A program made the translations under genes and the position numbers. Of a DNA stretch of 64,000 nucleotides, positions 1-64,000 are shown piece by piece. Source of the DNA: Massilia sp. Root418 (GTDB lineage Bacteria; Pseudomonadota; Gammaproteobacteria; Burkholderiales; Burkholderiaceae_D); contig NZ_LMEC01000001.1 of NCBI RefSeq assembly GCF_001425265.1, positions 248,281 to 312,280 of the forward strand, in the 5' to 3' direction. The notes beneath the pieces are model-generated. The model was not told where the DNA came from. It was given only the letters and a program-made list of their open reading frames with translations, and did not search any database. Numbering within the stretch: position 1 is the first letter of the stretch; the number at the start of each line of letters is the position of its first letter.

Positions 1-947
1 CCGGTGCGGGTGGTGACGCTGTCGACCGCCTTGCCGTCCACTTTCAGCGTGGTCACTACGTCGTACAGGTAGCCATAGCCCCAGCTCCAGAAATTCAGCC
101 CTTGCACGGCGGCGCTCGCCTTGACCACGGCGGTGGCGCCGGGCGCCACGGTCTGCGCGGGCGAGGTGAACTGCGCCACCTGCTTGCCGTCGCGGTCCTT
201 GATGCGAACTTCGTAGGTGAAGGCGCGCGCCTCCGGATATTCGTTGCGGACCTCCGATTCGGCCGCGATGGTGGCGCGGCGGCCAGGAATGTCGAAGTCG
301 CGGGCGTAGACGTAGACGCCAGTGGTCCCGAGCGTGGAATACAGCGGCAAGGTCTGGTACAGCTTGTCCGTCACGTGCAGGCGCACGTTTTTCGGCAGGC
401 CGCCGTAGTTGGCGTTGAAGTTCTTGTCGGACCACTGGTAGCGCTGGTTGGTGGCCTTTTCGCGGTAGTCCCAGCTGTTATCGGTGCGCACCGCCACCAC
501 GTTGTCGCCGGCCTGCAGCGCGGACGTGATGTCGAAGCCAAAGGCGTTGATGCCGTTCTCGTGCAGGCCCATGCGCTTGCCGTTCACGTACACCTCGGCA
601 GCCTGGCGCGCGCCCTCGAACTCGAGGAATACCTTCTGGCCGGCGGCGGAGGCGGGCAGAGTGAAGTGCTTGCGATACCAGGCAATGCCTGTGCTTTGGT
701 CCACGATGTCCTTGCTGAAGGCGTCGTCCTCGTTCCAGGCACGCGGCAGGGTGACGGCTTTCCAGGCGCTGTCGTCGAAGGCCTGTTGGGCAGCGTCCGC
801 AGGGTCGGCCACGGCCAGCCGCCAGCCGGGATTGAAGCTGTAAGTCTGGCGTTCGGCGTGGGCGGGCAGGATCAGGCCCGCTGCGATGAGGGCGGCGGCC
901 AGGCGGAGGCGGGGCAGGCTGCGCGGCGAGGTTGGACTTGGTTTCAT
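1..947 (-). CDS. Glycoside hydrolase family 2 enzyme, N-terminal part (cut by window edge)
   Basis: The reading frame runs from an ATG at 947 off the start of the window, so only about 315 N-terminal residues are seen and the catalytic barrel is missing. Residues 1-31 look like a signal peptide ending in LPAHA. The rest matches the sugar-binding jelly-roll domain of GH2 enzymes: a TLPRAWNEDD stretch, GIAWYRKHF, an EGARQAAEVYVNGKRMG segment and NNSWDY-like residues, then the start of an immunoglobulin-like domain. GH2 members include beta-galactosidase, beta-glucuronidase and beta-mannosidase, and the specificity cannot be chosen from this part. It lies 40 bp downstream of the GH115 gene on the same strand, so the two are probably co-transcribed for secreted or periplasmic polysaccharide breakdown. 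No clear ribosome-binding site is visible. Confidence 0.88.
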   Translation of the reverse strand, partial: MKPSPTSPRSLPRLRLAAALIAAGLILPAHAERQTYSFNPGWRLAVADPADAAQQAFDDSAWKAVTLPRAWNEDDAFSKDIVDQSTGIAWYRKHFTLPASAAGQKVFLEFEGARQAAEVYVNGKRMGLHENGINAFGFDITSALQAGDNVVAVRTDNSWDYREKATNQRYQWSDKNFNANYGGLPKNVRLHVTDKLYQTLPLYSTLGTTGVYVYARDFDIPGRRATIAAESEVRNEYPEARAFTYEVRIKDRDGKQVAQFTSPAQTVAPGATAVVKASAAVQGLNFWSWGYGYLYDVVTTLKVDGKAVDSVTTRT

Positions 948-963
948 TGTCGGGCGAGGTGGG

Positions 964-995
964 TCAGGGAGGAGATCAGGGAGGAGATCAGGGAG
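964..995. repeat. 12-bp tandem repeat carrying in-frame stop codons
   Basis: The unit TCAGGGAGGAGA occurs at 964-975 and 976-987, with a partial third copy at 988-995. Read on the minus strand each copy contains a TGA. Because the unit is four codons long, all three TGA triplets fall in the GH115 frame and the first (988-990) is its stop. The array fills most of the 40-bp gap between the GH115 and GH2 genes. Confidence 0.75.
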
Positions 996-3906
996 TGGGC
1001 CGCGCAGCGGCGGCGGCAGGGTTGCCGTAGTACTTGGGCGCGCCGTCGAATGCAATCTCGATGCGGTCCAGGATGAAGCCGGGGTCCAGTGCCAGGACTT
1101 TCAGGGTATGCGGGCCGGGTGCTAGGTCCGGCAGTGCGATGTTGCGCACTGCGCTGTTGGTCAGCACGTTGTTCTTCCACTCGTCGCTGCGGCCGTGGGT
1201 CGTGTAGTCGAGCGCGGCGGGCGGTTGGCCGTCCAGGCTCACGGCGATGCGCAGCTTGTTGGCCGAGGTGAGCGGATGCACCGGCACGGCGACTATTTTC
1301 AGCTGCGCGGCGCCCCTGGTGTGGCTGTGGAAGCGGTAGAGCAGGGCAGGTGCGGTAGCGCTTGCGGTGCCTGTTGCGTCTACCTTATTCGCCGTGTCCA
1401 CCGCGTTCGCCGCGCCCACCGCGCCCAGCTCGCGCGAGGGCAATGCCAGGTCGGCGCGCATGCTGGCGCCAAAGCTGCCCAGGTCGATGGCGGACCAGCC
1501 GGCTGTTGCCGCGCCGCTGGTGGCGGGCAGTGTGATGACGCGTTCGTGCTCGGTCGCCACGCCGTCGTCCGCCCCGGGAGCCCATTGAATTTTCGCCTGC
1601 AGCTGGTCGCTGCCGCAGGCAAAGCGCAGCTGGCTAGCGCCGCTTCCACCGCTGCCCCCGCCGCCCTCGCTGCCGCCGGCCACGTGCGCGCGCCCGTCAT
1701 AGCGCACGTCGATGCGCTGCTCGTAGCCATTGCTGTCGTTGAGCGCGCCCTTGCTGGCGGACAGGCTGATGCCCGGCGGGACCGAGGTGGCCGACCATGC
1801 TTGCTGCTGTGCGCCATACTGGATCAGCGTCACCGTCTTGGTCTCCGCCCGCCCACGGGTGAAGGCTAATGATCCGCCCTGCGCGGACAGCGGTGTCGGA
1901 TATGCCAGCCCGCAGCTGGTGCGGCTGGCGCTGGCGTAACTGGGGAATGCCGGCGCATCGAACACTGGCAGGCGGCGCGGGGCAGCGTCCATCATGCCGC
2001 GCCACTTGCCTCCGCCGAGGGCGTTGTAGCGCGCCGTGTCCGCAACGATGGCCGCCTGCGCCGCTGCCGCCTGCCGTGCATAAAACTGGGCAGCCGGACG
2101 GCCCATGCGTGCATACTGCGCCGCCAGGTCCAGCTTCAATATGCGCGCGTTCAGGTTCGCGCTGGCCCGCACCGGATACAGCACCAGCTCAAAGTACGCA
2201 TCCTGGCTGGCAGCAGGCAGCGCCGCTCCGATGGCCTGTGCCCGCAGCACCAGCGCCTGGTAGCGCGCCAGCCGCAGCTCCGCTTCCTCGCCGCCCGATT
2301 GCATATAGTCGGTCTGGCGCGTGGGGGTAGTGGGTTCGGTCTGGCCGAAACCCATAAACTCCGGGCGGCGCTCCCACGCCAGGCTGTAATATTCCTGCAT
2401 GATGGCGGCGATGGCTGGCGCCTGGGTCGCACCGAACTGCATCGCTAGCCAGTCTTGCAGATGTTGGTTCGCGCCGCGCGCCAGCAGGCGCTGGTCGAAC
2501 GCCAGGTCGAGGAAGTACTGCGTGAGGTATTCTGCAGGCTTGATGTCGCCCACATTCACCACCCACACTTTGTTCGCGCCGGTGCTGGCTGCGCGCTGCA
2601 ATTGGTCGCGGATCAGCCCTGGATGCGTGGTGCCCAGCCACAGATAGTCATGCGGCCTGCCCCAGTAGGAGATGTGATAGTACAGCCCCGCGCCCCCGCT
2701 GCGCGCCGCCTCGGCCGGTGTGCTGAGCTGGTGCAGATAGCCATAGTTATCATCCGGCCAGACCAGCGTGATATCGTCCGGCAGTGCCAGGCCGCTGTTG
2801 TATATGTCCAGCACCTCCTTGTACAAGGTCAGCGCCTGTGGAATCGCGGACAGCGGCTGCCCTAACGACTTGGCCAGCATGCCGCGCTGCAGCTTGATCA
2901 CGTCCGACATACCGCCGCGCGCCTCCTCCAGCGTTTTCGCGCCTTCCATGGCTGAATCGTGCACGCCACGGATGCCCATGGAATAGAAGTTCTCGTAATC
3001 CTTCACCTCATCCACGCGCTGCTGCCAGTAGCGCGCCAGCGCGTCGCGGTTGGTGAAGAAGTTGAAGGCGCCATCTCTCTTCTTCCACTCGCGCACGTTG
3101 TTGCGCATCATGGGCTCCGCGTGCGAGGTGCCTACCACGATGGCATAGTCGCGCGCGGTCTGCGCGTTGCCGGGCATTTGGTAGAAGGGCTTCGTGGAGT
3201 CGTGCATGGCAGGCCAGATCAGGTTGGCCTTCAAGCGCCACAGCAGTTCGAAGATGCGCGCGTAAGTGGCCGGGCCGATGTCGCCGCTGCTGTCGTAAGT
3301 CTTGGCGGCCCACGGCTGCAAGCCCCAGTCTTCGTCGTTCAGGAACACGCCCCGGTACTGCACGGAAGGGCGTTCGGAAAGTATGCGTTCGGCGCGCACC
3401 TCGGCCACGTCGCGCGCGGCGGGCCGCACGTCGGCCCACCATTCCCAGGCCGATACGCCCAGTTCCCGGCTCAGGTCCACCGTGCCGTAAACCGCACCGC
3501 GCGTATCGGAACCGGCAATCACCAGCAGCCGCGTGCCGGGCTTGCTGCGCGACGGCTGGCTGATGCGGAAGTAGCGTTCCCACTCCCCCTTGAGACTGGA
3601 GAAATCGAGGTGTTCGCGCAGTGCCAGCTCGCGCAGTAGAGGGCTGTCGTGACGGCCGATTACCACGCAGACGCGGCCGCAGTCGTCCAGGCCGCCGGCG
3701 GCCAGGCGGCGCGGCGTTTTGCCGCTCACCGACTGCAGGTCGCGGCGCAGCAGCCCGGCCGCCAGATCCATGGTGACGCTGTCTTCGGACAGGACGTCGG
3801 CCACGCCATCCGGACCTGCCAGGCGGATGTTTTCCGCGTGACAGACCTGCGCGTTCAGCAGCGTGCCGAGCAGCAGCGAAGCCAGTGTGGATTTCAGTGT
3901 CAGCAT
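988..3906 (-). CDS. Glycoside hydrolase family 115 (xylan alpha-1,2-glucuronidase)
   Basis: GH115 enzymes remove (4-O-methyl-)glucuronic acid side chains from xylan. The 972-residue product has a signal peptide (about 1-24, ending VCHA) followed by the family's characteristic body: VYGTVDLSRELGVSAWEWW, YRGVFLNDEDWGLQPW, LKANLIWPAMHDSTKPF, WPDDNYGYLHQLS and YYHISYWGRPHDYLWLG. The length fits the family (roughly 800-1000 aa). I chose the ATG at 3906 because it places the signal peptide at the N-terminus. The frame is open upstream to an ATG at 3966, which would add 20 residues without export character. No strong Shine-Dalgarno is visible for either. The stop lies within a tandem repeat. It precedes a GH2 gene on the same strand, a pairing typical of hemicellulose utilisation. 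Confidence 0.92.
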   Translation of the reverse strand: MLTLKSTLASLLLGTLLNAQVCHAENIRLAGPDGVADVLSEDSVTMDLAAGLLRRDLQSVSGKTPRRLAAGGLDDCGRVCVVIGRHDSPLLRELALREHLDFSSLKGEWERYFRISQPSRSKPGTRLLVIAGSDTRGAVYGTVDLSRELGVSAWEWWADVRPAARDVAEVRAERILSERPSVQYRGVFLNDEDWGLQPWAAKTYDSSGDIGPATYARIFELLWRLKANLIWPAMHDSTKPFYQMPGNAQTARDYAIVVGTSHAEPMMRNNVREWKKRDGAFNFFTNRDALARYWQQRVDEVKDYENFYSMGIRGVHDSAMEGAKTLEEARGGMSDVIKLQRGMLAKSLGQPLSAIPQALTLYKEVLDIYNSGLALPDDITLVWPDDNYGYLHQLSTPAEAARSGGAGLYYHISYWGRPHDYLWLGTTHPGLIRDQLQRAASTGANKVWVVNVGDIKPAEYLTQYFLDLAFDQRLLARGANQHLQDWLAMQFGATQAPAIAAIMQEYYSLAWERRPEFMGFGQTEPTTPTRQTDYMQSGGEEAELRLARYQALVLRAQAIGAALPAASQDAYFELVLYPVRASANLNARILKLDLAAQYARMGRPAAQFYARQAAAAQAAIVADTARYNALGGGKWRGMMDAAPRRLPVFDAPAFPSYASASRTSCGLAYPTPLSAQGGSLAFTRGRAETKTVTLIQYGAQQQAWSATSVPPGISLSASKGALNDSNGYEQRIDVRYDGRAHVAGGSEGGGGSGGSGASQLRFACGSDQLQAKIQWAPGADDGVATEHERVITLPATSGAATAGWSAIDLGSFGASMRADLALPSRELGAVGAANAVDTANKVDATGTASATAPALLYRFHSHTRGAAQLKIVAVPVHPLTSANKLRIAVSLDGQPPAALDYTTHGRSDEWKNNVLTNSAVRNIALPDLAPGPHTLKVLALDPGFILDRIEIAFDGAPKYYGNPAAAAARPTP

Positions 3907-4007
3907 GGAGTGGCCGTGAATTTTGACCACTGAAATATTAGCATGGCAGAGTTCGGCGCCGATCACCCGGTCCGCTCAGCCGGATGACTATTTGGCCAAC
4001 GTGTCTT

Positions 4008-4913
4008 CTAGCGGCAAAGCTTGCCGACTTCCAGCGGCGGCGCAGCGGGTTTCGCTTGAGGCAGGCTAATACCTCTCAGGCTGGCAGTGCGGGTGATGAC
4101 CGAGCCGCCGCCCGGCACGGAGTAGGCGGGATCGGATTGCGCCTGCGCCAGGGTAACGTAGCGTGCGCCCGCCGCGTTCAGCTTCGCCATCAGGTCCGGC
4201 AACATGACGGCGCTCCAGCCGCCCAGGTGGGTCAGCAGCACTTGCGGGATCACGCGGCCATACACCCGTTGCGACTGCTCCTCCATGCGCGCGATAGCGC
4301 TATCAACGCCAGCCAGATATTCCGCCTTCATGGCCTGGATCGCGGCGGTATCATCTTTGGCCACGCAGCGGGCGTAAGCGTCCGTGTAGACCCAGTCGTC
4401 GAAGGCGAGGCTCACGTCGGCCACCTTGTAGCCGCGCTTGTGCAGATAGTCCAGCGCCTCCTTCTGCCGCTCGCCGCCGGCGCTCAGGAAGGGGAAGCGC
4501 AGATAGCGCCAATCGGCGCCGGCCATCCTGGATGCGACTGGCGGTTCGCCCGCCACCACATCGGCAATCCACGCGTCCAGTGTCGGGGCGCGGGCCAGGT
4601 CCAAGTGGCTGAAGGTGTGGTTACCCAGCGGGTAGCCAGCCGCCCGCCATGCGTCGAGCGCGGCCTCGCCGTCTGCGGTGGTCGCCAGCTTGGCGGCGTT
4701 CACAAAGCCGAACGCCTCCGGCACCCCGTTGGCCCGAAATACATTCAGATGGGTCTGGGTGATGCCCAGCCACGTCATGCCTGGTGGCAGAGGGCCATGC
4801 ACCGGGAGGTCGTCGACGGTGATGGCGACATCGAAGGGGGCGGCTGCCGCCAAAGCCGGGATCAGGAGGAAAAGCCCCAGGGCGCGTTGCGGCCACATAT
4901 CCGTGCGAATCAT
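4008..4913 (-). CDS. Polysaccharide deacetylase (NodB/CE4-like), secreted
   Basis: The 301-residue product has an N-terminal hydrophobic export signal (about 7-25) and the ordered motifs of NodB-type deacetylases. TVDD (33-35) supplies the base and metal aspartates, NHTFSH gives the metal-binding His99 and His103, RFPF (139-142) is the arginine motif, and LLTHLGG near residue 229 is the late histidine motif. Such enzymes remove N- or O-acetyl groups from chitin-like, peptidoglycan or xylan substrates, and the substrate here is not determined. The start at 4913 is supported by GGAAG just upstream. It ends 101 bp before the GH115 gene on the same strand, so the three genes may form a carbohydrate-processing group; deacetylation of xylan would fit GH115, but that is inference. 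Confidence 0.88.
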   Translation of the reverse strand: MIRTDMWPQRALGLFLLIPALAAAAPFDVAITVDDLPVHGPLPPGMTWLGITQTHLNVFRANGVPEAFGFVNAAKLATTADGEAALDAWRAAGYPLGNHTFSHLDLARAPTLDAWIADVVAGEPPVASRMAGADWRYLRFPFLSAGGERQKEALDYLHKRGYKVADVSLAFDDWVYTDAYARCVAKDDTAAIQAMKAEYLAGVDSAIARMEEQSQRVYGRVIPQVLLTHLGGWSAVMLPDLMAKLNAAGARYVTLAQAQSDPAYSVPGGGSVITRTASLRGISLPQAKPAAPPLEVGKLCR

Positions 4914-4941
4914 CGTCTTCCTTTGCGCTCTAACTGTGAGA

Positions 4942-5003
4942 TCTGGATAGTTCTGTCGGCTGATTATCCAGAATTACCTGCGCAATTGCCAGACGCAATT
5001 GCC
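4942..5003. promoter_or_regulatory. Inverted repeat and tandem GCAATTGC palindromes in divergent region
   Basis: The region between the divergent deacetylase and DUF454 genes contains an 8-bp inverted repeat, TCTGGATA (4942-4949) and TATCCAGA (4965-4972). Two direct copies of CGCAATTGCC follow (4981-4990 and 4994-5003). Each copy holds the palindrome GCAATTGC, and the copies are 13 bp apart. The layout resembles operator sites, but no regulator is identified. Confidence 0.35.
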
Positions 5004-5020
5004 ATGAGTACGCTATATGA

Positions 5021-5054
5021 TGACTGCACCGGGGGGGGGCGGCTGAGTTATACT
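5021..5054 (+). promoter_or_regulatory. Possible promoter with a G9 tract in the spacer
   Basis: A TATACT hexamer at 5049-5054 lies just before the DUF454 start. A run of nine G (5031-5039) sits between it and TGACTG at 5021-5026, giving a 22-bp spacer that is longer than optimal. With this -10, transcription would begin very close to the ATG at 5064. Promoter assignment is tentative. Confidence 0.3.
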
Positions 5055-5063
5055 GTATCCCCA

Positions 5064-5456
5064 ATGAAACTAATCCTCATCGTCCTCGGCTGCATCTTCC
5101 TCGCGCTTGCGGTGCTGGGGGTGTTTCTGCCTTTGCTTCCGACCACGCCCTTCCTGCTGCTGGCCTCGGCCTGCTTTGCGCGCAGTTCGGAGCGGCTGCA
5201 CAAGTGGCTGCGCAATCACGGCGCGCTGGGGCGCTATTTGACGGATTTCGAGGACGGGCGCGGCATTCCCTTGCGCGGCAAGGTGCTGGCGCTGGGGCTG
5301 ATGTGGCCTTCGATGGTGTATTCGATGTACCGCGTACCCTACATCGGCTTGAAGGTGATGCTGTTCTTCATCGCCTGCGGGGTCACGGTTTACCTGCTGA
5401 GACTGCCGACCACGCCGCAGCAGGACGCGGCGCCGGTCAGCTCTGGGGAACGCTGA
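5064..5456 (+). CDS. DUF454 (YbaN-like) small inner-membrane protein
   Basis: The 130-residue product begins MKLILIVLGCIF and shows the DUF454 signature: an N-terminal hydrophobic segment with GVFLPLLPTTPFLLLASACFARSS, then LHKWLRNH, and two more hydrophobic segments (about 75-110). YbaN-type proteins are small membrane proteins of unknown function. The ATG at 5064 is used because the family starts here, although the frame is open far upstream over the antisense of the deacetylase gene. The 3' end overlaps the convergent DUF2158 gene by 20 bp. Confidence 0.82.
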   Translation: MKLILIVLGCIFLALAVLGVFLPLLPTTPFLLLASACFARSSERLHKWLRNHGALGRYLTDFEDGRGIPLRGKVLALGLMWPSMVYSMYRVPYIGLKVMLFFIACGVTVYLLRLPTTPQQDAAPVSSGER

Positions 5457-5676
5457 CCAGGCCGGGTCTTGCGAAGCGGCGGCGTTCGTAGCGGATGATG
5501 TCCAGTTCATCCGGGGCAAACACCCGTTCGTTCAGCTGGTGGTCGCTGTCCCAGACGCAGAATATGCCCACTATCGCCTCGTCGCCGCATTGCAGTTCCT
5601 CGTAGGCGCCGACGACCAGCATTTCCGGGCCGCCGCCGCGTACCTGCACCATGTCCCCTTCTTTGAACCGTTCCAT
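5437..5676 (-). CDS. DUF2158-like small protein
   Basis: The 79-residue product starts MERFKEGDMVQVRGGGPEM, matching the FKxGDxVxLxSGGPxM signature of the DUF2158 family of small bacterial proteins of unknown function. The remainder includes a CVWDSDHQ segment and an FAPDEL motif near the C-terminus, also typical. GAGG upstream of the ATG at 5676 supports the start. It has no signal peptide or membrane segment and is convergent with the DUF454 gene, the last 20 bp overlapping. Confidence 0.72.
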   Translation of the reverse strand: MERFKEGDMVQVRGGGPEMLVVGAYEELQCGDEAIVGIFCVWDSDHQLNERVFAPDELDIIRYERRRFARPGLVSVPQS

Positions 5677-5765
5677 TTACGCCTCGCGAAGTGTCAAGGT
5701 TGCCAGGAATGGCTAGTGTAGCGCTTTCAAATGGGGACTTGGTGGCGGCGGCGCCACGGTTGAGG

Positions 5766-6266
5766 CTAGATCGATAGTTCTTCCTTGCGTTCAGCCATTT
5801 GCTGGCCTAGCTCCTCCAGGTCCAGCTTGGCCTTGCGCACTTTCGGGAAGACTTCGCCTTCTTCTTCCTGAACGTGATGTTCGATCATCTCGGACAGCAC
5901 TTTCACTTTTGCATCGTACAGGTCCTCGCCCGGATCCATGGCTTCGATCTCGGCGATGAGCTGCTTGGCCGAGCTGTGCTCGACAACGGCCTCATCGATC
6001 AGGTCTTCAAACTCCTTGCCGGCTGCGCGGACGGCCGGATAGAAGATTTCCTCTTCCACGGTGGCATGGACAGTCAACTCCTTGCAGATTTCGTCCGCCA
6101 GGCGTTTTTTGCTGACCACGGCGCGGTCCGTCATGCTTTCAAACTGTTCAAACAAGTCCTTGACGTGCTCATGGTCCGCCGTCAGCAGGCTGATAGCATC
6201 GGTGTCGCCGGCTTCCGTAGGGATACGTTTCGGCATGGCTTTGGACTGGGATTTTTCGGTACGCAT
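5766..6266 (-). CDS. Hemerythrin HHE domain protein
   Basis: The 166-residue cytoplasmic protein has the two-repeat HHE cation-binding fold. LLTADHEHVKDLFEQF (His32/His34 region), ELTVHATVEEEIFYP (His67, Glu71-73) and VEHSSAKQLI plus EMIEHHVQEEEGEVFP provide the His/Glu ligands expected for a di-iron site. Family members bind O2 or act in iron, oxygen or nitrosative stress. GAGGAGG five bases upstream of the ATG at 6266 is a strong ribosome-binding site. The N-terminal 20 residues are basic and probably disordered. It is a single gene, divergent from the Ser/Gly-rich small gene. Confidence 0.88.
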   Translation of the reverse strand: MRTEKSQSKAMPKRIPTEAGDTDAISLLTADHEHVKDLFEQFESMTDRAVVSKKRLADEICKELTVHATVEEEIFYPAVRAAGKEFEDLIDEAVVEHSSAKQLIAEIEAMDPGEDLYDAKVKVLSEMIEHHVQEEEGEVFPKVRKAKLDLEELGQQMAERKEELSI

Positions 6267-6456
6267 GTTGGCCTCCTCAGGCTGTAAGTTGAACTAGGCA
6301 GCGCCAGTTTGGCGGGCGCGCTGCAATGACTCGGTGCGCTAGCTCACGTTACTCGAGCATCTTTCCTATGTTCCCGAGGAACTCAGTGCAGTCCTACGCG
6401 CTTATTGCTTGCGCTCCGATTTTTTCGGGAAAACACGGCGTGCATGATGCGGCCAT

Positions 6457-6474
6457 ACCGGCAATAGTGCCGGT
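6457..6474 (+). promoter_or_regulatory. Hairpin in the leader of the Ser/Gly-rich gene
   Basis: ACCGGCA (6457-6463) and TGCCGGT (6468-6474) form a perfect 7-bp stem with an ATAG loop, ending 28 bases before the ATG at 6503. Its role (leader structure or terminator of an upstream transcript) is unknown. The rest of the 236-bp gap between 6267 and 6502 shows no recognisable gene. Confidence 0.4.
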
Positions 6475-6502
6475 TTATTGAAACTCGACAGGAGAATGCA
6501 TC

Positions 6503-6700
6503 ATGCCTAATCAGTCCAAGGACGATAAAAAACGCGGCGGCAAATCGAGCGGTTCGCGTTCCGGCACCCAAGGCGGCACGCACGAGCAGCACGTTGAGGC
6601 GGGCCGTCAAAGTCACAAGAATGACAACGCCAGCTCGTCGGGCAGCAAGCAGTCCGGCAGCTCCGGCAGCTCTTCCGGCGGCGGCAAGCAGAACCGTTAA
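6503..6700 (+). CDS. Small Ser/Gly/Lys-rich hypothetical protein
   Basis: A 65-residue, strongly hydrophilic protein made mostly of Ser, Gly, Lys, Gln and His, with no hydrophobic segment. The N-terminus (MPNQSKDDKKRGGKSSGS) and the GGTHEQHVEAGRQSHK block recall the small glycine-rich KGG-type stress proteins, but the match is too loose to assign. It is likely disordered. AGGAG before the ATG gives a good ribosome-binding site, which supports a real gene. It stands alone between hemerythrin and the BlaI-type operator region. The product is unrecognised and no function is proposed. Confidence 0.6.
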   Translation: MPNQSKDDKKRGGKSSGSRSGTQGGTHEQHVEAGRQSHKNDNASSSGSKQSGSSGSSSGGGKQNR

Positions 6701-6718
6701 TGTAGTGCAGGCAGTGCC

Positions 6719-6734
6719 TGCGACAGTTGTCGCA
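6719..6734. promoter_or_regulatory. BlaI-type operator O1
   Basis: TGCGACAGTTGTCGCA is a perfect 7-2-7 palindrome. It resembles the ACA-N2-TGT core bound by BlaI/MecI/CopY repressors. It lies just upstream of the -35 element of the promoter for the BlaI-family gene. Confidence 0.75.
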
Positions 6735-6742
6735 TAAAGCGA

Positions 6743-6771
6743 TTGCAGGGATGCGACAACTGTCGTATGAT
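6743..6771 (+). promoter_or_regulatory. Sigma-70 promoter of the BlaI/M56-M23 operon
   Basis: TTGCAG (6743-6748) and TATGAT (6766-6771) are separated by exactly 17 bp. The second operator (6752-6767) fills the spacer and touches the -10, so a bound repressor would block RNA polymerase. Confidence 0.7.
6752..6767. promoter_or_regulatory. BlaI-type operator O2
   Basis: TGCGACAACTGTCGTA is the reverse complement of operator O1 with one mismatch. Its start is 33 bp, about three helical turns, from that of O1. Both sites could therefore be bound on one DNA face by repressor dimers. Confidence 0.75.
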
Positions 6772-6799
6772 GGCGTCTCTAGTCACATAGGAGCAATCC

Positions 6800-7174
6800 A
6801 TGTCCACGCCATCGGTAACCGAATTAAGCTTGTTGAAATGCTTGTGGAAGGAGCAGCCGCTGAGCGCGCGCGAAATCCACGAGCGGGTAGTGGATGAACT
6901 GGAGTGGTCATATTCGTCCACCCGCAAGACGCTGGACCGGATGCTGGAAAAGCAGATGGTGGCGCAGCAGGCCGTGCACGGCGTGAACGTGTACACGGCG
7001 GCGCTGGAGAAGGTGGCTACGCTGGCCGCTTTCGCGCATGACTTTGGCAAGCGCGTCATGGAGATGGATGCGCCGCTGCCGGTCAATATGTTCACGGGCA
7101 GCAAACTGGTGGACCGGCAGGAGTTGGCCGCACTGGATCAATTGCTGCAAGACTGGCCTGCGGAGAAGGACTGA
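6800..7174 (+). CDS. BlaI/MecI/CopY-family transcriptional repressor
   Basis: The 124-residue protein has the winged-helix N-terminus of the family: TELSLLKCLWKEQPLSAREIHE, then WSYSSTRKTLDRMLEKQMV as recognition helix, and a C-terminal helical dimerisation part. BlaI-type repressors are inactivated by a partner M56 (BlaR1-like) protease. The partner is the next gene, whose ATG follows the stop by two bases. AGGAG six bases before the ATG is a good ribosome-binding site. Two palindromic operators and a promoter directly upstream predict autoregulation. Neither a beta-lactamase gene nor a penicillin-binding protein gene is nearby, so the regulated process may not be classical beta-lactam resistance. 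Confidence 0.9.
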   Translation: MSTPSVTELSLLKCLWKEQPLSAREIHERVVDELEWSYSSTRKTLDRMLEKQMVAQQAVHGVNVYTAALEKVATLAAFAHDFGKRVMEMDAPLPVNMFTGSKLVDRQELAALDQLLQDWPAEKD

Positions 7175-7176
7175 GC

Positions 7177-8859
7177 ATGCCGTCGATTTCCCCTGTCTTG
7201 TTTTTGCTGGCCAGCGCTACCTGCCTCGTGGCGGGGGCGCTGGCGTGGGCGCTGTTGAAGCTGGCGGAGCGGCTGTGGCCGGGCATTGCGGCGCAGCGCG
7301 CGGTGTGGCTGCTGGCGCAGCTGGCGGTGGCGGTGACCTTCGTGCTGGCGCTGCTGCCGCGCAGCGCAGAGATCAGCGTGGTGCCGGCGATTGAGCTGTC
7401 GCCGGCGGAGCGCAGCGGGCCGCTTCAGGCATCGGCAGTGCCGGGCGTGCTGGGGCCGATTGGCCGGGATGCGCTGGACAGTGCCGCAGGCGATTCGGAG
7501 CTGGACGGCGCGCCCGTGAACGCGATGCCGCGCTGGCTGTCCCTGTTGTCGCTGGCCTGGCTGGCAGTTTACGGTGCGGGCTTGCTGTATGCGGCCGGCA
7601 GTTGGGCGCGGGCGCAGCGGGCGTTGCGGGCCTTGCTGCGCACGGCGGACCGCGTGAGCAGCGCCGCGCTGAATACGCGCCAGGGTTTCGCTGAGGTGTC
7701 GCCGTATCGCGGGCCGCCGGTGCTGGAGACGCCTGTGCCGGTGTCGCCCATGCTGGTGGGCCTGCGGACTCCGCGCTTGCTGCTGCCCAGCCACCTTTCA
7801 CAGTTCGACGCGCAGCAACAGCAGCTGATCGTGGCGCATGAGCTCACGCACTGGCGCCGCCGCGATCATGTGTGGCTGCACGCGAGCCTGCTGTTGCAGA
7901 CGCTGTTCTGGTTCAACCCTGCGGTGCGCCTGATGCGCGCGAAAATGAATTGGGCGCAGGAGCTGGCGTGCGACCAGCAGGTGCTGGCTGGCCGTCCCGT
8001 TCAGCAGCGCCAGAGTTATGCTGCGGCCCTGGTGGCGCAGCTGAAGCTGCAGGAAGCGATGGTGTCGAGTGGATATTCGGCGTCGGCGTTTGGCGGGGCA
8101 GGGCTGGCGGCGGTCAGCGAGAGGATCAGGCTGATACGCGATGGCGGAGCCGGCGTGCTGGGCGCGGCGGGCAAGACGCTGCTGGGTGGTGCCACCGTGG
8201 CGCTGCTGGCGGCCAGCGTGCTGCTACAGCCGGCATTCGCCTGGCGCGCTGCCGATGCGGGCGGGCAGGCGGGCGACGGCGGGGGCAGCATCACGGTGCC
8301 GCCGGATGTGGGCGTGGGTGCAGCTGTTGCCGATGCTGCCGGTGTCGCCGGTGCAGCGCGCGCCGAAACCGCTGCACCCGCCGCCACCGCTGACGCTCTG
8401 CCGTCCTGGCGGTCGCCGCTGGATGTGGCGCGGGTCAGCAGCTTCTACGGCCCGCGCAGCAAGCCGCTGGCGTCGAGCAACGCCTTTCATCGCGGGATCG
8501 ATTTTGCGGCGCATCGCGGCACGCCCGTGCTGGCGCCCGCGGCGGGCAAAGTGGTGGAGTCCACGGCGCTGTATGATGGCCAGGCCAAGTACGGGCAGGT
8601 GCTGGTGATCGACCACGGCAACGGCCTGCGTTCGATGTACGCGCACCTGGACCGGCGCTCGGTGCGTGTGGGGGACGCCGTGGCAGCTGGCCAGCAGATC
8701 GGCCTGTCCGGTGCTACGGGGCGGGTCACCGGGCCGCACTTGCATCTCGAAGTGCAGCGTGACGGCGCGCACGTGGATCCGGCACGGCTGATCGCCAACC
8801 TGGACGCCAGCGCTTTCCCTTCGGCGCTACGCGCGCGTTCGGCCGCACTGGCCAACTAA
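7177..8859 (+). CDS. M56 (BlaR1-like) membrane protease fused to M23 peptidase domain
   Basis: A 560-residue protein in two parts. The N-terminal part has hydrophobic segments near 8-30, 42-60, 119-143 and 330-355 and carries the M56 zinc motif HELTH (221-225) with Glu262 in QELACD downstream. After an Ala/Gly-rich linker (about 358-408) comes a complete LytM/M23 domain: HRGIDFAAHRGTPV with His438 and Asp442, HGNG, YAHL (His490) and GPHLHLEV with His521/His523. In BlaR1 the C-terminal outside domain is a beta-lactam sensor; here that place is taken by a peptidoglycan-peptidase fold. A role as a cell-wall-sensing anti-repressor for the adjacent BlaI-type protein is inferred. The gene starts two bases after the repressor stop. 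Confidence 0.9.
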   Translation: MPSISPVLFLLASATCLVAGALAWALLKLAERLWPGIAAQRAVWLLAQLAVAVTFVLALLPRSAEISVVPAIELSPAERSGPLQASAVPGVLGPIGRDALDSAAGDSELDGAPVNAMPRWLSLLSLAWLAVYGAGLLYAAGSWARAQRALRALLRTADRVSSAALNTRQGFAEVSPYRGPPVLETPVPVSPMLVGLRTPRLLLPSHLSQFDAQQQQLIVAHELTHWRRRDHVWLHASLLLQTLFWFNPAVRLMRAKMNWAQELACDQQVLAGRPVQQRQSYAAALVAQLKLQEAMVSSGYSASAFGGAGLAAVSERIRLIRDGGAGVLGAAGKTLLGGATVALLAASVLLQPAFAWRAADAGGQAGDGGGSITVPPDVGVGAAVADAAGVAGAARAETAAPAATADALPSWRSPLDVARVSSFYGPRSKPLASSNAFHRGIDFAAHRGTPVLAPAAGKVVESTALYDGQAKYGQVLVIDHGNGLRSMYAHLDRRSVRVGDAVAAGQQIGLSGATGRVTGPHLHLEVQRDGAHVDPARLIANLDASAFPSALRARSAALAN

Positions 8860-8874
8860 TTCCCTTTGTTTCAA

Positions 8875-8904
8875 CGAAGTCCATGCCTGCGCGGCAGGAC
8901 TTCG
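8875..8904 (+). terminator. Strong hairpin after the M56-M23 gene
   Basis: CGAAGTCC (8875-8882) pairs with GGACTTCG (8897-8904), and an inner TGCC/GGCA stem extends it around a TGCGC loop. No U-run follows, so it may be a Rho-assisted terminator or a leader structure of the receptor gene 26 bases downstream. Confidence 0.5.
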
Positions 8905-8929
8905 CACGTCCCTACGTTTGAGGAGATCT

Positions 8930-11047
8930 ATGAAAGTACGCATTTGTGCGCTGGCGGTTGCAGTTGTCTTTCCGCCCGCTGCGGCCGCGCAGGCGGTGCA
9001 GCAGGTGGAGGTTGCAGGCACCCGGCTGGATCAGCGCCGCGAGGAGACTGCGGCCGCCATCATCATCGGGCCGCAGGAATTGCAGCGCCAGGGCGACCGC
9101 ACATTGGCCGATGCGCTGAAGCGCGTGCCGGGCATTACGATTGGGGAGGGCGGCGGCAAGGGCTCGGAGATCCGCATGCGGGGCCTGGGCAATGGCTATA
9201 CGCAGGTGCTGCTCAACGGCGTGGCCGTCCCGCCGGGTTTCAACGTGGAGAGCCTGGCGCCGGAGCTGGTCGAGAAGGTGGAGATTCTGCGTAGCGCGTC
9301 GGTGGAACTGGGGACGCAGGCGATAGCGGGCACGGTGAACATCATCTTGCGCAAGAGCGCGCCGCGCGCACGCCAGGAGGCCAAGCTCGGCGTCGACGCG
9401 CTGGCGGGAACGCGATCGCCAAGCTTGGGCTGGCAGGCGTCGGACAAGGGAGGCGGCAGCAGCTACACGGTGGCGGCAACGGCCAGCAGGACGTCCACAC
9501 CGGACACGCGGGTGGAGTATGAAACGGTGGACGCGCTCGCTGGCCAGGGCGGCGCGCCGGCAGTGTCGCGTGTGAGCCCGCAGCGCAATGTCAACATAGC
9601 GCGAGCGGCCAGTGTGGCGCCGCGCTTTACCTGGACACGGGGCGGCGACACGCTGGCCTCGCAGACTTTCGTGAACCTGTACGAGCGCACGCAGGGCGTG
9701 GAGGCGCACGAGCTGGTCCTGGCCGGCGCGCCGACGCAGTTTCCCGACAATGGCCGCCACGTGGTGCTGCGCGGCGTGCTGCTGCGCAGCGACCTGACGT
9801 GGCAGCGCGCGCTGGAGCAAGGTGCGCGCGTCGAGGCGAAAGTGGGCGTGCTGGCCAATCCGCGCAGCTCGGATTTCGAGTTCCATTCGCTGGCCGGCGG
9901 CGTGCATTCGGGCGACCTGAAAGTGGTGCACGCGGATATCGGCGAAGCCGGCCTTACCTTCAGCGGCAAATACCAGCTGCCGCTGGGTGGCGGCCACGCG
10001 CTGGCGGTGGGCTGGGACGGCGGCCGCACGCGGCGCACGCAGAGCCGGGAGGAGCAGGATCACACCACGGGCATGGCGTACGATGAGCGCTACCGCGGCT
10101 TGATCACGCGGCTTGCGGTGTTTGCGCAGGATGAGTGGGAACTGGGCCAGGATTGGTCGCTGTCGGCCGGCGTGCGCTGGGAGGCGCTGGAAACGGCGGT
10201 GGCGCAGCGCGGCGCGGGCCAGATCGTACAGCGGTCACCGGTTGTCAGCCCGGTCGTGCAGGGCATGCTCAAGCTGACGCCGCAGCAGCAGCTGCGCTTG
10301 GGACTGGCGCGCACTTTCAAGGCGCCGACCATGGTGGATCTGATCCCGCGCCGCTATACGACCGATAACAACAATAGCGCCACCAATCCCGACACCCAGG
10401 GCAATCCGGCGCTGCGGCCGGAGCTGGCCTGGGGCCTGGACGCTGGCTACGACCACTATTTCGGCAAGGATGGCTTGTTCAGCGCCAGCGCTTACGCGCG
10501 GCGCATCGAGGACGTGACGTTGCCGCTGCTGTTCAGGGACGGTGCGCGTTGGGTGCGCACTCCGTCGAACCAGGGGCGGGCGGATGCGTATGGCATGGCG
10601 CTGGAGGCAAAGGTTACGCTGTCCCCGGCGTGGGCAGTGCGTGGGAATGTGGCGCGCAACTGGTCGCGTGTGGCGGACGTGCCGGGGCCGGACAACCGGC
10701 TGGACCGCCAGGCGCCGCTTAGTGCGAATGTGGGCGTCGACTGGCAGGTCTTTCCGGCGCTGAAGGCTGGCGCGGATCTGAATTATCAACGCGGGGCGCG
10801 GACGCAGGTGTCGGTGGCGGAGGCGTCTTCCGTCGGCAGCGTGCGCAAGCTGGATCTGTATGCGGTCTGGCAGCTGGACGGTGCGACGCGGCTACGGTTG
10901 GGGGCTGTTAACCTGCTGCGGCGGCAAACCGTGGAGTGGAGCGCGGCGCAGTTGGGCAGTGCGGCCTTGCCGGGCGGCGTGCAGCAGGTGCTGACCCGCA
11001 CCGATGTGTCGCCGACGCTGCGCGTGGGCCTGGAGCGCAACTGGTAG
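8930..11047 (+). CDS. TonB-dependent outer-membrane receptor
   Basis: The 705-residue product starts with a signal peptide (about 1-20, ending AAAAQA). A plug domain follows (about 25-145) with VEVAGTRLDQRRE, LADALKRVPGITI, EIRMRGLGNGYTQVLLNG and VEKVEILRSASVELGTQAIAGTVNI. The long remainder has beta-barrel character with repeated amphipathic strands, a FKAPTMVDLIPRRY segment and a C-terminal aromatic residue (RVGLERNW). It imports a ligand across the outer membrane with TonB energy; the ligand is not identifiable. The ATG at 8930 is preferred over an in-frame TTG at 8918 because AGGAG lies directly before it. No clear FpvA-type signalling domain is present. Confidence 0.9.
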   Translation: MKVRICALAVAVVFPPAAAAQAVQQVEVAGTRLDQRREETAAAIIIGPQELQRQGDRTLADALKRVPGITIGEGGGKGSEIRMRGLGNGYTQVLLNGVAVPPGFNVESLAPELVEKVEILRSASVELGTQAIAGTVNIILRKSAPRARQEAKLGVDALAGTRSPSLGWQASDKGGGSSYTVAATASRTSTPDTRVEYETVDALAGQGGAPAVSRVSPQRNVNIARAASVAPRFTWTRGGDTLASQTFVNLYERTQGVEAHELVLAGAPTQFPDNGRHVVLRGVLLRSDLTWQRALEQGARVEAKVGVLANPRSSDFEFHSLAGGVHSGDLKVVHADIGEAGLTFSGKYQLPLGGGHALAVGWDGGRTRRTQSREEQDHTTGMAYDERYRGLITRLAVFAQDEWELGQDWSLSAGVRWEALETAVAQRGAGQIVQRSPVVSPVVQGMLKLTPQQQLRLGLARTFKAPTMVDLIPRRYTTDNNNSATNPDTQGNPALRPELAWGLDAGYDHYFGKDGLFSASAYARRIEDVTLPLLFRDGARWVRTPSNQGRADAYGMALEAKVTLSPAWAVRGNVARNWSRVADVPGPDNRLDRQAPLSANVGVDWQVFPALKAGADLNYQRGARTQVSVAEASSVGSVRKLDLYAVWQLDGATRLRLGAVNLLRRQTVEWSAAQLGSAALPGGVQQVLTRTDVSPTLRVGLERNW

Positions 11048-11189
11048 CAGGCGGCTGCAAGGCACTCGTCGGCATTTGCGAGCGCTTGTCGCGGGGCCGC
11101 GGGCGTTCGTCGCATGCGGCCCCAAAACGCTGCTGATTTTGGCAAAGTGGCCAGCATGACAATTCGGTCATGCCATGGGAGAATGCCTT

Positions 11190-11762
11190 ATGAAACCTCA
11201 TTTTGTTATATCGGCCGCACTGGCCGCTGTCTGTGTGCTGGCGCTGGCCCAGCCGGGCGCTTCGGTGCCGGAACCGTGGATCGTGGCGGGCAAATCGCCC
11301 GAGATGTACCAGGCCGGCGTGGATGCCGACGGCAGCGGCAGCGGCAACAAGGGTGCCAAGTACCTGCGTATGGTGAAGGGAGACGGCAAGAGCTGGGGCA
11401 CCTTGATGCAGCAGTTCTCGGCCGAGCAGTATCGCGGCAAGCGGGTGCGCCTGCAGGCGGACGTGATGACGCATGCGGTGAGCGACTGGGCCGGCTTGTG
11501 GATGCGCGTGGACAGGCCGCAGATGCACGGCGCAGCCTTCTACAACAGCCAGGACAAGCCCATGAAGGGCACCATGGTGTGGGAGCGCCGCAGCGTGGTG
11601 CTGGACGTGGCGGAGGATGCCACCGTGGTGTCGCTGGGGGTAATCAGCAGCGGCTCGGGCGAAACCTATATCGACAATCTCAGCCTGGAAGTTGTGGGCA
11701 AGGACGTGCCGGCCGACGCTTTCACGCGCACCCGTAAGCTGCCGACGGAGCCTACGCTGTGA
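11190..11762 (+). CDS. Secreted beta-sandwich-like protein coupled to LytS/LytTR genes
   Basis: The 190-residue product has a signal peptide (about 1-20). Its body (YRGKRVRLQADVMTH, WAGLWMRVDRP, AAFYNSQDKPMKGT, WERRSVVLDVAEDATVVSLG, GSGETYIDNLSLEVV) recalls a carbohydrate-binding-like beta-sandwich sometimes seen attached to AraC-type and other regulators. I do not know its ligand. I chose the ATG at 11190, with GGGAGA upstream, instead of one 15 bases earlier. The stop TGA overlaps the GTG start of the histidine kinase gene, so the two are translationally coupled. An exported sensor-accessory protein for the two-component system is a reasonable inference. Confidence 0.75.
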   Translation: MKPHFVISAALAAVCVLALAQPGASVPEPWIVAGKSPEMYQAGVDADGSGSGNKGAKYLRMVKGDGKSWGTLMQQFSAEQYRGKRVRLQADVMTHAVSDWAGLWMRVDRPQMHGAAFYNSQDKPMKGTMVWERRSVVLDVAEDATVVSLGVISSGSGETYIDNLSLEVVGKDVPADAFTRTRKLPTEPTL

Positions 11763-12928
11763 CGGCGGGCGCGGCATCGCCGGTGGTGGCGGAGTTGGGC
11801 CCGGCCCAGGCGTTGCTGCGCCTTGGCGGGTGCTCCTGGCGCCAGGCGTCGGCCAGTGCTGCGCTGCTGCTGTTGCTGTGCGTGGCCGCGTGGCGCATGC
11901 GGACGCTGGCCTGGCTGGCGCTGTTCGGGGCCTTGCTGGCCGCGCTGGCCGTCGGCACAGCGGTGCTGATGCTGGTGCGGCTGGTGCTGCCTACGCAGCG
12001 CGCGGCGCAGGACGGCGGCTGGTGGTGGGCCTGGGGCGGATTGGCGGCTGCCCTGGCTGCCGGTGCTGGCAGCGCGGTGCTGGTGTATCGCGGCCTGGCG
12101 CCGTTGCTCGGTAGTCGCAGCCTGGCGGACGGCCAGGTATTCGGCAGCGCGCTGGCGTTGTGCACCTTGTTGCTGGCGGTGCCGCTGGCGGTGCTGCGTC
12201 GCCAGTCGCAGGCGCTGCAACTGGCGACGCTGAAGCAGGCCGCACTGGCGGCGGAACTGAAGTCCCTGCAGGCGCAGGTGGAACCGCACTTTTTGTATAA
12301 CACGCTGGCCAACACCCGCTACCTGGCGCGCCACGAGCCGGCCAAGGCGGTCGACATGCTGGACCATCTGATCGCCTATCTGCACACGGCGCTACCGGAC
12401 ATGCGCACGTCCGTCTCCACACTGGGGCGGGAGTGCCAGCTCGCGGAACACTATCTGGCGCTGATGGCGATCCGGTTTGGCGAACGCATGTCGTACGAGG
12501 TGTCGTGCCCGGAGGTGCTACGGGCCGCGGCCATGCCGCCGCTGATGCTGATGTCGCTGGTGGAGAACGCGGTGCGGCATGGCGTGGAAGCCAAGCCGGG
12601 CGCCGTGAGCGTGCACGTGAGCGCGGCCGTGCATGGGGACAGCCTGCATGTGCTGGTGGCTGATAGCGGCGCAGGCCTGGCCGAGGCGGTGTTCGGCAGC
12701 GGCGTGGGCTTGCGCAATGTGCGCGAACGGCTGGCGGCGCAATATGGTGCGCGGGCCGGATTTGAGCTGCGTACCGGCAGCGCCGGCCAGACCGAGGCCG
12801 AGTTGCGGCTGCCGCTGGCTTGGCAGGAGGCGGCCCGTGCCGGCGCCGACGCTGCGGCCCTGGCCGTGACAGGCATCGCGGCTAGTTCCGGCGCAGCGGC
12901 TGCGCCACTGACTGAAATGGCGGCATGA
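11759..12928 (+). CDS. LytS/YehU-type sensor histidine kinase
   Basis: The 389-residue protein has four to five hydrophobic segments (about 33-75, 88-112, 128-148) and a cytoplasmic His_kinase/HATPase module. The phospho-acceptor is His177 in EPHFLYNTLANTRYL, the N-box is LVENAVRHGVE with Asn270, and the G-box region is DSGAGL followed by GVGLRNVRERL. The GTG start at 11759 overlaps the previous stop. The signal it senses is unknown; no periplasmic domain of size is present, so the preceding secreted protein may matter. The last four bases overlap the response-regulator ATG. Confidence 0.88.
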   Translation: MTAGAASPVVAELGPAQALLRLGGCSWRQASASAALLLLLCVAAWRMRTLAWLALFGALLAALAVGTAVLMLVRLVLPTQRAAQDGGWWWAWGGLAAALAAGAGSAVLVYRGLAPLLGSRSLADGQVFGSALALCTLLLAVPLAVLRRQSQALQLATLKQAALAAELKSLQAQVEPHFLYNTLANTRYLARHEPAKAVDMLDHLIAYLHTALPDMRTSVSTLGRECQLAEHYLALMAIRFGERMSYEVSCPEVLRAAAMPPLMLMSLVENAVRHGVEAKPGAVSVHVSAAVHGDSLHVLVADSGAGLAEAVFGSGVGLRNVRERLAAQYGARAGFELRTGSAGQTEAELRLPLAWQEAARAGADAAALAVTGIAASSGAAAAPLTEMAA

Positions 12929-13680
12929 ACGATTTTCTTGCGCCGCGTCCGCGCGTGCTGATTGCGGATGACGAGCCTTTGCTGCGGGCGGAATTGCGCG
13001 AGGCGCTGCGGCAGCTGTGGCCCGAGGCCGAGCTGGTGGGCGAGGCGGCCGACGGCTACGAGGCCTTGCGCCTGGCGCAGCAGCTGGCGCCCGACGTGGC
13101 CTTTCTCGATATCCGCATGCCGGGCCTGAGCGGGCTGGAACTGGCGCGCACTTTCTCGGCGCGCACCCACGTGGTGTTCGTGACGGCTTACCACGAGCAC
13201 GCGGTGGCGGCGTTCGACGAGGGAGCGGTGGATTACGTGCTCAAGCCGGCCGATCCCATCCGCCTGGCGCGCTGCATTGCGCGGGTGCGCGAGCGCCTGC
13301 GCCAGCCGCCGCCGGATCTTACACGCCTGATGGCGCGCCTGCAGGCCAAGCCGGCCGCGCCGTGCTGGCTGCAGGCTTCCATCGGGCAGACCATCCATTT
13401 TATCGATCTGGCGGACGTGATCTATTTCGCCGCCGAGGCCAAGTACACGCGGGTGGTGACGGACACGCTGGAAGCGCACATTCGCACGCCGCTCAAGGAG
13501 CTGGCTGAAACGCTGGACGAGGCGGGCTTCTGGCAGGTGCACCGCAGCCACGTGGTGGCGGTGAAGCGCATCTCGGCGGCCAGCAGGGATGGCGACGGCG
13601 CGCTGTGGCTGTCGCTGCGCGGCCACGCCGCCAGGCTACCCGTGAGCCAGCGTTTTCAGCACCGTTTCAAGGGAATGTGA
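12925..13680 (+). CDS. LytTR-family response regulator
   Basis: A 251-residue protein with a receiver domain (acidic pair Asp15/Asp16, phospho-acceptor Asp62 in FLDIRMPG, TAY and KP motifs) and a C-terminal LytTR DNA-binding domain (about 145-250) with VIYFAAEAKYTRVVT and FWQVHRSHVVAVKRI. It is the partner of the kinase encoded by the overlapping gene upstream (ATGA overlap). LytTR regulators bind pairs of short direct repeats in promoters; targets are not determined, though the neighbouring TonB-dependent receptor is a candidate. Confidence 0.92.
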   Translation: MNDFLAPRPRVLIADDEPLLRAELREALRQLWPEAELVGEAADGYEALRLAQQLAPDVAFLDIRMPGLSGLELARTFSARTHVVFVTAYHEHAVAAFDEGAVDYVLKPADPIRLARCIARVRERLRQPPPDLTRLMARLQAKPAAPCWLQASIGQTIHFIDLADVIYFAAEAKYTRVVTDTLEAHIRTPLKELAETLDEAGFWQVHRSHVVAVKRISAASRDGDGALWLSLRGHAARLPVSQRFQHRFKGM

Positions 13681-13688
13681 AGCTACGC

Positions 13689-14210
13689 CTACGGTGCGGG
13701 CCTGTCGTAGTTGCGGTATTTGCGCTTGCGCGTGATGGGATTGCGCGCATATTGCAGGACGCCGGAAACGGCGGCCGTCACCAGGCCCAGTGCGGACAGC
13801 CACAGCACGGTGGGGTTTAGGCCGTCGTCGGCGCTGGTTGGATGCCGCTTGTACGGGTCGATGGCGTCCAGGTCCGCGTCCTGGCGCGGCAGGTGCAGGA
13901 GGCTGGCGTTGGCGTCGCCGGCTTGCGCGCGGGAGAAGTTTGCCGGGGTCAGGTAGGCCTGGGAGATGTTGTTGGCCGCCGCCAGCAATTGCGGTTCGGC
14001 GGGCGCCAGCGCTTCGAATGGCGCAGCGGCGGCTGCCGGGGCAGCGGCAGCGCCTGCCGTGCCGGATGCGGCGGGAGCGCTGCGGGAAGCGGGGATGGTG
14101 CCGATCCCGGCTGCGCTCATGGCGGCGGCGCCGGCCGACTGTGCGCCCGTAGCCAGCCAGCCGGCTGCAAGCAGCAGGCACAGTTGGCGGACGGTTGGGG
14201 TGCGGCACAT
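13689..14210 (-). CDS. Hypothetical exported protein with C-terminal membrane anchor
   Basis: The 173-residue product has a signal peptide (about 8-29), a long Ala/Pro-rich low-complexity part (30-75), a short conserved-looking block (NISQAYLTPANFSRAQAGDANASL) and one hydrophobic segment (about 130-150). A basic tail KRKYRNY follows. This gives an exported, single-pass topology with a cytoplasmic tail. I do not recognise the family. GGAG upstream of the ATG supports the start. It is convergent with the LytTR gene (8 bp between ends). Confidence 0.65.
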   Translation of the reverse strand: MCRTPTVRQLCLLLAAGWLATGAQSAGAAAMSAAGIGTIPASRSAPAASGTAGAAAAPAAAAAPFEALAPAEPQLLAAANNISQAYLTPANFSRAQAGDANASLLHLPRQDADLDAIDPYKRHPTSADDGLNPTVLWLSALGLVTAAVSGVLQYARNPITRKRKYRNYDRPAP

Positions 14211-14290
14211 GGGGGTCTCCGGAAGGATTTCACTATAGGCAATTATAGTTTCCTATGTTTATCATGGTAGTCCTTGCCGTTGATCAAGTA

Positions 14291-14316
14291 AACAAAAAGC
14301 CGCGACTGGCGCGGCT
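14291..14316 (-). terminator. Intrinsic terminator of the ABC/DUF1854/NUDIX operon
   Basis: Read on the minus strand, AGCCGCG (14316-14310) and CGCGGCT (14304-14298) form a 7-bp GC stem followed by TTTTTG. It lies 43 bases past the NUDIX stop. Confidence 0.8.
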
Positions 14317-14359
14317 CCGTAGAGGGCTGTGAGGGGAAGGATGTTGCTTTTCGGCTACT

Positions 14360-14794
14360 TCAAGCCGTGGCGTCCGGCGGCGTGGCGCTCAGCTGGTGCG
14401 CCCATTCCAGCACGGCGCGCACGCGGGCGCCCAGCAGGGAGCGCGCCTCGTCCGCGTCCACCCAGCGGAATTCGTCATGCTCGGGGAAGCCCAGTTCCTC
14501 GCTCACGCCCAGCACCACGTCGCGCGTGGCGCTTACGGCCAGGTAGTAGCGCGCCACCTTGCCGTCGCCGTACGGGGCGGTTTCGATGAACTGCTCGCCC
14601 CAGGGGAAGGACAGGTCCTGCAGCGTGGCTTCCTCGTAGATTTCGCGCTGCGCCGCCAGGAACGGCGACTCGCCCGGCTCCACCATCCCCTTCGGGAAGT
14701 CCCAGTACTGGAAACAGCGCATCAGCAGGTAGCGGCGGGCCACGCCGCTGCCATGCAGCACAACCGCGCCTGCCGAGAGCGATTTCTGTTTCAT
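14360..14794 (-). CDS. NUDIX hydrolase
   Basis: The 144-residue protein carries a Nudix box beginning at Gly36 (GMVEPGE, then AAQREIYEEATL): Gly36, Glu42, Arg50, Glu51, Glu54 and Glu55 match GX5EX7REUXEEX, with Thr instead of the final Gly. NUDIX enzymes hydrolyse nucleoside diphosphates linked to another group; WDFPKGMVEPGE recalls diadenosine polyphosphate or RNA-pyrophosphohydrolase types, but substrate is unassigned. It lies 22 bp after the DUF1854 gene and before an intrinsic terminator, making it the last gene of the operon headed by the ABC transporter. A link to cyanophycin metabolism is inferred only from position. Confidence 0.88.
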   Translation of the reverse strand: MKQKSLSAGAVVLHGSGVARRYLLMRCFQYWDFPKGMVEPGESPFLAAQREIYEEATLQDLSFPWGEQFIETAPYGDGKVARYYLAVSATRDVVLGVSEELGFPEHDEFRWVDADEARSLLGARVRAVLEWAHQLSATPPDATA

Positions 14795-14816
14795 GGGCGT
14801 GCGGTCACAGGGAGGG

Positions 14817-15308
14817 TCACAGGAAGCGGTCCAGGATCTTTTTGCTGTGCTTGTCCAGCTCGTACTGGTTGCGGATCAGGAAGTGGATGCCGTGGTTGTC
14901 CGACACCAGCAGGGTATCGGTGCCGATGCGGCGGATGTCTTCCTCGCCGCGCAGCACGAACTCGGTGTGGCCACGGTTGGTGTCCACGGTCCAGGTGCAA
15001 GGGGTGGCGTAGCTGGTCACGGCCAGGATGCGGGCGATTTCGGGCATGAACTCGCGCCCCTGCAGCTCGTCGCGCACCAGCGCCGCGTTGGACGGGTCCA
15101 GGTCGGCCAGGCTGTCGATCCAGGCGATTTCCTTGCCGTCCGTGGTCACCAGGGAAATGCCCTGCTCGGGCGCCTGGATGGGGAAGGCGCGCACCGGCGC
15201 CACGTTCTCGTGCACCACGCCGGCGGCGTCGGTCAGGTTCAGGTGGCCGAAGGCGTCGCGCGCCAGGGTGAAGTTGTGGATGCTCAGCGTGGTCATATCA
15301 GTCGTCAT
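14817..15308 (-). CDS. Cyanophycin-metabolism-associated DUF1854 protein
   Basis: The 163-residue protein shows the DUF1854 pattern: FTLARDAFGHLNLTDAAG, VAPVRAFPIQAPEQGISLV, GKEIAWIDSLADL, REFMPEI and a C-terminal FLIRNQYELDKHSKKILDRFL. Proteins of this family next to cphA are annotated as cyanophycin-metabolism-associated, and the molecular role is unknown. It is soluble and lacks an export signal. The start is uncertain. The ATG at 15308 (GGGA upstream) overlaps the ABC transporter stop by 11 bp; an ATG at 15296 just after that stop is equally usable, and one at 15332 is less likely. The overlap indicates translational coupling with the transporter. Confidence 0.85.
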   Translation of the reverse strand: MTTDMTTLSIHNFTLARDAFGHLNLTDAAGVVHENVAPVRAFPIQAPEQGISLVTTDGKEIAWIDSLADLDPSNAALVRDELQGREFMPEIARILAVTSYATPCTWTVDTNRGHTEFVLRGEEDIRRIGTDTLLVSDNHGIHFLIRNQYELDKHSKKILDRFL

Positions 15309-17580
15309 GTCGTTTTCCCGGTGCATCGTCAAGGTCGGTGTCGACGTTGCGTGCCTGTGCCATGTACAGGCGGTAATAGGCGCCCTCGGCGGCCATCAGC
15401 TCGTCGTGCCCGCCTTCTTCCACCACGCGGCCGCGGTCCAGTACCACCAGGCGGTCCGCCTTCTGCAGCGTGGACAGGCGGTGCGCGATGGCGATGGTGG
15501 TGCGGCCGGTGACCAGGTTGTCCAGCGCTTTCTGGATTTCTTTCTCGGTTTCCGAGTCCACCGAGGCGGTGGCCTCGTCCAGGATCAGGATGGGCGGATC
15601 GATCAGCAGCGCGCGCGCAATCGAGATGCGCTGGCGCTCGCCGCCGGACAGGCCCTGGCCGCGCTCGCCCACCATGGAATCATAGCCTTGCGCCAGGCGC
15701 AGGATGAATTCATGGGCGTGCGCGGCGCGCGCGGCGGCGATGATCTGCTCGCGGGTGGCGTCCGGCTTGCCGTAGGCGATGTTCTCGGCAATGGTGCCGA
15801 AGAACAGGAAGGGTTCCTGCAGCACCAGGCCGATGTTGCGGCGGTAGTCGGACACGCCCAGGGCGCGGATGTCCACGCCGTCCAGCAGGATGGCGCCTTC
15901 GGTCACGTCGTAGAAGCGGCAGATCAGGTTGACCAGCGTGCTTTTGCCGGAGCCGGAGTGGCCCACCAGGCCCACCATTTCGCCCGCCTTGATGTTGATG
16001 TTGATATTGCGGTTGACGGCCCGGTTGCCATAGCGGAAGCCGACTTCGCGCAGCGCGATATTGCCCTGTACCTTGCCCAGCTTGACCGGCTTGGCCGGTT
16101 CCGGCACCGAGGACACGTGGTCCAGGATGTCGAAGATGCGTTTCGCGGCGGAAGCCGACTTCTGGGTCACCGAGACGATGCGGCTCATCGAATCCAGGCG
16201 GCCGTAGAAGCGGCTGGAGTAGGCAACAAAGGCGCTCAGCACGCCGACCGTGATGTGCGATTGCGACACCTGGTAGATGCCGAACACCCAGATTACCAGC
16301 AGGCCCAGCTCGGTGAGGAAGGACACGGTGGGCGAGAACAGCGACCAGACCTTGTTGAGCTTGTCGTTCACGGCCAGATTGTGCTTGTTGGCCACGCGGA
16401 AGCGGCCCGCTTCGCGCGATTCCTGGGCGAAGGCTTTCACCACGCGGATGCCGGGGATGGTGTCGGCCAGCACGTTGGTCACTTCGCCCCACACGCGGTC
16501 GATCTTTTCGAAGCCGGTGCGCAGGCGGTCGCGCACCAGGTGGATCAGCCAGGCGATGAAGGGCAGCGGCAGCAAGGTGATGGCGGCCAGCCACGGGTCG
16601 ATGGACACCAGGATCACGCCGGTCATGATGATCATCAGCACGTCCGAAGCGAAGTCCAGCAGGTGCAGCGAGAGGAACACGCAGATCCGGTCCGATTCGC
16701 TGCCGATGCGCGACATCAGGTCGCCGGTGCGCTTGCCGCCGAAATATTCCAGCGACAGGCGCAGCAGGTGCTCATAAGTGGTGGTGCGCAAGTCCGCGCC
16801 GATGCGCTCGGACACCAGGGCCAGCACATAGGTCTTGCCCCAGCCGAGTATCCAGGCCAGCACCGCCGAGCCCAACAGGCCACTCATGTACATGGTGACC
16901 AGCATCTTGTCCACCGGCTTGCCGTTCTGGTAAGGAATCAGCACATTGTCCATCAGCGGCATGGTCAGGTAGGGCGGGATCATGTGCGCGGCCGTGCTCA
17001 GCAGCATCAGCAGGAAGCCGGCCAGCAGCGGCCACTGGTAGGGCTTGGCGAAGCGCCACAGGCGGAACAGGGTCCAGGTGGATGGCGGCGTGTACACCAC
17101 CTTGGTGCAGATCGGACATTCGTCCTGGTCCGGCGCCAGCGGGGCCTTGCAGGACGGGCAGATGTGCTCCTCGTCCTGTACCATGGGCTGGCCGCTCACG
17201 GCGCTCTCGCGCAGGGCGGCGAACTTTTCGGACAGGCGGATGGCCAGCAGGTTCTGGCCCAGGGTGAAGCGCCAGTTGGCCAGGCGGCCTTGCTTGTTAA
17301 ATAACTCCAGGTGGCCGACGCCCGCATGGTCGTGCAGTTTCAGCGTCAATTCCTGGGCGTAAGGCCAAGATTGCCATACCGTTTCCCCCGGCGCGCGTGC
17401 CATAATGCGGCGCTCGGTGACGAGGATGAGGCCCTTGGCGAAATGAAGACGCGCGTCGAGGTCAACCTCAAGCGCACTTGAAACGTTTTCCCCGGAGGAA
17501 AGTTGTGCAAGCACCTCGGACCGCCATACTTCTGGTAGCTCAGTATGGCTCAGTTCAGAGGAAAGCTGTTTTGTTATCAT
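15298..17580 (-). CDS. Cyanophycin-associated ABC exporter with zinc-ribbon N-terminus
   Basis: A 760-residue half-transporter with membrane and ATPase domains fused. An unusual N-terminal part (about 1-165) precedes the membrane domain and contains a four-cysteine zinc-ribbon-like element (Cys141, Cys144, Cys155, Cys158). The type I exporter membrane domain follows (about 180-470). The nucleotide-binding domain has Walker A GHSGSGKST, signature LSGGERQR, Walker B ILILDEATA and H-loop AHRLS. It is divergent from cphA'-cphA and heads a three-gene operon with DUF1854 and NUDIX. Family members in this context are annotated as cyanophycin-metabolism-associated, but the cargo is not known. The ATG at 17580 is preferred over one at 17619 because it lacks the odd Cys-rich extension. 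Confidence 0.88.
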   Translation of the reverse strand: MITKQLSSELSHTELPEVWRSEVLAQLSSGENVSSALEVDLDARLHFAKGLILVTERRIMARAPGETVWQSWPYAQELTLKLHDHAGVGHLELFNKQGRLANWRFTLGQNLLAIRLSEKFAALRESAVSGQPMVQDEEHICPSCKAPLAPDQDECPICTKVVYTPPSTWTLFRLWRFAKPYQWPLLAGFLLMLLSTAAHMIPPYLTMPLMDNVLIPYQNGKPVDKMLVTMYMSGLLGSAVLAWILGWGKTYVLALVSERIGADLRTTTYEHLLRLSLEYFGGKRTGDLMSRIGSESDRICVFLSLHLLDFASDVLMIIMTGVILVSIDPWLAAITLLPLPFIAWLIHLVRDRLRTGFEKIDRVWGEVTNVLADTIPGIRVVKAFAQESREAGRFRVANKHNLAVNDKLNKVWSLFSPTVSFLTELGLLVIWVFGIYQVSQSHITVGVLSAFVAYSSRFYGRLDSMSRIVSVTQKSASAAKRIFDILDHVSSVPEPAKPVKLGKVQGNIALREVGFRYGNRAVNRNININIKAGEMVGLVGHSGSGKSTLVNLICRFYDVTEGAILLDGVDIRALGVSDYRRNIGLVLQEPFLFFGTIAENIAYGKPDATREQIIAAARAAHAHEFILRLAQGYDSMVGERGQGLSGGERQRISIARALLIDPPILILDEATASVDSETEKEIQKALDNLVTGRTTIAIAHRLSTLQKADRLVVLDRGRVVEEGGHDELMAAEGAYYRLYMAQARNVDTDLDDAPGKRHDD

Positions 17581-17752
17581 TGTGCAACATACTCCAGTGC
17601 GGGCTTTGCCAAGTGGCAAGGAAAGAGAAACAGTGGGAAAATAGCGAATCAGGAACTCGTAAGCGCGTCGTAGCCAGGCAGTGATTTACGGTATTCTGTC
17701 AGTTATTCATCATTTGACGAAATAAAAGAGGGGGACCGCCAAGTGCGGCCTG

Positions 17753-17776
17753 CTTTTGCGGAGTATACCGCAAGAG
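17753..17776. promoter_or_regulatory. Dyad upstream of cphA'
   Basis: TTGCGG (17756-17761) and CCGCAA (17768-17773) flank AGTATA, and pairing can extend to 9 bp with one G-U. It ends 17 bases before the cphA' ATG and could be an operator or a leader hairpin. The rest of the 212-bp divergent region (17581-17792) contains no gene. Confidence 0.4.
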
Positions 17777-17792
17777 GTACAAGAGCAAAAAC

Positions 17793-19958
17793 ATGACAAA
17801 GAAGAAAGACATTGAATTTCTCCGTGTAACACACTTGCGCGGACCTAATATCTGGACCTACCGCCCGGTGATCGAGGCCTGGCTGGATATTGGCGAGCTC
17901 GAAAATTTCCCCTCTGACAAAATCCCCGGCCTGTACGAACGCCTCACCGCCGTGCTGCCGCACCTGGTGGAGCACCGCTGCGGTGTGGGCGAGCGCGGCG
18001 GATTCAACGAACGCCTGCGCGACGGCACTTATGCCGGCCACATCCTCGAACACGTGGTGCTGGAACTGCAGAACCTGGCCGGCATGCGCACCGGCTTCGG
18101 CAAGACGCGCCAGACTTCCGAGGACGGCGTGATCTACAAGATGGCTTTCCGCACCCGCCAGGAACAGGTGGGGCGCGCCGCGCTCGCCGCCGGCCGCGAA
18201 CTGCTGATGGCCGCCATCGAAGACCGTCCGTACGACCTGGCAGCCACCGTGGCCGAGCTGACCGACATGGTCGAGTCGCTGTGCCTGGGCCCGAGCACGG
18301 CCAACATCGTTGATGCCGCCACCGACCGCAAGATCCCCTCGATCCGCCTGACCGACGGCAACCTGGTACAACTGGGCCACGGCTCGCGCCAGCGCCGCAT
18401 CTGGACCGCCGAGACCGACGCCACCAGCGCGATTGCCGAAGGCATCGCCAGCGACAAGGATCTGACCAAGAGCCTGCTGGCCTCGGCCGGCGTGCCGGTG
18501 CCGGAAGGCGAATTGGTGCGCAGCGCCGAGGAAGCCTGGGAAGCGGCCGAGGACATCGGCCTGCCGGTGGTGGTGAAGCCCTACGACGGCAACCACGGCC
18601 GCGGCGTAACCCTGAACCTGACCACCCGCGAAGACGTGACGGCCGCCTACGAGCTGGCCGCGCGCAAGGGCGGCAGCAAGAGCGTGATCGTGGAGCGTTT
18701 CATCGCCGGCGACGAACACCGCCTGCTGGTGGTGGGCAAGAAGCTGATCGCGGCCGCCAAGGGCGAGTCGCTGTGGGTAACCGGCGACGGCCAGCATACC
18801 ATCAAGCAGCTGTGCGACATGCACATCAATATCGACCCGCGCCGCGGCGAGACGGAAGATTCGCCGCTGGGCCTGATCAAGCCGCACGAGTCGGCCGAGA
18901 TCATCCTCGAACTCAAGCGCCAGAACATGACGCACGAATCGGTGCCGGCCGCCGGCCACAAGGTGCTGATCCAGCCGAACGGCAACGTGGCGGTGGACGT
19001 GACCGACCTGGTGCACCCGGACATCGCCGAGATGGCCACTCTGGCTGCGCGCGTGATCGGCCTGGACATCGCCGGCATCGACCTGGTGACGCAGGATATT
19101 TCCCGTCCGCTGGAAGCGCAGGGTGGCGCCATCATCGAAGTGAACGCCAGCCCGGGCTTGCTGGCGCACCTGAAGCCGGCCGAAGGCGGCCAGCCGCGTC
19201 CGGTGGGCGCGGCCATTGTCGACCAGCTGTTTGCAGCGGACGACACCGGCCGCATCCCGGTGGTGGGCGTGGCCGGCGAGCGGCACAGCGTGCTGATCGC
19301 CAACCTGACCGCCTGGCTGCTGGAAGTGAGCGGCAAGTCGGTGGGCCTGAGCTGCGAGGAAGGCATTTACCTGAACGGGCGCAAGGTGCCGCGCGGGCCG
19401 CTGTCGGCTTGGGAGTCGGGCCAGCGCCTGCTGCTCAACCGTAATGTGGAGGCGGCCGTGTTCCACAATGGCAGCCGCATGATCCTCACCGAAGGCCTGG
19501 CCTACGACAAGTGCTCGGTTGGCATTGTCACCGACGTCGGCGGGCACGGCGAACTGTCGGAGTTCTACATTTCCGACGAAGATGATATGTACGGCGTGCT
19601 GCGCACCCAGGTCGACGTGGTGTTGCCGGACGGCGCCGCGGTGCTGAACGCGGCCGAGCCGCAAGTTGTGGAAATGGCCGAGCTGTGCGACGGCGCCGTG
19701 ATCTTCTACGGCCTGGACGAGCAGTTGCCCGCCATCGTGGAGCACCGCCAGGACGGCGAGCGCGCCGTGTTCCTGCGCGCCGGCGGCTTCGTGCTGGCGG
19801 CCGGTGCCAACGACGTGGCGATGCTGCCCCTGTCGTGCATGCCGGCCAGCCAGAAGGGCAACGAGGAAGCCGTGCTGGCGGCAATTGCCGCCGGCTGGGC
19901 GCTGGGCCTGGAACCCGGCCTGATCGCCGCCGCGCTGCGCACCTTCAAGGCCAACTAA
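17793..19958 (+). CDS. cphA': Cyanophycin synthetase paralogue with degenerate P-loop (CphA'-type)
   Basis: The 721-residue protein shares the cyanophycin synthetase N-domain (LRGPNIWTYRPVIEAWLDIGE), and an ATP-grasp domain (VVVKPYDGNHGRGVTLN, VERFIAGDEHRLLVVGKKLIAA, IIEVNASPGLLAHL). It also has a shortened Mur-ligase-like C-domain. The Mur-ligase P-loop is lost: where CphA has GTNGKTTT, this protein has GVAGERHSV (492-500). CphA2-type enzymes with a similar loss polymerise beta-aspartyl-arginine dipeptides instead of free amino acids; whether CphA' does so is not known from sequence. The gene is 49 bp upstream of cphA and divergent from the ABC transporter. AAGAG lies eight bases before the ATG. 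Confidence 0.9.
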   Translation: MTKKKDIEFLRVTHLRGPNIWTYRPVIEAWLDIGELENFPSDKIPGLYERLTAVLPHLVEHRCGVGERGGFNERLRDGTYAGHILEHVVLELQNLAGMRTGFGKTRQTSEDGVIYKMAFRTRQEQVGRAALAAGRELLMAAIEDRPYDLAATVAELTDMVESLCLGPSTANIVDAATDRKIPSIRLTDGNLVQLGHGSRQRRIWTAETDATSAIAEGIASDKDLTKSLLASAGVPVPEGELVRSAEEAWEAAEDIGLPVVVKPYDGNHGRGVTLNLTTREDVTAAYELAARKGGSKSVIVERFIAGDEHRLLVVGKKLIAAAKGESLWVTGDGQHTIKQLCDMHINIDPRRGETEDSPLGLIKPHESAEIILELKRQNMTHESVPAAGHKVLIQPNGNVAVDVTDLVHPDIAEMATLAARVIGLDIAGIDLVTQDISRPLEAQGGAIIEVNASPGLLAHLKPAEGGQPRPVGAAIVDQLFAADDTGRIPVVGVAGERHSVLIANLTAWLLEVSGKSVGLSCEEGIYLNGRKVPRGPLSAWESGQRLLLNRNVEAAVFHNGSRMILTEGLAYDKCSVGIVTDVGGHGELSEFYISDEDDMYGVLRTQVDVVLPDGAAVLNAAEPQVVEMAELCDGAVIFYGLDEQLPAIVEHRQDGERAVFLRAGGFVLAAGANDVAMLPLSCMPASQKGNEEAVLAAIAAGWALGLEPGLIAAALRTFKAN

Positions 19959-20007
19959 CACACGTAGATCACGCAGATCACCCAGTTCACCATACAGGAC
20001 ACAGGTA

Positions 20008-22578
20008 ATGGAAGTTATTCGCATCCGCGCGCTGCGCGGCCCCAATCTTTGGAGTCACCACACGGCGGTCGAAGCCATCGTCAAATGCACGCCTGACGAA
20101 GAAAACATCGACAAGCTGCCCGGCTTCGAAGTGCGCCTGCGCGCGCGCTTCCCGGGTATTGCCGCGCTGCAGCCGATCGGCCACGACGACGCGATTCCGA
20201 TGGCGCATGTGCTGGAGCTGGCCGCGCTGGCCCTGCAGGCCGAAGCGGGCTGCCCGGTCACCTTCAGCCGCACCACGGCGACGCTGGAAACCGGCATCTA
20301 CCAGATGGTGGTGGAATACACCGAAGAAGAAGTGGGCCGCCTGGCCGTGGAACTGGCCGAGCAGCTGCTGCAGGCCGCGCTGGACGACCAGCCCTTCGAC
20401 CTGCAGGGCGCGCTGGCGCAGCTGCACGACCTGGACGAGGACGTGCGCCTGGGCCCGAGCACCGGCGCCATCGTGCAGGCCGCCGTGGTTCGCAACATCC
20501 CGTTCAAGCGCATGACCAAAGGCTCGATGGTGATGTTCGGCTGGGGTTCGCGCCAGCGCCGCATCCAGGCCGCTGAAATGGACTCCACCGGCGCCATCGC
20601 CGAGACCATCGCGCAGGACAAGGAACTGACCAAGAAGCTGCTGGACGCGGCCGGCGTGCCGGTGCCGCACGGCCGCGCGGCGGTGGACGAGGAAGACGCC
20701 TGGAAGGCTGCCAACGAAGTGGGCCTGCCGGTGGTGATCAAACCGAAGGACGGCAACCAGGGCAAGGGTGTGACGGTTAATATCACCACCCGCGAACAGG
20801 TGTTCAAGGCCTTCGCCGCCGCGCGCGAATTCCGCGAAGACATCCTGGTCGAGCGCTTCCTGCCGGGCCACGATTTCCGCCTGCTGGTGATCGGCAATAA
20901 ACTGATCGCCGCCGCGCGCCGCGACCCGCCGCACGTGGTGGGCGACGGCGTGCATTCGGTGCGCGAACTGGTGGACCTGGTGAACGCCGATCCGCGCCGC
21001 GGCTCCGGCCACGCCACCTCGCTGACCAAGATCCGTTTCGACGACATCGCCCTGGCGCGCCTGGCGCTGCAAGGCTACGAAGCCGACTCCGTGCCGCCTA
21101 AAGGCCAGCGCGTCACACTGCGCAACAACGCCAACCTGTCGACCGGCGGCAGCGCCACCGACGTGACCGACGACGTGCACCCGGAGGTGGCGGCGCGCGC
21201 GGTGGAAGCGGCGCAGATGATCGGCCTCGACATCTGCGGCGTGGACGTGGTGTGCGACAGCGTGCTGCAGCCGATCGAGGCGCAAGGCGGCGGCGTGGTG
21301 GAAGTGAACGCCGCGCCGGGCCTGCGCATGCATTTGACGCCTTCCTACGGCAAGGGCCGTCCGGTGGGCGAAGCCATCATCTCGGCCATGTTCCCCGAGG
21401 GCGACGACGGCCGCATTCCCGTGGTGGCGGTGACCGGCACCAACGGCAAGACCACCACGGTGCGCCTGATCGCGCACCTGATGGCTTCCAGCGGCCTGCG
21501 CGTGGGCATGACCAATACCGATGGCGTCTACATCAACGGCCGCCGCACCGACAGCGGCGACTGCTCCGGCCCGCGCAGCGCGCGCAACGTGCTGCAGCAT
21601 CCGGACGTGGACGCGGCCGTGTTTGAAACCGCGCGCGGCGGCGTGCTGCGCGAGGGCCTGGCCTTCGACCGCTGCAAAGTGGCCGTGGTGACCAACATCG
21701 GCGCCGGCGACCACCTGGGCCTGAACTACATCACCACCGTGGAAGACCTGGCGGTGCTCAAGCGCGTCATCGTGCAAAACGTGGACAAGAACGGCGTGGC
21801 CGTGCTGAACGCCATCGATCCTATCGTTGCGGGCATGGCGGCGTCGTGCAAGGGCAAGGTCACCTTCTTCGGCGCGGACCGCGAGCATCCGGTCATCGCC
21901 ACCCACCTGGCGCAGGGCCGCCGCACCGTCTACATCGAAGACGGCCAACTGATCGCCGCCGAAGGCAAGCACGCCGAAGCGGTGGCGCTGTCCGAAGTGC
22001 CGATCACGCGCAACGGCGCCATCGGCTTCCAGGTGGAGAACGTGATGGCCGCCGTGGCGGCGGCATGGGGCGCCGGCATCGGCTGGGAGGCCATCCGCAA
22101 GGGCCTGGCCACCTTCGCCAACGACAGCGACAACGCGCCGGGCCGCTTCAATATGTTCACCTACAACGGCGCCACCGTGATCGCTGACTACGGCCACAAC
22201 CCGGACGCCATGCTGGCGCTGGTGCAGGCGGTGGACGCGCTGCCTGCCAAGCGCCGTTCGGTGGTGATCTCCGGCGCCGGCGACCGGCGCGACGAAGACA
22301 TCCGCCAGCAGACCGAAATCCTGGGCAAGGCCTTCGACGACGTCCTGCTGTACCAGGACCAGTGCCAGCGCGGCCGCGCCGACGGCGAAGTGGTGGCGCT
22401 GCTGCGCCAGGGCCTGACGGACGCGCCGCGCACCAGCCACGTCGACGAAATCAACGGCGAGTTCATCGCCATCGACAAGGCGCTGGCCCGCCTGCAGCCG
22501 GGCGACCTGTGCCTGGTGCTGGTGGACCAGGTGGAAGAATCGCTGGCGCACATCGCCAAGCGCGTAGCCGAAGCGTAA
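20008..22578 (+). CDS. cphA: Cyanophycin synthetase
   Basis: CphA builds the storage polymer cyanophycin (multi-L-arginyl-poly-L-aspartate) by ATP-dependent alternate addition of Asp and Arg. The 856-residue protein has three parts: an N-domain (RALRGPNLWSHHTAVEAIV), an ATP-grasp domain (VVIKPKDGNQGKGVTVNI, VERFLPGHDFRLLVIGNK, GGVVEVNAAPGLRMHL), and a Mur-ligase-like C-domain. The C-domain has an intact P-loop GTNGKTTT (477-484), ETARGGVLREGLAFD and DYGHNPDA. Length agrees with bacterial CphA (about 850-900 aa). It follows cphA' by 49 bp, probably in one transcript, and is followed by a hairpin. No cyanophycinase gene (cphB or cphE) lies in this window. Confidence 0.96.
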   Translation: MEVIRIRALRGPNLWSHHTAVEAIVKCTPDEENIDKLPGFEVRLRARFPGIAALQPIGHDDAIPMAHVLELAALALQAEAGCPVTFSRTTATLETGIYQMVVEYTEEEVGRLAVELAEQLLQAALDDQPFDLQGALAQLHDLDEDVRLGPSTGAIVQAAVVRNIPFKRMTKGSMVMFGWGSRQRRIQAAEMDSTGAIAETIAQDKELTKKLLDAAGVPVPHGRAAVDEEDAWKAANEVGLPVVIKPKDGNQGKGVTVNITTREQVFKAFAAAREFREDILVERFLPGHDFRLLVIGNKLIAAARRDPPHVVGDGVHSVRELVDLVNADPRRGSGHATSLTKIRFDDIALARLALQGYEADSVPPKGQRVTLRNNANLSTGGSATDVTDDVHPEVAARAVEAAQMIGLDICGVDVVCDSVLQPIEAQGGGVVEVNAAPGLRMHLTPSYGKGRPVGEAIISAMFPEGDDGRIPVVAVTGTNGKTTTVRLIAHLMASSGLRVGMTNTDGVYINGRRTDSGDCSGPRSARNVLQHPDVDAAVFETARGGVLREGLAFDRCKVAVVTNIGAGDHLGLNYITTVEDLAVLKRVIVQNVDKNGVAVLNAIDPIVAGMAASCKGKVTFFGADREHPVIATHLAQGRRTVYIEDGQLIAAEGKHAEAVALSEVPITRNGAIGFQVENVMAAVAAAWGAGIGWEAIRKGLATFANDSDNAPGRFNMFTYNGATVIADYGHNPDAMLALVQAVDALPAKRRSVVISGAGDRRDEDIRQQTEILGKAFDDVLLYQDQCQRGRADGEVVALLRQGLTDAPRTSHVDEINGEFIAIDKALARLQPGDLCLVLVDQVEESLAHIAKRVAEA

Positions 22579-22590
22579 AGACAGCCGCAC

Positions 22591-22618
22591 AAAAAAAAGA
22601 CCCGCCGCGTGCGGGTCT
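22591..22618. terminator. Hairpin terminator after cphA
   Basis: AGACCCGC (22598-22605) and GCGGGTCT (22611-22618) form an 8-bp stem. It is preceded by A8 and followed by AATCTTATCT. It would work best for minus-strand transcripts (T8 after the stem) but its position 20 bases after cphA suggests use on the plus strand too. Confidence 0.6.
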
Positions 22619-22635
22619 AATCTTATCTGCCCGGT

Positions 22636-22674
22636 GCCGTAGGGCGGGTTAGCAGCGAAGCTGCGTAACCCGCC
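22636..22674. repeat. REP-like palindromic repeat, copy 1
   Basis: GGCGGGTTA (22643-22651) and TAACCCGCC (22666-22674) flank an inner GCAGC-GAA-GCTGC stem and are preceded by GCCGTAG. The same GCCGTAGGGCGGGTTA core occurs near 58179 and, inverted, near 59833. Interspersed palindromes of this kind are common in intergenic DNA. Confidence 0.7.
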
Positions 22675-22703
22675 GGAGCCGCCGGAGCCCCCAAAGGACC
22701 ACG

Positions 22704-23072
22704 ATGGACGCTGACCAGCTGAAAACCCACTGTGCCCGGCTTCCCGGCGCCACTGCAACACTGCACGGCGCCCCGAGCAACATCCTGGTGTATGCGGTAG
22801 GAGGCAAGACCTTCGCCTACTTCAAGACCAGCGAGCCGGAGCGCTGGCGCTTCAGCTTGCGCGCCTCGCCCGACCGCTTCCTGGAATTGACCGGCGTACC
22901 CGGCGTGAAGCCCGCCCGGTACATGGGCCGTTTCCACTGGGTCACCATCGTCAACGTGCAGCACTTCCCGCAGGACTATCTGGCCGAGCTAGTGCAATGG
23001 TCCTACGACAAGGCGCTGTCGGGCCTCAGCAAGCCCAAGCGGCTGGCGGCATTGGCTGCATTGGCCGCCTGA
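22704..23072 (+). CDS. MmcQ/YjbR-family protein
   Basis: The 122-residue protein matches the small YjbR/MmcQ family (double-wing fold): MDADQLKTHCARLPGATATLHGAPSN at the N-terminus, VGGKTFAYFKTSEPERW, SLRASPDRFLELTGVPGVKPARYMGRFHWVTI and a C-terminal helix (LVQWSYDKALSGLSK). The family is often called DNA-binding, but the biochemical role is poorly defined. AAGGA six bases before the ATG supports the start. It is a single gene after the REP-like palindrome. Confidence 0.85.
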   Translation: MDADQLKTHCARLPGATATLHGAPSNILVYAVGGKTFAYFKTSEPERWRFSLRASPDRFLELTGVPGVKPARYMGRFHWVTIVNVQHFPQDYLAELVQWSYDKALSGLSKPKRLAALAALAA

Positions 23073-23165
23073 TCGCGGGCTATATGTCCCATCTAACAGA
23101 TGGGGCGCACAAAACCCCTTAAAGTCGAATCGTTCACACGATTCCACTTGCATAGGGGTACAAAG

Positions 23166-23639
23166 ATGAAGATTCCCAGCCTGCTTTCCTCCGCCCTGAT
23201 AGGCGCTGTCGCCAGCGCGCGGTCCATGACGCCCATGGCGACCATCGCGGCGGCGCGCCTGGCGCACCGGCGTACCAGCGGGGAGTTGCTGCTCCTGGAC
23301 CGGCCGGTGGTCAAGGCCGGTGCGCTGGCGATGGGGCTCGGGGAGCTGGCCGGCGACAAGATGAAGACTGCCCCGGACCGGACGGTGTTCCTCGGGCTGC
23401 TGGCGCGCGTCATGAGCGCCGGGATTGCCGGCGCGGCACTGGCCCCGAAAGGCCGGGAGCGTGCCGGCGCCGCGGTGGCGGTTGCGACCGCCGTCCCGCT
23501 TGCTTACCTCACGCTGGCTGCGCGCAAGCAGGCCATGGCGCGCATCGGGCAAACCCGCAGCGGATTGATTGAAGACGCGCTGATCGTGGCGGCCGGCGCT
23601 GCCATCGTGGCGCTGTCGACCAGGCCGCAGCAAGCGTAG
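23166..23639 (+). CDS. DUF4126-like membrane protein
   Basis: The 157-residue product is Ala/Gly-rich with several hydrophobic segments. It has the DUF4126-type pattern: SALIGAVASARSMTPMATIAA, AGALAMGLGELAGDKMKTAPDRT, RVMSAGIAGAAL and a C-terminal AALIVAAGAAIVAL-like segment (EDALIVAAGAAIV). Function unknown, predicted inner-membrane. The ATG at 23166 is chosen because the family begins here; an upstream in-frame ATG at 23100 would add a charged extension without a ribosome-binding site. It is convergent with the LacI-type gene. Confidence 0.75.
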   Translation: MKIPSLLSSALIGAVASARSMTPMATIAAARLAHRRTSGELLLLDRPVVKAGALAMGLGELAGDKMKTAPDRTVFLGLLARVMSAGIAGAALAPKGRERAGAAVAVATAVPLAYLTLAARKQAMARIGQTRSGLIEDALIVAAGAAIVALSTRPQQA

Positions 23640-23662
23640 CCGCTCAAGGCAGCCGGGAACAG

Positions 23663-24790
23663 CTACGCTGCCAGCTCCATGCTGCTGACCGGGGCGAGAC
23701 GGGCGGTGGCGCCTTCGATGAACTCCGGCGCGAACACGCGCTTTTCAGCCACGCCGCCCGGGTCGTCGATCAGCTTGTGCAGCAGCTCGGCTGCTGCCGC
23801 AGCCATCTGCTGCATGGGGTGGCGCATGGTGGTCAAGTTGTAGCTGAGCCAGTTGGACGGTTCCACCGCATCGAAGCCGGCCACCGACAGCTGCGCCGGC
23901 ACCGCCAGGCCCAGCTCGTGGCGCGCGCAATCCAGGCAGCCGATGGCCATCACGTCCGTGCCGCAGATGACGGCGTCCGGCGCGCGGCCGCCGTTGCGGG
24001 CGATAATTTCGCGCAGGCCCAGCTTGCCGCTGGCGTAATCGAAATGGCCACGCACGATGATGGGCTCGGGCAAGCCCAGCTCCGCCAGGCGTTCGCAGGC
24101 GCCGCGCCGGCGCTCGGTGGCCACCGCGTTGTCCTGCGTGCCGTCGATGATGCCGAAGATGCGGTGTCCGGCAGCCGCCAGGCGCGAGGCCAGCGCGCGG
24201 CCTGCCTCGTACTGGTCGCAGGCCACGGTGTTGGCGGTCTGGCCGCGCAGGCTGCGGTTGAACACCAGCAGCGGTACGCGGCGGCGCGCGAATTCCGCCA
24301 CCTGCGCGTCGCTCAGCGTGGCGGCGGCGATCACGCCATCCACCTGGTATTGCCAGACATCGTTCATCACCGCATCCAGCTCGCTCTCGCGCTGCAGCGT
24401 GAACAGCAGCACGCGCTTGCCGCGCCGCGTCACTTGCTTGCTCAGTTCGGACAGCGCTTCGGGATAATACAGGTTGGCGGCGTTGGAAATGATGACCGCC
24501 ACCATATTACTGCGCCGCGTGATCAGGCTGCGCGCGGCGGCGTTCGGGATGTATTCCAGGCCTTCGGCCGCTTTCATCACGCGCGCATAGGTAGTCTTGG
24601 ACACGCTGGCGCCCGGCTTGAAGCAGCGCGACACGGCGGATTGCGACACGCCGGCCACCAGCGCCACATCATAGGACGTGACGCGCCGGTTATCGCGCTG
24701 GATGGCTGCCTTGTGCTCGGCAATATCGGGTGCCGGCTTCCTGGCGGGTTGGCGGGCTGATTTCAGTGCTGGCGCGTCTTTTGTTGTCAT
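23663..24790 (-). CDS. LacI-family transcriptional regulator
   Basis: A 375-residue regulator with a long basic N-terminal extension (1-35), then the LacI helix-turn-helix (RRVTSYDVALVAGVSQSAVSRCFKPGASVSKTTYARV) and hinge helix (YIPNAAARSLITRRSNMVAVI). The periplasmic-binding-protein-like effector domain follows (NLYYPEALSELSKQV, IIDGTQDNAVATERRRGA, DAVICGTDVMAIGCLD, SVAGFDAVEPSNWLSYNLTTMRHP). The effector is probably a sugar or related small molecule but cannot be named. It is divergent from the Hsp70-like gene, and an imperfect dyad lies between two facing TATAAT boxes. No sugar operon is adjacent, so its regulon is likely elsewhere or limited to itself. The 35-residue extension before the HTH is longer than usual. 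Confidence 0.92.
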   Translation of the reverse strand: MTTKDAPALKSARQPARKPAPDIAEHKAAIQRDNRRVTSYDVALVAGVSQSAVSRCFKPGASVSKTTYARVMKAAEGLEYIPNAAARSLITRRSNMVAVIISNAANLYYPEALSELSKQVTRRGKRVLLFTLQRESELDAVMNDVWQYQVDGVIAAATLSDAQVAEFARRRVPLLVFNRSLRGQTANTVACDQYEAGRALASRLAAAGHRIFGIIDGTQDNAVATERRRGACERLAELGLPEPIIVRGHFDYASGKLGLREIIARNGGRAPDAVICGTDVMAIGCLDCARHELGLAVPAQLSVAGFDAVEPSNWLSYNLTTMRHPMQQMAAAAAELLHKLIDDPGGVAEKRVFAPEFIEGATARLAPVSSMELAA

Positions 24791-24816
24791 CGTGTCGTAA
24801 GGCCAGACGTTGCATG

Positions 24817-24848
24817 ATTATAGTTGTTACCTCAGAATAACTTATAAT
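24817..24848. promoter_or_regulatory. Divergent TATAAT boxes with candidate LacI-type operator
   Basis: Minus-strand TATAAT (24822-24817) and plus-strand TATAAT (24843-24848) point away from each other. Between them AGTTGTT (24822-24828) and AATAACT (24836-24842) form a dyad matching at 6 of 7 positions with a 7-bp spacer. A bound LacI-type dimer would cover both promoters. No good -35 hexamer is visible on either side. Confidence 0.45.
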
Positions 24849-24856
24849 CTTACTCT

Positions 24857-24874
24857 GTGGCAATAGAGTGCCAC
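24857..24874. repeat. Inverted repeat in the Hsp70-like leader
   Basis: GTGGCA (24857-24862) and TGCCAC (24869-24874) flank ATAGAG. It lies just after the candidate plus-strand -10 and would be at the 5' end of a roughly 135-base leader of the Hsp70-like gene. Function unknown. Confidence 0.35.
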
Positions 24875-24989
24875 GAATTGGCGCGCAAGTGTCGCTATTT
24901 CGGCGCACAGCGGCTGCCGGCGCGGGGACGTAGCCGGACACGGCGGTTTCTGGTAGACTACCGCCCCTTTAGCATACTGGAAGAGAGAC

Positions 24990-26246
24990 ATGGCCATTGC
25001 TTGCGGAGTCGATTTTGGCACGTCCAATTCCACGGTAGGCTGGGTGCGTCCCGGCCACCCCACCATGCTGGCCCTGGAGGACGGCAAGACCACCTTGCCC
25101 TCGGTGGTGTTCTATAACGCCGAGGACGAGGAAGTGACCTTCGGCCGCGCCGCGCTGGCCGAATACCTGGCCGGCTACGAAGGCCGCCTGATGCGTTCGC
25201 TGAAAAGCCTGCTGGGCACCAGCCTGATCGACGGCCAGACCGAAGTGGGCGGGCGCGCGCTGCCGTTCCGCATGCTGCTGGCCAACTTCATCGGCGAGCT
25301 CAAGAAGCGCGCCGAGCAGGCGTCCGGCCGCCCGTTCACCTCGGCCGTGTTTGGCCGCCCCGTCCACTTCATCGACGACAACGCCGCCAACGACCAGCTG
25401 GCCGAGGACACGCTGGCCGAGATCGCCCGCTCGGTCGGTTTCAAGGACATCGCCTTCCAGTTCGAACCGATCGCCGCCGCTTTCGACTACGAGTCGCAGA
25501 TCGACCGCGAAGAGCTGGTGCTGATTGCCGACATCGGCGGCGGCACCTCGGACTTTTCGCTGGTGCGCCTGTCGCCCGAGCGCGCGAAGAAGGCTGAACG
25601 GCGCGACGACATCCTGGCCACCGGCGGCGTGCACATCGGCGGCACCGACTTCGACAAATACCTGAGCCTGTCGGCCGTGATGCCGCTGCTGGGCTACGGC
25701 AGCCAGCTCAACAACAACAGCGAAGTGCCGTCCAGCTACTTCTTCAACCTGGCCACCTGGCACACCATCAACCTGGCCTACACCAAGAAAATGTGGAGCC
25801 AGCTGTCCGAGCTGGTGCGCGACGCGCGCGAGCAGGACAAGCTGGGCCGCCTGCAACGCCTGATCGACGAGCGCGCCGGCCACTGGCTGGCCATGAAGGT
25901 GGAAGAGGGCAAGATCGCACTGTCCGGCGCGGAGCAGGTGGCGCTGGAGCTGGAGCGCCTGTCGCCGCCGGTCACGCTGGACTTGAGCCGCAGCGGTTTC
26001 GATGCCGCCATCGGCCACCTGGTCGGCTCGGTCGAGCTAACCGTGCAGAAGATGCTGGCGGACGCGGGCGTGAAGCCGGAGCAGGTCGACACGGTGTTCT
26101 TCACCGGCGGCTCCAGCGGCGTGCTGTCGCTGCGCGAGCGCATCGGCGCGGTGCTGCCGGCGGCGCGCAAGGTGGAAGGCGACCTGTTCGGCAGCATCGG
26201 CGCCGGCCTGGCGCTGGACGCGGTGCGCAAGTTCGGGGGCGCGTGA
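24990..26246 (+). CDS. Hsp70-family protein (YegD-like)
   Basis: The 418-residue protein has the actin/Hsp70 ATPase fold: phosphate-1 motif GVDFGTSNST (6-15), phosphate-2 IADIGGGTSDFSLV, and adenosine motif VFFTGGSSGV. It lacks the DnaK substrate-binding domain, as in YegD. YegD-type proteins are putative chaperones with no established client. The ATG follows a GGAAGAGAG ribosome-binding region. The stop codon TGA shares its A with the ATG of the exonuclease gene, so the two are translationally coupled. Confidence 0.9.
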   Translation: MAIACGVDFGTSNSTVGWVRPGHPTMLALEDGKTTLPSVVFYNAEDEEVTFGRAALAEYLAGYEGRLMRSLKSLLGTSLIDGQTEVGGRALPFRMLLANFIGELKKRAEQASGRPFTSAVFGRPVHFIDDNAANDQLAEDTLAEIARSVGFKDIAFQFEPIAAAFDYESQIDREELVLIADIGGGTSDFSLVRLSPERAKKAERRDDILATGGVHIGGTDFDKYLSLSAVMPLLGYGSQLNNNSEVPSSYFFNLATWHTINLAYTKKMWSQLSELVRDAREQDKLGRLQRLIDERAGHWLAMKVEEGKIALSGAEQVALELERLSPPVTLDLSRSGFDAAIGHLVGSVELTVQKMLADAGVKPEQVDTVFFTGGSSGVLSLRERIGAVLPAARKVEGDLFGSIGAGLALDAVRKFGGA

Positions 26247-26884
26247 TGGCGGTGTACACCAAGCCCATCGTGATGATCGACTTCGAGACCACCGGCCTGT
26301 CGCCCGACATGGGCGACCGCATTACCGAAGTGGCCGCCTTGCGCATCGAAGACGGCCGCATCACGGCGCGCTATGTGTCGCTGATCAACTGCGGCGTGCG
26401 CATCCCATCCTTCATCACCGGGCTCACCGGCATCACGCAGCAGATGGTCGACAGTGCGCCGCCGGTGGGCGAGGTGGTGCCGGCGCTGCTGGAGTTCATT
26501 GGCGGTGACGCGCTGGCCGCGCACAACGCCAGCTTCGACGAAAAATTCCTGCGCGCCGAAAGCGCCCGCCTGGGCCTGGCGCCGGCGCACCAGGGCACGG
26601 TGTGTTCGCTCAAGCTGTCGCGCCGGGTGTTTCCCGCGCTGGGCAGCTACAAGCTGGGGCAGCTGTCCGGCCAGCTGGGCATCCGTTTCAAGAGCGCGGC
26701 CCACCGGGCCGAGTCGGACGCCGAAGTGGCCGCGCAAGTGCTGCTGCACATCGCCCGCCACCTGGGCGACACCTACGGCCTGCCGGCCGTGGCGCCCGAG
26801 CTGCTGCTGTCAGTGAACAAGCTGGCAGCCGCCAAGGTGCACGCCTACCTGCTCAAGCAGGCCGGGACCGCTGCGCCCTGCTGA
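26246..26884 (+). CDS. DEDDh 3'-5' exonuclease (DnaQ-like)
   Basis: The 212-residue protein has the three exonuclease motifs of the DnaQ family: Exo I MIDFETTG (Asp12, Glu14), Exo II AAHNASFDEKFL, and Exo III HRAESDAE with the His five residues before Asp that defines the DEDDh group. It resembles the proofreading epsilon subunit core and PolC-type exonuclease domains, but no polymerase domain is present. The start ATG at 26246 overlaps the Hsp70-like stop by one base. Such stand-alone exonucleases act in DNA or RNA trimming; its substrate is not known. Confidence 0.88.
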   Translation: MAVYTKPIVMIDFETTGLSPDMGDRITEVAALRIEDGRITARYVSLINCGVRIPSFITGLTGITQQMVDSAPPVGEVVPALLEFIGGDALAAHNASFDEKFLRAESARLGLAPAHQGTVCSLKLSRRVFPALGSYKLGQLSGQLGIRFKSAAHRAESDAEVAAQVLLHIARHLGDTYGLPAVAPELLLSVNKLAAAKVHAYLLKQAGTAAPC

Positions 26885-26986
26885 TGTTGCCATGACGATA
26901 TCGATTCGTCATCACGATTGAGCGGGATCAAACGCGCGTCCGCCTGACTGACTAAGCTTGAGGCACACGCGACGCAAAGGGCCATC

Positions 26987-28375
26987 ATGGACCACCGCCA
27001 TTCCACTGCCGACAGCGGCGTTTTCACCTGGTATCGGGATGCGGCTGCGCGCGGCAATCCCTATGCCCAGTTCAACCTGGCCCTGCTCTACAAGAAGGGC
27101 CAGGGCGTGCGCCGCGACGAAGAAAAAGCCTTCGTCTGGATGCGCCTGGCCGCCCTGCAGGGCCTGGCCTTTGCCCAGAACCACGTCGGCGCCATGTACT
27201 ACAACGGGCGCGGCACGCCTTGCCGCGACAGCGAGGCTGCGTTCTGGTTCCGCCGCGCCGCCGAGCAGGGCGAAGCGTCGGCGCAGCAGAACCTGGGGCA
27301 GATGTACCGCAAGGGCCGGGGCGTGCCGCGCAGCGAGGTGGCCGCGCTGGCCTGGTTCAGCCGCGCCGCCGAGCAGGGCGTGGCCAGCGCGCAGGCGCTG
27401 GCCGGCGAAGCCTATCTGCTGGGCCTAGGCACGCGCCGCAGCGAGCCGCTGGCCCTGGCCTGGCTGCGCAAGGCGGCGCTGCAGGGCGACGCTGGCGCGC
27501 AGCTGAACCTGGGGCTGATGCACCGGCGCGGCCAGGGCGTGCCGGCCAGCGACACGGCCGCGCTGGCCTGGTTCCGCCAGGCCGCCGCGCAAGGCCATCC
27601 GGCGGCGCAGCGCCAGGTCGGGGTGGCCTATGCCGAGGGGCGCGGCGTGGCGCCGGACCAGCGCCGCGCTTACTGCTGGCTGGCGCGCGCCGCCGCGCAG
27701 GACGACGTCGATGCGCAGTTCAACCTGGGCGTGCTGCTGGCAAACGGCTTCGGCGTGGACCGCGACGAGCCGGAAGCCTTCATCTGGTATCGCCGCGCCG
27801 CCGAGGCCGGCCACGCGCTGGCCCAGTACAACCTGGGTGCCATGTTCGCCCAGGGGCGCGGCGTAGCGGCCGATCAGGCCAGCGCGCTGGAGTGGTACTG
27901 CCAGGCTGCCGCGCAGGGCGTGGCGAACGCGCAGTTCAACGCGGCCGTCATGTACGCCAACGGCCAGGGCATGAAGCGCGACGAGGCACGCGCCGTGGCG
28001 TGGTACCAGGCGGCGGCCGGGCAGGGGGACGCCAGCGCTCTCAACAACCTGGGGGTGATGTATGCCAACGGCCAGGGCGTGGCGCGCAGCGACGGCGAGG
28101 CCGTGGCCTGCTACCGGCGCGCGGCCGAGCAGGGCCATGCGCTGGCGCAGTACAACCTGGGCGGCATGTATCGCAGCGGCCGGGGCGTGGCGCGCGACCC
28201 TGTGCAGGCCTTGATGTGGATTTCGCTGGCGGCCGCCAGCGGCAACCGCAGCGCGGCGGCGCAGTGCGAGCAGCTGCGCGCCAGGCTCGGCGCGGCGGAC
28301 ATTGTCGCCGCGCAGGCGCTGGTCGAACAGTTCCGGCCGGCCCGGGGCGGCCGAGCGGATAGCCAGGCGGCTTAG
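26987..28375 (+). CDS. Sel1-repeat (SLR) protein
   Basis: A 462-residue protein built of about twelve tandem Sel1-like repeats of 36 residues, each like AQYNLGAMFAQGRGVAADQASALEWY in pattern (A-Q-x-N-L-G, G-x-G-V, A-x-x-W-Y/F, A-A-x-Q-G). There is no signal peptide and no membrane segment, so a cytoplasmic scaffold is likely. SLR proteins mediate protein-protein contacts, often in signalling or stress responses; the partner is not known. It follows the Hsp70-like/exonuclease pair by about 100 bp on the same strand and is convergent with the c-di-GMP gene at 28398. Confidence 0.9.
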   Translation: MDHRHSTADSGVFTWYRDAAARGNPYAQFNLALLYKKGQGVRRDEEKAFVWMRLAALQGLAFAQNHVGAMYYNGRGTPCRDSEAAFWFRRAAEQGEASAQQNLGQMYRKGRGVPRSEVAALAWFSRAAEQGVASAQALAGEAYLLGLGTRRSEPLALAWLRKAALQGDAGAQLNLGLMHRRGQGVPASDTAALAWFRQAAAQGHPAAQRQVGVAYAEGRGVAPDQRRAYCWLARAAAQDDVDAQFNLGVLLANGFGVDRDEPEAFIWYRRAAEAGHALAQYNLGAMFAQGRGVAADQASALEWYCQAAAQGVANAQFNAAVMYANGQGMKRDEARAVAWYQAAAGQGDASALNNLGVMYANGQGVARSDGEAVACYRRAAEQGHALAQYNLGGMYRSGRGVARDPVQALMWISLAAASGNRSAAAQCEQLRARLGAADIVAAQALVEQFRPARGGRADSQAA

Positions 28376-28397
28376 CGCCAGGCGCCCGGCCCGCGCG

Positions 28398-30263
28398 CTA
28401 CGCCGGCTGGCGGCGGTCCACGAACAGGCTGTTGCCGTGGATCTTCTTGGCCTGCTTCTTCGCGTCCGAAGCCTGGGTGGCAATCTGGTGGTGCGAGTAA
28501 TACTGGTGCGGTTCCACCCGTATCGTCCCAAGCGACAAGCTCATCAGTGAGTAAAACACCTTCTTGCCCTGCCTGTCCTCGCTGATGTAGCCGCCCCGGT
28601 CGCGGTCTTCCAGGCTGTAGTAGTCCAGCACACTGGTCTCGAAGTCGTCCAGGATGGCGCGGCAGCGCGCTTCCCAGTCCTCGCTCTGGAACAGCAGCAT
28701 GAAGTCGTCGCCGCCGATGTGGCCGATGAAATCGCGGTCCGGATCGCAGTGGCTGCTCAGGATGCGGCCCGTCATCTGGATCACGTCGTCGCCCCTGCGG
28801 TAGCCGTACACGTCGTTGAAGGGCTTGAAGTGGTCCAGGTCGCAGTAGCACACCCAGAACCGGGTGCCGCTTTCCAGCAGGCGGTCGATGTGCTCGTTGA
28901 TCGGCACGTTGCCCGGCAGCTGCGTGAGCGGATTGGCGTAGCGCGCCGCGTGGATCTGCATCTGCGTGATCTCGCGCATCAGGTCGTGGCCGGTGCCCAT
29001 GCCCAGGTAGCGCCCGTGCTCGGTGATGATGAAGCCGTTGAACAGGTGGTGCGCGGCCGACTCCACCATGCGGTAGGACAGGTCTTGCAGGCTGGTGTCC
29101 TTGTCGGCGATCAGCGGCTTGGGGTCCATGAACTGGCGGCAGGATTTTTTGCCGTACAGTTCGCGCTGGTAGGGGCGCGCGAAGTGGTCGATCATGTCGA
29201 AGCGGCTGATCAGGCCCAGCGGCACGCCGTCGTCCACCACCGGGATGATGAGCAGCTTGGGCTCGGCCATGAAGATTTCGTAGACTTCATTGTTGTTCAG
29301 CGAGGGTGGGACCGCGGCCACCTCGTGCAGCAGCTTGGCGATGGTGGCGGCCTGCTTCTCGCCACTGCGCTGCGGATACACCGCCACGCCGTTGCGGCTC
29401 AGCGCCTTGGCCACCTCGGCCGGGAGCGTGCGTGCCGGCGCGCTGTGCGGGCGGCCCAGGTGGTAGCCCTGGCCGTAGGCCACGCCGATGTCGCGCAGCA
29501 CCAGCAGCTCGGCCTGGGTTTCTATGCCCTCGGCAATCACCAGGGTGTCCGACTTGTCGGCGATTTCCTGGATCGAGCGCACGAACTGCAGCTTCACCGG
29601 GTCGTGGTTGATGCCCTGGATGAAGTGCATGTCGATCTTCACGTACTCGGGCCGCAGCTCGGACCACAGCCGCAGGCTGGAGAACCCTTCGCCCAGGTCG
29701 TCGATGGCGATCTGGAAGCCCATGTTGCGGTAATGCAGCACCGCCTCGCGCATCAGTTCGTAGTCATAGGTGGGCTGGTTTTCCGTCAGCTCGATGATCA
29801 CCCGGTCCGGGTGGATGCCGATTTGATGAATATATTGCAAGGTCTCGCCGCGCGTGCCGTCGGGTTGCAGCAACAGGCATTCAGGGCTCACGTTCAGGAA
29901 CAGCTTGCCCGGCAGCTGCAGCTCGGCAAAGCGCTCCAGCACCACGCGCCGGCACAGGTGTTCCACTTCCACGGTGCGGCCGCAGGCGCGCGCCGCCTTG
30001 AACAGGTTCATCGGCGAATGCAGCGGACTGTCCGACGGTCCCCGTATCAGCCCCTCATAGGCGATGATTTCGCCGTCCTGCATGCGGGCGATGGGCTGCA
30101 GCAGGGCGCTCAGCTGGCGGCGCTCGATGATGTCGTTCAGTTGCATACGCATCAGGGCGTCGTCGTCGGGGGCGGGGCGCAGATAGGCCACATTGTTCAT
30201 GATAGGGAGGCAAGAAGCTGGCAAGGGAGTCAACCCTGCTATCTTATTCATGGAATATGACAT
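28398..30263 (-). CDS. EAL-CBS-GGDEF c-di-GMP protein with GGDDF motif
   Basis: A 621-residue soluble protein with domain order EAL (about 42-285), paired CBS-like region (about 305-440) and GGDEF (about 445-600). The EAL domain reads EGL at 70-72 but keeps the catalytic set: NVSPE, ELTEN, IDDLGEG, VKID, AEGIET and GQGYHLGRP, so phosphodiesterase activity is plausible. The GGDEF motif is HIGGDDF (517-521), with Asp in place of Glu, which may impair cyclase activity. CBS domains may bind nucleotides as regulators. The start is uncertain: ATG at 30263 is given, and ATG at 30200 (MNNVAYLRP) is also plausible; neither has a clear ribosome-binding site. It is divergent from the cupredoxin gene. 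Confidence 0.85.
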   Translation of the reverse strand: MSYSMNKIAGLTPLPASCLPIMNNVAYLRPAPDDDALMRMQLNDIIERRQLSALLQPIARMQDGEIIAYEGLIRGPSDSPLHSPMNLFKAARACGRTVEVEHLCRRVVLERFAELQLPGKLFLNVSPECLLLQPDGTRGETLQYIHQIGIHPDRVIIELTENQPTYDYELMREAVLHYRNMGFQIAIDDLGEGFSSLRLWSELRPEYVKIDMHFIQGINHDPVKLQFVRSIQEIADKSDTLVIAEGIETQAELLVLRDIGVAYGQGYHLGRPHSAPARTLPAEVAKALSRNGVAVYPQRSGEKQAATIAKLLHEVAAVPPSLNNNEVYEIFMAEPKLLIIPVVDDGVPLGLISRFDMIDHFARPYQRELYGKKSCRQFMDPKPLIADKDTSLQDLSYRMVESAAHHLFNGFIITEHGRYLGMGTGHDLMREITQMQIHAARYANPLTQLPGNVPINEHIDRLLESGTRFWVCYCDLDHFKPFNDVYGYRRGDDVIQMTGRILSSHCDPDRDFIGHIGGDDFMLLFQSEDWEARCRAILDDFETSVLDYYSLEDRDRGGYISEDRQGKKVFYSLMSLSLGTIRVEPHQYYSHHQIATQASDAKKQAKKIHGNSLFVDRRQPA

Positions 30264-30285
30264 GTTGATGAATTTGGGAAACTAC

Positions 30286-30315
30286 TTAACGCGGCCCTGC
30301 CGCTGGCGCTACAAT
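30286..30315 (+). promoter_or_regulatory. Candidate sigma-70 promoter for cupredoxin/GGDEF-EAL
   Basis: TTAACG (30286-30291) and TACAAT (30310-30315) are separated by 18 bp. They lie 33 bases before the cupredoxin ATG. Confidence 0.5.
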
Positions 30316-30347
30316 AGGTTTCCCGCTCCCGACCGTGTTTTCAGCAG

Positions 30348-31001
30348 ATGACGATTTTGTTTCCCCGCCCGGCTGCCGCCGCCTTCTTCAGCCTGAGCCT
30401 GGGCTTCGGCCTCAGCGTGGCCCCGGCCGTGGCCAGCGCCTCCGGCGTTGCCGTCCATGTCGCCGACAGCACGGGCGCGCCGCTGGCCGACGCCGTGGCC
30501 TGGCTGGAGCCGGACGGCGCGGCCAGCCTGCCGAAGCCGCTCAAGCCCGCCGAGATCGAGCAGAAGGCCTTGAAGTTTATGCCGCTGGTGACCGTCGTGC
30601 AGACCGGCAGCCGGATCGAGTTCCCTAATAATGACAAGGTGCGCCACCACATCTACTCCTTCTCGCCGGCGCACAAGTTCGACCAGAAGCTGTACTCGGG
30701 CACCTCGGCCACCCCGCAGATGTTCGACAAGGCCGGGGTGGTGGTCCTGGGCTGCAACATCCACGACAAGATGGTGGCCTATGTGCGCGTGGTGGACACG
30801 CCGTACTTCGCCAAGGCCGGCGCCAACGGCGTGGGCCGGGTGGAGGCGCCGCCCGGCAAATACGTGCTCAAGGTGTGGCACTTCAATATGGCCGGCGGCC
30901 AGCCGGCCGAGCAGGCGCTGCTGGTCAAGGCCGGCGATGAAGCCGGCATGGCCAGCGTGCGCCTGGCCATGAAGCCGCCGGCCGCCGCCGACGCGCTGTA
31001 G
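30348..31001 (+). CDS. Exported cupredoxin-like (methylamine-utilisation/plastocyanin-type) protein
   Basis: The 217-residue product has a signal peptide (about 1-32) and a cupredoxin fold. The likely copper ligands are His100 or His101 in DKVRHHIYSF and Cys136, His139 and Met142 in GCNIHDKM, the usual His-Cys-His-Met order with shortened spacing. The C-terminal part (APPGKYVLKVWHFNM) resembles a carboxypeptidase-regulatory-like strand region. Family members are annotated as methylamine-utilisation or plastocyanin-like proteins, but no methylamine dehydrogenase genes are nearby. It ends 8 bp before the membrane GGDEF-EAL gene, so an electron-transfer or copper input to c-di-GMP signalling is possible (inference). 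Confidence 0.82.
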   Translation: MTILFPRPAAAAFFSLSLGFGLSVAPAVASASGVAVHVADSTGAPLADAVAWLEPDGAASLPKPLKPAEIEQKALKFMPLVTVVQTGSRIEFPNNDKVRHHIYSFSPAHKFDQKLYSGTSATPQMFDKAGVVVLGCNIHDKMVAYVRVVDTPYFAKAGANGVGRVEAPPGKYVLKVWHFNMAGGQPAEQALLVKAGDEAGMASVRLAMKPPAAADAL

Positions 31002-31009
31002 GGGACCGC

Positions 31010-33460
31010 ATGCGCCTGTTCCGCTTCCGCAGCCTGGAGACCCGCATCGTCACGCTGTTCCTGGTGCTGATCGTGGCGGTGCAGGTGGTGGGCCTGCTGC
31101 TGATCCAGCGCGGCATCGACAACAACGCGCGCGCCGCCATCGGCGTGGAGCTGAACAACGGCGCCAAGGTGTTCCGCCGCCTGCTGGAGCAGAACGCGCA
31201 AAGCCTGCGCTTCGGCGCCCGCCTGCTGGCGCGCGACACTGCCTTCGTGGCCGCCATCGGCAACAACGACGAATCCGACCGCGCCACCATCGAGTCGGCG
31301 CTGGCCAACAGCGGCCGCCGCATCAAGGCCACCGCGTCCATGCTGGTGTCGTCCGAACGCAAGATCACCGCCACCACCAGCCAGGCGCAGTCGGCCGGGC
31401 TGGAAAAGCTGGTCATGGGCATGCTGGACGAGGCCGAGGCGTCGGACGGCGCCAACGGGGTCGCCGTGGTGGACCGCTATCCCTATCAGGTGGTGGTGAT
31501 GCCGGTCAAGGCACCCATCGTCATCGGCTACATCGTGATGACCTTCCCGATCGACGGCCAGCTGGCGGCGGAAATGCAAAGCGTGACCGGACTGCATACC
31601 TCCATCCTCACGCGCGACCGGCAGGGCAACCTGCTGCCGGTGGCGTCCACCTTCGGCGTGCCGGCGGTGTCCGGCCTGGTGACGCAGTTGCAGGCCAAGC
31701 CGCGCCAGCAGGACGCGCCGTTCGACGCCGACGTGCAGGGCGCGCGCTACAGCGTGCGCCAGTTGCTGATCGGCGAGGACGCGGGGCAGGCCGTGAGCGT
31801 ACTGCTGGCGCGCTCCATTGACGAAGCCATTTCCGAATACGCGCGCCTGGAGCGCTGGCTGCTAGGGCTGACCATCGCCGGCATCGTCATTTCGGCCATG
31901 GCCAGCGTGTTTACCGCCAAGCGCATCGCCCAGCCGCTCACGCTGCTGGCCGATACCGCCAAGCGCCTGGAGCGCGGCGACTACAAGGGCCAGATCGAGT
32001 TCAAGCGCGAAGACGAGATCGGCGCGCTGGCGCAAGCCTTCGACAGCATGCGCGACGGGATTGCCAAGCGCGAGCAGGAAATCCGCCGCCTGGCGTACTG
32101 GGACACCCTGACCGGCCTGCCCAACCGGGCCCAGTTCGTGCTGCACCTGAACGATTCCATCGCCGAGGCGCGCAAGCGCGACACGTCGGTGTTCGTGCTG
32201 ATGATGGACCTGGACCGCTTCAAGCACGTCAACGACGTCATGGGCCACAGCTTCGGCGACGCGCTGCTGCGCCAGGTGGCGGGCCGGCTGCAGCTGCAAG
32301 TGGCCAACCGCCGCGACACCTCGGCGCAGGTGGCGCGCCTGGGCGGCGACGAGTTCGTGGTGCTGCTGCCCGATACCACCCTGGAGCAGGCGCAGCTGAC
32401 CGCGCGCGACATCCTGGCGGCGCTGGAAACCCCGCTGTCGCTGGACGAGCAGATGGTGGACATCGGCGCCGGCCTGGGCATCGCCGGCTACCCGCTGCAC
32501 GGCGACAGCGCCGAGGCCGTGCTGAGCGGGGCCGAGGTGGCCATGTACAGCGCCAAGCAGCGCAACGACGGCGCCGTGGTGTACGACGCGGCCATCGACA
32601 AGTCCAGCGAGCAAAGCCTGTCGCTGCTCACCGAGCTGCGCAACGCGGTCGAGCGCAACGAGTTCCGCCTGTTCGTGCAACCCAAGATCACGCTGGCCGA
32701 CGGCAAGGCGGTGGGCGCCGAAGCGCTGGTGCGCTGGGTGCACCCCGAGCGCGGCAATGTTTTCCCGGACCAGTTCATCCCCTTCGCCGAGCAGACCGGT
32801 TTCATCCGTGTGCTGACGCGCTGGGTCATGGAGCAGTCGGCCGTGCTGTGCCGCGAGCTGGCCGAACAGGGCATCGCGCTAAAAATTTCCGTCAACCTGT
32901 CCACCCGCGACCTGATGGACCAGGACTTGCCCGTGAAATTCGCCGAGCTGCTGGCGCGCCACCAGCTCGGGCCCGGCGCGTTCTGCCTGGAGATCACGGA
33001 AAGCGCCATCATGGACGATCCGGTGCGGGCGCAGAACACGCTGGAGCGCCTGCACGCCATGGGCATGGACTTGTCCATTGACGACTTCGGCACCGGCTAT
33101 TCCTCGCTGGCCTATCTGAAGCGGCTGCCGGTGGACGAGCTGAAGATCGACAAGTCCTTCGTGCTCAATATGGAGAACGACATCGGCGACACCAAGATCG
33201 TGCGTTCCACCATCGACCTGGGCCACAACATGGGCTTGCGCGTGGTGGCGGAGGGCATCGAGACCGAAGCCGTGTGGCGCCTGCTGGCGCGCATGGGCTG
33301 CGACCAGGGCCAGGGCTATTTCATGAGCCGCCCCATGCCGGCCGCGCAGCTGGCCGGCTGGCTGGCGCAGTGGCAGCCGCCGATCGCGCTGGCCGGCGCC
33401 GATGCGAATGCGGGCGCCAATGCAGCCACGGGCGCCCAGCGGCCCGCGCTCACCGAATAA
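31010..33460 (+). CDS. Membrane GGDEF-EAL protein with HAMP domain
   Basis: A 816-residue protein with one membrane segment (about 12-32), a periplasmic sensor region (about 35-280) and a second membrane segment (about 283-303). HAMP follows (303-356), then GGDEF (about 358-525, motif GGDEF 445-449 intact) and EAL (about 535-790, motif EAL 571-573 intact, with ITESA, IDDFGTGYSS, KIDKSFV, AEGIET and GQGYFMSRP). No RxxD inhibitory site is visible just before GGDEF. It may make and break c-di-GMP in response to a periplasmic signal. It is 8 bp downstream of the cupredoxin gene, a likely operon. The C-terminus has an Ala-rich tail. Confidence 0.92.
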   Translation: MRLFRFRSLETRIVTLFLVLIVAVQVVGLLLIQRGIDNNARAAIGVELNNGAKVFRRLLEQNAQSLRFGARLLARDTAFVAAIGNNDESDRATIESALANSGRRIKATASMLVSSERKITATTSQAQSAGLEKLVMGMLDEAEASDGANGVAVVDRYPYQVVVMPVKAPIVIGYIVMTFPIDGQLAAEMQSVTGLHTSILTRDRQGNLLPVASTFGVPAVSGLVTQLQAKPRQQDAPFDADVQGARYSVRQLLIGEDAGQAVSVLLARSIDEAISEYARLERWLLGLTIAGIVISAMASVFTAKRIAQPLTLLADTAKRLERGDYKGQIEFKREDEIGALAQAFDSMRDGIAKREQEIRRLAYWDTLTGLPNRAQFVLHLNDSIAEARKRDTSVFVLMMDLDRFKHVNDVMGHSFGDALLRQVAGRLQLQVANRRDTSAQVARLGGDEFVVLLPDTTLEQAQLTARDILAALETPLSLDEQMVDIGAGLGIAGYPLHGDSAEAVLSGAEVAMYSAKQRNDGAVVYDAAIDKSSEQSLSLLTELRNAVERNEFRLFVQPKITLADGKAVGAEALVRWVHPERGNVFPDQFIPFAEQTGFIRVLTRWVMEQSAVLCRELAEQGIALKISVNLSTRDLMDQDLPVKFAELLARHQLGPGAFCLEITESAIMDDPVRAQNTLERLHAMGMDLSIDDFGTGYSSLAYLKRLPVDELKIDKSFVLNMENDIGDTKIVRSTIDLGHNMGLRVVAEGIETEAVWRLLARMGCDQGQGYFMSRPMPAAQLAGWLAQWQPPIALAGADANAGANAATGAQRPALTE

Positions 33461-33487
33461 AAAGCGCCGCAGCGGGTTCTGGAACAT

Positions 33488-33516
33488 TTCAAATTTGTCA
33501 CATTCCACGCTATGAT
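33488..33516 (+). promoter_or_regulatory. Candidate promoter of the prolyl oligopeptidase gene
   Basis: TTCAAA (33488-33493) and TATGAT (33511-33516) are 17 bp apart and lie 60 bases before the ATG. The -35 is weak. Confidence 0.4.
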
Positions 33517-33576
33517 CGATTTCGGCGTGGCAACGGCCCCGCCATCCCCGAATAACATTGGACGAGACGACTTCCC

Positions 33577-35748
<2,172 letters not shown>

Positions 35749-35753
35749 GGCCG

Positions 35754-35783
35754 TTGCATGGCGGGCGGCAGCCCGCCATGCAA
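35754..35783 (+). repeat. Perfect 13-bp stem hairpin after the S9A gene
   Basis: TTGCATGGCGGGC (35754-35766) and its exact reverse complement (35771-35783) flank a GGCA loop. No U-run follows; a second hairpin with T-run lies 25 bases on. Confidence 0.7.
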
Positions 35784-35807
35784 GCCGCCCCGCAGCCTCG
35801 TTTGAAC

Positions 35808-35830
35808 ACGCGCCCTCCGGGGCGCGTTTT
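35808..35830 (+). terminator. Intrinsic terminator
   Basis: ACGCGCCC (35808-35815), loop TCCG, GGGCGCGT (35820-35827), then TTT. Good candidate for ending the prolyl oligopeptidase transcript, 20 bases before the next ATG. Confidence 0.7.
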
Positions 35831-35850
35831 ACCATCCACCCACCACGCCC

Positions 35851-38334
35851 ATGACCAAGCCCGCCTCCCTGCTCGCACTCCTGCTGCTGACCGCCATCCC
35901 CTCCGCGCCTGTCTTCGCCGCCGACGCGCCTAAAACGCTCTCCGAGCACACCAGTGGGCTGCAGGCGCAGCCGGGCTTCATCGACGTCTGGCGCGACAGC
36001 GACAAGGGCAGGGTGCTGCTGTCCGTGGCTGCGCTGGACCAGCCCTTCCTGCTGGTGAGCTCCCTGCCGTACGCGCTCGGCTCGAACGACGTGGGCCTGG
36101 ACCGCGGCCAGCCCGGCGAAGTGAAGATGGTGCGCTTCCGGAAGCACGGTGCGCGCCTGTTCCTGGTGCAGGACAACAGCCGCTTCGTGGCCGCCTCGCG
36201 CGACGCGGACGAGCGCGCGGCCGTGGCCGAATCCTTTGCCGGCGCGGTGCTGTGGGCCGGCGACATCCTCGCCAGCGACGGTGGCAAGCACCTGGTGGAC
36301 TTCTCCAGCTTCCTGCTGGCCGACCAGCACGGCGTGGCCAGCCGCATCGCAGGCGCCAAACAGGGCGCCTACAGCGTGGACGCGAGGCGCAGCGCCGTGC
36401 TGCCCGAGCTGGCCAGGAGCTTCCCCGACAATACCGAGCTGGAGGCGCTGCTGACCTTCCAGGGCCCCGGCCAGGGCGAATACGTCAAGCAGGTGGCGGC
36501 CGATCCGGCCAGCCTGTCCATGCGCCAGCACATCAGCCTGGTGCGCCTGCCGGATACGGGCGCCGGCGCCGGCGCCACGCGCTATCAGCCGCGCGTCTAC
36601 CACCCGGCCTCCGGCGGCTTCGATACCGGCTACTACGACTTCGCCACGCCGCTGGCCAAGAGCCTGGACGTGCGCTGGCAAGTGCGCCACCGCCTGGAAA
36701 AATCCGATCCCGCCGCCGTGGCAGCCGGCACGCCCGGCGCCGTGAAAAAGCCCATCGTCTACTACGTGGACCGCGGCGCGCCGGAACCCGTGCGCAGCGC
36801 CTTGCTCGACGGCGCCCGCTGGTGGGCCAGCGCCTTCGAGAAGGCTGGCTTCAAGGACGCCTACCGCGTCGAGCTGCTGCCCGAAGGCGCCGACGCCATG
36901 GACGTGCGCTACAACGTCATCACCTGGACCCACCGCGCCACGCGCGGCTGGTCCTACGGCAATGCGCTGTCCGACCCGCGCACCGGCGAAATCATTCGCG
37001 GCGCCGTCAACCTCGGCTCGCAGCGCGTGCGGCAGGATATCCTGATCGCCGAAAGCCTGCTGGCGCCTTACGGCAAGGGTGGCGGCGCGGACAAGCAGAA
37101 GCTGGCGGAGGCCATGGCGCTGGCGCGCTTGCGCCAGCTGTCCGCGCACGAAGTCGGCCACACGCTCGGCTTTGCCCACAATTTCGCGGCCAGCCGCCAC
37201 GGCAACGGCTCCGTGATGGACTATCCCCACCCGGTCCTGAAGATCAACGCCCAGGGCGAGATCGACGTGCAGGATGCCTACGGCGTGGGTGTTGGCCCGT
37301 GGGACGACTACATCGTCAAGCACGTCTACGGCCAGTTCGCCAGCGAAGACCAGGCTGCAGCGGCGCTGGCGAAACTGCGCGCCGAGGCGCGCGCCGCCGG
37401 GCTGGAATACGCCGGCGACAGCGACGCCCGCTCGCCCGGCTCGGTCCATCCGCAAGGCCTGCTGTGGGACTTCGGCCCCGACTCGATCAAGACCTGGGAT
37501 GCGCTCGGTGCCGTGCGCCGCAAAGCGCTGGACCAGTTCTCGTTCGCCGTGCTGCCCGACGAGCGCCAGGCCGGGGAACTGGAAGCGCGCCTGGTGCCGG
37601 TCTACCTGCTGCAGCGCTATCAGGGCGAAGCGCTGGCGCGGCTGGTCGGCGGCGGCGACTTCGAATACGGCACCAGCGGCGACGTGAAAGCGGGGCTGGC
37701 GAAAGGCGGCGTGCGCGTGGTGCCCGCCAGCACCCAGCGCGATGCGCTGGCCCGCCTGGCCGATACGCTGCGCGCGGAGTACCTGGCCCTGCCGGCCGGC
37801 GTGCTCGACCAGCTCACGCCGCCTGCGCAAGGCTATGAGCGCAACCGCGAGTACTTCCAGACCGGCATGGACAGCGTGTTCGACGCCTTGTCCGCAGCGG
37901 AGGCGGGCGCCGCGCACAGCGTGGGCTTCCTGCTCGACGCGGCGCGCCTGAATCGCCTGGCCTGGCAGCATGCGCGTGATCCGCAGCAGCCCGGCGCAGC
38001 CGAAGTGGTGAACCTGCTGCTGCAGCGGACCTGGAAGCGCGAGCCGGTGCCCGCGTCACTGCCGGGCGGCGAGGCGGTGCAGACCGCCGCCAACTGGGTG
38101 CTGCTGGACGCCACGCTGAATGTGCTGGACGGCGGCAGGCTGCATCCCGGCGTGCAGGCCGAACTGCGCGGTGCCGCCGCTGACTTCGCGGCGTGGCTGG
38201 CGAAGCATCCCGGCCAGGGCACCACTGTGGCCAGCCGCAAGCAGGCCGCCGAACTCCTTCGGGCCTACTTCGCAGACCCCCGCAGCGTAAAACTGCGCGC
38301 CTTGCCATCCGTGCCGCCCGGCGCCCCGATCTGA
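35851..38334 (+). CDS. Secreted zinc-dependent metzincin-like protease (DUF5117/DUF4953 type)
   Basis: The 827-residue protein has a signal peptide (about 1-24) and an N-terminal DUF5117-like region (GLQAQPGFIDVWRDSDKGRVLL, NDVGLDRGQPGEV). A zincin domain follows with HEVGHTLGFAHNF: zinc ligands His433, His437 and His443, base Glu434. A methionine follows in SVMDYPHP, compatible with a met-turn. The C-terminal part is helical with VYLLQRYQGEALARLVGG. The family is secreted and its substrates are not defined. The upstream intrinsic terminator suggests separate transcription from the peptidase gene. Confidence 0.9.
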   Translation: MTKPASLLALLLLTAIPSAPVFAADAPKTLSEHTSGLQAQPGFIDVWRDSDKGRVLLSVAALDQPFLLVSSLPYALGSNDVGLDRGQPGEVKMVRFRKHGARLFLVQDNSRFVAASRDADERAAVAESFAGAVLWAGDILASDGGKHLVDFSSFLLADQHGVASRIAGAKQGAYSVDARRSAVLPELARSFPDNTELEALLTFQGPGQGEYVKQVAADPASLSMRQHISLVRLPDTGAGAGATRYQPRVYHPASGGFDTGYYDFATPLAKSLDVRWQVRHRLEKSDPAAVAAGTPGAVKKPIVYYVDRGAPEPVRSALLDGARWWASAFEKAGFKDAYRVELLPEGADAMDVRYNVITWTHRATRGWSYGNALSDPRTGEIIRGAVNLGSQRVRQDILIAESLLAPYGKGGGADKQKLAEAMALARLRQLSAHEVGHTLGFAHNFAASRHGNGSVMDYPHPVLKINAQGEIDVQDAYGVGVGPWDDYIVKHVYGQFASEDQAAAALAKLRAEARAAGLEYAGDSDARSPGSVHPQGLLWDFGPDSIKTWDALGAVRRKALDQFSFAVLPDERQAGELEARLVPVYLLQRYQGEALARLVGGGDFEYGTSGDVKAGLAKGGVRVVPASTQRDALARLADTLRAEYLALPAGVLDQLTPPAQGYERNREYFQTGMDSVFDALSAAEAGAAHSVGFLLDAARLNRLAWQHARDPQQPGAAEVVNLLLQRTWKREPVPASLPGGEAVQTAANWVLLDATLNVLDGGRLHPGVQAELRGAAADFAAWLAKHPGQGTTVASRKQAAELLRAYFADPRSVKLRALPSVPPGAPI

Positions 38335-38429
38335 TCCGGCGCGGCCCGTCACAGCCCGCCATGGCGTCACGCACGGCCCGGCGGGCCGGCCCGGTGCGGG
38401 AGATGGCCCGACCGGTCGGCCGCTTCTTC

Positions 38430-39266
38430 CTACAGCCCGTGCTGCGCGCAGAACTTCTCCAGCGCAGCGGTGCGGCGGCCGGCCCGCTGCTGCGCCGATT
38501 TCTCCACGGCCGCGATGCGGGCCTTCTGCTGGCGCAGTTCCTTGTCCGCCACCAGATGGCCCGGATAGTCCCCATTGCGGCGGTCCACCGCGCCGCGCAG
38601 GTTGGCCCCCTGCAGCGCCTGCATGACTTCGCTTTCCGGGATTGGCCCCTTGAACCCGGTGGGGCTGAGCTGGTGCCAGTTGCCGGTGTCGGCTTCCTGC
38701 CACGACAGAATGCCGCCGCTGGTGACCGACAGCGGCGACCAGACGTTCTCCTTCAATGTGAAAGGGCCGGACGATCCGCCGTTTTGGTAAAACGACGGCA
38801 GCACGAAATCGGACACCCAGACGCCGTTGAGCGCATAGGCGCAGCCCAGGCTCTGGCACGGATCGCATACCTCCACCAGAAACCTGACCGTCTTGCCGCT
38901 GCCCCTGGGGTCCGGCCCGGTGCGGAAGTTGGCGCCGAGCGGGTCGATCAGCATCTCGATCGCCTCGTGGCTGGCCGCCAGCGACCACATGCCCTTGGCC
39001 TGGTGCTGCACGATGGCGATCACCGGTTCATCGCTGCGTTCGGGCCGCGAATGCATGCCGCCCACGCCGTGCGCGTCCGGCACCACCAGGATCTGCCAGT
39101 ATTCGCCGGGCGCGTCGCTGGCGTGCTCGAACGGCATGACGATGCCCGACACGTTCCAGTGCGGGGCCACGTCGCGCGCCAGCTGCTGGCTGATGGCCCC
39201 CGCGATTTTCGACAGCTCGGACATGGGGATGGAGACGCCGCGCGGCGCCAGCGCAATGGGTTGCAT
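38430..39266 (-). CDS. Unassigned protein with HExxE motif
   Basis: The 278-residue protein has an ASHEAIEMLIDP motif (His100, Glu101, Glu104). This resembles the SHEIAEAxTDP-type motif seen in some uncharacterised bacterial proteins and in EXORDIUM-like proteins, and could be a metal site, but protease activity is not established. Other marks are GVGGMHSRPERSDEP, FLVEVCDPCQSLGCAY with clustered cysteines, and a basic helical C-terminus. No signal peptide is visible. The ATG at 39266 is preceded by GGGAG and lies 13 bases after the stop of the lipoprotein gene, so the two form a unit. I do not recognise a function. Confidence 0.65.
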   Translation of the reverse strand: MQPIALAPRGVSIPMSELSKIAGAISQQLARDVAPHWNVSGIVMPFEHASDAPGEYWQILVVPDAHGVGGMHSRPERSDEPVIAIVQHQAKGMWSLAASHEAIEMLIDPLGANFRTGPDPRGSGKTVRFLVEVCDPCQSLGCAYALNGVWVSDFVLPSFYQNGGSSGPFTLKENVWSPLSVTSGGILSWQEADTGNWHQLSPTGFKGPIPESEVMQALQGANLRGAVDRRNGDYPGHLVADKELRQQKARIAAVEKSAQQRAGRRTAALEKFCAQHGL

Positions 39267-39279
39267 GTCCACTCCCGCC

Positions 39280-40404
39280 TCAGTTGTCCCTGGCCTTGTG
39301 CACCGCGTCCACCTTGTCCGAGATCGAGGTGACCGCATCGCCGATGCCCATCAGGGCGTCCATCAGGTCGGGCAGCGACACCGAGGCGTTGGCCTTCTGC
39401 GCCTGGTCCAGGCCCGCCTTGAGCGCATCCAGTATCTTCTTGTCGTCGATCTTGTACAGGCTGCGGTAGTTGGCAATCTGCAGCGACAGTTCGGCTGCGG
39501 CCGCGCGGTCGGCCGCGCTGGCCAGGCAGTTGCGCGGCGTAGCGGCGCTGCGGCAGGGGGCCAGGCTGTCCCAGTTGGCGCGGATGGACTTCGCGGTCAT
39601 CCAGCGCCGGATCGTGATCGAGGCGCCGAGGTTGGAGCGGTTCATCTGCGTGGCAAGCGGCGAGGCGCTGGCGGGGTAGACCACCTTGCTGCCGAACTTG
39701 CCGTCCTTGGTGTCCTCGGCCAGCTCCTTGCGCGCCTCTTCCAGTTGCGGCAACAGGCTGGCGACGGTGGCGCGTACCGCCTTTTCGCGCTGCGCCGCTT
39801 CGCCGTACTTGAGCAATTCCTTCGCCAGATCGCCCCACGCCATGATCAGGCCAACCACTGGTGCGATGGCCGTTGCGTTGAGCGCCGGATCGGCCGACAG
39901 CTTGGCGTTGGCGGCGGTATCGGCCGCGAACAGTGCCATGCAGCGGTTGAAGTTATCCTTCTTCTTTTTGGCTGCCGCTTGCAGCTCCGCCCCCGGCGCG
40001 CCGTCGGCGTTCGCCTGGGCTTCCTTGTTCTTGCGGATCTGCTTGACGTAGCCGGCGAAACTGGTGTCGTCCGGCTTGGTGGCCACCTTGCTGACGGTTT
40101 CCAGCGCATCGCTGAACTGCTGCAGATCGGCCGCGGTGGCGCTCAAGCCCTCCGGCGCGCCGCACACCAGGCTTTGCGGATTGGCGGCGGGCTGCTCGAC
40201 CAGGCCGAGTGCGTTCGCCTGGATCACATCGCTTTCCGCCGCCTGCACCACGGCTGCGGCCTTTGCGAGCGCCGCCACCGGTTCCTCAAGCGCGTTGTTG
40301 AAGGTCTTGGCGGTGCTGCAGCCGCCCAACGCGGCCAGCGTGAACAGGGCGGCAACGGCGGGCAAGAACGAACGGACAGTTGGCGATACGACGCTTAAAG
40401 GCAT
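39280..40404 (-). CDS. Predicted lipoprotein of unknown function
   Basis: The 374-residue product has a signal peptide with a lipobox LAALGGC (Cys29), so it should be acylated and anchored to a membrane facing the periplasm. The mature part is mostly alpha-helical and Ala/Lys-rich, with predicted amphipathic helices (LEEPVAALAKAAAVVQAAES, LLPQLEEARKELAED, IADDKKILDALKAG-like) and three Cys (CGAPE, NFNRCMAL, APCRSA...RNCL) that may pair. GGAG upstream of the ATG at 40404 supports the start. It is co-directional with the HExxE gene and divergent from amtB. Family not recognised. Confidence 0.7.
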   Translation of the reverse strand: MPLSVVSPTVRSFLPAVAALFTLAALGGCSTAKTFNNALEEPVAALAKAAAVVQAAESDVIQANALGLVEQPAANPQSLVCGAPEGLSATAADLQQFSDALETVSKVATKPDDTSFAGYVKQIRKNKEAQANADGAPGAELQAAAKKKKDNFNRCMALFAADTAANAKLSADPALNATAIAPVVGLIMAWGDLAKELLKYGEAAQREKAVRATVASLLPQLEEARKELAEDTKDGKFGSKVVYPASASPLATQMNRSNLGASITIRRWMTAKSIRANWDSLAPCRSAATPRNCLASAADRAAAAELSLQIANYRSLYKIDDKKILDALKAGLDQAQKANASVSLPDLMDALMGIGDAVTSISDKVDAVHKARDN

Positions 40405-40503
40405 GGTGCGCTCCGGGTCTGGGTTAAAAAGATATCATTTTTACATTTTGCTCCTAATCGTGCATCTTAAATCTCTCGAATATTCACGCCGCACCAACAG
40501 GAG

Positions 40504-40535
40504 GCACCAAGGCGGTGCGCGCACAGAATCGGTGC
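40504..40535 (+). promoter_or_regulatory. NtrC-like upstream activator sites for amtB
   Basis: GCACC-N5-GGTGC (40504-40518) matches the core of the NtrC site (GCACC-N5-GGTGC) perfectly. A second, GCACA-N5-GGTGC (40521-40535), lies 17 bp on. Their centres are about 107 and 90 bp upstream of the predicted sigma-54 start, the usual enhancer distance. Confidence 0.65.
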
Positions 40536-40583
40536 GCCGCGTAGCACGCGGGAGTTGGTGTGAAATCAAGGGCTTAGCTGACC

Positions 40584-40608
40584 GCACCAAATTGGTACGA
40601 AATTTGCT
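40584..40608 (+). promoter_or_regulatory. Sigma-54 promoter of amtB with overlapping NtrC-like site
   Basis: TGGTAC-N5-TTGCT (40593-40608) fits the -24/-12 consensus TGGCAC-N5-TTGCW, with GG and GC exactly 12 bp apart. A GCACC-N5-GGTAC near-match to an NtrC site (40584-40598) overlaps the -24 element. Confidence 0.75.
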
Positions 40609-40659
40609 TGTAAGAACATTCTTTATTTCATCTTGCATCCTTTTGGGGAGTGTTTTGGT

Positions 40660-41862
40660 ATGACTGGTAACAATTCTGGTGCAGACGCGCTATTCATCCT
40701 GCTCGGCGCCATCATGATCCTGGCAATGCACGCCGGCTTCGCCTTTCTTGAGCTGGGCACCGTGCGCAAGAAAAACCAGGTCAACGCGCTGGTGAAAATC
40801 CTCGTGGACTTTGCGGTGTCCACCATCGCCTACTTTTTTATCGGTTACGGCATTGCGTACGGCGTGAACTTCTTTTCCAGCGCCGACGTGCTGGCGGCGA
40901 AGAACGGCTACGAGCTGGTGAAGTTCTTCTTCCTGCTCACCTTTGCCGCCGCCATCCCGGCCATCATCTCCGGCGGCATCGCCGAACGCGCGCGTTTTCA
41001 TCCGCAGCTGATCGCCACCGCGCTGCTGGTCGGCTTCGTCTACCCCTTCTTTGAAGGCATGGTGTGGAACCAGCGCTTCGGTTTCCAGCAATGGCTGCTG
41101 CACAGCTTTGGTGCGGAGTTCCACGACTTCGCCGGCTCGGTGGTGGTGCACGCGATGGGCGGCTGGATCGCGCTGCCCGCAGTGCTGCTGCTGGGCGCGC
41201 GGCGCGGCCGCTACATGAAGAACGGCGCCATCGCGGCCCATCCGCCGTCCTCGATACCTTTCCTGGCGCTGGGCGCCTGGATCCTGACCGTGGGCTGGTT
41301 CGGCTTCAACGTAATGAGCGCGCAGGCGCTAGACAAGATGAACGGCCTGGTGGCGGTCAATTCGCTGATGGCCATGGTGGGTGGTACGCTGGTGGCTGTC
41401 CTGATGGGTAAGAACGACCCCGGCTTCGCCTATAACGGCCCGCTGGCCGGCCTGGTGGCGGTGTGCGCAGGGTCCGACCTGATGCACCCGCTGGGCGCGC
41501 TGGTCACCGGCGGTATCGCCGGCGCCGTGTTCGTGTGGATGTTCACGCTGGCGCAAAACAAGTGGAAAATCGACGACGTGCTGGGCGTCTGGCCGCTGCA
41601 CGGCCTGTGCGGCGCCTGGGGCGGCATCGCCGCCGGCGTCTTCGGCCTGAAGGGGCTGGGCGGCATGGGTGGCGTGTCCTTCGCGTCGCAGCTGATCGGC
41701 ACCACGCTGGGCGTCGCCATTGCCGGCGCATCCGGCTACGTCATCTACGGCCTGCTGAAGGCCACAGTGGGGCTGCGCCTCGATCCGGAGCAGGAATTCC
41801 AGGGCGCCGACTTGTCGGTGCACCGCATCAGCTCCACGCCTGAGCGCGAGTCGAACTGGTGA
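40660..41862 (+). CDS. amtB: Ammonium transporter (Amt family)
   Basis: The 400-residue protein has about eleven hydrophobic segments and the Amt hallmarks. GAIMILAMHAGFAFLELGTVRKKN is near the N-terminus, DFAGSVVVHAMGG carries the first pore histidine, and PLHGLCGAWGG carries the second. AFFEG-like VYPFFEGMVWN and GGIAGAVFVW are also present. It conducts ammonium/ammonia across the inner membrane. The ATG at 40660, behind GGGGAG, is preferred to a TTG start 27 bases earlier. A sigma-54/NtrC control region lies upstream, implying induction under nitrogen limitation. No glnK gene is adjacent, which is unusual for amtB. Confidence 0.94.
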   Translation: MTGNNSGADALFILLGAIMILAMHAGFAFLELGTVRKKNQVNALVKILVDFAVSTIAYFFIGYGIAYGVNFFSSADVLAAKNGYELVKFFFLLTFAAAIPAIISGGIAERARFHPQLIATALLVGFVYPFFEGMVWNQRFGFQQWLLHSFGAEFHDFAGSVVVHAMGGWIALPAVLLLGARRGRYMKNGAIAAHPPSSIPFLALGAWILTVGWFGFNVMSAQALDKMNGLVAVNSLMAMVGGTLVAVLMGKNDPGFAYNGPLAGLVAVCAGSDLMHPLGALVTGGIAGAVFVWMFTLAQNKWKIDDVLGVWPLHGLCGAWGGIAAGVFGLKGLGGMGGVSFASQLIGTTLGVAIAGASGYVIYGLLKATVGLRLDPEQEFQGADLSVHRISSTPERESNW

Positions 41863-41927
41863 GCCTGCGCGGCTATAGTCTATAGTTGCGGGATATGCCG
41901 TATCAACATGAACAGAAAGGCAATCCC

Positions 41928-42986
41928 ATGCAAACATGCTCCGTAGGCCTGATTGGTTATGGCCTCGCCGGCAAGGTCTTCCACGCGCCGCTGATCGTTG
42001 CCGCCGCCCCGGCTGGCTTGGCGCTGGCGCGCATTTCCAGCAGCAGCGCAGACCCGGACGAGGTGCGGCGCAGCTATCCCGATGTCACGCTCGACGCCGG
42101 GCCGCAAGCCATGCTGGATGATCCCCGGATCGGCCTGATCGTGGTGGCCACGCCAAACGCCAGCCACTATGCGCTGGCGCGCGCCGCGCTGGAAGCGGGC
42201 AAGCACGTGGTGGTCGACAAGCCCTTTGTCGTGTCGTCGGCGGAGGGCGAGGCCCTGATCGCGCTGGCGCAGGAGAAGGGCTTGCTCATCAGCGCTTTTC
42301 ACAACCGCCGCTGGGACAACGACTTCCTGACGCTGCGCAGCTGCATCGAGTCCGGCAGCCTGGGCCAGGTCCATTCTTACTACGCGCACTTCGACCGCTA
42401 TGCGCCCCAGGTGAAGCCGCGCTGGAAAGAGGAGGAGCAGCCGGGCGCGGGCATCCTGTGGGATTTGGGATCGCACCTGATCGACCAGGCGCTGCAGCTG
42501 TTTGGCTTGCCGCGCGCGGTGACGGCGGACCTGTCGGTGCAGCGCGCCGGTGCGCTGGTGGAAGACTATTTCCATCTCACGCTGGACTACGGCCATTGCA
42601 AGGCGGTGCTGCGCGCCGGCATGCAAGTGTGTGCGCCCGGGCCGCGCTATGAAGTACATGGCACGCAGGGCAGCTTTTCCAAATATGGAATCGATGGCCA
42701 GGAAACGGCATTGAAGGAAGGCGCCAGGCCGGGTGACGCTGGCTGGGGCGGCGACGACAGCGCCCACTACGCCACGGTGACCTTGATGGAAGACGGCGCC
42801 GCCGTGGCGCGGCGCGTGCCGACGCTGGCGGGCAGCTACGAAAGCTACTACGCAGGCATGGGAAAGGCGATCAATGACCGCCAGCCCGTCCCGGTGGCTG
42901 CGGAGGAGGCGCTAAACGTGGTGCGTGTCATCGAGGCTGCCAGGCAGAGCCACCGCGAGCGCCGCACCGTCGATTTTCCATCGTAA
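41928..42986 (+). CDS. Gfo/Idh/MocA-family oxidoreductase
   Basis: The 352-residue protein has the Rossmann N-terminus (VGLIGYGLAGKVFHAPLI, glycines 10-15) and the HVVVDKPF motif in which Lys acts in catalysis. The C-terminal part holds GILWDLGSHLIDQALQLFG with the usual metal/substrate His. It should be an NAD(P)-dependent dehydrogenase acting on a sugar, polyol or related substrate, and resembles YdgJ-type proteins. Substrate not assignable. The ATG at 41928, with AAAGG upstream, fits the family start better than the ATG at 41886. It follows amtB by 65 bp but is probably unrelated in role. Confidence 0.9.
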   Translation: MQTCSVGLIGYGLAGKVFHAPLIVAAAPAGLALARISSSSADPDEVRRSYPDVTLDAGPQAMLDDPRIGLIVVATPNASHYALARAALEAGKHVVVDKPFVVSSAEGEALIALAQEKGLLISAFHNRRWDNDFLTLRSCIESGSLGQVHSYYAHFDRYAPQVKPRWKEEEQPGAGILWDLGSHLIDQALQLFGLPRAVTADLSVQRAGALVEDYFHLTLDYGHCKAVLRAGMQVCAPGPRYEVHGTQGSFSKYGIDGQETALKEGARPGDAGWGGDDSAHYATVTLMEDGAAVARRVPTLAGSYESYYAGMGKAINDRQPVPVAAEEALNVVRVIEAARQSHRERRTVDFPS

Positions 42987-43029
42987 GCTGCAGCGGCGGG
43001 GCCGACGCCCGCAGGCGCCCCCGCAGCTT
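42985..43029. terminator. Candidate bidirectional hairpin between convergent genes
   Basis: AAGCTGC (42985-42991) and GCAGCTT (43023-43029) enclose a GC-rich interior with further self-complementarity (GGCGGGG / CCCCCG region). It overlaps the stop of the oxidoreductase gene and lies just before the end of the XRE-cupin gene. Confidence 0.45.
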
Positions 43030-43036
43030 GTGCTGC

Positions 43037-43612
43037 TTAGCGGTGAATTACCACCAGAATGGCCTTGGCCTCGGTCTTGCCCGCATTGCGGATGGCGTGA
43101 TCGAGGTCTCCCGGGTAGCGGGCCGTGCCGCCCATCTTGACCTTCTTCTTGCTGCCGCCCACCTCAAGCTCCATCGCACCGTGCAGCACCGTCAGGTGCT
43201 CGGTGGTGCCGGGGTCGTGCGCCTGGGACACCAGTTCGCCGCCCGCCGCCAGCGTTAGCTCGTACCACTCATACTTTCCCGCCAGTTCCATCGGTCCCAG
43301 GATGCGCATCGTGTAGCCGGCGTGGGCGCCGGGCAGGGTGGGCGTCTCGTGCGCGTCCAGGATCCTGATCGTCTCAACACTCTTTCCCTGCTCCGACAGC
43401 AGTTCGCCGATGGCCACGCCTAGTGCATTGGCCAGTCGCCACGTGATGGCGATGGTGGGGTTGGCCTTCTCGCGCTCGATCTGCGACAACATGGATTTCG
43501 ACACCCCGGCTATGCGGGACAGGTCTTCCAGCGTCAGGCCGCGCGCCAGGCGCAGTCGTTGCAGGGCGGCGCCGACTTCCGGCGGGGCGTTGTTCGGGAT
43601 AGATGCGCTCAT
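43037..43612 (-). CDS. XRE-family regulator with C-terminal cupin domain
   Basis: The 191-residue protein has a helix-turn-helix of the XRE type (about 15-68: LQRLRLARGLTLEDLSRIAGVSKSMLSQIEREKANPTI). A cupin_2 domain follows (about 110-188: GGELVSQAHDPGTTEHLTVLHGAMELEVGG). XRE-cupin regulators often control amino-acid or polyamine catabolism, the cupin acting as the effector-binding part. It is divergent from kbl-tdh-sdaA with a 164-bp shared region that carries a GAACTTGAGTTC palindrome, so it is the likely regulator of threonine/serine catabolism (inference). No ribosome-binding site is obvious. Confidence 0.88.
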   Translation of the reverse strand: MSASIPNNAPPEVGAALQRLRLARGLTLEDLSRIAGVSKSMLSQIEREKANPTIAITWRLANALGVAIGELLSEQGKSVETIRILDAHETPTLPGAHAGYTMRILGPMELAGKYEWYELTLAAGGELVSQAHDPGTTEHLTVLHGAMELEVGGSKKKVKMGGTARYPGDLDHAIRNAGKTEAKAILVVIHR

Positions 43613-43671
43613 GCGGTTTTCATTCTTTTATATGTTGCAAAGTTCACTGGCGTTCGATATTATCCACTATA

Positions 43672-43688
43672 TTGAACTTGAGTTCGAA
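43672..43688. promoter_or_regulatory. Candidate operator for the XRE-cupin regulator
   Basis: GAACT-TG-AGTTC (43674-43685) is a perfect 5-bp inverted repeat within TTGAACTTGAGTTCGAA. A related GTTCGATA lies upstream near 43652. The site is in the divergent region between the regulator and kbl. Confidence 0.45.
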
Positions 43689-43776
43689 ATAACGGATTTC
43701 AGGAGTGCGGTGAAAAAACTGGAGTAAACTCCATTCAGCCCACAGCATAACCCCACACCACCAAAAGAGGAAGATC

Positions 43777-44982
43777 ATGAGCGAGCAAGCGAAAAACGCC
43801 TTCTACACCGGCCTGCAGCAGAACCTGGACACCCTGCGCGAACAGGGCCTGTACAAGCCTGAGCGCGTGATCGCTTCCCGCCAGGGCGCCGAGGTGGTGG
43901 CGCAGGACGGCCGCACGCTCATCAATATGTGCGCCAACAATTACCTGGGCCTGTCGGGTGAGGAGTGGGTGGCCAAGGCGTCCATCGATGCTACCGAGAA
44001 GTACGGCTACGGCCTGTCGTCGGTGCGCTTCATCTGCGGCACCCAGACCGTGCACAAGGAACTGGAGCAAGCCATTTCCGCCTTCCTCGGCACCGAAGAC
44101 ACGATTCTCTACGCGGCCGCCTTCGACGCCAACGGCGGCGTGTTCGAGCCCCTGTTCGATGAGAACGACGCCATCATCTCCGACGCGCTGAACCACGCCT
44201 CCATCATCGACGGCATCCGCCTGTGCAAGGCCGCGCGCTTCCGCTACGCCCACAACGACATGGCCGACCTGGAAAAGCAGCTGCAGGACGCGGCCGGCAA
44301 GCGCAACAAGATCATCGTCACCGACGGCGTGTTTTCCATGGACGGCACCATCGCCCAGCTGGACAAGATCGTGGCGCTGGCCGAGCAGTACGGCGCGCTG
44401 GTGATGATAGACGAATGCCATGCCTCCGGCTTCATGGGCAAGACCGGGCGCGGCACGCACGAACACCACAATGTGCTGGGCAAGATCGACATCATCACCG
44501 GCACGCTGGGCAAGGCACTGGGCGGCGCCATGGGCGGCTTCACATCCGGCCGCAAGGAAGTGATCGACACGCTGCGCCAGAAATCGCGTCCCTACCTGTT
44601 CTCCAACACGCTGGCGCCGTCGATCGCCGGCGCGTCGCTGGAAGTGCTCAAGCGCCTGTCCGCTTCCACCGAGCTGCGCGACCGCTTGCACGAAAACACC
44701 GCCTACTTCCGCAAGGAGATCGAACGCATCGGCTTCACCATCAAGCCGGGCACCCACCCGGTGGTGCCGGTGATGCTGTTCGACGCGCCGGTGGCGCAGA
44801 AATTTGCCGCGCGAATGTATGAGCTGGGCGTTTTGCTCAGCGGCTTCTTCTACCCGGTAGTACCGATGGGCCAGGCCCGCGTCCGTGTGCAGCTCTCCGC
44901 CGCCCACACCCGCGAGCAGCTGGACACGGTACTGGCAGCATTCGAACAGGCGGGCCGCGAACTCGGCTTGCTGAAGAACTAA
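43777..44982 (+). CDS. kbl: Glycine C-acetyltransferase (2-amino-3-ketobutyrate CoA ligase)
   Basis: Kbl cleaves 2-amino-3-ketobutyrate with CoA to glycine and acetyl-CoA, the second step of threonine degradation. The 401-residue, PLP-dependent alpha-oxoamine synthase has NMCANNYLGLS, GYGLSSVRFICGTQTVHKELE, DDALNHAS-like SDALNHASIIDG, DECHASGFMG and the PLP lysine Lys246 in GTLGKALGG. Length is as expected (about 400). AGAGGAAG before the ATG is a good ribosome-binding site. The threonine dehydrogenase gene follows after 22 bp. Confidence 0.97.
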   Translation: MSEQAKNAFYTGLQQNLDTLREQGLYKPERVIASRQGAEVVAQDGRTLINMCANNYLGLSGEEWVAKASIDATEKYGYGLSSVRFICGTQTVHKELEQAISAFLGTEDTILYAAAFDANGGVFEPLFDENDAIISDALNHASIIDGIRLCKAARFRYAHNDMADLEKQLQDAAGKRNKIIVTDGVFSMDGTIAQLDKIVALAEQYGALVMIDECHASGFMGKTGRGTHEHHNVLGKIDIITGTLGKALGGAMGGFTSGRKEVIDTLRQKSRPYLFSNTLAPSIAGASLEVLKRLSASTELRDRLHENTAYFRKEIERIGFTIKPGTHPVVPVMLFDAPVAQKFAARMYELGVLLSGFFYPVVPMGQARVRVQLSAAHTREQLDTVLAAFEQAGRELGLLKN

Positions 44983-45004
44983 ACCAAAGAACAGAAAGAA
45001 CAGC

Positions 45005-45967
45005 ATGGAACGCATCTTAGTCATTGGCGCAAACGGCCAGATCGGCAGTGAACTGGTGGACGCGCTGGCGCAAAAACATGGCGCCCACAACGTCATCGCC
45101 ACCGACATCGGCGCCAAGAATGTCTACAACGCAGCGCGCTACCAGGTGCTGAACGTACTGGACAAGGAAGCCCTGGAGACCCTGGTCGCTTCCGAAAACA
45201 TCACCCAGGTGTACCAGCTGGCGGCCATGCTGTCCGCCACCGGCGAAGCGGCGCCGCTGAGGGCCTGGACCCTCAACATGGACGGCCTGCTCAACATCCT
45301 GGAAGTGGCGCGCGTGCGCGGCGAACAGGGCAAGCCGCTGCGCGTGTTCTGGCCGTCCTCGATCGCTGCCTTCGGTCCCAACACGCCGTCGCTCGACACG
45401 CCGCAGCTGACCGTCATGGACCCGACCACCATCTACGGCATCAGCAAGCTGGCCGGCGAGCGCCTGTGCGAGTACTACTTCCTGAAATACGGCGTGGACG
45501 TGCGCAGCATCCGCTACCCGGGCATCATCAGCTACAAGTCGCCTCCGGGCGGCGGCACCACCGACTATGCCATCGCCATTTTCCACGCGGCGCTGCGCGG
45601 CGAGACTTACGAGTGCTTCCTCGGCCCGCAAACCACGCTGCCGATGATCTACATGCCCGATGCCATCCGCGCCACCGTGGAGCTGATGGAGGCACCGGCG
45701 TCGCAAATTAAAGTGCGTTCCTCTTATAATGTGGCCGGCGTGTCGTTCAACCCGGCGCAACTGGCAGAGGCGATCACTCGCGCCGTGCCCGGGTTCAAGA
45801 TCGAGTACAAGCCGGACAGCCGCCAGGCGATTGCAGATACCTGGCCGCACAGTCTGGACGACTGCCACGCGACTGCCGACTGGGGCTGGAGAGCCCGCAT
45901 TGGCACCGAAGAGATGGTCAAGGACATGCTGGCGAACATCGACGTCAGCCTGGGCCAGGCCGCCTGA
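45005..45967 (+). CDS. tdh: L-threonine 3-dehydrogenase, epimerase (SDR) type
   Basis: The enzyme oxidises L-threonine to 2-amino-3-ketobutyrate with NAD+, feeding Kbl. The 320-residue protein is of the extended short-chain dehydrogenase type, not the zinc-dependent medium-chain type of E. coli Tdh. It has GANGQIG (8-14) for NAD, Ser118/Ser119 in WPSSIAAFG and the Tyr144-Lys148 pair in TIYGISK. YPGIISYKSPPGGGTTDYA is the specific signature of NAD-dependent-epimerase-type threonine dehydrogenases. It lies between kbl and sdaA. Confidence 0.93.
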   Translation: MERILVIGANGQIGSELVDALAQKHGAHNVIATDIGAKNVYNAARYQVLNVLDKEALETLVASENITQVYQLAAMLSATGEAAPLRAWTLNMDGLLNILEVARVRGEQGKPLRVFWPSSIAAFGPNTPSLDTPQLTVMDPTTIYGISKLAGERLCEYYFLKYGVDVRSIRYPGIISYKSPPGGGTTDYAIAIFHAALRGETYECFLGPQTTLPMIYMPDAIRATVELMEAPASQIKVRSSYNVAGVSFNPAQLAEAITRAVPGFKIEYKPDSRQAIADTWPHSLDDCHATADWGWRARIGTEEMVKDMLANIDVSLGQAA

Positions 45968-46002
45968 ATAGCTACCCGCTAACTACTATAAAGAGACATC
46001 CA

Positions 46003-47382
46003 ATGGACATGAGCGTTTTCGACCTGTTTAAAATCGGCATCGGGCCGTCGAGTTCCCACACCGTGGGACCGATGGTGGCGGCGCGCCGCTTCCTGGTCGA
46101 TGCCGGTCCGCTGGATGATGTGGTGGCGGTGGAAGCGGCCCTGTATGGCTCGCTCGCGCTGACCGGCGTCGGCCACGCCACCGACAAGGCGGTGATCCTG
46201 GGCCTGATGGGCGAAACGCCGCAGCACGTCGATCCCACGCAGGTGGACGCCATGCTGGCGGCGGCCGAGCAGCAAAAGGAACTGAAGCTGCTGGGCACCC
46301 ACCCGGTGCCCTTCACGCGCGCTGCCAATCTGCTGTTCCACAAGAGCGAGACGCTGCCGGAGCACCCGAACGGCATGCGCTTCACTCTCAAGCGCAGCGG
46401 CGGCTCCGTGCTGAGCAAGGTGTACTACTCGGTGGGCGGCGGCTTTATCCGCGAAGAGGGCGAAACCGGCGGCATCGACGGCCGCCCGGCCGTGGAGTTG
46501 CCGTATCCCTTCGATACCATGGCCCAGCTGCTGGAGCACGGCAAGCGCACCGGCCTGACCATTCCGCAAATGCTGCGCGCCAATGAGCTGATGCGCGTGT
46601 CCGAGGATGAGCTGAACGCGGGCGTGGACCGCATCTGGCACGTGATGCGCGATTGCATTGCGCATGGGCTGGAGACGGCCGGCCAGCTGCCGGGCGGGCT
46701 GAATGTGAAACGCCGCGCGGCGGGCCTGTGGCTGCAGGCGAAGGGCGGCGACGTCGCCAACGCGCTGCCGCACGACGCGCTGCATCAGGTGAGCCTTTAC
46801 GCCATGGCGGTAAACGAGGAAAACGCCGCCGGCGGCCGTGTTGTGACGGCGCCGACCAACGGCGCGGCGGGCATCATCCCGGCGGTGCTGCGCTACTATG
46901 CGGAAGACTGCCACCCGAGCGATCCGGTAAAGGGCGTGCGCGAGTTCCTGCTGACGGCTGCGGCCATCGGCATGCTGTGCAAGCGCAACGCGTCGATTTC
47001 CGGCGCGGAGATCGGTTGCCAGGGCGAAGTCGGCGTGGCCTGCGCCATGGCGGCGGCGGGCCTGGTGGCGGCGCTGGGCGGCACCAATCTGCAGATCGAG
47101 AACGCGGCTGAAATCGGCATCGAGCATCATCTCGGCATGACCTGCGATCCGATCGGCGGCCTGGTGCAGATCCCCTGCATCGAGCGCAACGGCATGGGCG
47201 CGGTGAAGGCGATCACCGCCGCCTCGCTGGCGCTGAAAGGCGACGGCACCCACTTCGTCAGCCTGGACGACGTGATCGAAACCATGCGCCAGACCGGCGC
47301 GGACATGCAGGTGAAATACAAGGAAACCTCGCTGGGCGGGCTCGCGATTCACGTCGTCACCGTCAACCACGCCGCCTGCTGA
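46003..47382 (+). CDS. sdaA: L-serine dehydratase (iron-sulfur type)
   Basis: The 459-residue enzyme deaminates L-serine to pyruvate and ammonia. It has the fused alpha/beta form: an N-terminal [24 protein letters not shown] and a C-terminal domain with [38 protein letters not shown] and [18 protein letters not shown], which contain the cysteines for the [4Fe-4S] cluster. Length is normal (about 455). It follows tdh by 35 bp, so kbl-tdh-sdaA would turn threonine to glycine plus acetyl-CoA, and serine (also made from glycine) to pyruvate. The pathway is probably under the divergent XRE-cupin regulator. Confidence 0.96.
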
Positions 47383-47390
47383 TCAGCGCC

Positions 47391-47410
47391 CGCCGGCGCC
47401 GGCGCCGGCG
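47391..47410. repeat. Perfect 20-bp GC palindrome between convergent genes
   Basis: Three tandem GCCGGC-type units form a perfect 20-bp palindrome in the 28-bp gap between the ends of sdaA and the small secreted-protein gene. It may act as a bidirectional terminator, though no T-run is seen. Confidence 0.55.
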
Positions 47411-47839
47411 TCAACGCGGCTGCGCCAGCGTGCGCAAGGCCACCGGCCCGCGCCATTCCGCTTTGCCTGCCAGGCCTCCGGTTTCAAAAAAATAGGCGTG
47501 TTCGCCGTCGCATGTCACAAACACCGAACGGCGCGTGAGATCCATGCGTAGTGCGTTGTCCACAATGCGCATGGTCCCGGGCGGTGCCTGGTCCGGCTTT
47601 CCTCGCACTGCCTGTGCAGCCGGCATCCATGTCGCCAGATAGTCCGCGCTCGCGTTCAGCACCAGCGCATGCAAACGGTCGTCCACAATTCTTGGCAGGT
47701 CCAGGCACGTGTCGCCTGCCGAATTGCGGCAGCCTGCTGCGGGGGCGTGTTCAGAAAAGAAGCGCTTGCTATCGAACTCCGAACATTGCGCGGCGGCTAT
47801 TGCCGGGACGCTCAGCAGCAGGGCCAGCCACGATCGCAT
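47411..47839 (-). CDS. Small secreted hypothetical protein
   Basis: From the ATG at 47839 the product has 142 residues with a clear signal peptide (MRSWLALLLSVPAIAAA). The mature protein has cysteines in QCSEFDSKRFF, AAGCRNSAGDTCLDLP and FVTCDGEHAYFF, likely paired as disulfides. I do not recognise the family; the compact, Cys-containing mature part suggests a periplasmic protein. The frame is open upstream to 48043. A GTG at 47971 would add a second signal-like sequence (LKLPTIVLAAMAASATPAFA), so the start is uncertain. No good ribosome-binding site is visible. The gene follows lhr on the same strand. Confidence 0.55.
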   Translation of the reverse strand: MRSWLALLLSVPAIAAAQCSEFDSKRFFSEHAPAAGCRNSAGDTCLDLPRIVDDRLHALVLNASADYLATWMPAAQAVRGKPDQAPPGTMRIVDNALRMDLTRRSVFVTCDGEHAYFFETGGLAGKAEWRGPVALRTLAQPR

Positions 47840-47996
47840 CGTGCGGGTTATGGTGTGACCGATAGCTTGTGCAATACCAGCTGCGTGATGGGATGTGGCC
47901 AGGTCGTCGGCGAAGGCAGGCGTGGCGCTGGCGGCCATGGCGGCGAGGACGATCGTAGGCAGTTTGAGCACGGTGGCCTGGTGGGTGTTGTGGAGT

Positions 47997-50900
47997 TTAG
48001 TAGCGGCCAACGAGGCGCGCGTGGAGCAGTTCACGCTCGGCACCCGGTGGTGAAAGGTAGCTGATTTTGCCGGCGACTACGGTGGCTACCGGCAGCCCTT
48101 CGCGGAACAGGATACGGTTTCCCGGCACAGCGGGCACTTTGTCGCCTGGCAGCAGCGTACCGCACAGATTGAGCGGATCCACGCCAGAGATGCACACCAG
48201 GCTGCCGGTCTTCTCGCGCCGCCGCACTTCGCGCAGCAGCGGAATAGCTTCAGGCAGGGCGAACTGCTCGCCGGAATAGCCGGCCACGAAACGCCCACCC
48301 CGGATCTCGCCGCGCGCCTCAAGCCGGTGGTAGACCGGCAGCAGTTCACGCCACGATGGCAGCCACGACGCTTCCCGCTCCAGCAGACGCCAGAACATCA
48401 CGCCATAGCGCCGCAGCAGCGTCATCGCAACGTATTCCAGCGTCTCCGGCGGCAAGCGTGGCTTGCGCGCAGGCTTGCCTGGCGCGGAGGCGACGTCCGC
48501 CCGGGCTGGGCGAGCCTCCGGGCCTGCGCCAGCCTGGCTGGCGGACGCATTGGCCGCGAGCGAGGTGTCGCGCCGCACCAGCGCCCATCGGCCGGCTTCT
48601 TCCATCGTGGGCCCGGCGCCACGGCGGCGGCGCTTGTCGTTGCTGGCCCGCTTTGCGGCGGGTAGCAGCATGGCGCGCATGCCGGCGAAGCTGTCTGCAT
48701 TAACCAGCCCGACCGACACCAGCTCGCCCAGCGCATTCTCCAGCTCCACCGGCAGCATGCGCGCGTCATGCTGCAGCTCGTCCAGGAACATGGCCCCGTG
48801 CCGCTGCAGCAGTTCCAGCACGCTGGCCGCGCGCGACGACACTTCGGGCGGTTCGCTGGCCGCGTTCAGGCTGTGCCACAGCGCGGCCTGGCGGCGCGGC
48901 AGCAGCACGATGGGCGTGCTGCGCACCGGGCCGCCGGCAGCCGATCGCGGCGCGCCGACGCGCGTCCATACCACTTTGCCGGCTCGGCACAAGTCGTCCA
49001 GCCAGAGGATGGAATAGTCGCGCAGGCGCTGGGCCAGCAGGTCGCCTTCCCAGGCCCCGGCGGCGGCCTCGTAGCCTTCCAGCTGGGCCAGCACAGCGGG
49101 CAGGGAGTCCTGGCCCTGCAGCTGCGTGTCTTCGGTCAGGTGCTGCCAGTCGAACAGGAAACGCATGAAGTCCTGCTGTTCGACGGGCTCGATCTCCCGC
49201 CGCAGCCGCTTGATGGTGTAGCGGTGGATGCGCGCGAGCAGATGGCGTTCGCACCATTCCTCTTCCGCCACGCCCGGCGTGAAACGCCCGCGCATGACGT
49301 AGCCTTCGCTTTCCAGCTGGGCCAGCGCGATGGCTGCGGTGCTCTCGGGCAGCGCCAGCGGCCACGCGATGGCGCCCAGCGGCTGCGGACCGAAGCCGGT
49401 GAGGCGGGCGCGCAGCAGTTCGGTCAGCGCGCTGTCGCGCGTCCAGTCGTCGGGGCCGTTGCCGCGATGGCTGTCGGGAATGGCCAGTGCGGGCGTGGCT
49501 GTGGCGCCTGGGTAGGCGGCTTGCACGCAGTCCAGGCGTTCCAGCGCGACCCACAAGTCGGCGCGGCCATACAGCGCGGCGTTATCGGTACCAGTAGCGC
49601 GCAGGCGGGTTGCGCGGCCCTGCTGCGCCAGCGTGGCCAGCCACTCCGGCCAGCCAGGCTGCCGCTGCGCTTCCTCGTCCGTGACGCAGGCCAGCGCTAC
49701 CAGCGCCTCCTGCACCTCGTCCGCGTTGCGCGCGTTCGGCCAGGCTTCCTCGGCCACGCCGGCGATGGCGTCCGCGTCCAGTGCGCCCAGGTCGCCGGTG
49801 CTCGCGGGGTCAGTCCAGCGGCGGTTGATCACGGCTTGCGTGCGGCGCTCTTCGAGCGGCGCGTCGTCCAGGAAGGCGTAGGGACGGGCGTTGAGGATTT
49901 CCATGGCCAGCGGGGAGGGCGCCGGCAGGTCGCGCGCGATCAGGCGCACCTCGCCCGCTTCCATGCGGCGCAGCAGCGCCAGCCAGCCCTCGCTGTCCAT
50001 GGCGTCGTGCAGGCAGTCGTCCAGGGTCTGGTCTACCAGCGGGTGGCTGGGCAGCTCGCGCTCGCCGACGATATTCTCCAGGCACGCGGCCTGATCCGGA
50101 AACACGGACGCGAGCAGGTCGTCGCTTTTCATGCGCTGCAGTTGCGGCGCCACCTTGCGCCCGCCCGTGAAGCGCGGCAGCGCCAGCGCCGTGGTGGCGT
50201 TCCAGCGCCAGCGCACATTGAACAAGGGCGCATCCAGCAGGGCCTGCACCAGAATCTGCTCTGCGCTGTTGGAGCGCAGGTAGCGCCACACTTCTTCCAG
50301 CGGGAAGCTGTGGCTGGTGGACAGCGAGAGGATGATGGCGTCCTCGGTGGCGGCGGCCTGCAGCTCGAAGTTGAAGGTGCGGCAGAAGCGCTTGCGCAGC
50401 GCCAGCCCCCAGGCGCGGTTGACCCGACTGCCATACGGGGCGTGAATTACCAGCTGCATGCCGCCGGATTCGTCGAAGAAGCGCTCCATCACCAGCGTGT
50501 CCTGCGTGGGCAGTTCGCCTAGCGCGGCGCGCGCCACCGCCAGGTAGTCGACGATTTGCCGCGCCGCCGCGTCGCTCATGCCTAGATGCTCGTCCAGCCA
50601 TGCCACCGCGCGCTCCAGCGCTGCCGCGCCATCGCCATCCGCGCCGCCAACGGGGCCGCCAGTGCCACCGCCTTTCACGTCGCCGGCCTGGTTGCCGCTG
50701 CCGGGGCCAGCCAGCTGGCGGCCAATCTCGCCGCGCAGGCGCGCCACACCGGCGGACAACTCGTCGCTGCGGCCCGGCGCCTCGCCCAGCCAGAACGGAA
50801 TATTGGGCGCTGCGCCGTGTGCGTCCTCCACCCGCACCTTGCCCGCTTCGACTTTCATGATCCGGTAGGAGGTGTTCCCAAGCTGGAAAACGTCCCCGGC

Positions 50901-52508
50901 CAAGCTCTCCACTGCGAAGTCCTCGTTTACGGTGCCAACCGACTGCCCCTGCGGCTCCAGCAGCACCGTGTAGTCAGCGTTGTCCGGTATGGTGCCGCCC
51001 GAGGTGACGGCCGCCAGCTTGCCGCCGCGCCGCCCGCGCAGCGAACGGGTGGCCGCGTCGCGGTGCAAATAGGAGCCGCGCACGCCGTTGCGCGTGGTGT
51101 AGCCATCGGCCAGCATGCGCAGCACGTCGTCGTACCGCGCGCGTTCCAGCCGTTCATAGGGCTGGGCGCGGCGTACCAGGTCGAACAGATCGTCCTCGCC
51201 CCATTCGCGGCAGGCCACTTCGGCCACGATCTGCTGCGCCAGCACGTCCAGCGGCGCGACCGGAATGCGCAGCGCGTCGAGCTCCCCGCGCCGCACGCAG
51301 TCCAGCAGCGCGGCGCATTCGATCAGGTCGTCGCGCGAGGTGGGAAACAGGCGCCCCTTGGGCATGCCGCCCACGTGGTGGCCGGAGCGGCCCACGCGCT
51401 GCAGCAGGGCGGCGATATTGCGCGGCGAACCCACCTGGCACACCAGATCCACGTCGCCTATGTCGATGCCCAGTTCCAGCGACGCAGTGGCGATCAGTAC
51501 CTGCAGCTCGCCCTTCTTGAGCCGCTGCTCGGCCGCCAGGCGGTATTCCTTGGCCAGGCTGCCGTGGTGCGCCGCGACGTGTTCCGCCCCGAGCCGGTCG
51601 CCCAGGTGGCGCGCAATGCGCTCGGATAGGCGGCGCGTGTTGACGAAGATGAGCGTGGTCCGGTGCAGCACCACCAGCTCCGCCATGCGGTCGTAGACCC
51701 GCTCCCACACCTCATTCGGCATCACCGCTTCCAGCGGCACCGGCGGCAGCTCCAGCGCCAGGTCGCGGGCCCGCACGTGCCCCACGTCCACCACGGCGCA
51801 TTCATGCGCGCCGCCGCCGCCCACCAGGAAGTCCGCCACCGCCGACAACGGCTTTTGCGTGGCCGACAGGCCTACCCGCACAGGGCGGTGGCCGCCTGGC
51901 CCCTGCAGCGCGCACAGCGCATCCAGCCGCTCCAGGCTGAGCGCGAGGTGGCTGCCGCGCTTGCCGCCTGCTACCGCGTGGATTTCGTCCACGATCACCG
52001 TGCGCACGGTGGCCAGCATGGCGCGGCCGCTATCGGAGCCTAGCAGCACGTACAGCGATTCCGGCGTGGTGACCAGGATGTGCGGCGGGCGCCGCCGCAT
52101 GGCGTTTCGCTCCGCCGTGGTGGTATCGCCGGTGCGCACCGCAGCGCGGATACCGTGTGCGGGCAGGTCCATGGCGGCAAGCCGCGCGCCGATACCTTCC
52201 AGCGGCGCTTCCAGGTTGAGGCGGATGTCGTTCGACAGCGCCTTCAGCGGCGAGACGTACAGCACCTGGGTTTCGTCCGGCAGCGGGCCGGCGCTGCTCT
52301 CGCGCACCAGCGCGTCGATGGCGGCCAGGAAGGCGGTCAGCGTCTTGCCCGAGCCGGTGGGCGCGGCCACCAGGGTGGGGCGGCCGGATTGGATCAGCGG
52401 CCAGGCACGCTGCTGCGCCTCGGTCGCACCAGGGAAGGCCGCGCCGAACCACGCCGCGACGGCGGGATGGAAGGCGGCAGGGCTGGTCGAGGGCGCGCGC
52501 TTGTTCAT
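47997..52508 (-). CDS. lhr: Large helicase Lhr
   Basis: Lhr is a superfamily 2 helicase of bacterial DNA repair, translocating 3'-5' on DNA and DNA-RNA hybrids. The 1503-residue protein has Walker A APTGSGKT (51-56), motif II DEIH (174-177), SATQ motif III, the RecA2 motifs ([61 protein letters not shown]), the winged-helix/Lhr core, and the long C-terminal extension typical of full-length Lhr (about 1500 aa). No metallophosphatase partner gene is adjacent. It lies 52 bp after the START-like gene on the same strand and may be part of that transcript. No clear ribosome-binding site precedes the ATG. Confidence 0.96.
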
Positions 52509-52560
52509 GATGGATCAGGTTGGGGCGCGGCCGTGGATGGCAAGGGCTGCCGTCGCCCGC

Positions 52561-53172
52561 TCAGCGCAGCGCCCTGGCGCGCAGCGCTTCCAGCGTCTTC
52601 GGCAGGCTATCCTTGCTCATGCTGTCCACGATCCAGCCAGCGCCCATCGGTACAGGTCCGGGATCGGTGTAGACATAATACTGCACCACGGTCTTGCCGC
52701 TGTCCCCGGCGACCGGCGCCAGTTGCCAGAAGCCGTCCGTGCCGGCGATGGTTTCCTCGTTCTTCAGCGCGGCGTTGGGCACCATGTCCCAGGCCAGCCG
52801 GCACTGCTGTGGGCTGACCTTGGGCGTCATTTCCAGGCGGTATTTCTTAACTTTTCCGAGCGGCAACTTCAGCGTCATGTCCACCAGCGGGCTCCCGCTG
52901 GCCGATTTCGACAGCGCCGTGTGCGACACGCTGGGCATGAAGCCCGGGTAGCCGGCGTAGTCCTGGATGATGCCGCACAACCTGGCCATCGGGGCGTTGA
53001 TGATGGTGGCGGCCAGAAAGGCTTTGCCCTGCGGCTTCCCGGACGGCACCTCCTGCAGCGTCACGTCCTTTTCGGACAGCTTGGCCGGGTCGATGGCGTC
53101 GGGCGCCGCAGCGCAGGCGCCGGCACACAGCAGGGTAGCCGGCAGCGCCAGCAACTTGGTTGTCACGGTCAT
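52561..53172 (-). CDS. START/SRPBCC-like exported lipid-binding-type protein
   Basis: The 203-residue product has a signal peptide (about 1-22, LLCAGACA) and a START/SRPBCC (polyketide-cyclase-like) fold: NAPMARLCGIIQDYAGYPGFMPSVSHTALS, VDMTLKLPLGKVKKYRLEMTPKV, CRLAWDMV and the C-terminal helix SKDSLPKTLEALRARAL. Such folds bind hydrophobic ligands in a cavity. Exported START-like proteins are plausible lipid carriers, but no ligand is known here. The ATG at 53172 is preceded by AAGGA and overlaps the phosphatase stop by four bases. It is the third gene of the glycosyltransferase/phosphatase/START set. Confidence 0.8.
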   Translation of the reverse strand: MTVTTKLLALPATLLCAGACAAAPDAIDPAKLSEKDVTLQEVPSGKPQGKAFLAATIINAPMARLCGIIQDYAGYPGFMPSVSHTALSKSASGSPLVDMTLKLPLGKVKKYRLEMTPKVSPQQCRLAWDMVPNAALKNEETIAGTDGFWQLAPVAGDSGKTVVQYYVYTDPGPVPMGAGWIVDSMSKDSLPKTLEALRARALR

Positions 53173-53822
53173 GGCGATTCCTTTTCCACGCCCGCGCGGA
53201 CCGCTTCCACGTCCACCTTGAGCAGATACGATTCGATATTCTTCCATACGGCGTGGTAGCCGTAGCCGCCTTCCTTCATTTCGCGCAGCGCGTCTTCCTT
53301 GCTGCGCTGCTGGTACAGGATGCGGTACATGGCCGTCACCAGGCCGGTGCGGTCGGCGCCGTGCTGGCAGTGCAGCAGCACCGGTCCATGCTGCTCGGCG
53401 GTGCGGATGGCGCGCAGCGCCTCGATGATCTTGCGGTCGCTGATGTCCCAGGTGTTGATGGGAACACTCACCGGCTTGATGCCGCTGCCCTTCAGCACCT
53501 TCTCGTCGTTGTGGAAGGCGCGCAGGCTCACCACCGTCTTGATGCCGAGCGCTTGCAGGCGCTTCACGTCGTCCTTGCGCAGCAGGGCACTGCGGAAGAA
53601 GGTGGGCGTGACGCTGTACAGATTGCCCGGCTCGTGGATCAGTGTGGCCCAGTCCTGGTGGCGCTGCGAGGCGGCGGCGCTCTCGCCGGCGCCCGCCGGC
53701 GGCAGGACGGCCAGCGCCAGAGTACCTATAGTCAGCATACCCGCCGACAGCGCGCCTGCCTCCGGCAGCGACCGGACCCACAGCCGCAGCCGCGCAGCGA
53801 GTCTTATGCAGTGGCCCATCAT
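53169..53822 (-). CDS. Exported PTP-like phosphatase (dual-specificity type)
   Basis: The 217-residue protein has a long signal/anchor sequence (about 12-48) and a cysteine-phosphatase domain with P-loop HCQHGADRTG (Cys152, Arg158). A likely general-acid Asp lies in NTWDISD (Asp126 or Asp129). NLYSVTPTFFRSALLRKDDVKRLQALGIKTVVSLR is typical of the Siw14/DSP-like group. Substrate could be a phosphoprotein, phospholipid or phosphosugar; location outside the cytoplasm and neighbours favour a lipid-related one (inference). The ATG at 53822 overlaps the glycosyltransferase stop, and the stop overlaps the START-like gene start, so all three are translationally coupled. Confidence 0.82.
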   Translation of the reverse strand: MMGHCIRLAARLRLWVRSLPEAGALSAGMLTIGTLALAVLPPAGAGESAAASQRHQDWATLIHEPGNLYSVTPTFFRSALLRKDDVKRLQALGIKTVVSLRAFHNDEKVLKGSGIKPVSVPINTWDISDRKIIEALRAIRTAEQHGPVLLHCQHGADRTGLVTAMYRILYQQRSKEDALREMKEGGYGYHAVWKNIESYLLKVDVEAVRAGVEKESP

Positions 53823-54970
53823 GCCGCGCGCGCGCCGGCGAAGACCGGCGTCGCCGGCTGCCCGAGCACCTGTGCCAGCACCTGGCTGGCGGCATCCGGC
53901 TTGCCCAGTGCGCGCGCCCGGACAGCCATGGCGGCCAGGCGCGCCGGATCGCGCAGCAGCAATTGCACGCGGTACTCCAGCGTCACCGCGTCGAATGCCT
54001 TGAGCGCCACGCCTTGCTCCAGCAGGAAGTCCGAGTTGCGCTCTTCCTGGCCCGGAATCGGCGAGTTCACGATCATCGGCAAACCCATGGCCAGGCACTC
54101 GGACGTGGTCAGACCGCCCGGCTTGGTGATCACCAGGTCAGCGCAGGCCATCAGGCGCTCGACCTGGTTGGTGAAGCCCTGCGGCAGCAGCCGGCCCGGA
54201 TGGCGCTGCGCCAGGCGCTGCAAGGCCGCCAATGCCTGCGCGTTCTTCCCGGCCAGGACGATCAGCTGGAAGTCGCCTTCCAGCGCAAGCAGCCGCTCCG
54301 CCACCGTCTCCAGGCTGCCCAGGCCCGCGCCCCCGCCCATCATCAGCAAGGTGGGGCGGGCCGGGTCCAGGCCGAATTCCGCCGCGGAGGCGGCGCGCTG
54401 CAGCGGCTGGCCGAACGCCGGCATGATGGGAATGCCCGTCTGGTGCACGCGCGCGGCCGGCACGCCCGAGGCGCGCATGCGGAACGCCACCTCGTCGTTG
54501 CCGGCGAAGTAGCCCGCCATGTTCTCCTGTATCCACAGGCGGTGCAGGTCGAAGTCCGTCACCTGCACCCACACCGGGCAGGCCAGCTCGCCCTTGCCGA
54601 TGGCGCGCGACAGCAGTTCGGCCGGGAGAAAGTGGGTGCAGATGATGGCGTCCGGCTGGAAGGCCTCGATCTCCTTGAGCAGCGCGCGCGTGTTCAGGCG
54701 CTCCACGCCGCGCCGCAGCCGCTGCATGGAGCTGTGCGCCGGGGCGTCGTGCGTGGCCTGGTACAGATAGCCCCACAGCGCGGGCATCTTGTTCACCAGG
54801 GTGATGTAGAAATCGGTGTACAGCTTGCGGAAGCCGGCGCTGACGTAGTCCATCACGTCCAGGTGCGTGGCTTGTACGCCGTCGCCGGCGTGGGCGCGGA
54901 TCGCTTCGGCGGCGCGCATGTGGCCGGCGCCGGCCGAAACACTCAACAGCAGGATTTTTCGCGGTTTCAT
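53819..54970 (-). CDS. MGDG-synthase-type glycosyltransferase (GT28-like)
   Basis: The 383-residue protein begins MKPRKILLLSVSAGAGHMRAAEAI, the hallmark of the monogalactosyldiacylglycerol synthase/MurG-like fold. It also has YTDFYITLVNKMPALWGYLYQ, IICTHFLPAE, GAGLGSLETV, ITKPGGLTTSECLAMGLPMIV and PIPGQEERNSDFL, the last two binding the nucleotide sugar. Such enzymes transfer Glc or Gal from UDP-sugar to diacylglycerol or a related lipid. I chose the ATG at 54970 to match the family start; an upstream ATG at 55057 would add 29 unrelated residues. No good ribosome-binding site is visible at either. It heads the set with the phosphatase and START-like genes. Confidence 0.85.
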   Translation of the reverse strand: MKPRKILLLSVSAGAGHMRAAEAIRAHAGDGVQATHLDVMDYVSAGFRKLYTDFYITLVNKMPALWGYLYQATHDAPAHSSMQRLRRGVERLNTRALLKEIEAFQPDAIICTHFLPAELLSRAIGKGELACPVWVQVTDFDLHRLWIQENMAGYFAGNDEVAFRMRASGVPAARVHQTGIPIMPAFGQPLQRAASAAEFGLDPARPTLLMMGGGAGLGSLETVAERLLALEGDFQLIVLAGKNAQALAALQRLAQRHPGRLLPQGFTNQVERLMACADLVITKPGGLTTSECLAMGLPMIVNSPIPGQEERNSDFLLEQGVALKAFDAVTLEYRVQLLLRDPARLAAMAVRARALGKPDAASQVLAQVLGQPATPVFAGARAA

Positions 54971-55070
54971 CGACAACCCAAGGAGGCGGAAATAGCAATC
55001 ATACCAGATTGCCTTTTTACTAAACAACGGCCCCACGCCCTTATTCGAAATATACATAAAACAATGCGAT

Positions 55071-55100
55071 ATAACAGCGATGGCCGAGCCGCACTATAAT
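55071..55100 (+). promoter_or_regulatory. Candidate thrC promoter
   Basis: A perfect TATAAT (55095-55100) lies 39 bases before the ATG, with ATAACA (55071-55076) 18 bp upstream as a weak -35. Confidence 0.5.
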
Positions 55101-55139
55101 AGACGCTCGATTTCGCACGCCAACCGGACTTTCTCATCT

Positions 55140-56615
55140 ATGCAATATGTGTCTACCCGCGCCGCAGCGTCGGCCGCATCGCAGTCTCCGCAACAGTTCT
55201 CCGACATCCTGCTGGGCGGCCTCGCTCCAGACGGCGGCCTGTACCTGCCTACCGAATACCCGCAAGTGACCGGCGCCGAGCTCGATGCCTGGCGCAAGCT
55301 GTCCTATGCCGAACTGGCCTTCGAGATCCTGAAGAAGTTCGCCACCGACATCCCGGAAGCCGACCTGAAAGCGCTGACCGCGAAGACCTACACCGCCGGC
55401 GTGTACCGCAATGCGCGCGAGGGCGAGTCCTCCGCCGAGATCACGCCGCTGCGCGTGCTGGAAGAATCCAAGGGCAAGAAGCTGGTGCTGCAGGCGCTGT
55501 CCAACGGCCCCACGCTGGCCTTCAAGGACATGGCCATGCAATTGCTGGGCAACCTGTTCGAATACGCGCTGGCCAAGAAGAACGCTGAACTGAACATCTT
55601 CGGCGCCACCTCGGGCGACACCGGCAGCGCCGCTGAATACGCCATGCGCGGCAAGAAGGGCATCCGCGTGTTCATGCTGTCGCCGCACAAGAAGATGAGC
55701 GCCTTCCAGACTGCGCAGATGTTCAGCCTGCAGGACCCGAACATCTTCAACATCGCCGTCGAAGGCGTGTTCGACGACTGCCAGGACATGGTCAAAGCCG
55801 TCTCCAACGACCTGCCGTTCAAGGCCAAACAGAAAATCGGCACCGTCAATTCCATCAACTGGGCGCGCGTCGTGGCGCAGGTGGTGTACTACTTCCGGGG
55901 CTACCTGGCCGCCACCACCAGCAACGACCAGAAGGTGTCCTTCACGGTCCCGTCGGGCAATTTCGGCAACATCTGCGCCGGCCACATTGCCCGCATGATG
56001 GGCCTGCCGATCGACAAGCTGGTGGCCGCCACCAACGAAAACGACGTGCTGGACGAGTTCTTCCGCACCGGCGTGTACCGCGTGCGCAAGTCCGCCGAGA
56101 CCTACCACACCAGCAGCCCGTCGATGGACATCTCCAAGGCCTCCAACTTCGAGCGCTTCATCTACGACCTGGTGGGCCGCGACGCCGACCGCACCCGCGC
56201 GCTGTTTACCAAAGTGGAAACGCACGGCGGCTTCGACCTGTCCGGCTACCCGGGCAGCGACGGCGACGAGTTCACCAAGGTGGCCCAGTACGGCTTCAAG
56301 TCCGGCAAGTCCACCCACCAGGACCGCCTGGACACCATCCGCGACGTGGCCGACGACTACGGCATCGTGATCGACACCCATACCGCCGACGGCATCAAGG
56401 TGGCGCGCGAGAACATGGAAGCCGGCGTCACCATGATCGTGCTGGAAACCGCACTGGCGGCCAAGTTCAACGAAACCATCCTGGAAGCGCTGGGCGAAGA
56501 CGCCGAGCGTCCGGCCGGTTTCGAGAACATCGAAGCGCTGGAGCAGCGTTTCGTCGTCATGCCGGCCGACGTGGCGAAAATGAAGGACTACATCGCCAGC
56601 AACACGGGACTGTAA
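55140..56615 (+). CDS. thrC: Threonine synthase
   Basis: ThrC converts O-phospho-L-homoserine to L-threonine with PLP. The 491-residue protein shows the class of gram-negative ThrC (about 480 aa): YVSTRAAAS, FSDILLGGLAPDGGLYLPTEYP, NGPTLAFKDMAMQLLGNLF with the PLP lysine in AFKD, FGATSGDTGSAAEYAMRGK, VPSGNFGNICAGHIARMMG and ETALAAKFNETI. The ATG at 55140 fits the family start; no strong ribosome-binding site is seen. It is followed after 3 bp by moeA, a grouping common in betaproteobacteria; hom, often upstream, is not here. Threonine synthesis here and degradation at 43777-45967 are both encoded in the window. Confidence 0.96.
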   Translation: MQYVSTRAAASAASQSPQQFSDILLGGLAPDGGLYLPTEYPQVTGAELDAWRKLSYAELAFEILKKFATDIPEADLKALTAKTYTAGVYRNAREGESSAEITPLRVLEESKGKKLVLQALSNGPTLAFKDMAMQLLGNLFEYALAKKNAELNIFGATSGDTGSAAEYAMRGKKGIRVFMLSPHKKMSAFQTAQMFSLQDPNIFNIAVEGVFDDCQDMVKAVSNDLPFKAKQKIGTVNSINWARVVAQVVYYFRGYLAATTSNDQKVSFTVPSGNFGNICAGHIARMMGLPIDKLVAATNENDVLDEFFRTGVYRVRKSAETYHTSSPSMDISKASNFERFIYDLVGRDADRTRALFTKVETHGGFDLSGYPGSDGDEFTKVAQYGFKSGKSTHQDRLDTIRDVADDYGIVIDTHTADGIKVARENMEAGVTMIVLETALAAKFNETILEALGEDAERPAGFENIEALEQRFVVMPADVAKMKDYIASNTGL

Positions 56616-56618
56616 GCC

Positions 56619-57827
56619 ATGAAACCACTGATGCCTGTGCGCGAGGCGCTGGACTTCATGCTGGCCGCCGCGCGGCCGGTGGCGGACATCGAAACGCTGT
56701 CCACGCTCTCGGCCAACGGCCGCGTGCTGGCGCAGGCGCAGGTGTCCGGCCTGAACGTGCCCACGCACGACAACACCCAGATGGACGGCTACGCAGTACG
56801 TGCGGCCGATTGCGCCAGCGGCGCGGCCACGCTGACGGTGTCGCAGCGCATTCCGGCCGGCCATGTCGGTCAGCCGCTGCTGCCTGGCACCGCCGCGCGC
56901 ATCTTTACCGGCGCGCTGATACCGGAGGGTGCGGACGCCGTGGTGATGCAGGAGCAGTGCGAGCTGACCGGCAACCTGGTCAACATCAAGCACGCGCCCA
57001 AGGCCGGCGAGTGGATACGCCGCGCCGGCGAAGACATCAGCAACGGCAGCGTCATCCTGCCTGCCGGCACCCGCCTGCGCAGCCAGGAGCTGGGCTTGGC
57101 CGCTTCTGTTGGCCTGGCCGAACTGCCGGTGCGGCGCAAGCTGCGCGTGGCGGTATTCTTCACCGGCGACGAACTCGCCATGCCGGGCGAACCGCTGGCG
57201 CCGGGCGCCATCTACAACTCCAACCGCTTCACCCTGCGCGCACTGCTGGAAAACCTGGGCTGCGAGATCAGCGACTTCGGCATCGTGCCCGATTCGCTGC
57301 ACGCCACCCGTTCCGTGCTGCGCCAGGCGGCCGAAGGCAATGACATGATCATTACTTCCGGCGGCGTGTCCGTCGGCGAGGAGGACCATATCAAGCCGGC
57401 GGTGGAGGCGGAGGGCAAGCTCAATATGTGGCAGATCGCGGTCAAGCCGGGCAAGCCGCTGGCCTTCGGCGAGGTGAAGGACGCGTTCTTCCTTGGCCTG
57501 CCTGGCAATCCGGTGTCGAGCTTCGTCACCTTCCTCCTCTTCGTGCGGCCGTTCATCCTGCGCATGCAGGGTGTGTCCGACGCCAGGGCGCTTGCGCCCA
57601 AAGCCTACCAGCTGCGGGCCGACTTCAGCTGGCCGAAGGCGGACCGCCGCAACGAGTTCCTGCGCGCGCGCCTGAACGAGCAGGGCGGCCTGGACCTGTT
57701 CGTGAACCAGAGCTCCGGCGTGCTCACTTCCACCGTGTGGGGCGATGGCTTGATCGACAACCCGCCCGGCCAGGTCATCCAGCCCGGCGACACGGTGCGC
57801 TTTATTCCATTTTCAGAATTGATATGA
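56619..57827 (+). CDS. moeA: Molybdopterin molybdotransferase MoeA
   Basis: MoeA inserts molybdate into adenylated molybdopterin. The 402-residue protein has the family signature: MPVREALDFMLAAARPV, LNVPTHDNTQMDGYAVRAAD, RIFTGALIPEGADAVVMQE, TGDELAMPGEPLAPGAIYNSN, DMIITSGGVSVGEEDHIK, WQIAVKPGKPLAFG and FFLGLPGNPVSSFVTF. Length is normal. The start is 3 bp after the thrC stop and the stop overlaps the moaD ATG, so it is part of the thrC-moeA-moaD transcript. Confidence 0.96.
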   Translation: MKPLMPVREALDFMLAAARPVADIETLSTLSANGRVLAQAQVSGLNVPTHDNTQMDGYAVRAADCASGAATLTVSQRIPAGHVGQPLLPGTAARIFTGALIPEGADAVVMQEQCELTGNLVNIKHAPKAGEWIRRAGEDISNGSVILPAGTRLRSQELGLAASVGLAELPVRRKLRVAVFFTGDELAMPGEPLAPGAIYNSNRFTLRALLENLGCEISDFGIVPDSLHATRSVLRQAAEGNDMIITSGGVSVGEEDHIKPAVEAEGKLNMWQIAVKPGKPLAFGEVKDAFFLGLPGNPVSSFVTFLLFVRPFILRMQGVSDARALAPKAYQLRADFSWPKADRRNEFLRARLNEQGGLDLFVNQSSGVLTSTVWGDGLIDNPPGQVIQPGDTVRFIPFSELI

Positions 57828-58081
57828 ACGTTACGTTGAAGTTTTTCGCCAGTGTGCGCGAAGCGGTGGGCACCTCCACCGAAGTGCTGGAACTGCCAGA
57901 GGGCGTGCAGACGGTGGCGGGCATCCGTGCGCTGCTGGTGGCGCGCGGCGGCGCCTGGGCGCAGGCTCTGGGGGAAGGCCGCGCCTTGCGCATGGCCTGC
58001 AACCAGGTGATGTGCCAGCCGGAGACGGTGGTGCAGGCAGGCGCGGAAGTAGCGTTCTTCCCGCCTGTCACCGGTGGCTGA
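57824..58081 (+). CDS. moaD: Molybdopterin synthase small subunit MoaD
   Basis: The 85-residue ubiquitin-like protein carries the sulfur for molybdopterin synthesis on its C-terminal glycine. It begins MNVTLKFFASVREAVGTS and ends FFPPVTGG with the essential Gly-Gly. The ATG overlaps the moeA stop by four bases. The large subunit gene moaE, normally next, is not found downstream; instead the DNA holds REP-like palindromes. Confidence 0.95.
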   Translation: MNVTLKFFASVREAVGTSTEVLELPEGVQTVAGIRALLVARGGAWAQALGEGRALRMACNQVMCQPETVVQAGAEVAFFPPVTGG

Positions 58082-58134
58082 TACCCGGCGGCTGGCAGTC
58101 GGCGGTTGACGATCGCCGGTTATGCGCTCGCGCC

Positions 58135-58213
58135 AACCCGCCCTACGTGTGCCCTGCGAATATGCGGCATCATGCAGCGCCGTAGGGCGGGTTAGCCGAA
58201 GGCGTAACCCGCC
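58135..58213. repeat. REP-like palindromic repeat, copy 2 with inverted half-copy
   Basis: GGCGGGTTA (58186-58194) and TAACCCGCC (58205-58213) flank an inner GCC-GAA-GGC stem. A half-copy AACCCGCCCTACG (58135-58147) is the exact reverse complement of CGTAGGGCGGGTT (58181-58193). Together they fill most of the 141-bp gap after moaD. Confidence 0.72.
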
Positions 58214-58222
58214 AGCGCTCCG

Positions 58223-58456
58223 TCAGGAACGCTTGCTCGTCTTCCCCGCCGCGTCGCAGGCGGCGCACTCCTGGTTCCTGCGGTAGCGCCGGTACTGCGT
58301 GCCCACGAAAATCGCGGCCGCCACGGCAGCCCACGCGCCGGCGCTCAGGATGTCGGCCTGGGACGTCGTCCCCTTCACATATTCCACCCCGGCCAGGATC
58401 GCAAACAGCGGCACTGCCGCCAGCAGATAGCGTTTGATCCAGAATGCTGCACCCAT
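58223..58456 (-). CDS. Small membrane hypothetical protein
   Basis: The 77-residue protein has two hydrophobic segments (about 9-25 and 35-53) and a C-terminal basic, cysteine-containing tail (YRRYRRNQECAACDAAGK), so it is a predicted two-pass inner-membrane protein with a CxxC in the cytoplasmic or periplasmic tail. GGGAGG before the ATG at 58456 decides the start, although the frame extends upstream to 58516. Family not recognised. Its stop is ten bases from a REP-like palindrome. Confidence 0.6.
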   Translation of the reverse strand: MGAAFWIKRYLLAAVPLFAILAGVEYVKGTTSQADILSAGAWAAVAAAIFVGTQYRRYRRNQECAACDAAGKTSKRS

Positions 58457-58536
58457 GACCGCCTCCCAAATTGGTAGATGCGTGCCAGTATGCCCTAGAA
58501 TGCCGGATTGCCTCAATATTTCACCCGGAATTCCCC

Positions 58537-59820
58537 ATGCAGTCTCAGAACAACAATAACGATACCAAGAGCTACCGCGTCGCCATCATCGGCGGCGGGC
58601 CGGCAGGCCTGATGGCGGCGCAGACTTTGGCGCAGCGGGCCGGCTCCGCCCAGCCGCTCAGTATCGACGTCTACGATGCGATGCCGTCGGTAGGCCGCAA
58701 ATTCCTGCTGGCCGGGCGCGGCGGCATGAACATCACCCACGCCGAGCCTTACGACACCTTCGTCACCCGCTACGGCAAGCGCGCCGCCGTGCTGCGCCCC
58801 ATGCTGGACGCCTTCGGTCCGCAGCATGTGCGCGACTGGGTGCATGGCCTGGGCATCGACACCTTCGTCGGCACCTCCGGCCGCGTATTCCCCACCGAAA
58901 TGAAGGCCGCGCCGCTGCTGCGCGCGTGGCTGCACCGCCTGCGTGAACTGGGCGTGCATTTTCACCAGCGCCACCGCTGGACCGGCTGGAATGCCGACGG
59001 CGCACTGCTGCTCGACACGCCGGACGGCGAACTGGCGGTGCAGGCCGACGCCACGATCCTGGCGCTGGGCGGTGCCAGCTGGGCGCGGCTGGGCTCGGAC
59101 GGCGCCTGGGTGCCGCTGCTGGAGCGGCAGGGCGTGCAGGTGGCGCCGCTGGCGCCGGCCAACTGCGGCTTCGATGTGGACTGGAGCGCGCATTTCAGCG
59201 CGAAGCACGCGGGCGAGCCGCTGACCACGGTCGCCATCACTTCCACCGGCGCGGACGGGCAGCCGTTCCGCAAGCAGGGGCAATTCGTGGTGACAGCCAC
59301 CGGGGTGGAGGGTAGCCTGATCTACGCGCTGTCGGCCGCGCTGCGCGACCAGATCGCGGCCGACGGCAGCGCGCTGATCCACCTGGACCTGCTGCCGGAC
59401 CTGGATGCCGGGCGGGTGCTGGACGAGATCAGCCGCCCGCGCGGCGCGCGTTCCATGGCCAGCCACCTGCAGAGCCGCCTGGGGATCAAGGGCGTGAAGG
59501 CCGGCCTGCTGCGCGAGTGCGCCAGCGCCGAGGAGTATGCCGAGCCGGCGCGCCTGGCGCGGGCCTTGAAGATGCTGCCGGTGCGCTTGCGTGCGCCGCG
59601 GCCGATCGATGAGGCGATCAGCACGGCGGGCGGCGTGCGTTTCGAGGCTTTGCAGGGATTGATGCTGGCGGCGAGGCCTGGCGTGTTTGTGGCCGGCGAG
59701 ATGGTGGACTGGGAGGCGCCTACCGGGGGCTATCTGCTGACGGCTTGCCTGGCCAGCGGGCAGGCGGCGGGGGAGGAGGCGCTGGGCTGGCTGCGGCGGG
59801 TTACGCCCCTGCAGGGCTAA
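58537..59820 (+). CDS. HI0933/TIGR03862-type flavoprotein
   Basis: The 427-residue FAD protein has an N-terminal Rossmann motif (AIIGGGPAGLMAAQTLAQ), VGRKFLLAGRGGMNITHAE, GRVFPTEMKAAPLLRAWL, ILALGGASWARLGSDG and a C-terminal TAGGVRFEAL...PGVFVAGEMVDWEAPTGGYLLTACLASG. This is the pattern of the HI0933-like/TIGR03862 family of NAD(P)/FAD-dependent oxidoreductases, whose reaction is unknown. The ATG at 58537 is chosen over upstream starts because the family begins there. The final residues (RRVTPLQG) and the stop codon are encoded by a REP-like palindrome. Confidence 0.88.
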   Translation: MQSQNNNNDTKSYRVAIIGGGPAGLMAAQTLAQRAGSAQPLSIDVYDAMPSVGRKFLLAGRGGMNITHAEPYDTFVTRYGKRAAVLRPMLDAFGPQHVRDWVHGLGIDTFVGTSGRVFPTEMKAAPLLRAWLHRLRELGVHFHQRHRWTGWNADGALLLDTPDGELAVQADATILALGGASWARLGSDGAWVPLLERQGVQVAPLAPANCGFDVDWSAHFSAKHAGEPLTTVAITSTGADGQPFRKQGQFVVTATGVEGSLIYALSAALRDQIAADGSALIHLDLLPDLDAGRVLDEISRPRGARSMASHLQSRLGIKGVKAGLLRECASAEEYAEPARLARALKMLPVRLRAPRPIDEAISTAGGVRFEALQGLMLAARPGVFVAGEMVDWEAPTGGYLLTACLASGQAAGEEALGWLRRVTPLQG

Positions 59821-59833
59821 CCCGCCCTACGGC
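59795..59833. repeat. REP-like palindromic repeat, copy 3 (overlaps gene end)
   Basis: GGCGGGTTA (59795-59803) and TAACCCGCC (59818-59826), followed by CTACGGC, match the other copies in inverted orientation. An inner CCCCTGCAGGGC self-complements. The stop TAA of the flavoprotein (59818-59820) lies in the right arm. Confidence 0.75.
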
Positions 59834-59859
59834 CGACGGGCCGGCGGATCGTTGTGTTT

Positions 59860-60669
59860 TCAATGGTCCCAGCTTACTTCGCCTGAACCGGTGCGGCTGA
59901 CGTTGCGGTTGTCCGGGTTGCCGAACACGCGGATGTCGCCGCTGCCGTTCAGGGTCAGCTCGGCGGACTTGCGGGCGAATACATTGGTGGTGCCGGAGCC
60001 TTTCAGGTTCACCACCACCTGGTCGGATGCCAGGTGCTGCGCGTCCAGGTCGCCCGATCCGGTCAGCTCCGCGTTCAGGCTCTTGCAGCTGCCGCTGCTC
60101 CTGATCTGGCCCGACCCCACCATCTCCAGCGTCACCACGTCGCTGGCGCCGGTGTTGAGCGTGAGGTCGCCGCTGCCGTGCACGCCCGCATCGACCTTCT
60201 TGAAGCGCCCGTTGAAATTCAGGTTGCCGGGCCCGTGTACCTGCACCGACAGTTTTTCGCCGCTGAAGCCGTTCACTGTGCTGTCGCCGCTGCCGTGGAT
60301 CTCCAGTTCGGACAATGAAGGCAGCACCAGCTCCACCTGCAAGGGCCGGCGGTGGTGGAACAGCATGCCTTTGGTGCCGATGTGCAGGGTGTTGCCATCC
60401 TGCTCGGTCTCCACATTGCCCAGCAGGCGCTGCTCGCCGCGCACCTTGAGCGAGGGCTTGTCGCCCTGGCGCAGGGTGAGGTCGATCGGCCCGCTCAGCT
60501 CCACCGACGTGATGCCGTTGCCGATGTCGCGCGTTTCGCTGGCCGGCGCGCGGCCTTGCGCGCTGGACGGGTTGGTGGCGCCGTGCGCCCGCAGCATGCT
60601 GTAGGACACCGCGATCAGCGCGAACGCGAGCAGCAGCATGCTGATTCCGACTTTAAGTAATGCTCTCAT
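59860..60669 (-). CDS. DUF2807 (GIN-domain) exported protein
   Basis: The 269-residue protein has one N-terminal hydrophobic segment (about 5-28) as signal or anchor. The rest is a repetitive beta-rich domain: repeated GSGD/GSG turns (ELEIHGSGDS, VHGPGNLNF, VHGSGDLTL, MVGSGQI, LTGSGDLDA, LKGSGTTNV, LNGSGDIRV, RTGSGEVSW), the pattern of the DUF2807 (GIN) beta-helix. Such proteins are predicted to sit in the cell envelope; function is unknown. It follows the DUF1700-type gene by 18 bp on the same strand, a common pairing. Confidence 0.85.
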   Translation of the reverse strand: MRALLKVGISMLLLAFALIAVSYSMLRAHGATNPSSAQGRAPASETRDIGNGITSVELSGPIDLTLRQGDKPSLKVRGEQRLLGNVETEQDGNTLHIGTKGMLFHHRRPLQVELVLPSLSELEIHGSGDSTVNGFSGEKLSVQVHGPGNLNFNGRFKKVDAGVHGSGDLTLNTGASDVVTLEMVGSGQIRSSGSCKSLNAELTGSGDLDAQHLASDQVVVNLKGSGTTNVFARKSAELTLNGSGDIRVFGNPDNRNVSRTGSGEVSWDH

Positions 60670-60687
60670 AGTGTGCTCCTGTCCGCC

Positions 60688-61485
60688 TTAGCGGCCCCGC
60701 AACAGGGAAAAATTCACCTGGATGTAGCGCTTGATGCCGAGGATGGTGTACTTGGTCACCACCAGGCTCAGCAAACTGAGCAGGATGCCCGCGATCACCA
60801 GTGTCATGCCCAACACCGACTGGGTGGTGCGCGATTCGCCATCCAGGTCTGTGGAGATGTGGACCGCGCTGCTGGCCATGCGCTCGGCCTTTTCGATGAT
60901 CTTGCCGGAGCGGCTGTCGCCGTCTTCGCCGTCGGCGTCGGCCGGTGGGGCGTCGTAGCCGTCCAGCGGTTCCTGGTAAATCTGGATGCCGTCGTGGCCG
61001 ATGGCGATCCGGGTCTGGGTGCGGTGGCCCTCGCCGTCGCGGTTGTCGAACTGGATCACGTCGCGCAGCGGGCCGTCCAGCACCAGCTCATTGGTGCCGG
61101 ACAGGCCGCTGGCGGTGATCACGATGCCGCTCAGGTAGAAGGTGAAGGCGCACACGTAGACAGTGCCCAGCAGCGCGGCGTACACGATGGCCGGCACTAC
61201 CATGATCAGGTTGAAAATCGCCAGCCCGGCCAGCGACACGGCCATGCGGGCGGCATTGACCGGGGTTTTCTTTTGCTCGAAGGCCGTCATGTGAACGTTG
61301 GCGCGCAGCGTCATGGCGATTTTGCGCGGCTCGCCGAGGTCGGCGGCGATCTCCTGCTCGCTGCGGCCGGCCATCACGCCGTCGACAAAGCGCTGCTCGT
61401 AGTAGGCCAGGGTCTTGGCGACCGTTTCCGGCGGCAGTCCCGCCAGGGCCTTTTGCAGCGCGTCGAGGTAAGCCTGCTTATCCAT
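60688..61485 (-). CDS. DUF1700 (HAAS-type) membrane protein
   Basis: The 265-residue protein has the N-terminal HAAS/DUF1700 signature MDKQAYLDALQKALAGLPPETVAKTLAYYEQRFVDG, and AGRSEQEIAADLGEPRKIAMTL. Membrane segments lie at about 78-130, and another near 215-245. These proteins are usually encoded with a PadR-type regulator that controls the membrane gene set. Here the gene upstream is a 40-aa membrane micro-ORF instead, and no PadR gene is seen. GGAG before the ATG supports the start. Confidence 0.85.
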   Translation of the reverse strand: MDKQAYLDALQKALAGLPPETVAKTLAYYEQRFVDGVMAGRSEQEIAADLGEPRKIAMTLRANVHMTAFEQKKTPVNAARMAVSLAGLAIFNLIMVVPAIVYAALLGTVYVCAFTFYLSGIVITASGLSGTNELVLDGPLRDVIQFDNRDGEGHRTQTRIAIGHDGIQIYQEPLDGYDAPPADADGEDGDSRSGKIIEKAERMASSAVHISTDLDGESRTTQSVLGMTLVIAGILLSLLSLVVTKYTILGIKRYIQVNFSLLRGR

Positions 61486-61500
61486 CTAACACTCCTGCGT

Positions 61501-61623
61501 TTAAAACGCGTATTGCGACACGGAAACTGCCGGGGCGAGGCGCTCGCTCAGCACGATGGCAACCGTGCTGGCGGCCACCACGGCCACCACTGCCAAGGTT
61601 TTCAAAGTCAGTCCGAGGGTCAT
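61501..61623 (-). CDS. 40-aa membrane micro-protein (candidate)
   Basis: An ATG at 61623, preceded by GGAG at the normal distance, opens a 40-residue frame ending TAA at 61503-61501. The product starts MTLGLTLKTLAVVAVVAAS and is one hydrophobic helix (about 8-28) followed by a short tail ending SQYAF. An upstream ATG at 61635 would add four residues. The stop lies 15 bases before the DUF1700 ATG, which has its own GGAG, so it fits as first gene of a micro-ORF/DUF1700/DUF2807 operon. Family not recognised; too short for a firm call. Confidence 0.5.
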   Translation of the reverse strand: MTLGLTLKTLAVVAVVAASTVAIVLSERLAPAVSVSQYAF

Positions 61624-61659
61624 GTTCTGCTCCATATTGATTCACTACCGATGATGCGA

Positions 61660-61683
61660 CTGTACGCAAACCAACTTGTACAG
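61660..61683. promoter_or_regulatory. 24-bp dyad upstream of the micro-ORF/DUF1700 operon
   Basis: CTGTAC (61660-61665) and GTACAG (61678-61683) form a perfect inverted repeat with a 12-bp spacer, 37 bases upstream of the micro-ORF ATG. The position suits an operator, possibly for a PadR-type regulator encoded elsewhere. Confidence 0.4.
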
Positions 61684-61778
61684 ACCACTGGCGTGCGACA
61701 GGATGCATAAACGGCGGGGCAGACGACATATGAAGGGGATAGCCGGGGACGTTCTGGAGCGGAGCCATGCTTGCCGGC

Positions 61779-63281
61779 CTATTTGCTCGTTAACAATGTG
61801 TTCGCGGCTGCCACGCCGCTGCGCACCGCGCTTTCCAGGGTGGCCGGGTAGTCGCCGGCGGTGTAGTCGCCCGCCAGCAGCAGGCCGGGCAGGCCGGTGG
61901 CGTTGGCCGGGCGCTGCATGGCGGGGCGGCAGGCGTAGGTGGCGCGCTTTTCGGTGATGACGCGGCTCCAGGAGGGATGCGCCAGTTCGGGGCGGCGCAG
62001 CACGGCGGCCAGTTGGGCGGCGATAGCGGCGCTGAGGGCCTGCTGCCCCAGTTCGGCGGCTGCGCCGGACGCGCTGATGACCACCGCCAGCATGCCCGCC
62101 TGCGCGGCATCGAGCTGGCCACGGTCGAACACGAACTGGCCCCAGTGGCCGGCGGAGGGGCGGTCCAGCAGGGCGTAGAAGGGTAGGTCAAGCCGCACGC
62201 CGGCGCCGTATTGCAGGTAGCAGGTGGTGATGGCTTCCGGCGTGAAGGCTTCCAGCTGCGCGGCCAGCGTGGCCAGCGTGGCCAAGGTGGCTTGTGCGGC
62301 CGGGCCGCCTGGCTCGGTCAGCGCGGGCAGCGGGGCCGGCGCGGCCAGCGTAGCTTGTGCGGCAGGGGCGTCCGGCCCGGTCAGCGGGGCGCGCGGAGCC
62401 TGCGAGGATTGCGTGTCCGCCGGCGCCATGGCACGCAGCAGGGCGGCGGTGGCGGGCGCGCCGTGGGCGAGGATCACGGCGTCAAATTCGTCCGTCCAGC
62501 CGTCGCCCAGCGCGTTGCCCGTGGCTTCGAGCCGCCAGCGGCCGCCGGGCAGCGGCGCCAGCCCGGTCACTTTGGCGCCGGTATGCACGGTGCCGCCGTG
62601 GCGGACCACATAGGCTGCTGCGGTGTCGGGGAACAGCGCGCTCAGGTCGGCGCGCGGGATCAGCATGTCGGACGCCTTGCGGCGCGCGCCCAGGCTGTCG
62701 CGCAGCACGCTGAGGAATACCTGCGCGGAGGCGCGCTCCGGCGGCGTGTTCAGCGCGGCCAGGCACAGGGGACGCCACATCAGCTGGATCAGGCGCGGCG
62801 TCTGGTCAAAGCGTTCCAGCAGTGCATCCACGCTGCAGTCGGTGTCCAGGCGCCAGTCCATCCAGCGCGCGGTGGTGGAAAAGCGCGCCAGCGACAGCTT
62901 GTCTTCCCGCGCCAGGCCGCCGGCCCGCAGCAGGGCGCCAAGCAGGTGCAGGGGCGCGGGCAGGCGCGGCGCCACGAAGTCCATGCCGCCTGCGCCGGGC
63001 GGGTAGCGCATCTGCAGCGGCAAGGACAGCACGGCCGCCTTCAGGTCCACGCCCGCCAGCTTCATTACCCGCAGCGTTTCGGCGTACGCGCCCAGCATGA
63101 TGTGCTGTCCGTTGTCCACCTGGCGGCCATCCATCTCCACGCGCCGCGCCCGCCCGCCCAGGGTGCGTGCCGATTCCAGCAGGGTGACCGTGCAGCCGGC
63201 GCGCGCCAGTTCCATGGCCGCCGCGCAGCCCGCCCAGCCGGCGCCCGCCACGGCAACCTTGCGCGCTGTCGGCTGTGTCAT
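61779..63281 (-). CDS. hpnE: Hydroxysqualene dehydroxylase HpnE
   Basis: HpnE reduces hydroxysqualene to squalene, the last step of the HpnCDE route that supplies hopanoids or carotenoid-like lipids. The 500-residue flavoprotein has the FAD-binding VAVAGAGWAGCAAAMELARAG and LESARTLGGRARRVEMDGRQVDNGQHIMLGAY. Also typical are TPPERASAQVFLSVLRD, a late PSWSRVITEKRATYAC and GLLLAGDYTAGDYPATLESAVRSG. An Ala/Pro/Thr-rich insertion (about residues 288-345) with a near-repeat PAAQATLA is unusual for the family (about 420-450 aa). The stop of hpnD lies 6 bp upstream, so both are co-transcribed. Confidence 0.93.
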   Translation of the reverse strand: MTQPTARKVAVAGAGWAGCAAAMELARAGCTVTLLESARTLGGRARRVEMDGRQVDNGQHIMLGAYAETLRVMKLAGVDLKAAVLSLPLQMRYPPGAGGMDFVAPRLPAPLHLLGALLRAGGLAREDKLSLARFSTTARWMDWRLDTDCSVDALLERFDQTPRLIQLMWRPLCLAALNTPPERASAQVFLSVLRDSLGARRKASDMLIPRADLSALFPDTAAAYVVRHGGTVHTGAKVTGLAPLPGGRWRLEATGNALGDGWTDEFDAVILAHGAPATAALLRAMAPADTQSSQAPRAPLTGPDAPAAQATLAAPAPLPALTEPGGPAAQATLATLATLAAQLEAFTPEAITTCYLQYGAGVRLDLPFYALLDRPSAGHWGQFVFDRGQLDAAQAGMLAVVISASGAAAELGQQALSAAIAAQLAAVLRRPELAHPSWSRVITEKRATYACRPAMQRPANATGLPGLLLAGDYTAGDYPATLESAVRSGVAAANTLLTSK

Positions 63282-63287
63282 GCAGCT

Positions 63288-64000
63288 TTAACCACGGATA
63301 TAGGTTTTCCACGCAAGCCACAGCTTGCGGATCGGCGTCAGCGAGATACGCTGGTTCAGCACGTGGTAGCCATCGGCCTCGATCTCGGTGAGCAGGGTGC
63401 GGTAGATGGCCGCCATCATCAGGCCGGGACGCTGCGCACGGCGGTCTTCCTTCGGCAGCAGCGCGAAGGCCTCGTCGTAAGCCTTGTGGGCGCGGGCGAT
63501 CTGGAACTTCATCAGGTTTTCGAAGTTCTCGGTGTGGCGCGCATTGAGCAGGTCAGCCGCGGTTACATTGAACTGCTGCAGCTCGTTCACGGGCAGGTAG
63601 ATGCGGCCCTTGCGGGCATCCTCGCCCACGTCGCGGATGATGTTGGTCAGCTGGAAAGCGTGGCCCAGCTTCTCGGCGAACTGCAGGGTTTGCGGATTGG
63701 TCACGCCGAAAATGCTGGCCGACAGGATGCCCACCACGCTGGCCACGTGCCAGCAGTACTTGGACATGCCCGCGTAATCCAGGTAGCGCGTCTGGTTCAG
63801 GTCCATCTCCATGCCGTCGATGATGGCTTGCAGGTGCTCCTGCTTCAGCTGGTACACCGCCAGGTGGGGCTGCAAGGCCTGCGTCACAGGGTGCGATTGC
63901 TTGCCCTCGTACATGCCGGTGATCTCTTTGCGCCACCAGGCCAGCTTTATGCGCGCCACCGATTCGTCGGTGCACTCGTCCACCGTGTCGTCCACTTCGC
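63288..64000 (-). CDS. hpnD: Presqualene diphosphate synthase HpnD (5'-truncated by window edge)
   Basis: HpnD condenses two farnesyl diphosphates to presqualene diphosphate, which HpnC/HpnE convert to squalene. The frame runs off the window end, so the N-terminus is missing; the visible 236 or so residues begin within the first Asp-rich motif (EVDDTVDEC). Squalene/phytoene synthase signatures follow: AWWRKEI, YLDYAGMSKYCWHVASVVG, AFQLTNIIRDVGEDARKGRIYLP with the second Asp-rich motif, and a C-terminal YHVLNQRISLTPIRKLWLAW. It lies 6 bp upstream of hpnE on the same strand. HpnC is expected just outside the window but is not seen. Confidence 0.94.
   Translation of the reverse strand, partial: EVDDTVDECTDESVARIKLAWWRKEITGMYEGKQSHPVTQALQPHLAVYQLKQEHLQAIIDGMEMDLNQTRYLDYAGMSKYCWHVASVVGILSASIFGVTNPQTLQFAEKLGHAFQLTNIIRDVGEDARKGRIYLPVNELQQFNVTAADLLNARHTENFENLMKFQIARAHKAYDEAFALLPKEDRRAQRPGLMMAAIYRTLLTEIEADGYHVLNQRISLTPIRKLWLAWKTYIRG

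Follow-up and report, generated by a model that had tools for sequence, protein, structure and literature searches.

The gene set at the locus

The window, a 64,000-nucleotide stretch of the Massilia sp. Root418 genome (NZ_LMEC01000001.1, positions 248,281 to 312,280), contained a BlaI/MecI-type repressor gene followed on the same strand by a membrane protease fused to an M23 peptidase domain and by a TonB-dependent receptor. The features are given below in window coordinates.

6719–6734, no strand: operator-like palindrome 1, TGCGACA-GT-TGTCGCA, an exact match to TGCGACANNTGTCGYA
6743–6771, + strand: possible promoter read from the sequence, TTGCAG (6743–6748), 17 bp, TATGAT (6766–6771)
6752–6767, no strand: operator-like palindrome 2, TGCGACA-AC-TGTCGTA, 33 bp from the first and in the spacer of the promoter-like pair
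6800–7174, + strand: BlaI/MecI-type repressor, 124 aa; Penicillinase_R 66.7 bits (cut-off 22.6); stop codon 2 bases before the fusion ATG
7177–8859, + strand: M56–M23 fusion gene, 560 aa, intact open reading frame; Pfam and fold matches
7207–8058, + strand: M56 (BlaR1 protease) region, residues 11–294; Pfam Peptidase_M56 116.8 bits, E 1.4e-33
7837–7851, + strand: HELTH, residues 221–225, the M56 gluzincin motif, with E262xxxD266
8089–8091, + strand: Phe305, probable equivalent of Phe284, the P1' residue of BlaR1 autocleavage
8233–8241, + strand: A353-F-A355, a signal-peptidase-like AxA immediately past the last membrane helix (330–349)
8239–8391, + strand: low-complexity linker, residues 355–405, pLDDT <50 and disordered in the model
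8485–8781, + strand: M23 (LytM) domain, residues 437–535; Pfam Peptidase_M23 114.1 bits, E 3.4e-33; PDB sequence matches
8930–11047, + strand: TonB-dependent receptor, 705 aa, plug and barrel in Pfam, 70 bp past the fusion gene

The sequence-only reading of this stretch had described an M56 domain with HELTH at residues 221–225 fused to an M23 domain, directly after a BlaI-type repressor. The open reading frame, both domains, and every residue it named were confirmed by Pfam and sequence, as was the position behind the Penicillinase_R gene. That reading had passed over the receptor gene and both palindromes. Pfam scores for M56 and M23 were well above the curated cut-offs, and all five M23 active-site residues (H438, D442, H490, H521, and H523) were present. 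No NCBIfam model reached its cut-off on the fusion, with blaR1_generic scoring 62.4 against a cut-off of 400. A penicillin-binding sensor with an SxxK motif was looked for and was absent, Pfam giving M56 and M23 alone; strictly speaking, the fusion is therefore no BlaR1 but a domain-swapped form of it.

The second palindrome began inside the promoter spacer and extended into the second hexamer. The promoter pair itself was weak: TTGCAG agreed with the consensus at three of six positions, and a generic scan missed the pair. Exact operator matches in the 7.27-Mb genome were limited to the two sites at the locus. When up to two mismatches were allowed, 43 + 48 matches were found compared with 60 + 62 in a reversed control; given no excess over the control, no regulon beyond the two exact sites is indicated.

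Conservation and predicted structure of the fusion

Relatives were collected from 52 stretches, mostly around genus-survey matches, together with 80 named loci and 3 more; the named loci were the best 80 by similarity of the M56 part and not a random sample of M56 proteins. This yielded 103 fused entries, reduced to 77 non-redundant ones (the window's own included), and 23 transpeptidase-type entries, here called true BlaR1s. Oxalobacteraceae contributed 74 of the 77 and two other families the remaining three, and the best named relative among the matches listed belonged to Massilia sp. Root351 (L131), Oxalobacteraceae. In the family to which the window belongs, matches at 1e-60 came from 35 of 195 genomes, 30 of them with both domains by query ranges. 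Two further families of the same class, designated f57 and f53, gave matches in 6 of 149 genomes (E up to 1e-50) and 16 of 147 genomes (E up to 1e-40), respectively. The order and phylum surveys, which scored three candidates per genome, gave lower bounds of at least 2 of 399 and at least 5 of 398. Pairs of BlaI with M56–M23 were found in Oxalobacteraceae, f53, and f57.

The M56 residues H221, E222, H225, E262, and D266 were each present in all 77 fused proteins. BlaR1 is characterized by H201ExxH, E242xxxD, Asp210, Tyr261, and Arg294 and autocleaves at the Ser283–Phe284 bond, while BlaI is cut between Asn101 and Phe102 (PMC9834060). The counterparts of H201, E242, D210, Y261, F284, and R294 in the fusion were H221, E262, D230, Y281, F305, and R316, at offsets that were the same or nearly so. 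D230 and R316 were found in 77/77 proteins, and Y281 and F305 in 75/77. Going by the aligned sequences, the fusion architecture is not chance, as its residues are conserved across the 77 non-redundant relatives. In a separate set of 22 f53 and f57 proteins (three also among the 77; a script placed the open reading frame starts close to the end of blaI, and the L212 sequence is cut before its likely start), H221, E262, D266, D230, and R316 were all present in 22/22, Y281 in 19/22, and F305 in 18/22; the BlaR1-type residues appear less strict there than in the 77-protein set. The BlaI residue Phe98 was a phenylalanine in 90 of 90 distinct BlaIs aligned, including those beside true BlaR1s, and by eye its segment appears to match the cleavage region. 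By analogy with BlaR1, the fusion would cleave both BlaI and itself. Overall, the BlaR1-like half of the reading is well supported.

An AlphaFold2 model of the fusion, based on 58 sequences whose alignment held 57 of the 59 listed fused relatives (L146 and L178 left out), had a mean pLDDT of 81.6 and a pTM of 0.61. The model showed long helices at residues 6–33, 41–59, 119–156, and 330–349 and an M23 fold beyond the linker. Using VIA-align, residues 9–312 superposed on S. aureus BlaR1 (8exs_A; Z 18.3, rmsd 3.4, 248 residues, 15% identity) and residues 407–540 on ShyA (6ue4_A; Z 18.8, rmsd 2.6, 129 residues). EnvC, DipM, and LytM were also among the M23 fold matches (Z 17.5 to 19.3, region about 407–541), and identity to ShyA structures was 38–42% by Foldseek. 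All of the best 50 Foldseek matches listed were M23 or M23-containing proteins, so the BlaR1 match depends on VIA-align and Pfam. With both halves superposing on BlaR1 and on M23 enzymes, the structure prediction bore out the earlier description of a BlaR1-like protein with a peptidoglycan-peptidase fold as its outside domain. The M23 fold is common to ShyA, LytM, EnvC, and DipM; in the fusion it is tethered to a BlaR1-type protease, whereas those proteins are secreted or act in division.

Because both termini of BlaR1 lie outside (PMC9834060), homology puts the M23 domain on the periplasmic side. The charge counts weakly support this placement, with three K+R and eight D+E in residues 60–118 and 17 K+R and 11 D+E in residues 157–329. 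The helix pattern and the BlaR1 match likewise put the M23 domain outside the cytoplasm, and the cytoplasmic placement that had been named as evidence against a sensor did not emerge in silico. The M23 half is accordingly predicted to be a complete, periplasmic LytM/ShyA-type fold.

The same genome carried, on another contig, a second BlaI beside a true BlaR1 with M56 and transpeptidase domains (L081:7495-9764), which provides a natural control. Its M56 part was 47% identical to that of the fusion over 8–385 and its BlaI 70% identical, and the architecture was common up to the last helix; beyond it lay a transpeptidase sensor instead of M23, and the two proteins fell on opposite sides of the M56 tree. 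One fully supported branch separated the fused from the transpeptidase kind in this unrooted tree, which had 100 rows. A single exchange of the outer domain would therefore suffice, and the unrooted tree gives no direction for it. L213 sat on a very long branch in each of the two trees, and its placement is unsure. Four M56 proteins were present in the genome, and their outer parts were a transpeptidase, M23, TonB_C, and one without a convincing named domain. The latter two kinds correspond to L002:853-2547 and L004:1159-3243, M56 proteins of which one has a TonB_C end and one has weak coiled-coil-type matches only.

Compared with BlaR1/MecR1-BlaI/MecI of S. aureus and B. licheniformis, the system shares a BlaI-type repressor beside an M56 membrane protease of the same fold, with the HExxH, ExxxD, Asp, Tyr, autocleavage Phe, and Arg residues mostly kept. 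Palindromic operator-like sites before blaI are also shared, and the AxA of the fusion lies near the BlaR1 signal-peptidase site (PMC9834060). It differs in that the sensor is M23 rather than a penicillin-binding domain, in its occurrence here in Gram-negative families, and in its next genes, which encode a TonB-dependent receptor, an M23 endopeptidase, a PF00144 hydrolase, or an esterase. The available part of a review lists M56 among rare partners of M23, all other catalytic domains together making up <1% of hits, and within that part a role of M56 in peptidoglycan cleavage is described as not shown, and no function, operon, operator, or mechanism is given for M56+M23 (PMC9662197). Among the open-access literature matches listed for this architecture or for BlaI/M56 with M23, receptors, or wall stress, none described an M56–M23 mechanism.

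Operator-like sites and neighboring genes

The operator motif TGCGACA-N2-TGTCGCA, at up to two mismatches, preceded blaI in 75 of 75 scorable non-redundant loci, the other 2 of the 77 being without usable sequence upstream of BlaI. At least two sites were present in 31/75 loci, spaced by 33 (24 loci) or 34 (7 loci). The motif was likewise found at up to two mismatches in 19/19 further loci from two other families, and exact copies occurred in L211, L212, and L213. Related sites were also seen before the BlaIs of true BlaR1s (L081 and L084–L086), which makes the motif a property of this BlaI branch rather than something specific to M23. For 75/77 fused genes the locus also included a same-strand BlaI; the repressor was missing from the open reading frame lists of L146/L052 (contig end) and L178. 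BlaI would be expected to bind these candidate operators and to repress from them.

The receptor was the next gene after the fusion in 76 of 77 cases (75 by an automatic rule and L052/L146 by reading, with L213 as the exception), at a median distance of 78 bp in the non-redundant set. It was next to none of the 23 true BlaR1s. No further receptor of the same kind was found in 796 kb of flanks lying more than 3.5 kb from the 77 genes, a count that omits 3.5 kb on each side and hence a 264-aa receptor-like open reading frame upstream in L173. The receptor model had a pLDDT of 84.9, with an alignment from 30 of 59 receptors. Many transporters matched it about equally by fold or sequence, so no cargo was assigned. 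FecA/FecR surface signaling needs a receptor with an N-terminal signaling (STN) domain; the window's receptor, unlike FecA, had no STN domain by Pfam and consisted of plug and barrel only, with the plug starting at residue 37.

Standalone M23 genes followed the receptor in 7 of 74 Oxalobacteraceae operons. Recent duplication of the sensor M23 was considered as their origin and was unsupported, as 10 of 12 standalone rows formed a clade of their own; the two rows outside it were L057, a cut half of a fused gene, and the distant M23 of L213. The M56 and M23 parts of the fusion in L057 and L059, which belong to one genome, are divided across two contig ends, and as far as seen this is an assembly break and not a split gene. 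The standalone M23 of the window genome lay away from the operon (L080:7908-9209) and fell in the clade of the relatives' operon M23s, and no exact operator occurred at its locus. An Acyl_transf_3 gene stood after the receptor in L036–L039, L041, L043, and others. The gap was −3 in 16 of 20 entries (redundant), and the operon of those species may include this gene as its fourth. A downstream patatin gene (23 redundant entries) had variable gaps and is not claimed as part of the operon. The hairpin at 8875–8904, between the sensor and receptor genes, was not unusual relative to shuffles (z −1.35) and occurred just once in the genome when up to three mismatches were allowed. Further downstream in the window, 11190–11762 encoded a 190-aa protein with no Pfam match, relatives of which lay near the same operon in L042, L051, L057, and L132. 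It was followed by a histidine kinase (His_kinase/HATPase_c) and LytTR response regulator pair (11759–13680) and, at 17793–19958, by a cyanophycin synthetase-like gene (Cyanophycin_syn N-terminal domain and RimK ATP-grasp).

The next gene varied in the other two families. The next gene in f57 was a receptor in 3/6 loci, neither a receptor nor a wall enzyme in 3/6, and a wall enzyme in 0/6. Receptors were the next gene in 0/16 f53 loci, where blaI, M56–M23, and the operator were retained. An M23 endopeptidase stood there in 5/16 (L244 and L249–L251 by Pfam, L253 by 75% identity to L251), and Csd3_N2 was over its cut-off in three of the four genes found by Pfam. PF00144 hydrolases accounted for another 5/16 (L240 by Pfam; L213, L242, L245, and L252 by similarity) and PF00756 esterases for 3/16 (L241 and L243 by Pfam, L247 by 92% identity to L243); the remaining three (L239, L246, and L248) had none of these.

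The M23 domain as a possible input

The fusion should work like BlaR1. Reasoning from that system, signaling would run across the membrane from the outside domain to the repressor. Specifically, in the resting state BlaI would occupy both palindromes at the promoter, keeping its own operon of blaI, sensor, and TonB-dependent receptor repressed. A wall peptide, either a muropeptide or a cross-link substrate, would occupy the M23 groove, and the change in occupancy would be relayed via the membrane helices to the cytoplasmic gluzincin site, which would cut BlaI near Phe98 and derepress the operon. We regard this proposal, a BlaR1-type signaling protease that uses a periplasmic M23 domain as a wall-peptide sensor and derepresses its own operon through BlaI cleavage, as evenly poised between right and wrong. 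That M23 is the input and a wall peptide the ligand would follow from the M23 fold and the neighboring wall enzymes. That the fusion sits in a conserved, putatively self-regulated set of genes, together with either an outer-membrane importer or wall enzymes, suggests a wired-in sensor of cell-wall peptides.

To our knowledge, beta-lactams are the only case in which BlaR1 signaling has been worked out. Should a different outside domain drive the protease here, the BlaI–M56 pair would be a general, swappable signaling chassis, and Gram-negative bacteria would gain a direct wall-peptide readout. A sensor that shares its fold with an enzyme under its control would be the M23 counterpart of BlaR1 and beta-lactamase. 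The sensor of BlaR1 resembles class D beta-lactamases (PMC7593790), and M23 genes beside an M23-type sensor (5/16 loci in f53 and 7/74 in Oxalobacteraceae) parallel this likeness. A wall link to the repressor is also on record, as BlaI/MecI is bound by a dipeptide that arises in peptidoglycan turnover (PMC3305447). With a one-operon regulon and a sharp operator, the circuit is testable by a single reporter.

Several observations count against the wall-sensor reading. The first controlled gene was a TonB-dependent receptor in nearly all of the 77 cases rather than a wall enzyme, no wall enzyme was next in f57, and 6/16 f53 loci lacked an M23 or PF00144 gene. The weak promoter-like pair of the window and the looser BlaR1-type residues in f53 and f57 also weigh against it. 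The direct cell-wall-damage sensor of the sequence-only reading is plausible, with circumstantial backing from the M23 and PF00144 neighbors in f53; the receptor in the window misfits simple damage sensing. In a broader version, a domain-swapped BlaR1 family would read wall peptides via a captured endopeptidase and, in Oxalobacteraceae, would run TonB-dependent uptake of wall fragments, with import, M23 recognition, and BlaI cleavage raising the amount of importer and, in some species, of endopeptidase as well. This version is tentative and, taken as a whole, unlikely.

Cargo sensing is the strongest rival to the wall-peptide sensor. Here the M23 domain would recognize whatever the receptor imports (a peptide, a metallophore, or a peptide antibiotic), and the circuit would serve uptake rather than a wall-stress response. 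The near-constant receptor neighbor of the fusion, missing from the true BlaR1s and from the distant flanks, favors this, as do the PF00756 esterases of f53. The receptor model, matching many transporters about equally, indicates no cargo, and the f53 system persists without a receptor as next gene, which makes the receptor dispensable for the sensor in that family. We rate cargo sensing as doubtful.

Alternatively, the M23 domain may be a working endopeptidase at the inner membrane, with M56 autocleavage or a signal peptidase freeing or switching it and BlaI setting its dose. D442, H490, H521, and H523 were present in 77/77 fused proteins and H438 in 73/77, so that the active site was complete in 73/77, and it was complete in 22/22 of the f53/f57 proteins. 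Most members could thus be active enzymes by sequence, which counts equally for an effector and for a sensor; since a complete site is also expected from selection for enzyme activity, the domain may be an effector and not a sensor. H438 was replaced by Ser in L076–L078 and by Leu in L179 with the gene order unchanged, which speaks against an effector, although L076–L078 form one clade and the losses therefore represent few events. A release site is conceivable at A353-F-A355 past the last helix (A353 and A355 each in 72/77), given that signal peptidase cuts the equivalent linker of S. aureus BlaR1 at Gly331 (PMC9834060). A similar AxA was read in the sequence of the true BlaR1 paralogue, so the motif is not M23-specific, and it was mostly not evident in f53 relatives. 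The separate M23 enzyme in 7/74 operons would also be redundant with such an effector, and we consider this explanation quite unlikely.

Zinc or metal status is a further candidate input, in which loading of the M23 zinc site would report periplasmic zinc and switch receptor uptake and wall enzymes. It is kept as a rival because a cell-wall endopeptidase of V. cholerae is induced by zinc starvation (PMC6381278), and zinc stress in Caulobacter induces TonB-dependent importers (PMC12864828). Against it, one zinc ligand was lost in 4/77 proteins, the receptor had only eight His in 705 aa, and the PF00144 and esterase neighbors had no clear zinc link. M56 proteases themselves need zinc, which also weighs against it. 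This reading appears very unlikely.

An ordinary beta-lactam resistance regulator, already disfavored, is almost certainly not what the locus encodes: the BlaI and M56 families by Pfam and the PF00144 (beta-lactamase family) hydrolase next in 5/16 f53 loci speak for it, but the fusion has no transpeptidase or penicillin-binding domain by Pfam, and its next gene is the receptor, whereas a sensor-like or metallo-beta-lactamase-like gene is next in 7/23 transpeptidase-type paralogues. Specifically, the gene after the true BlaR1 was a sensor-domain relative in 4/23 cases, metallo-beta-lactamase-like in 3/23, and neither in 16/23, where the labels 'metallo-beta-lactamase-like' and 'class D-like' come from motif reading and similarity.
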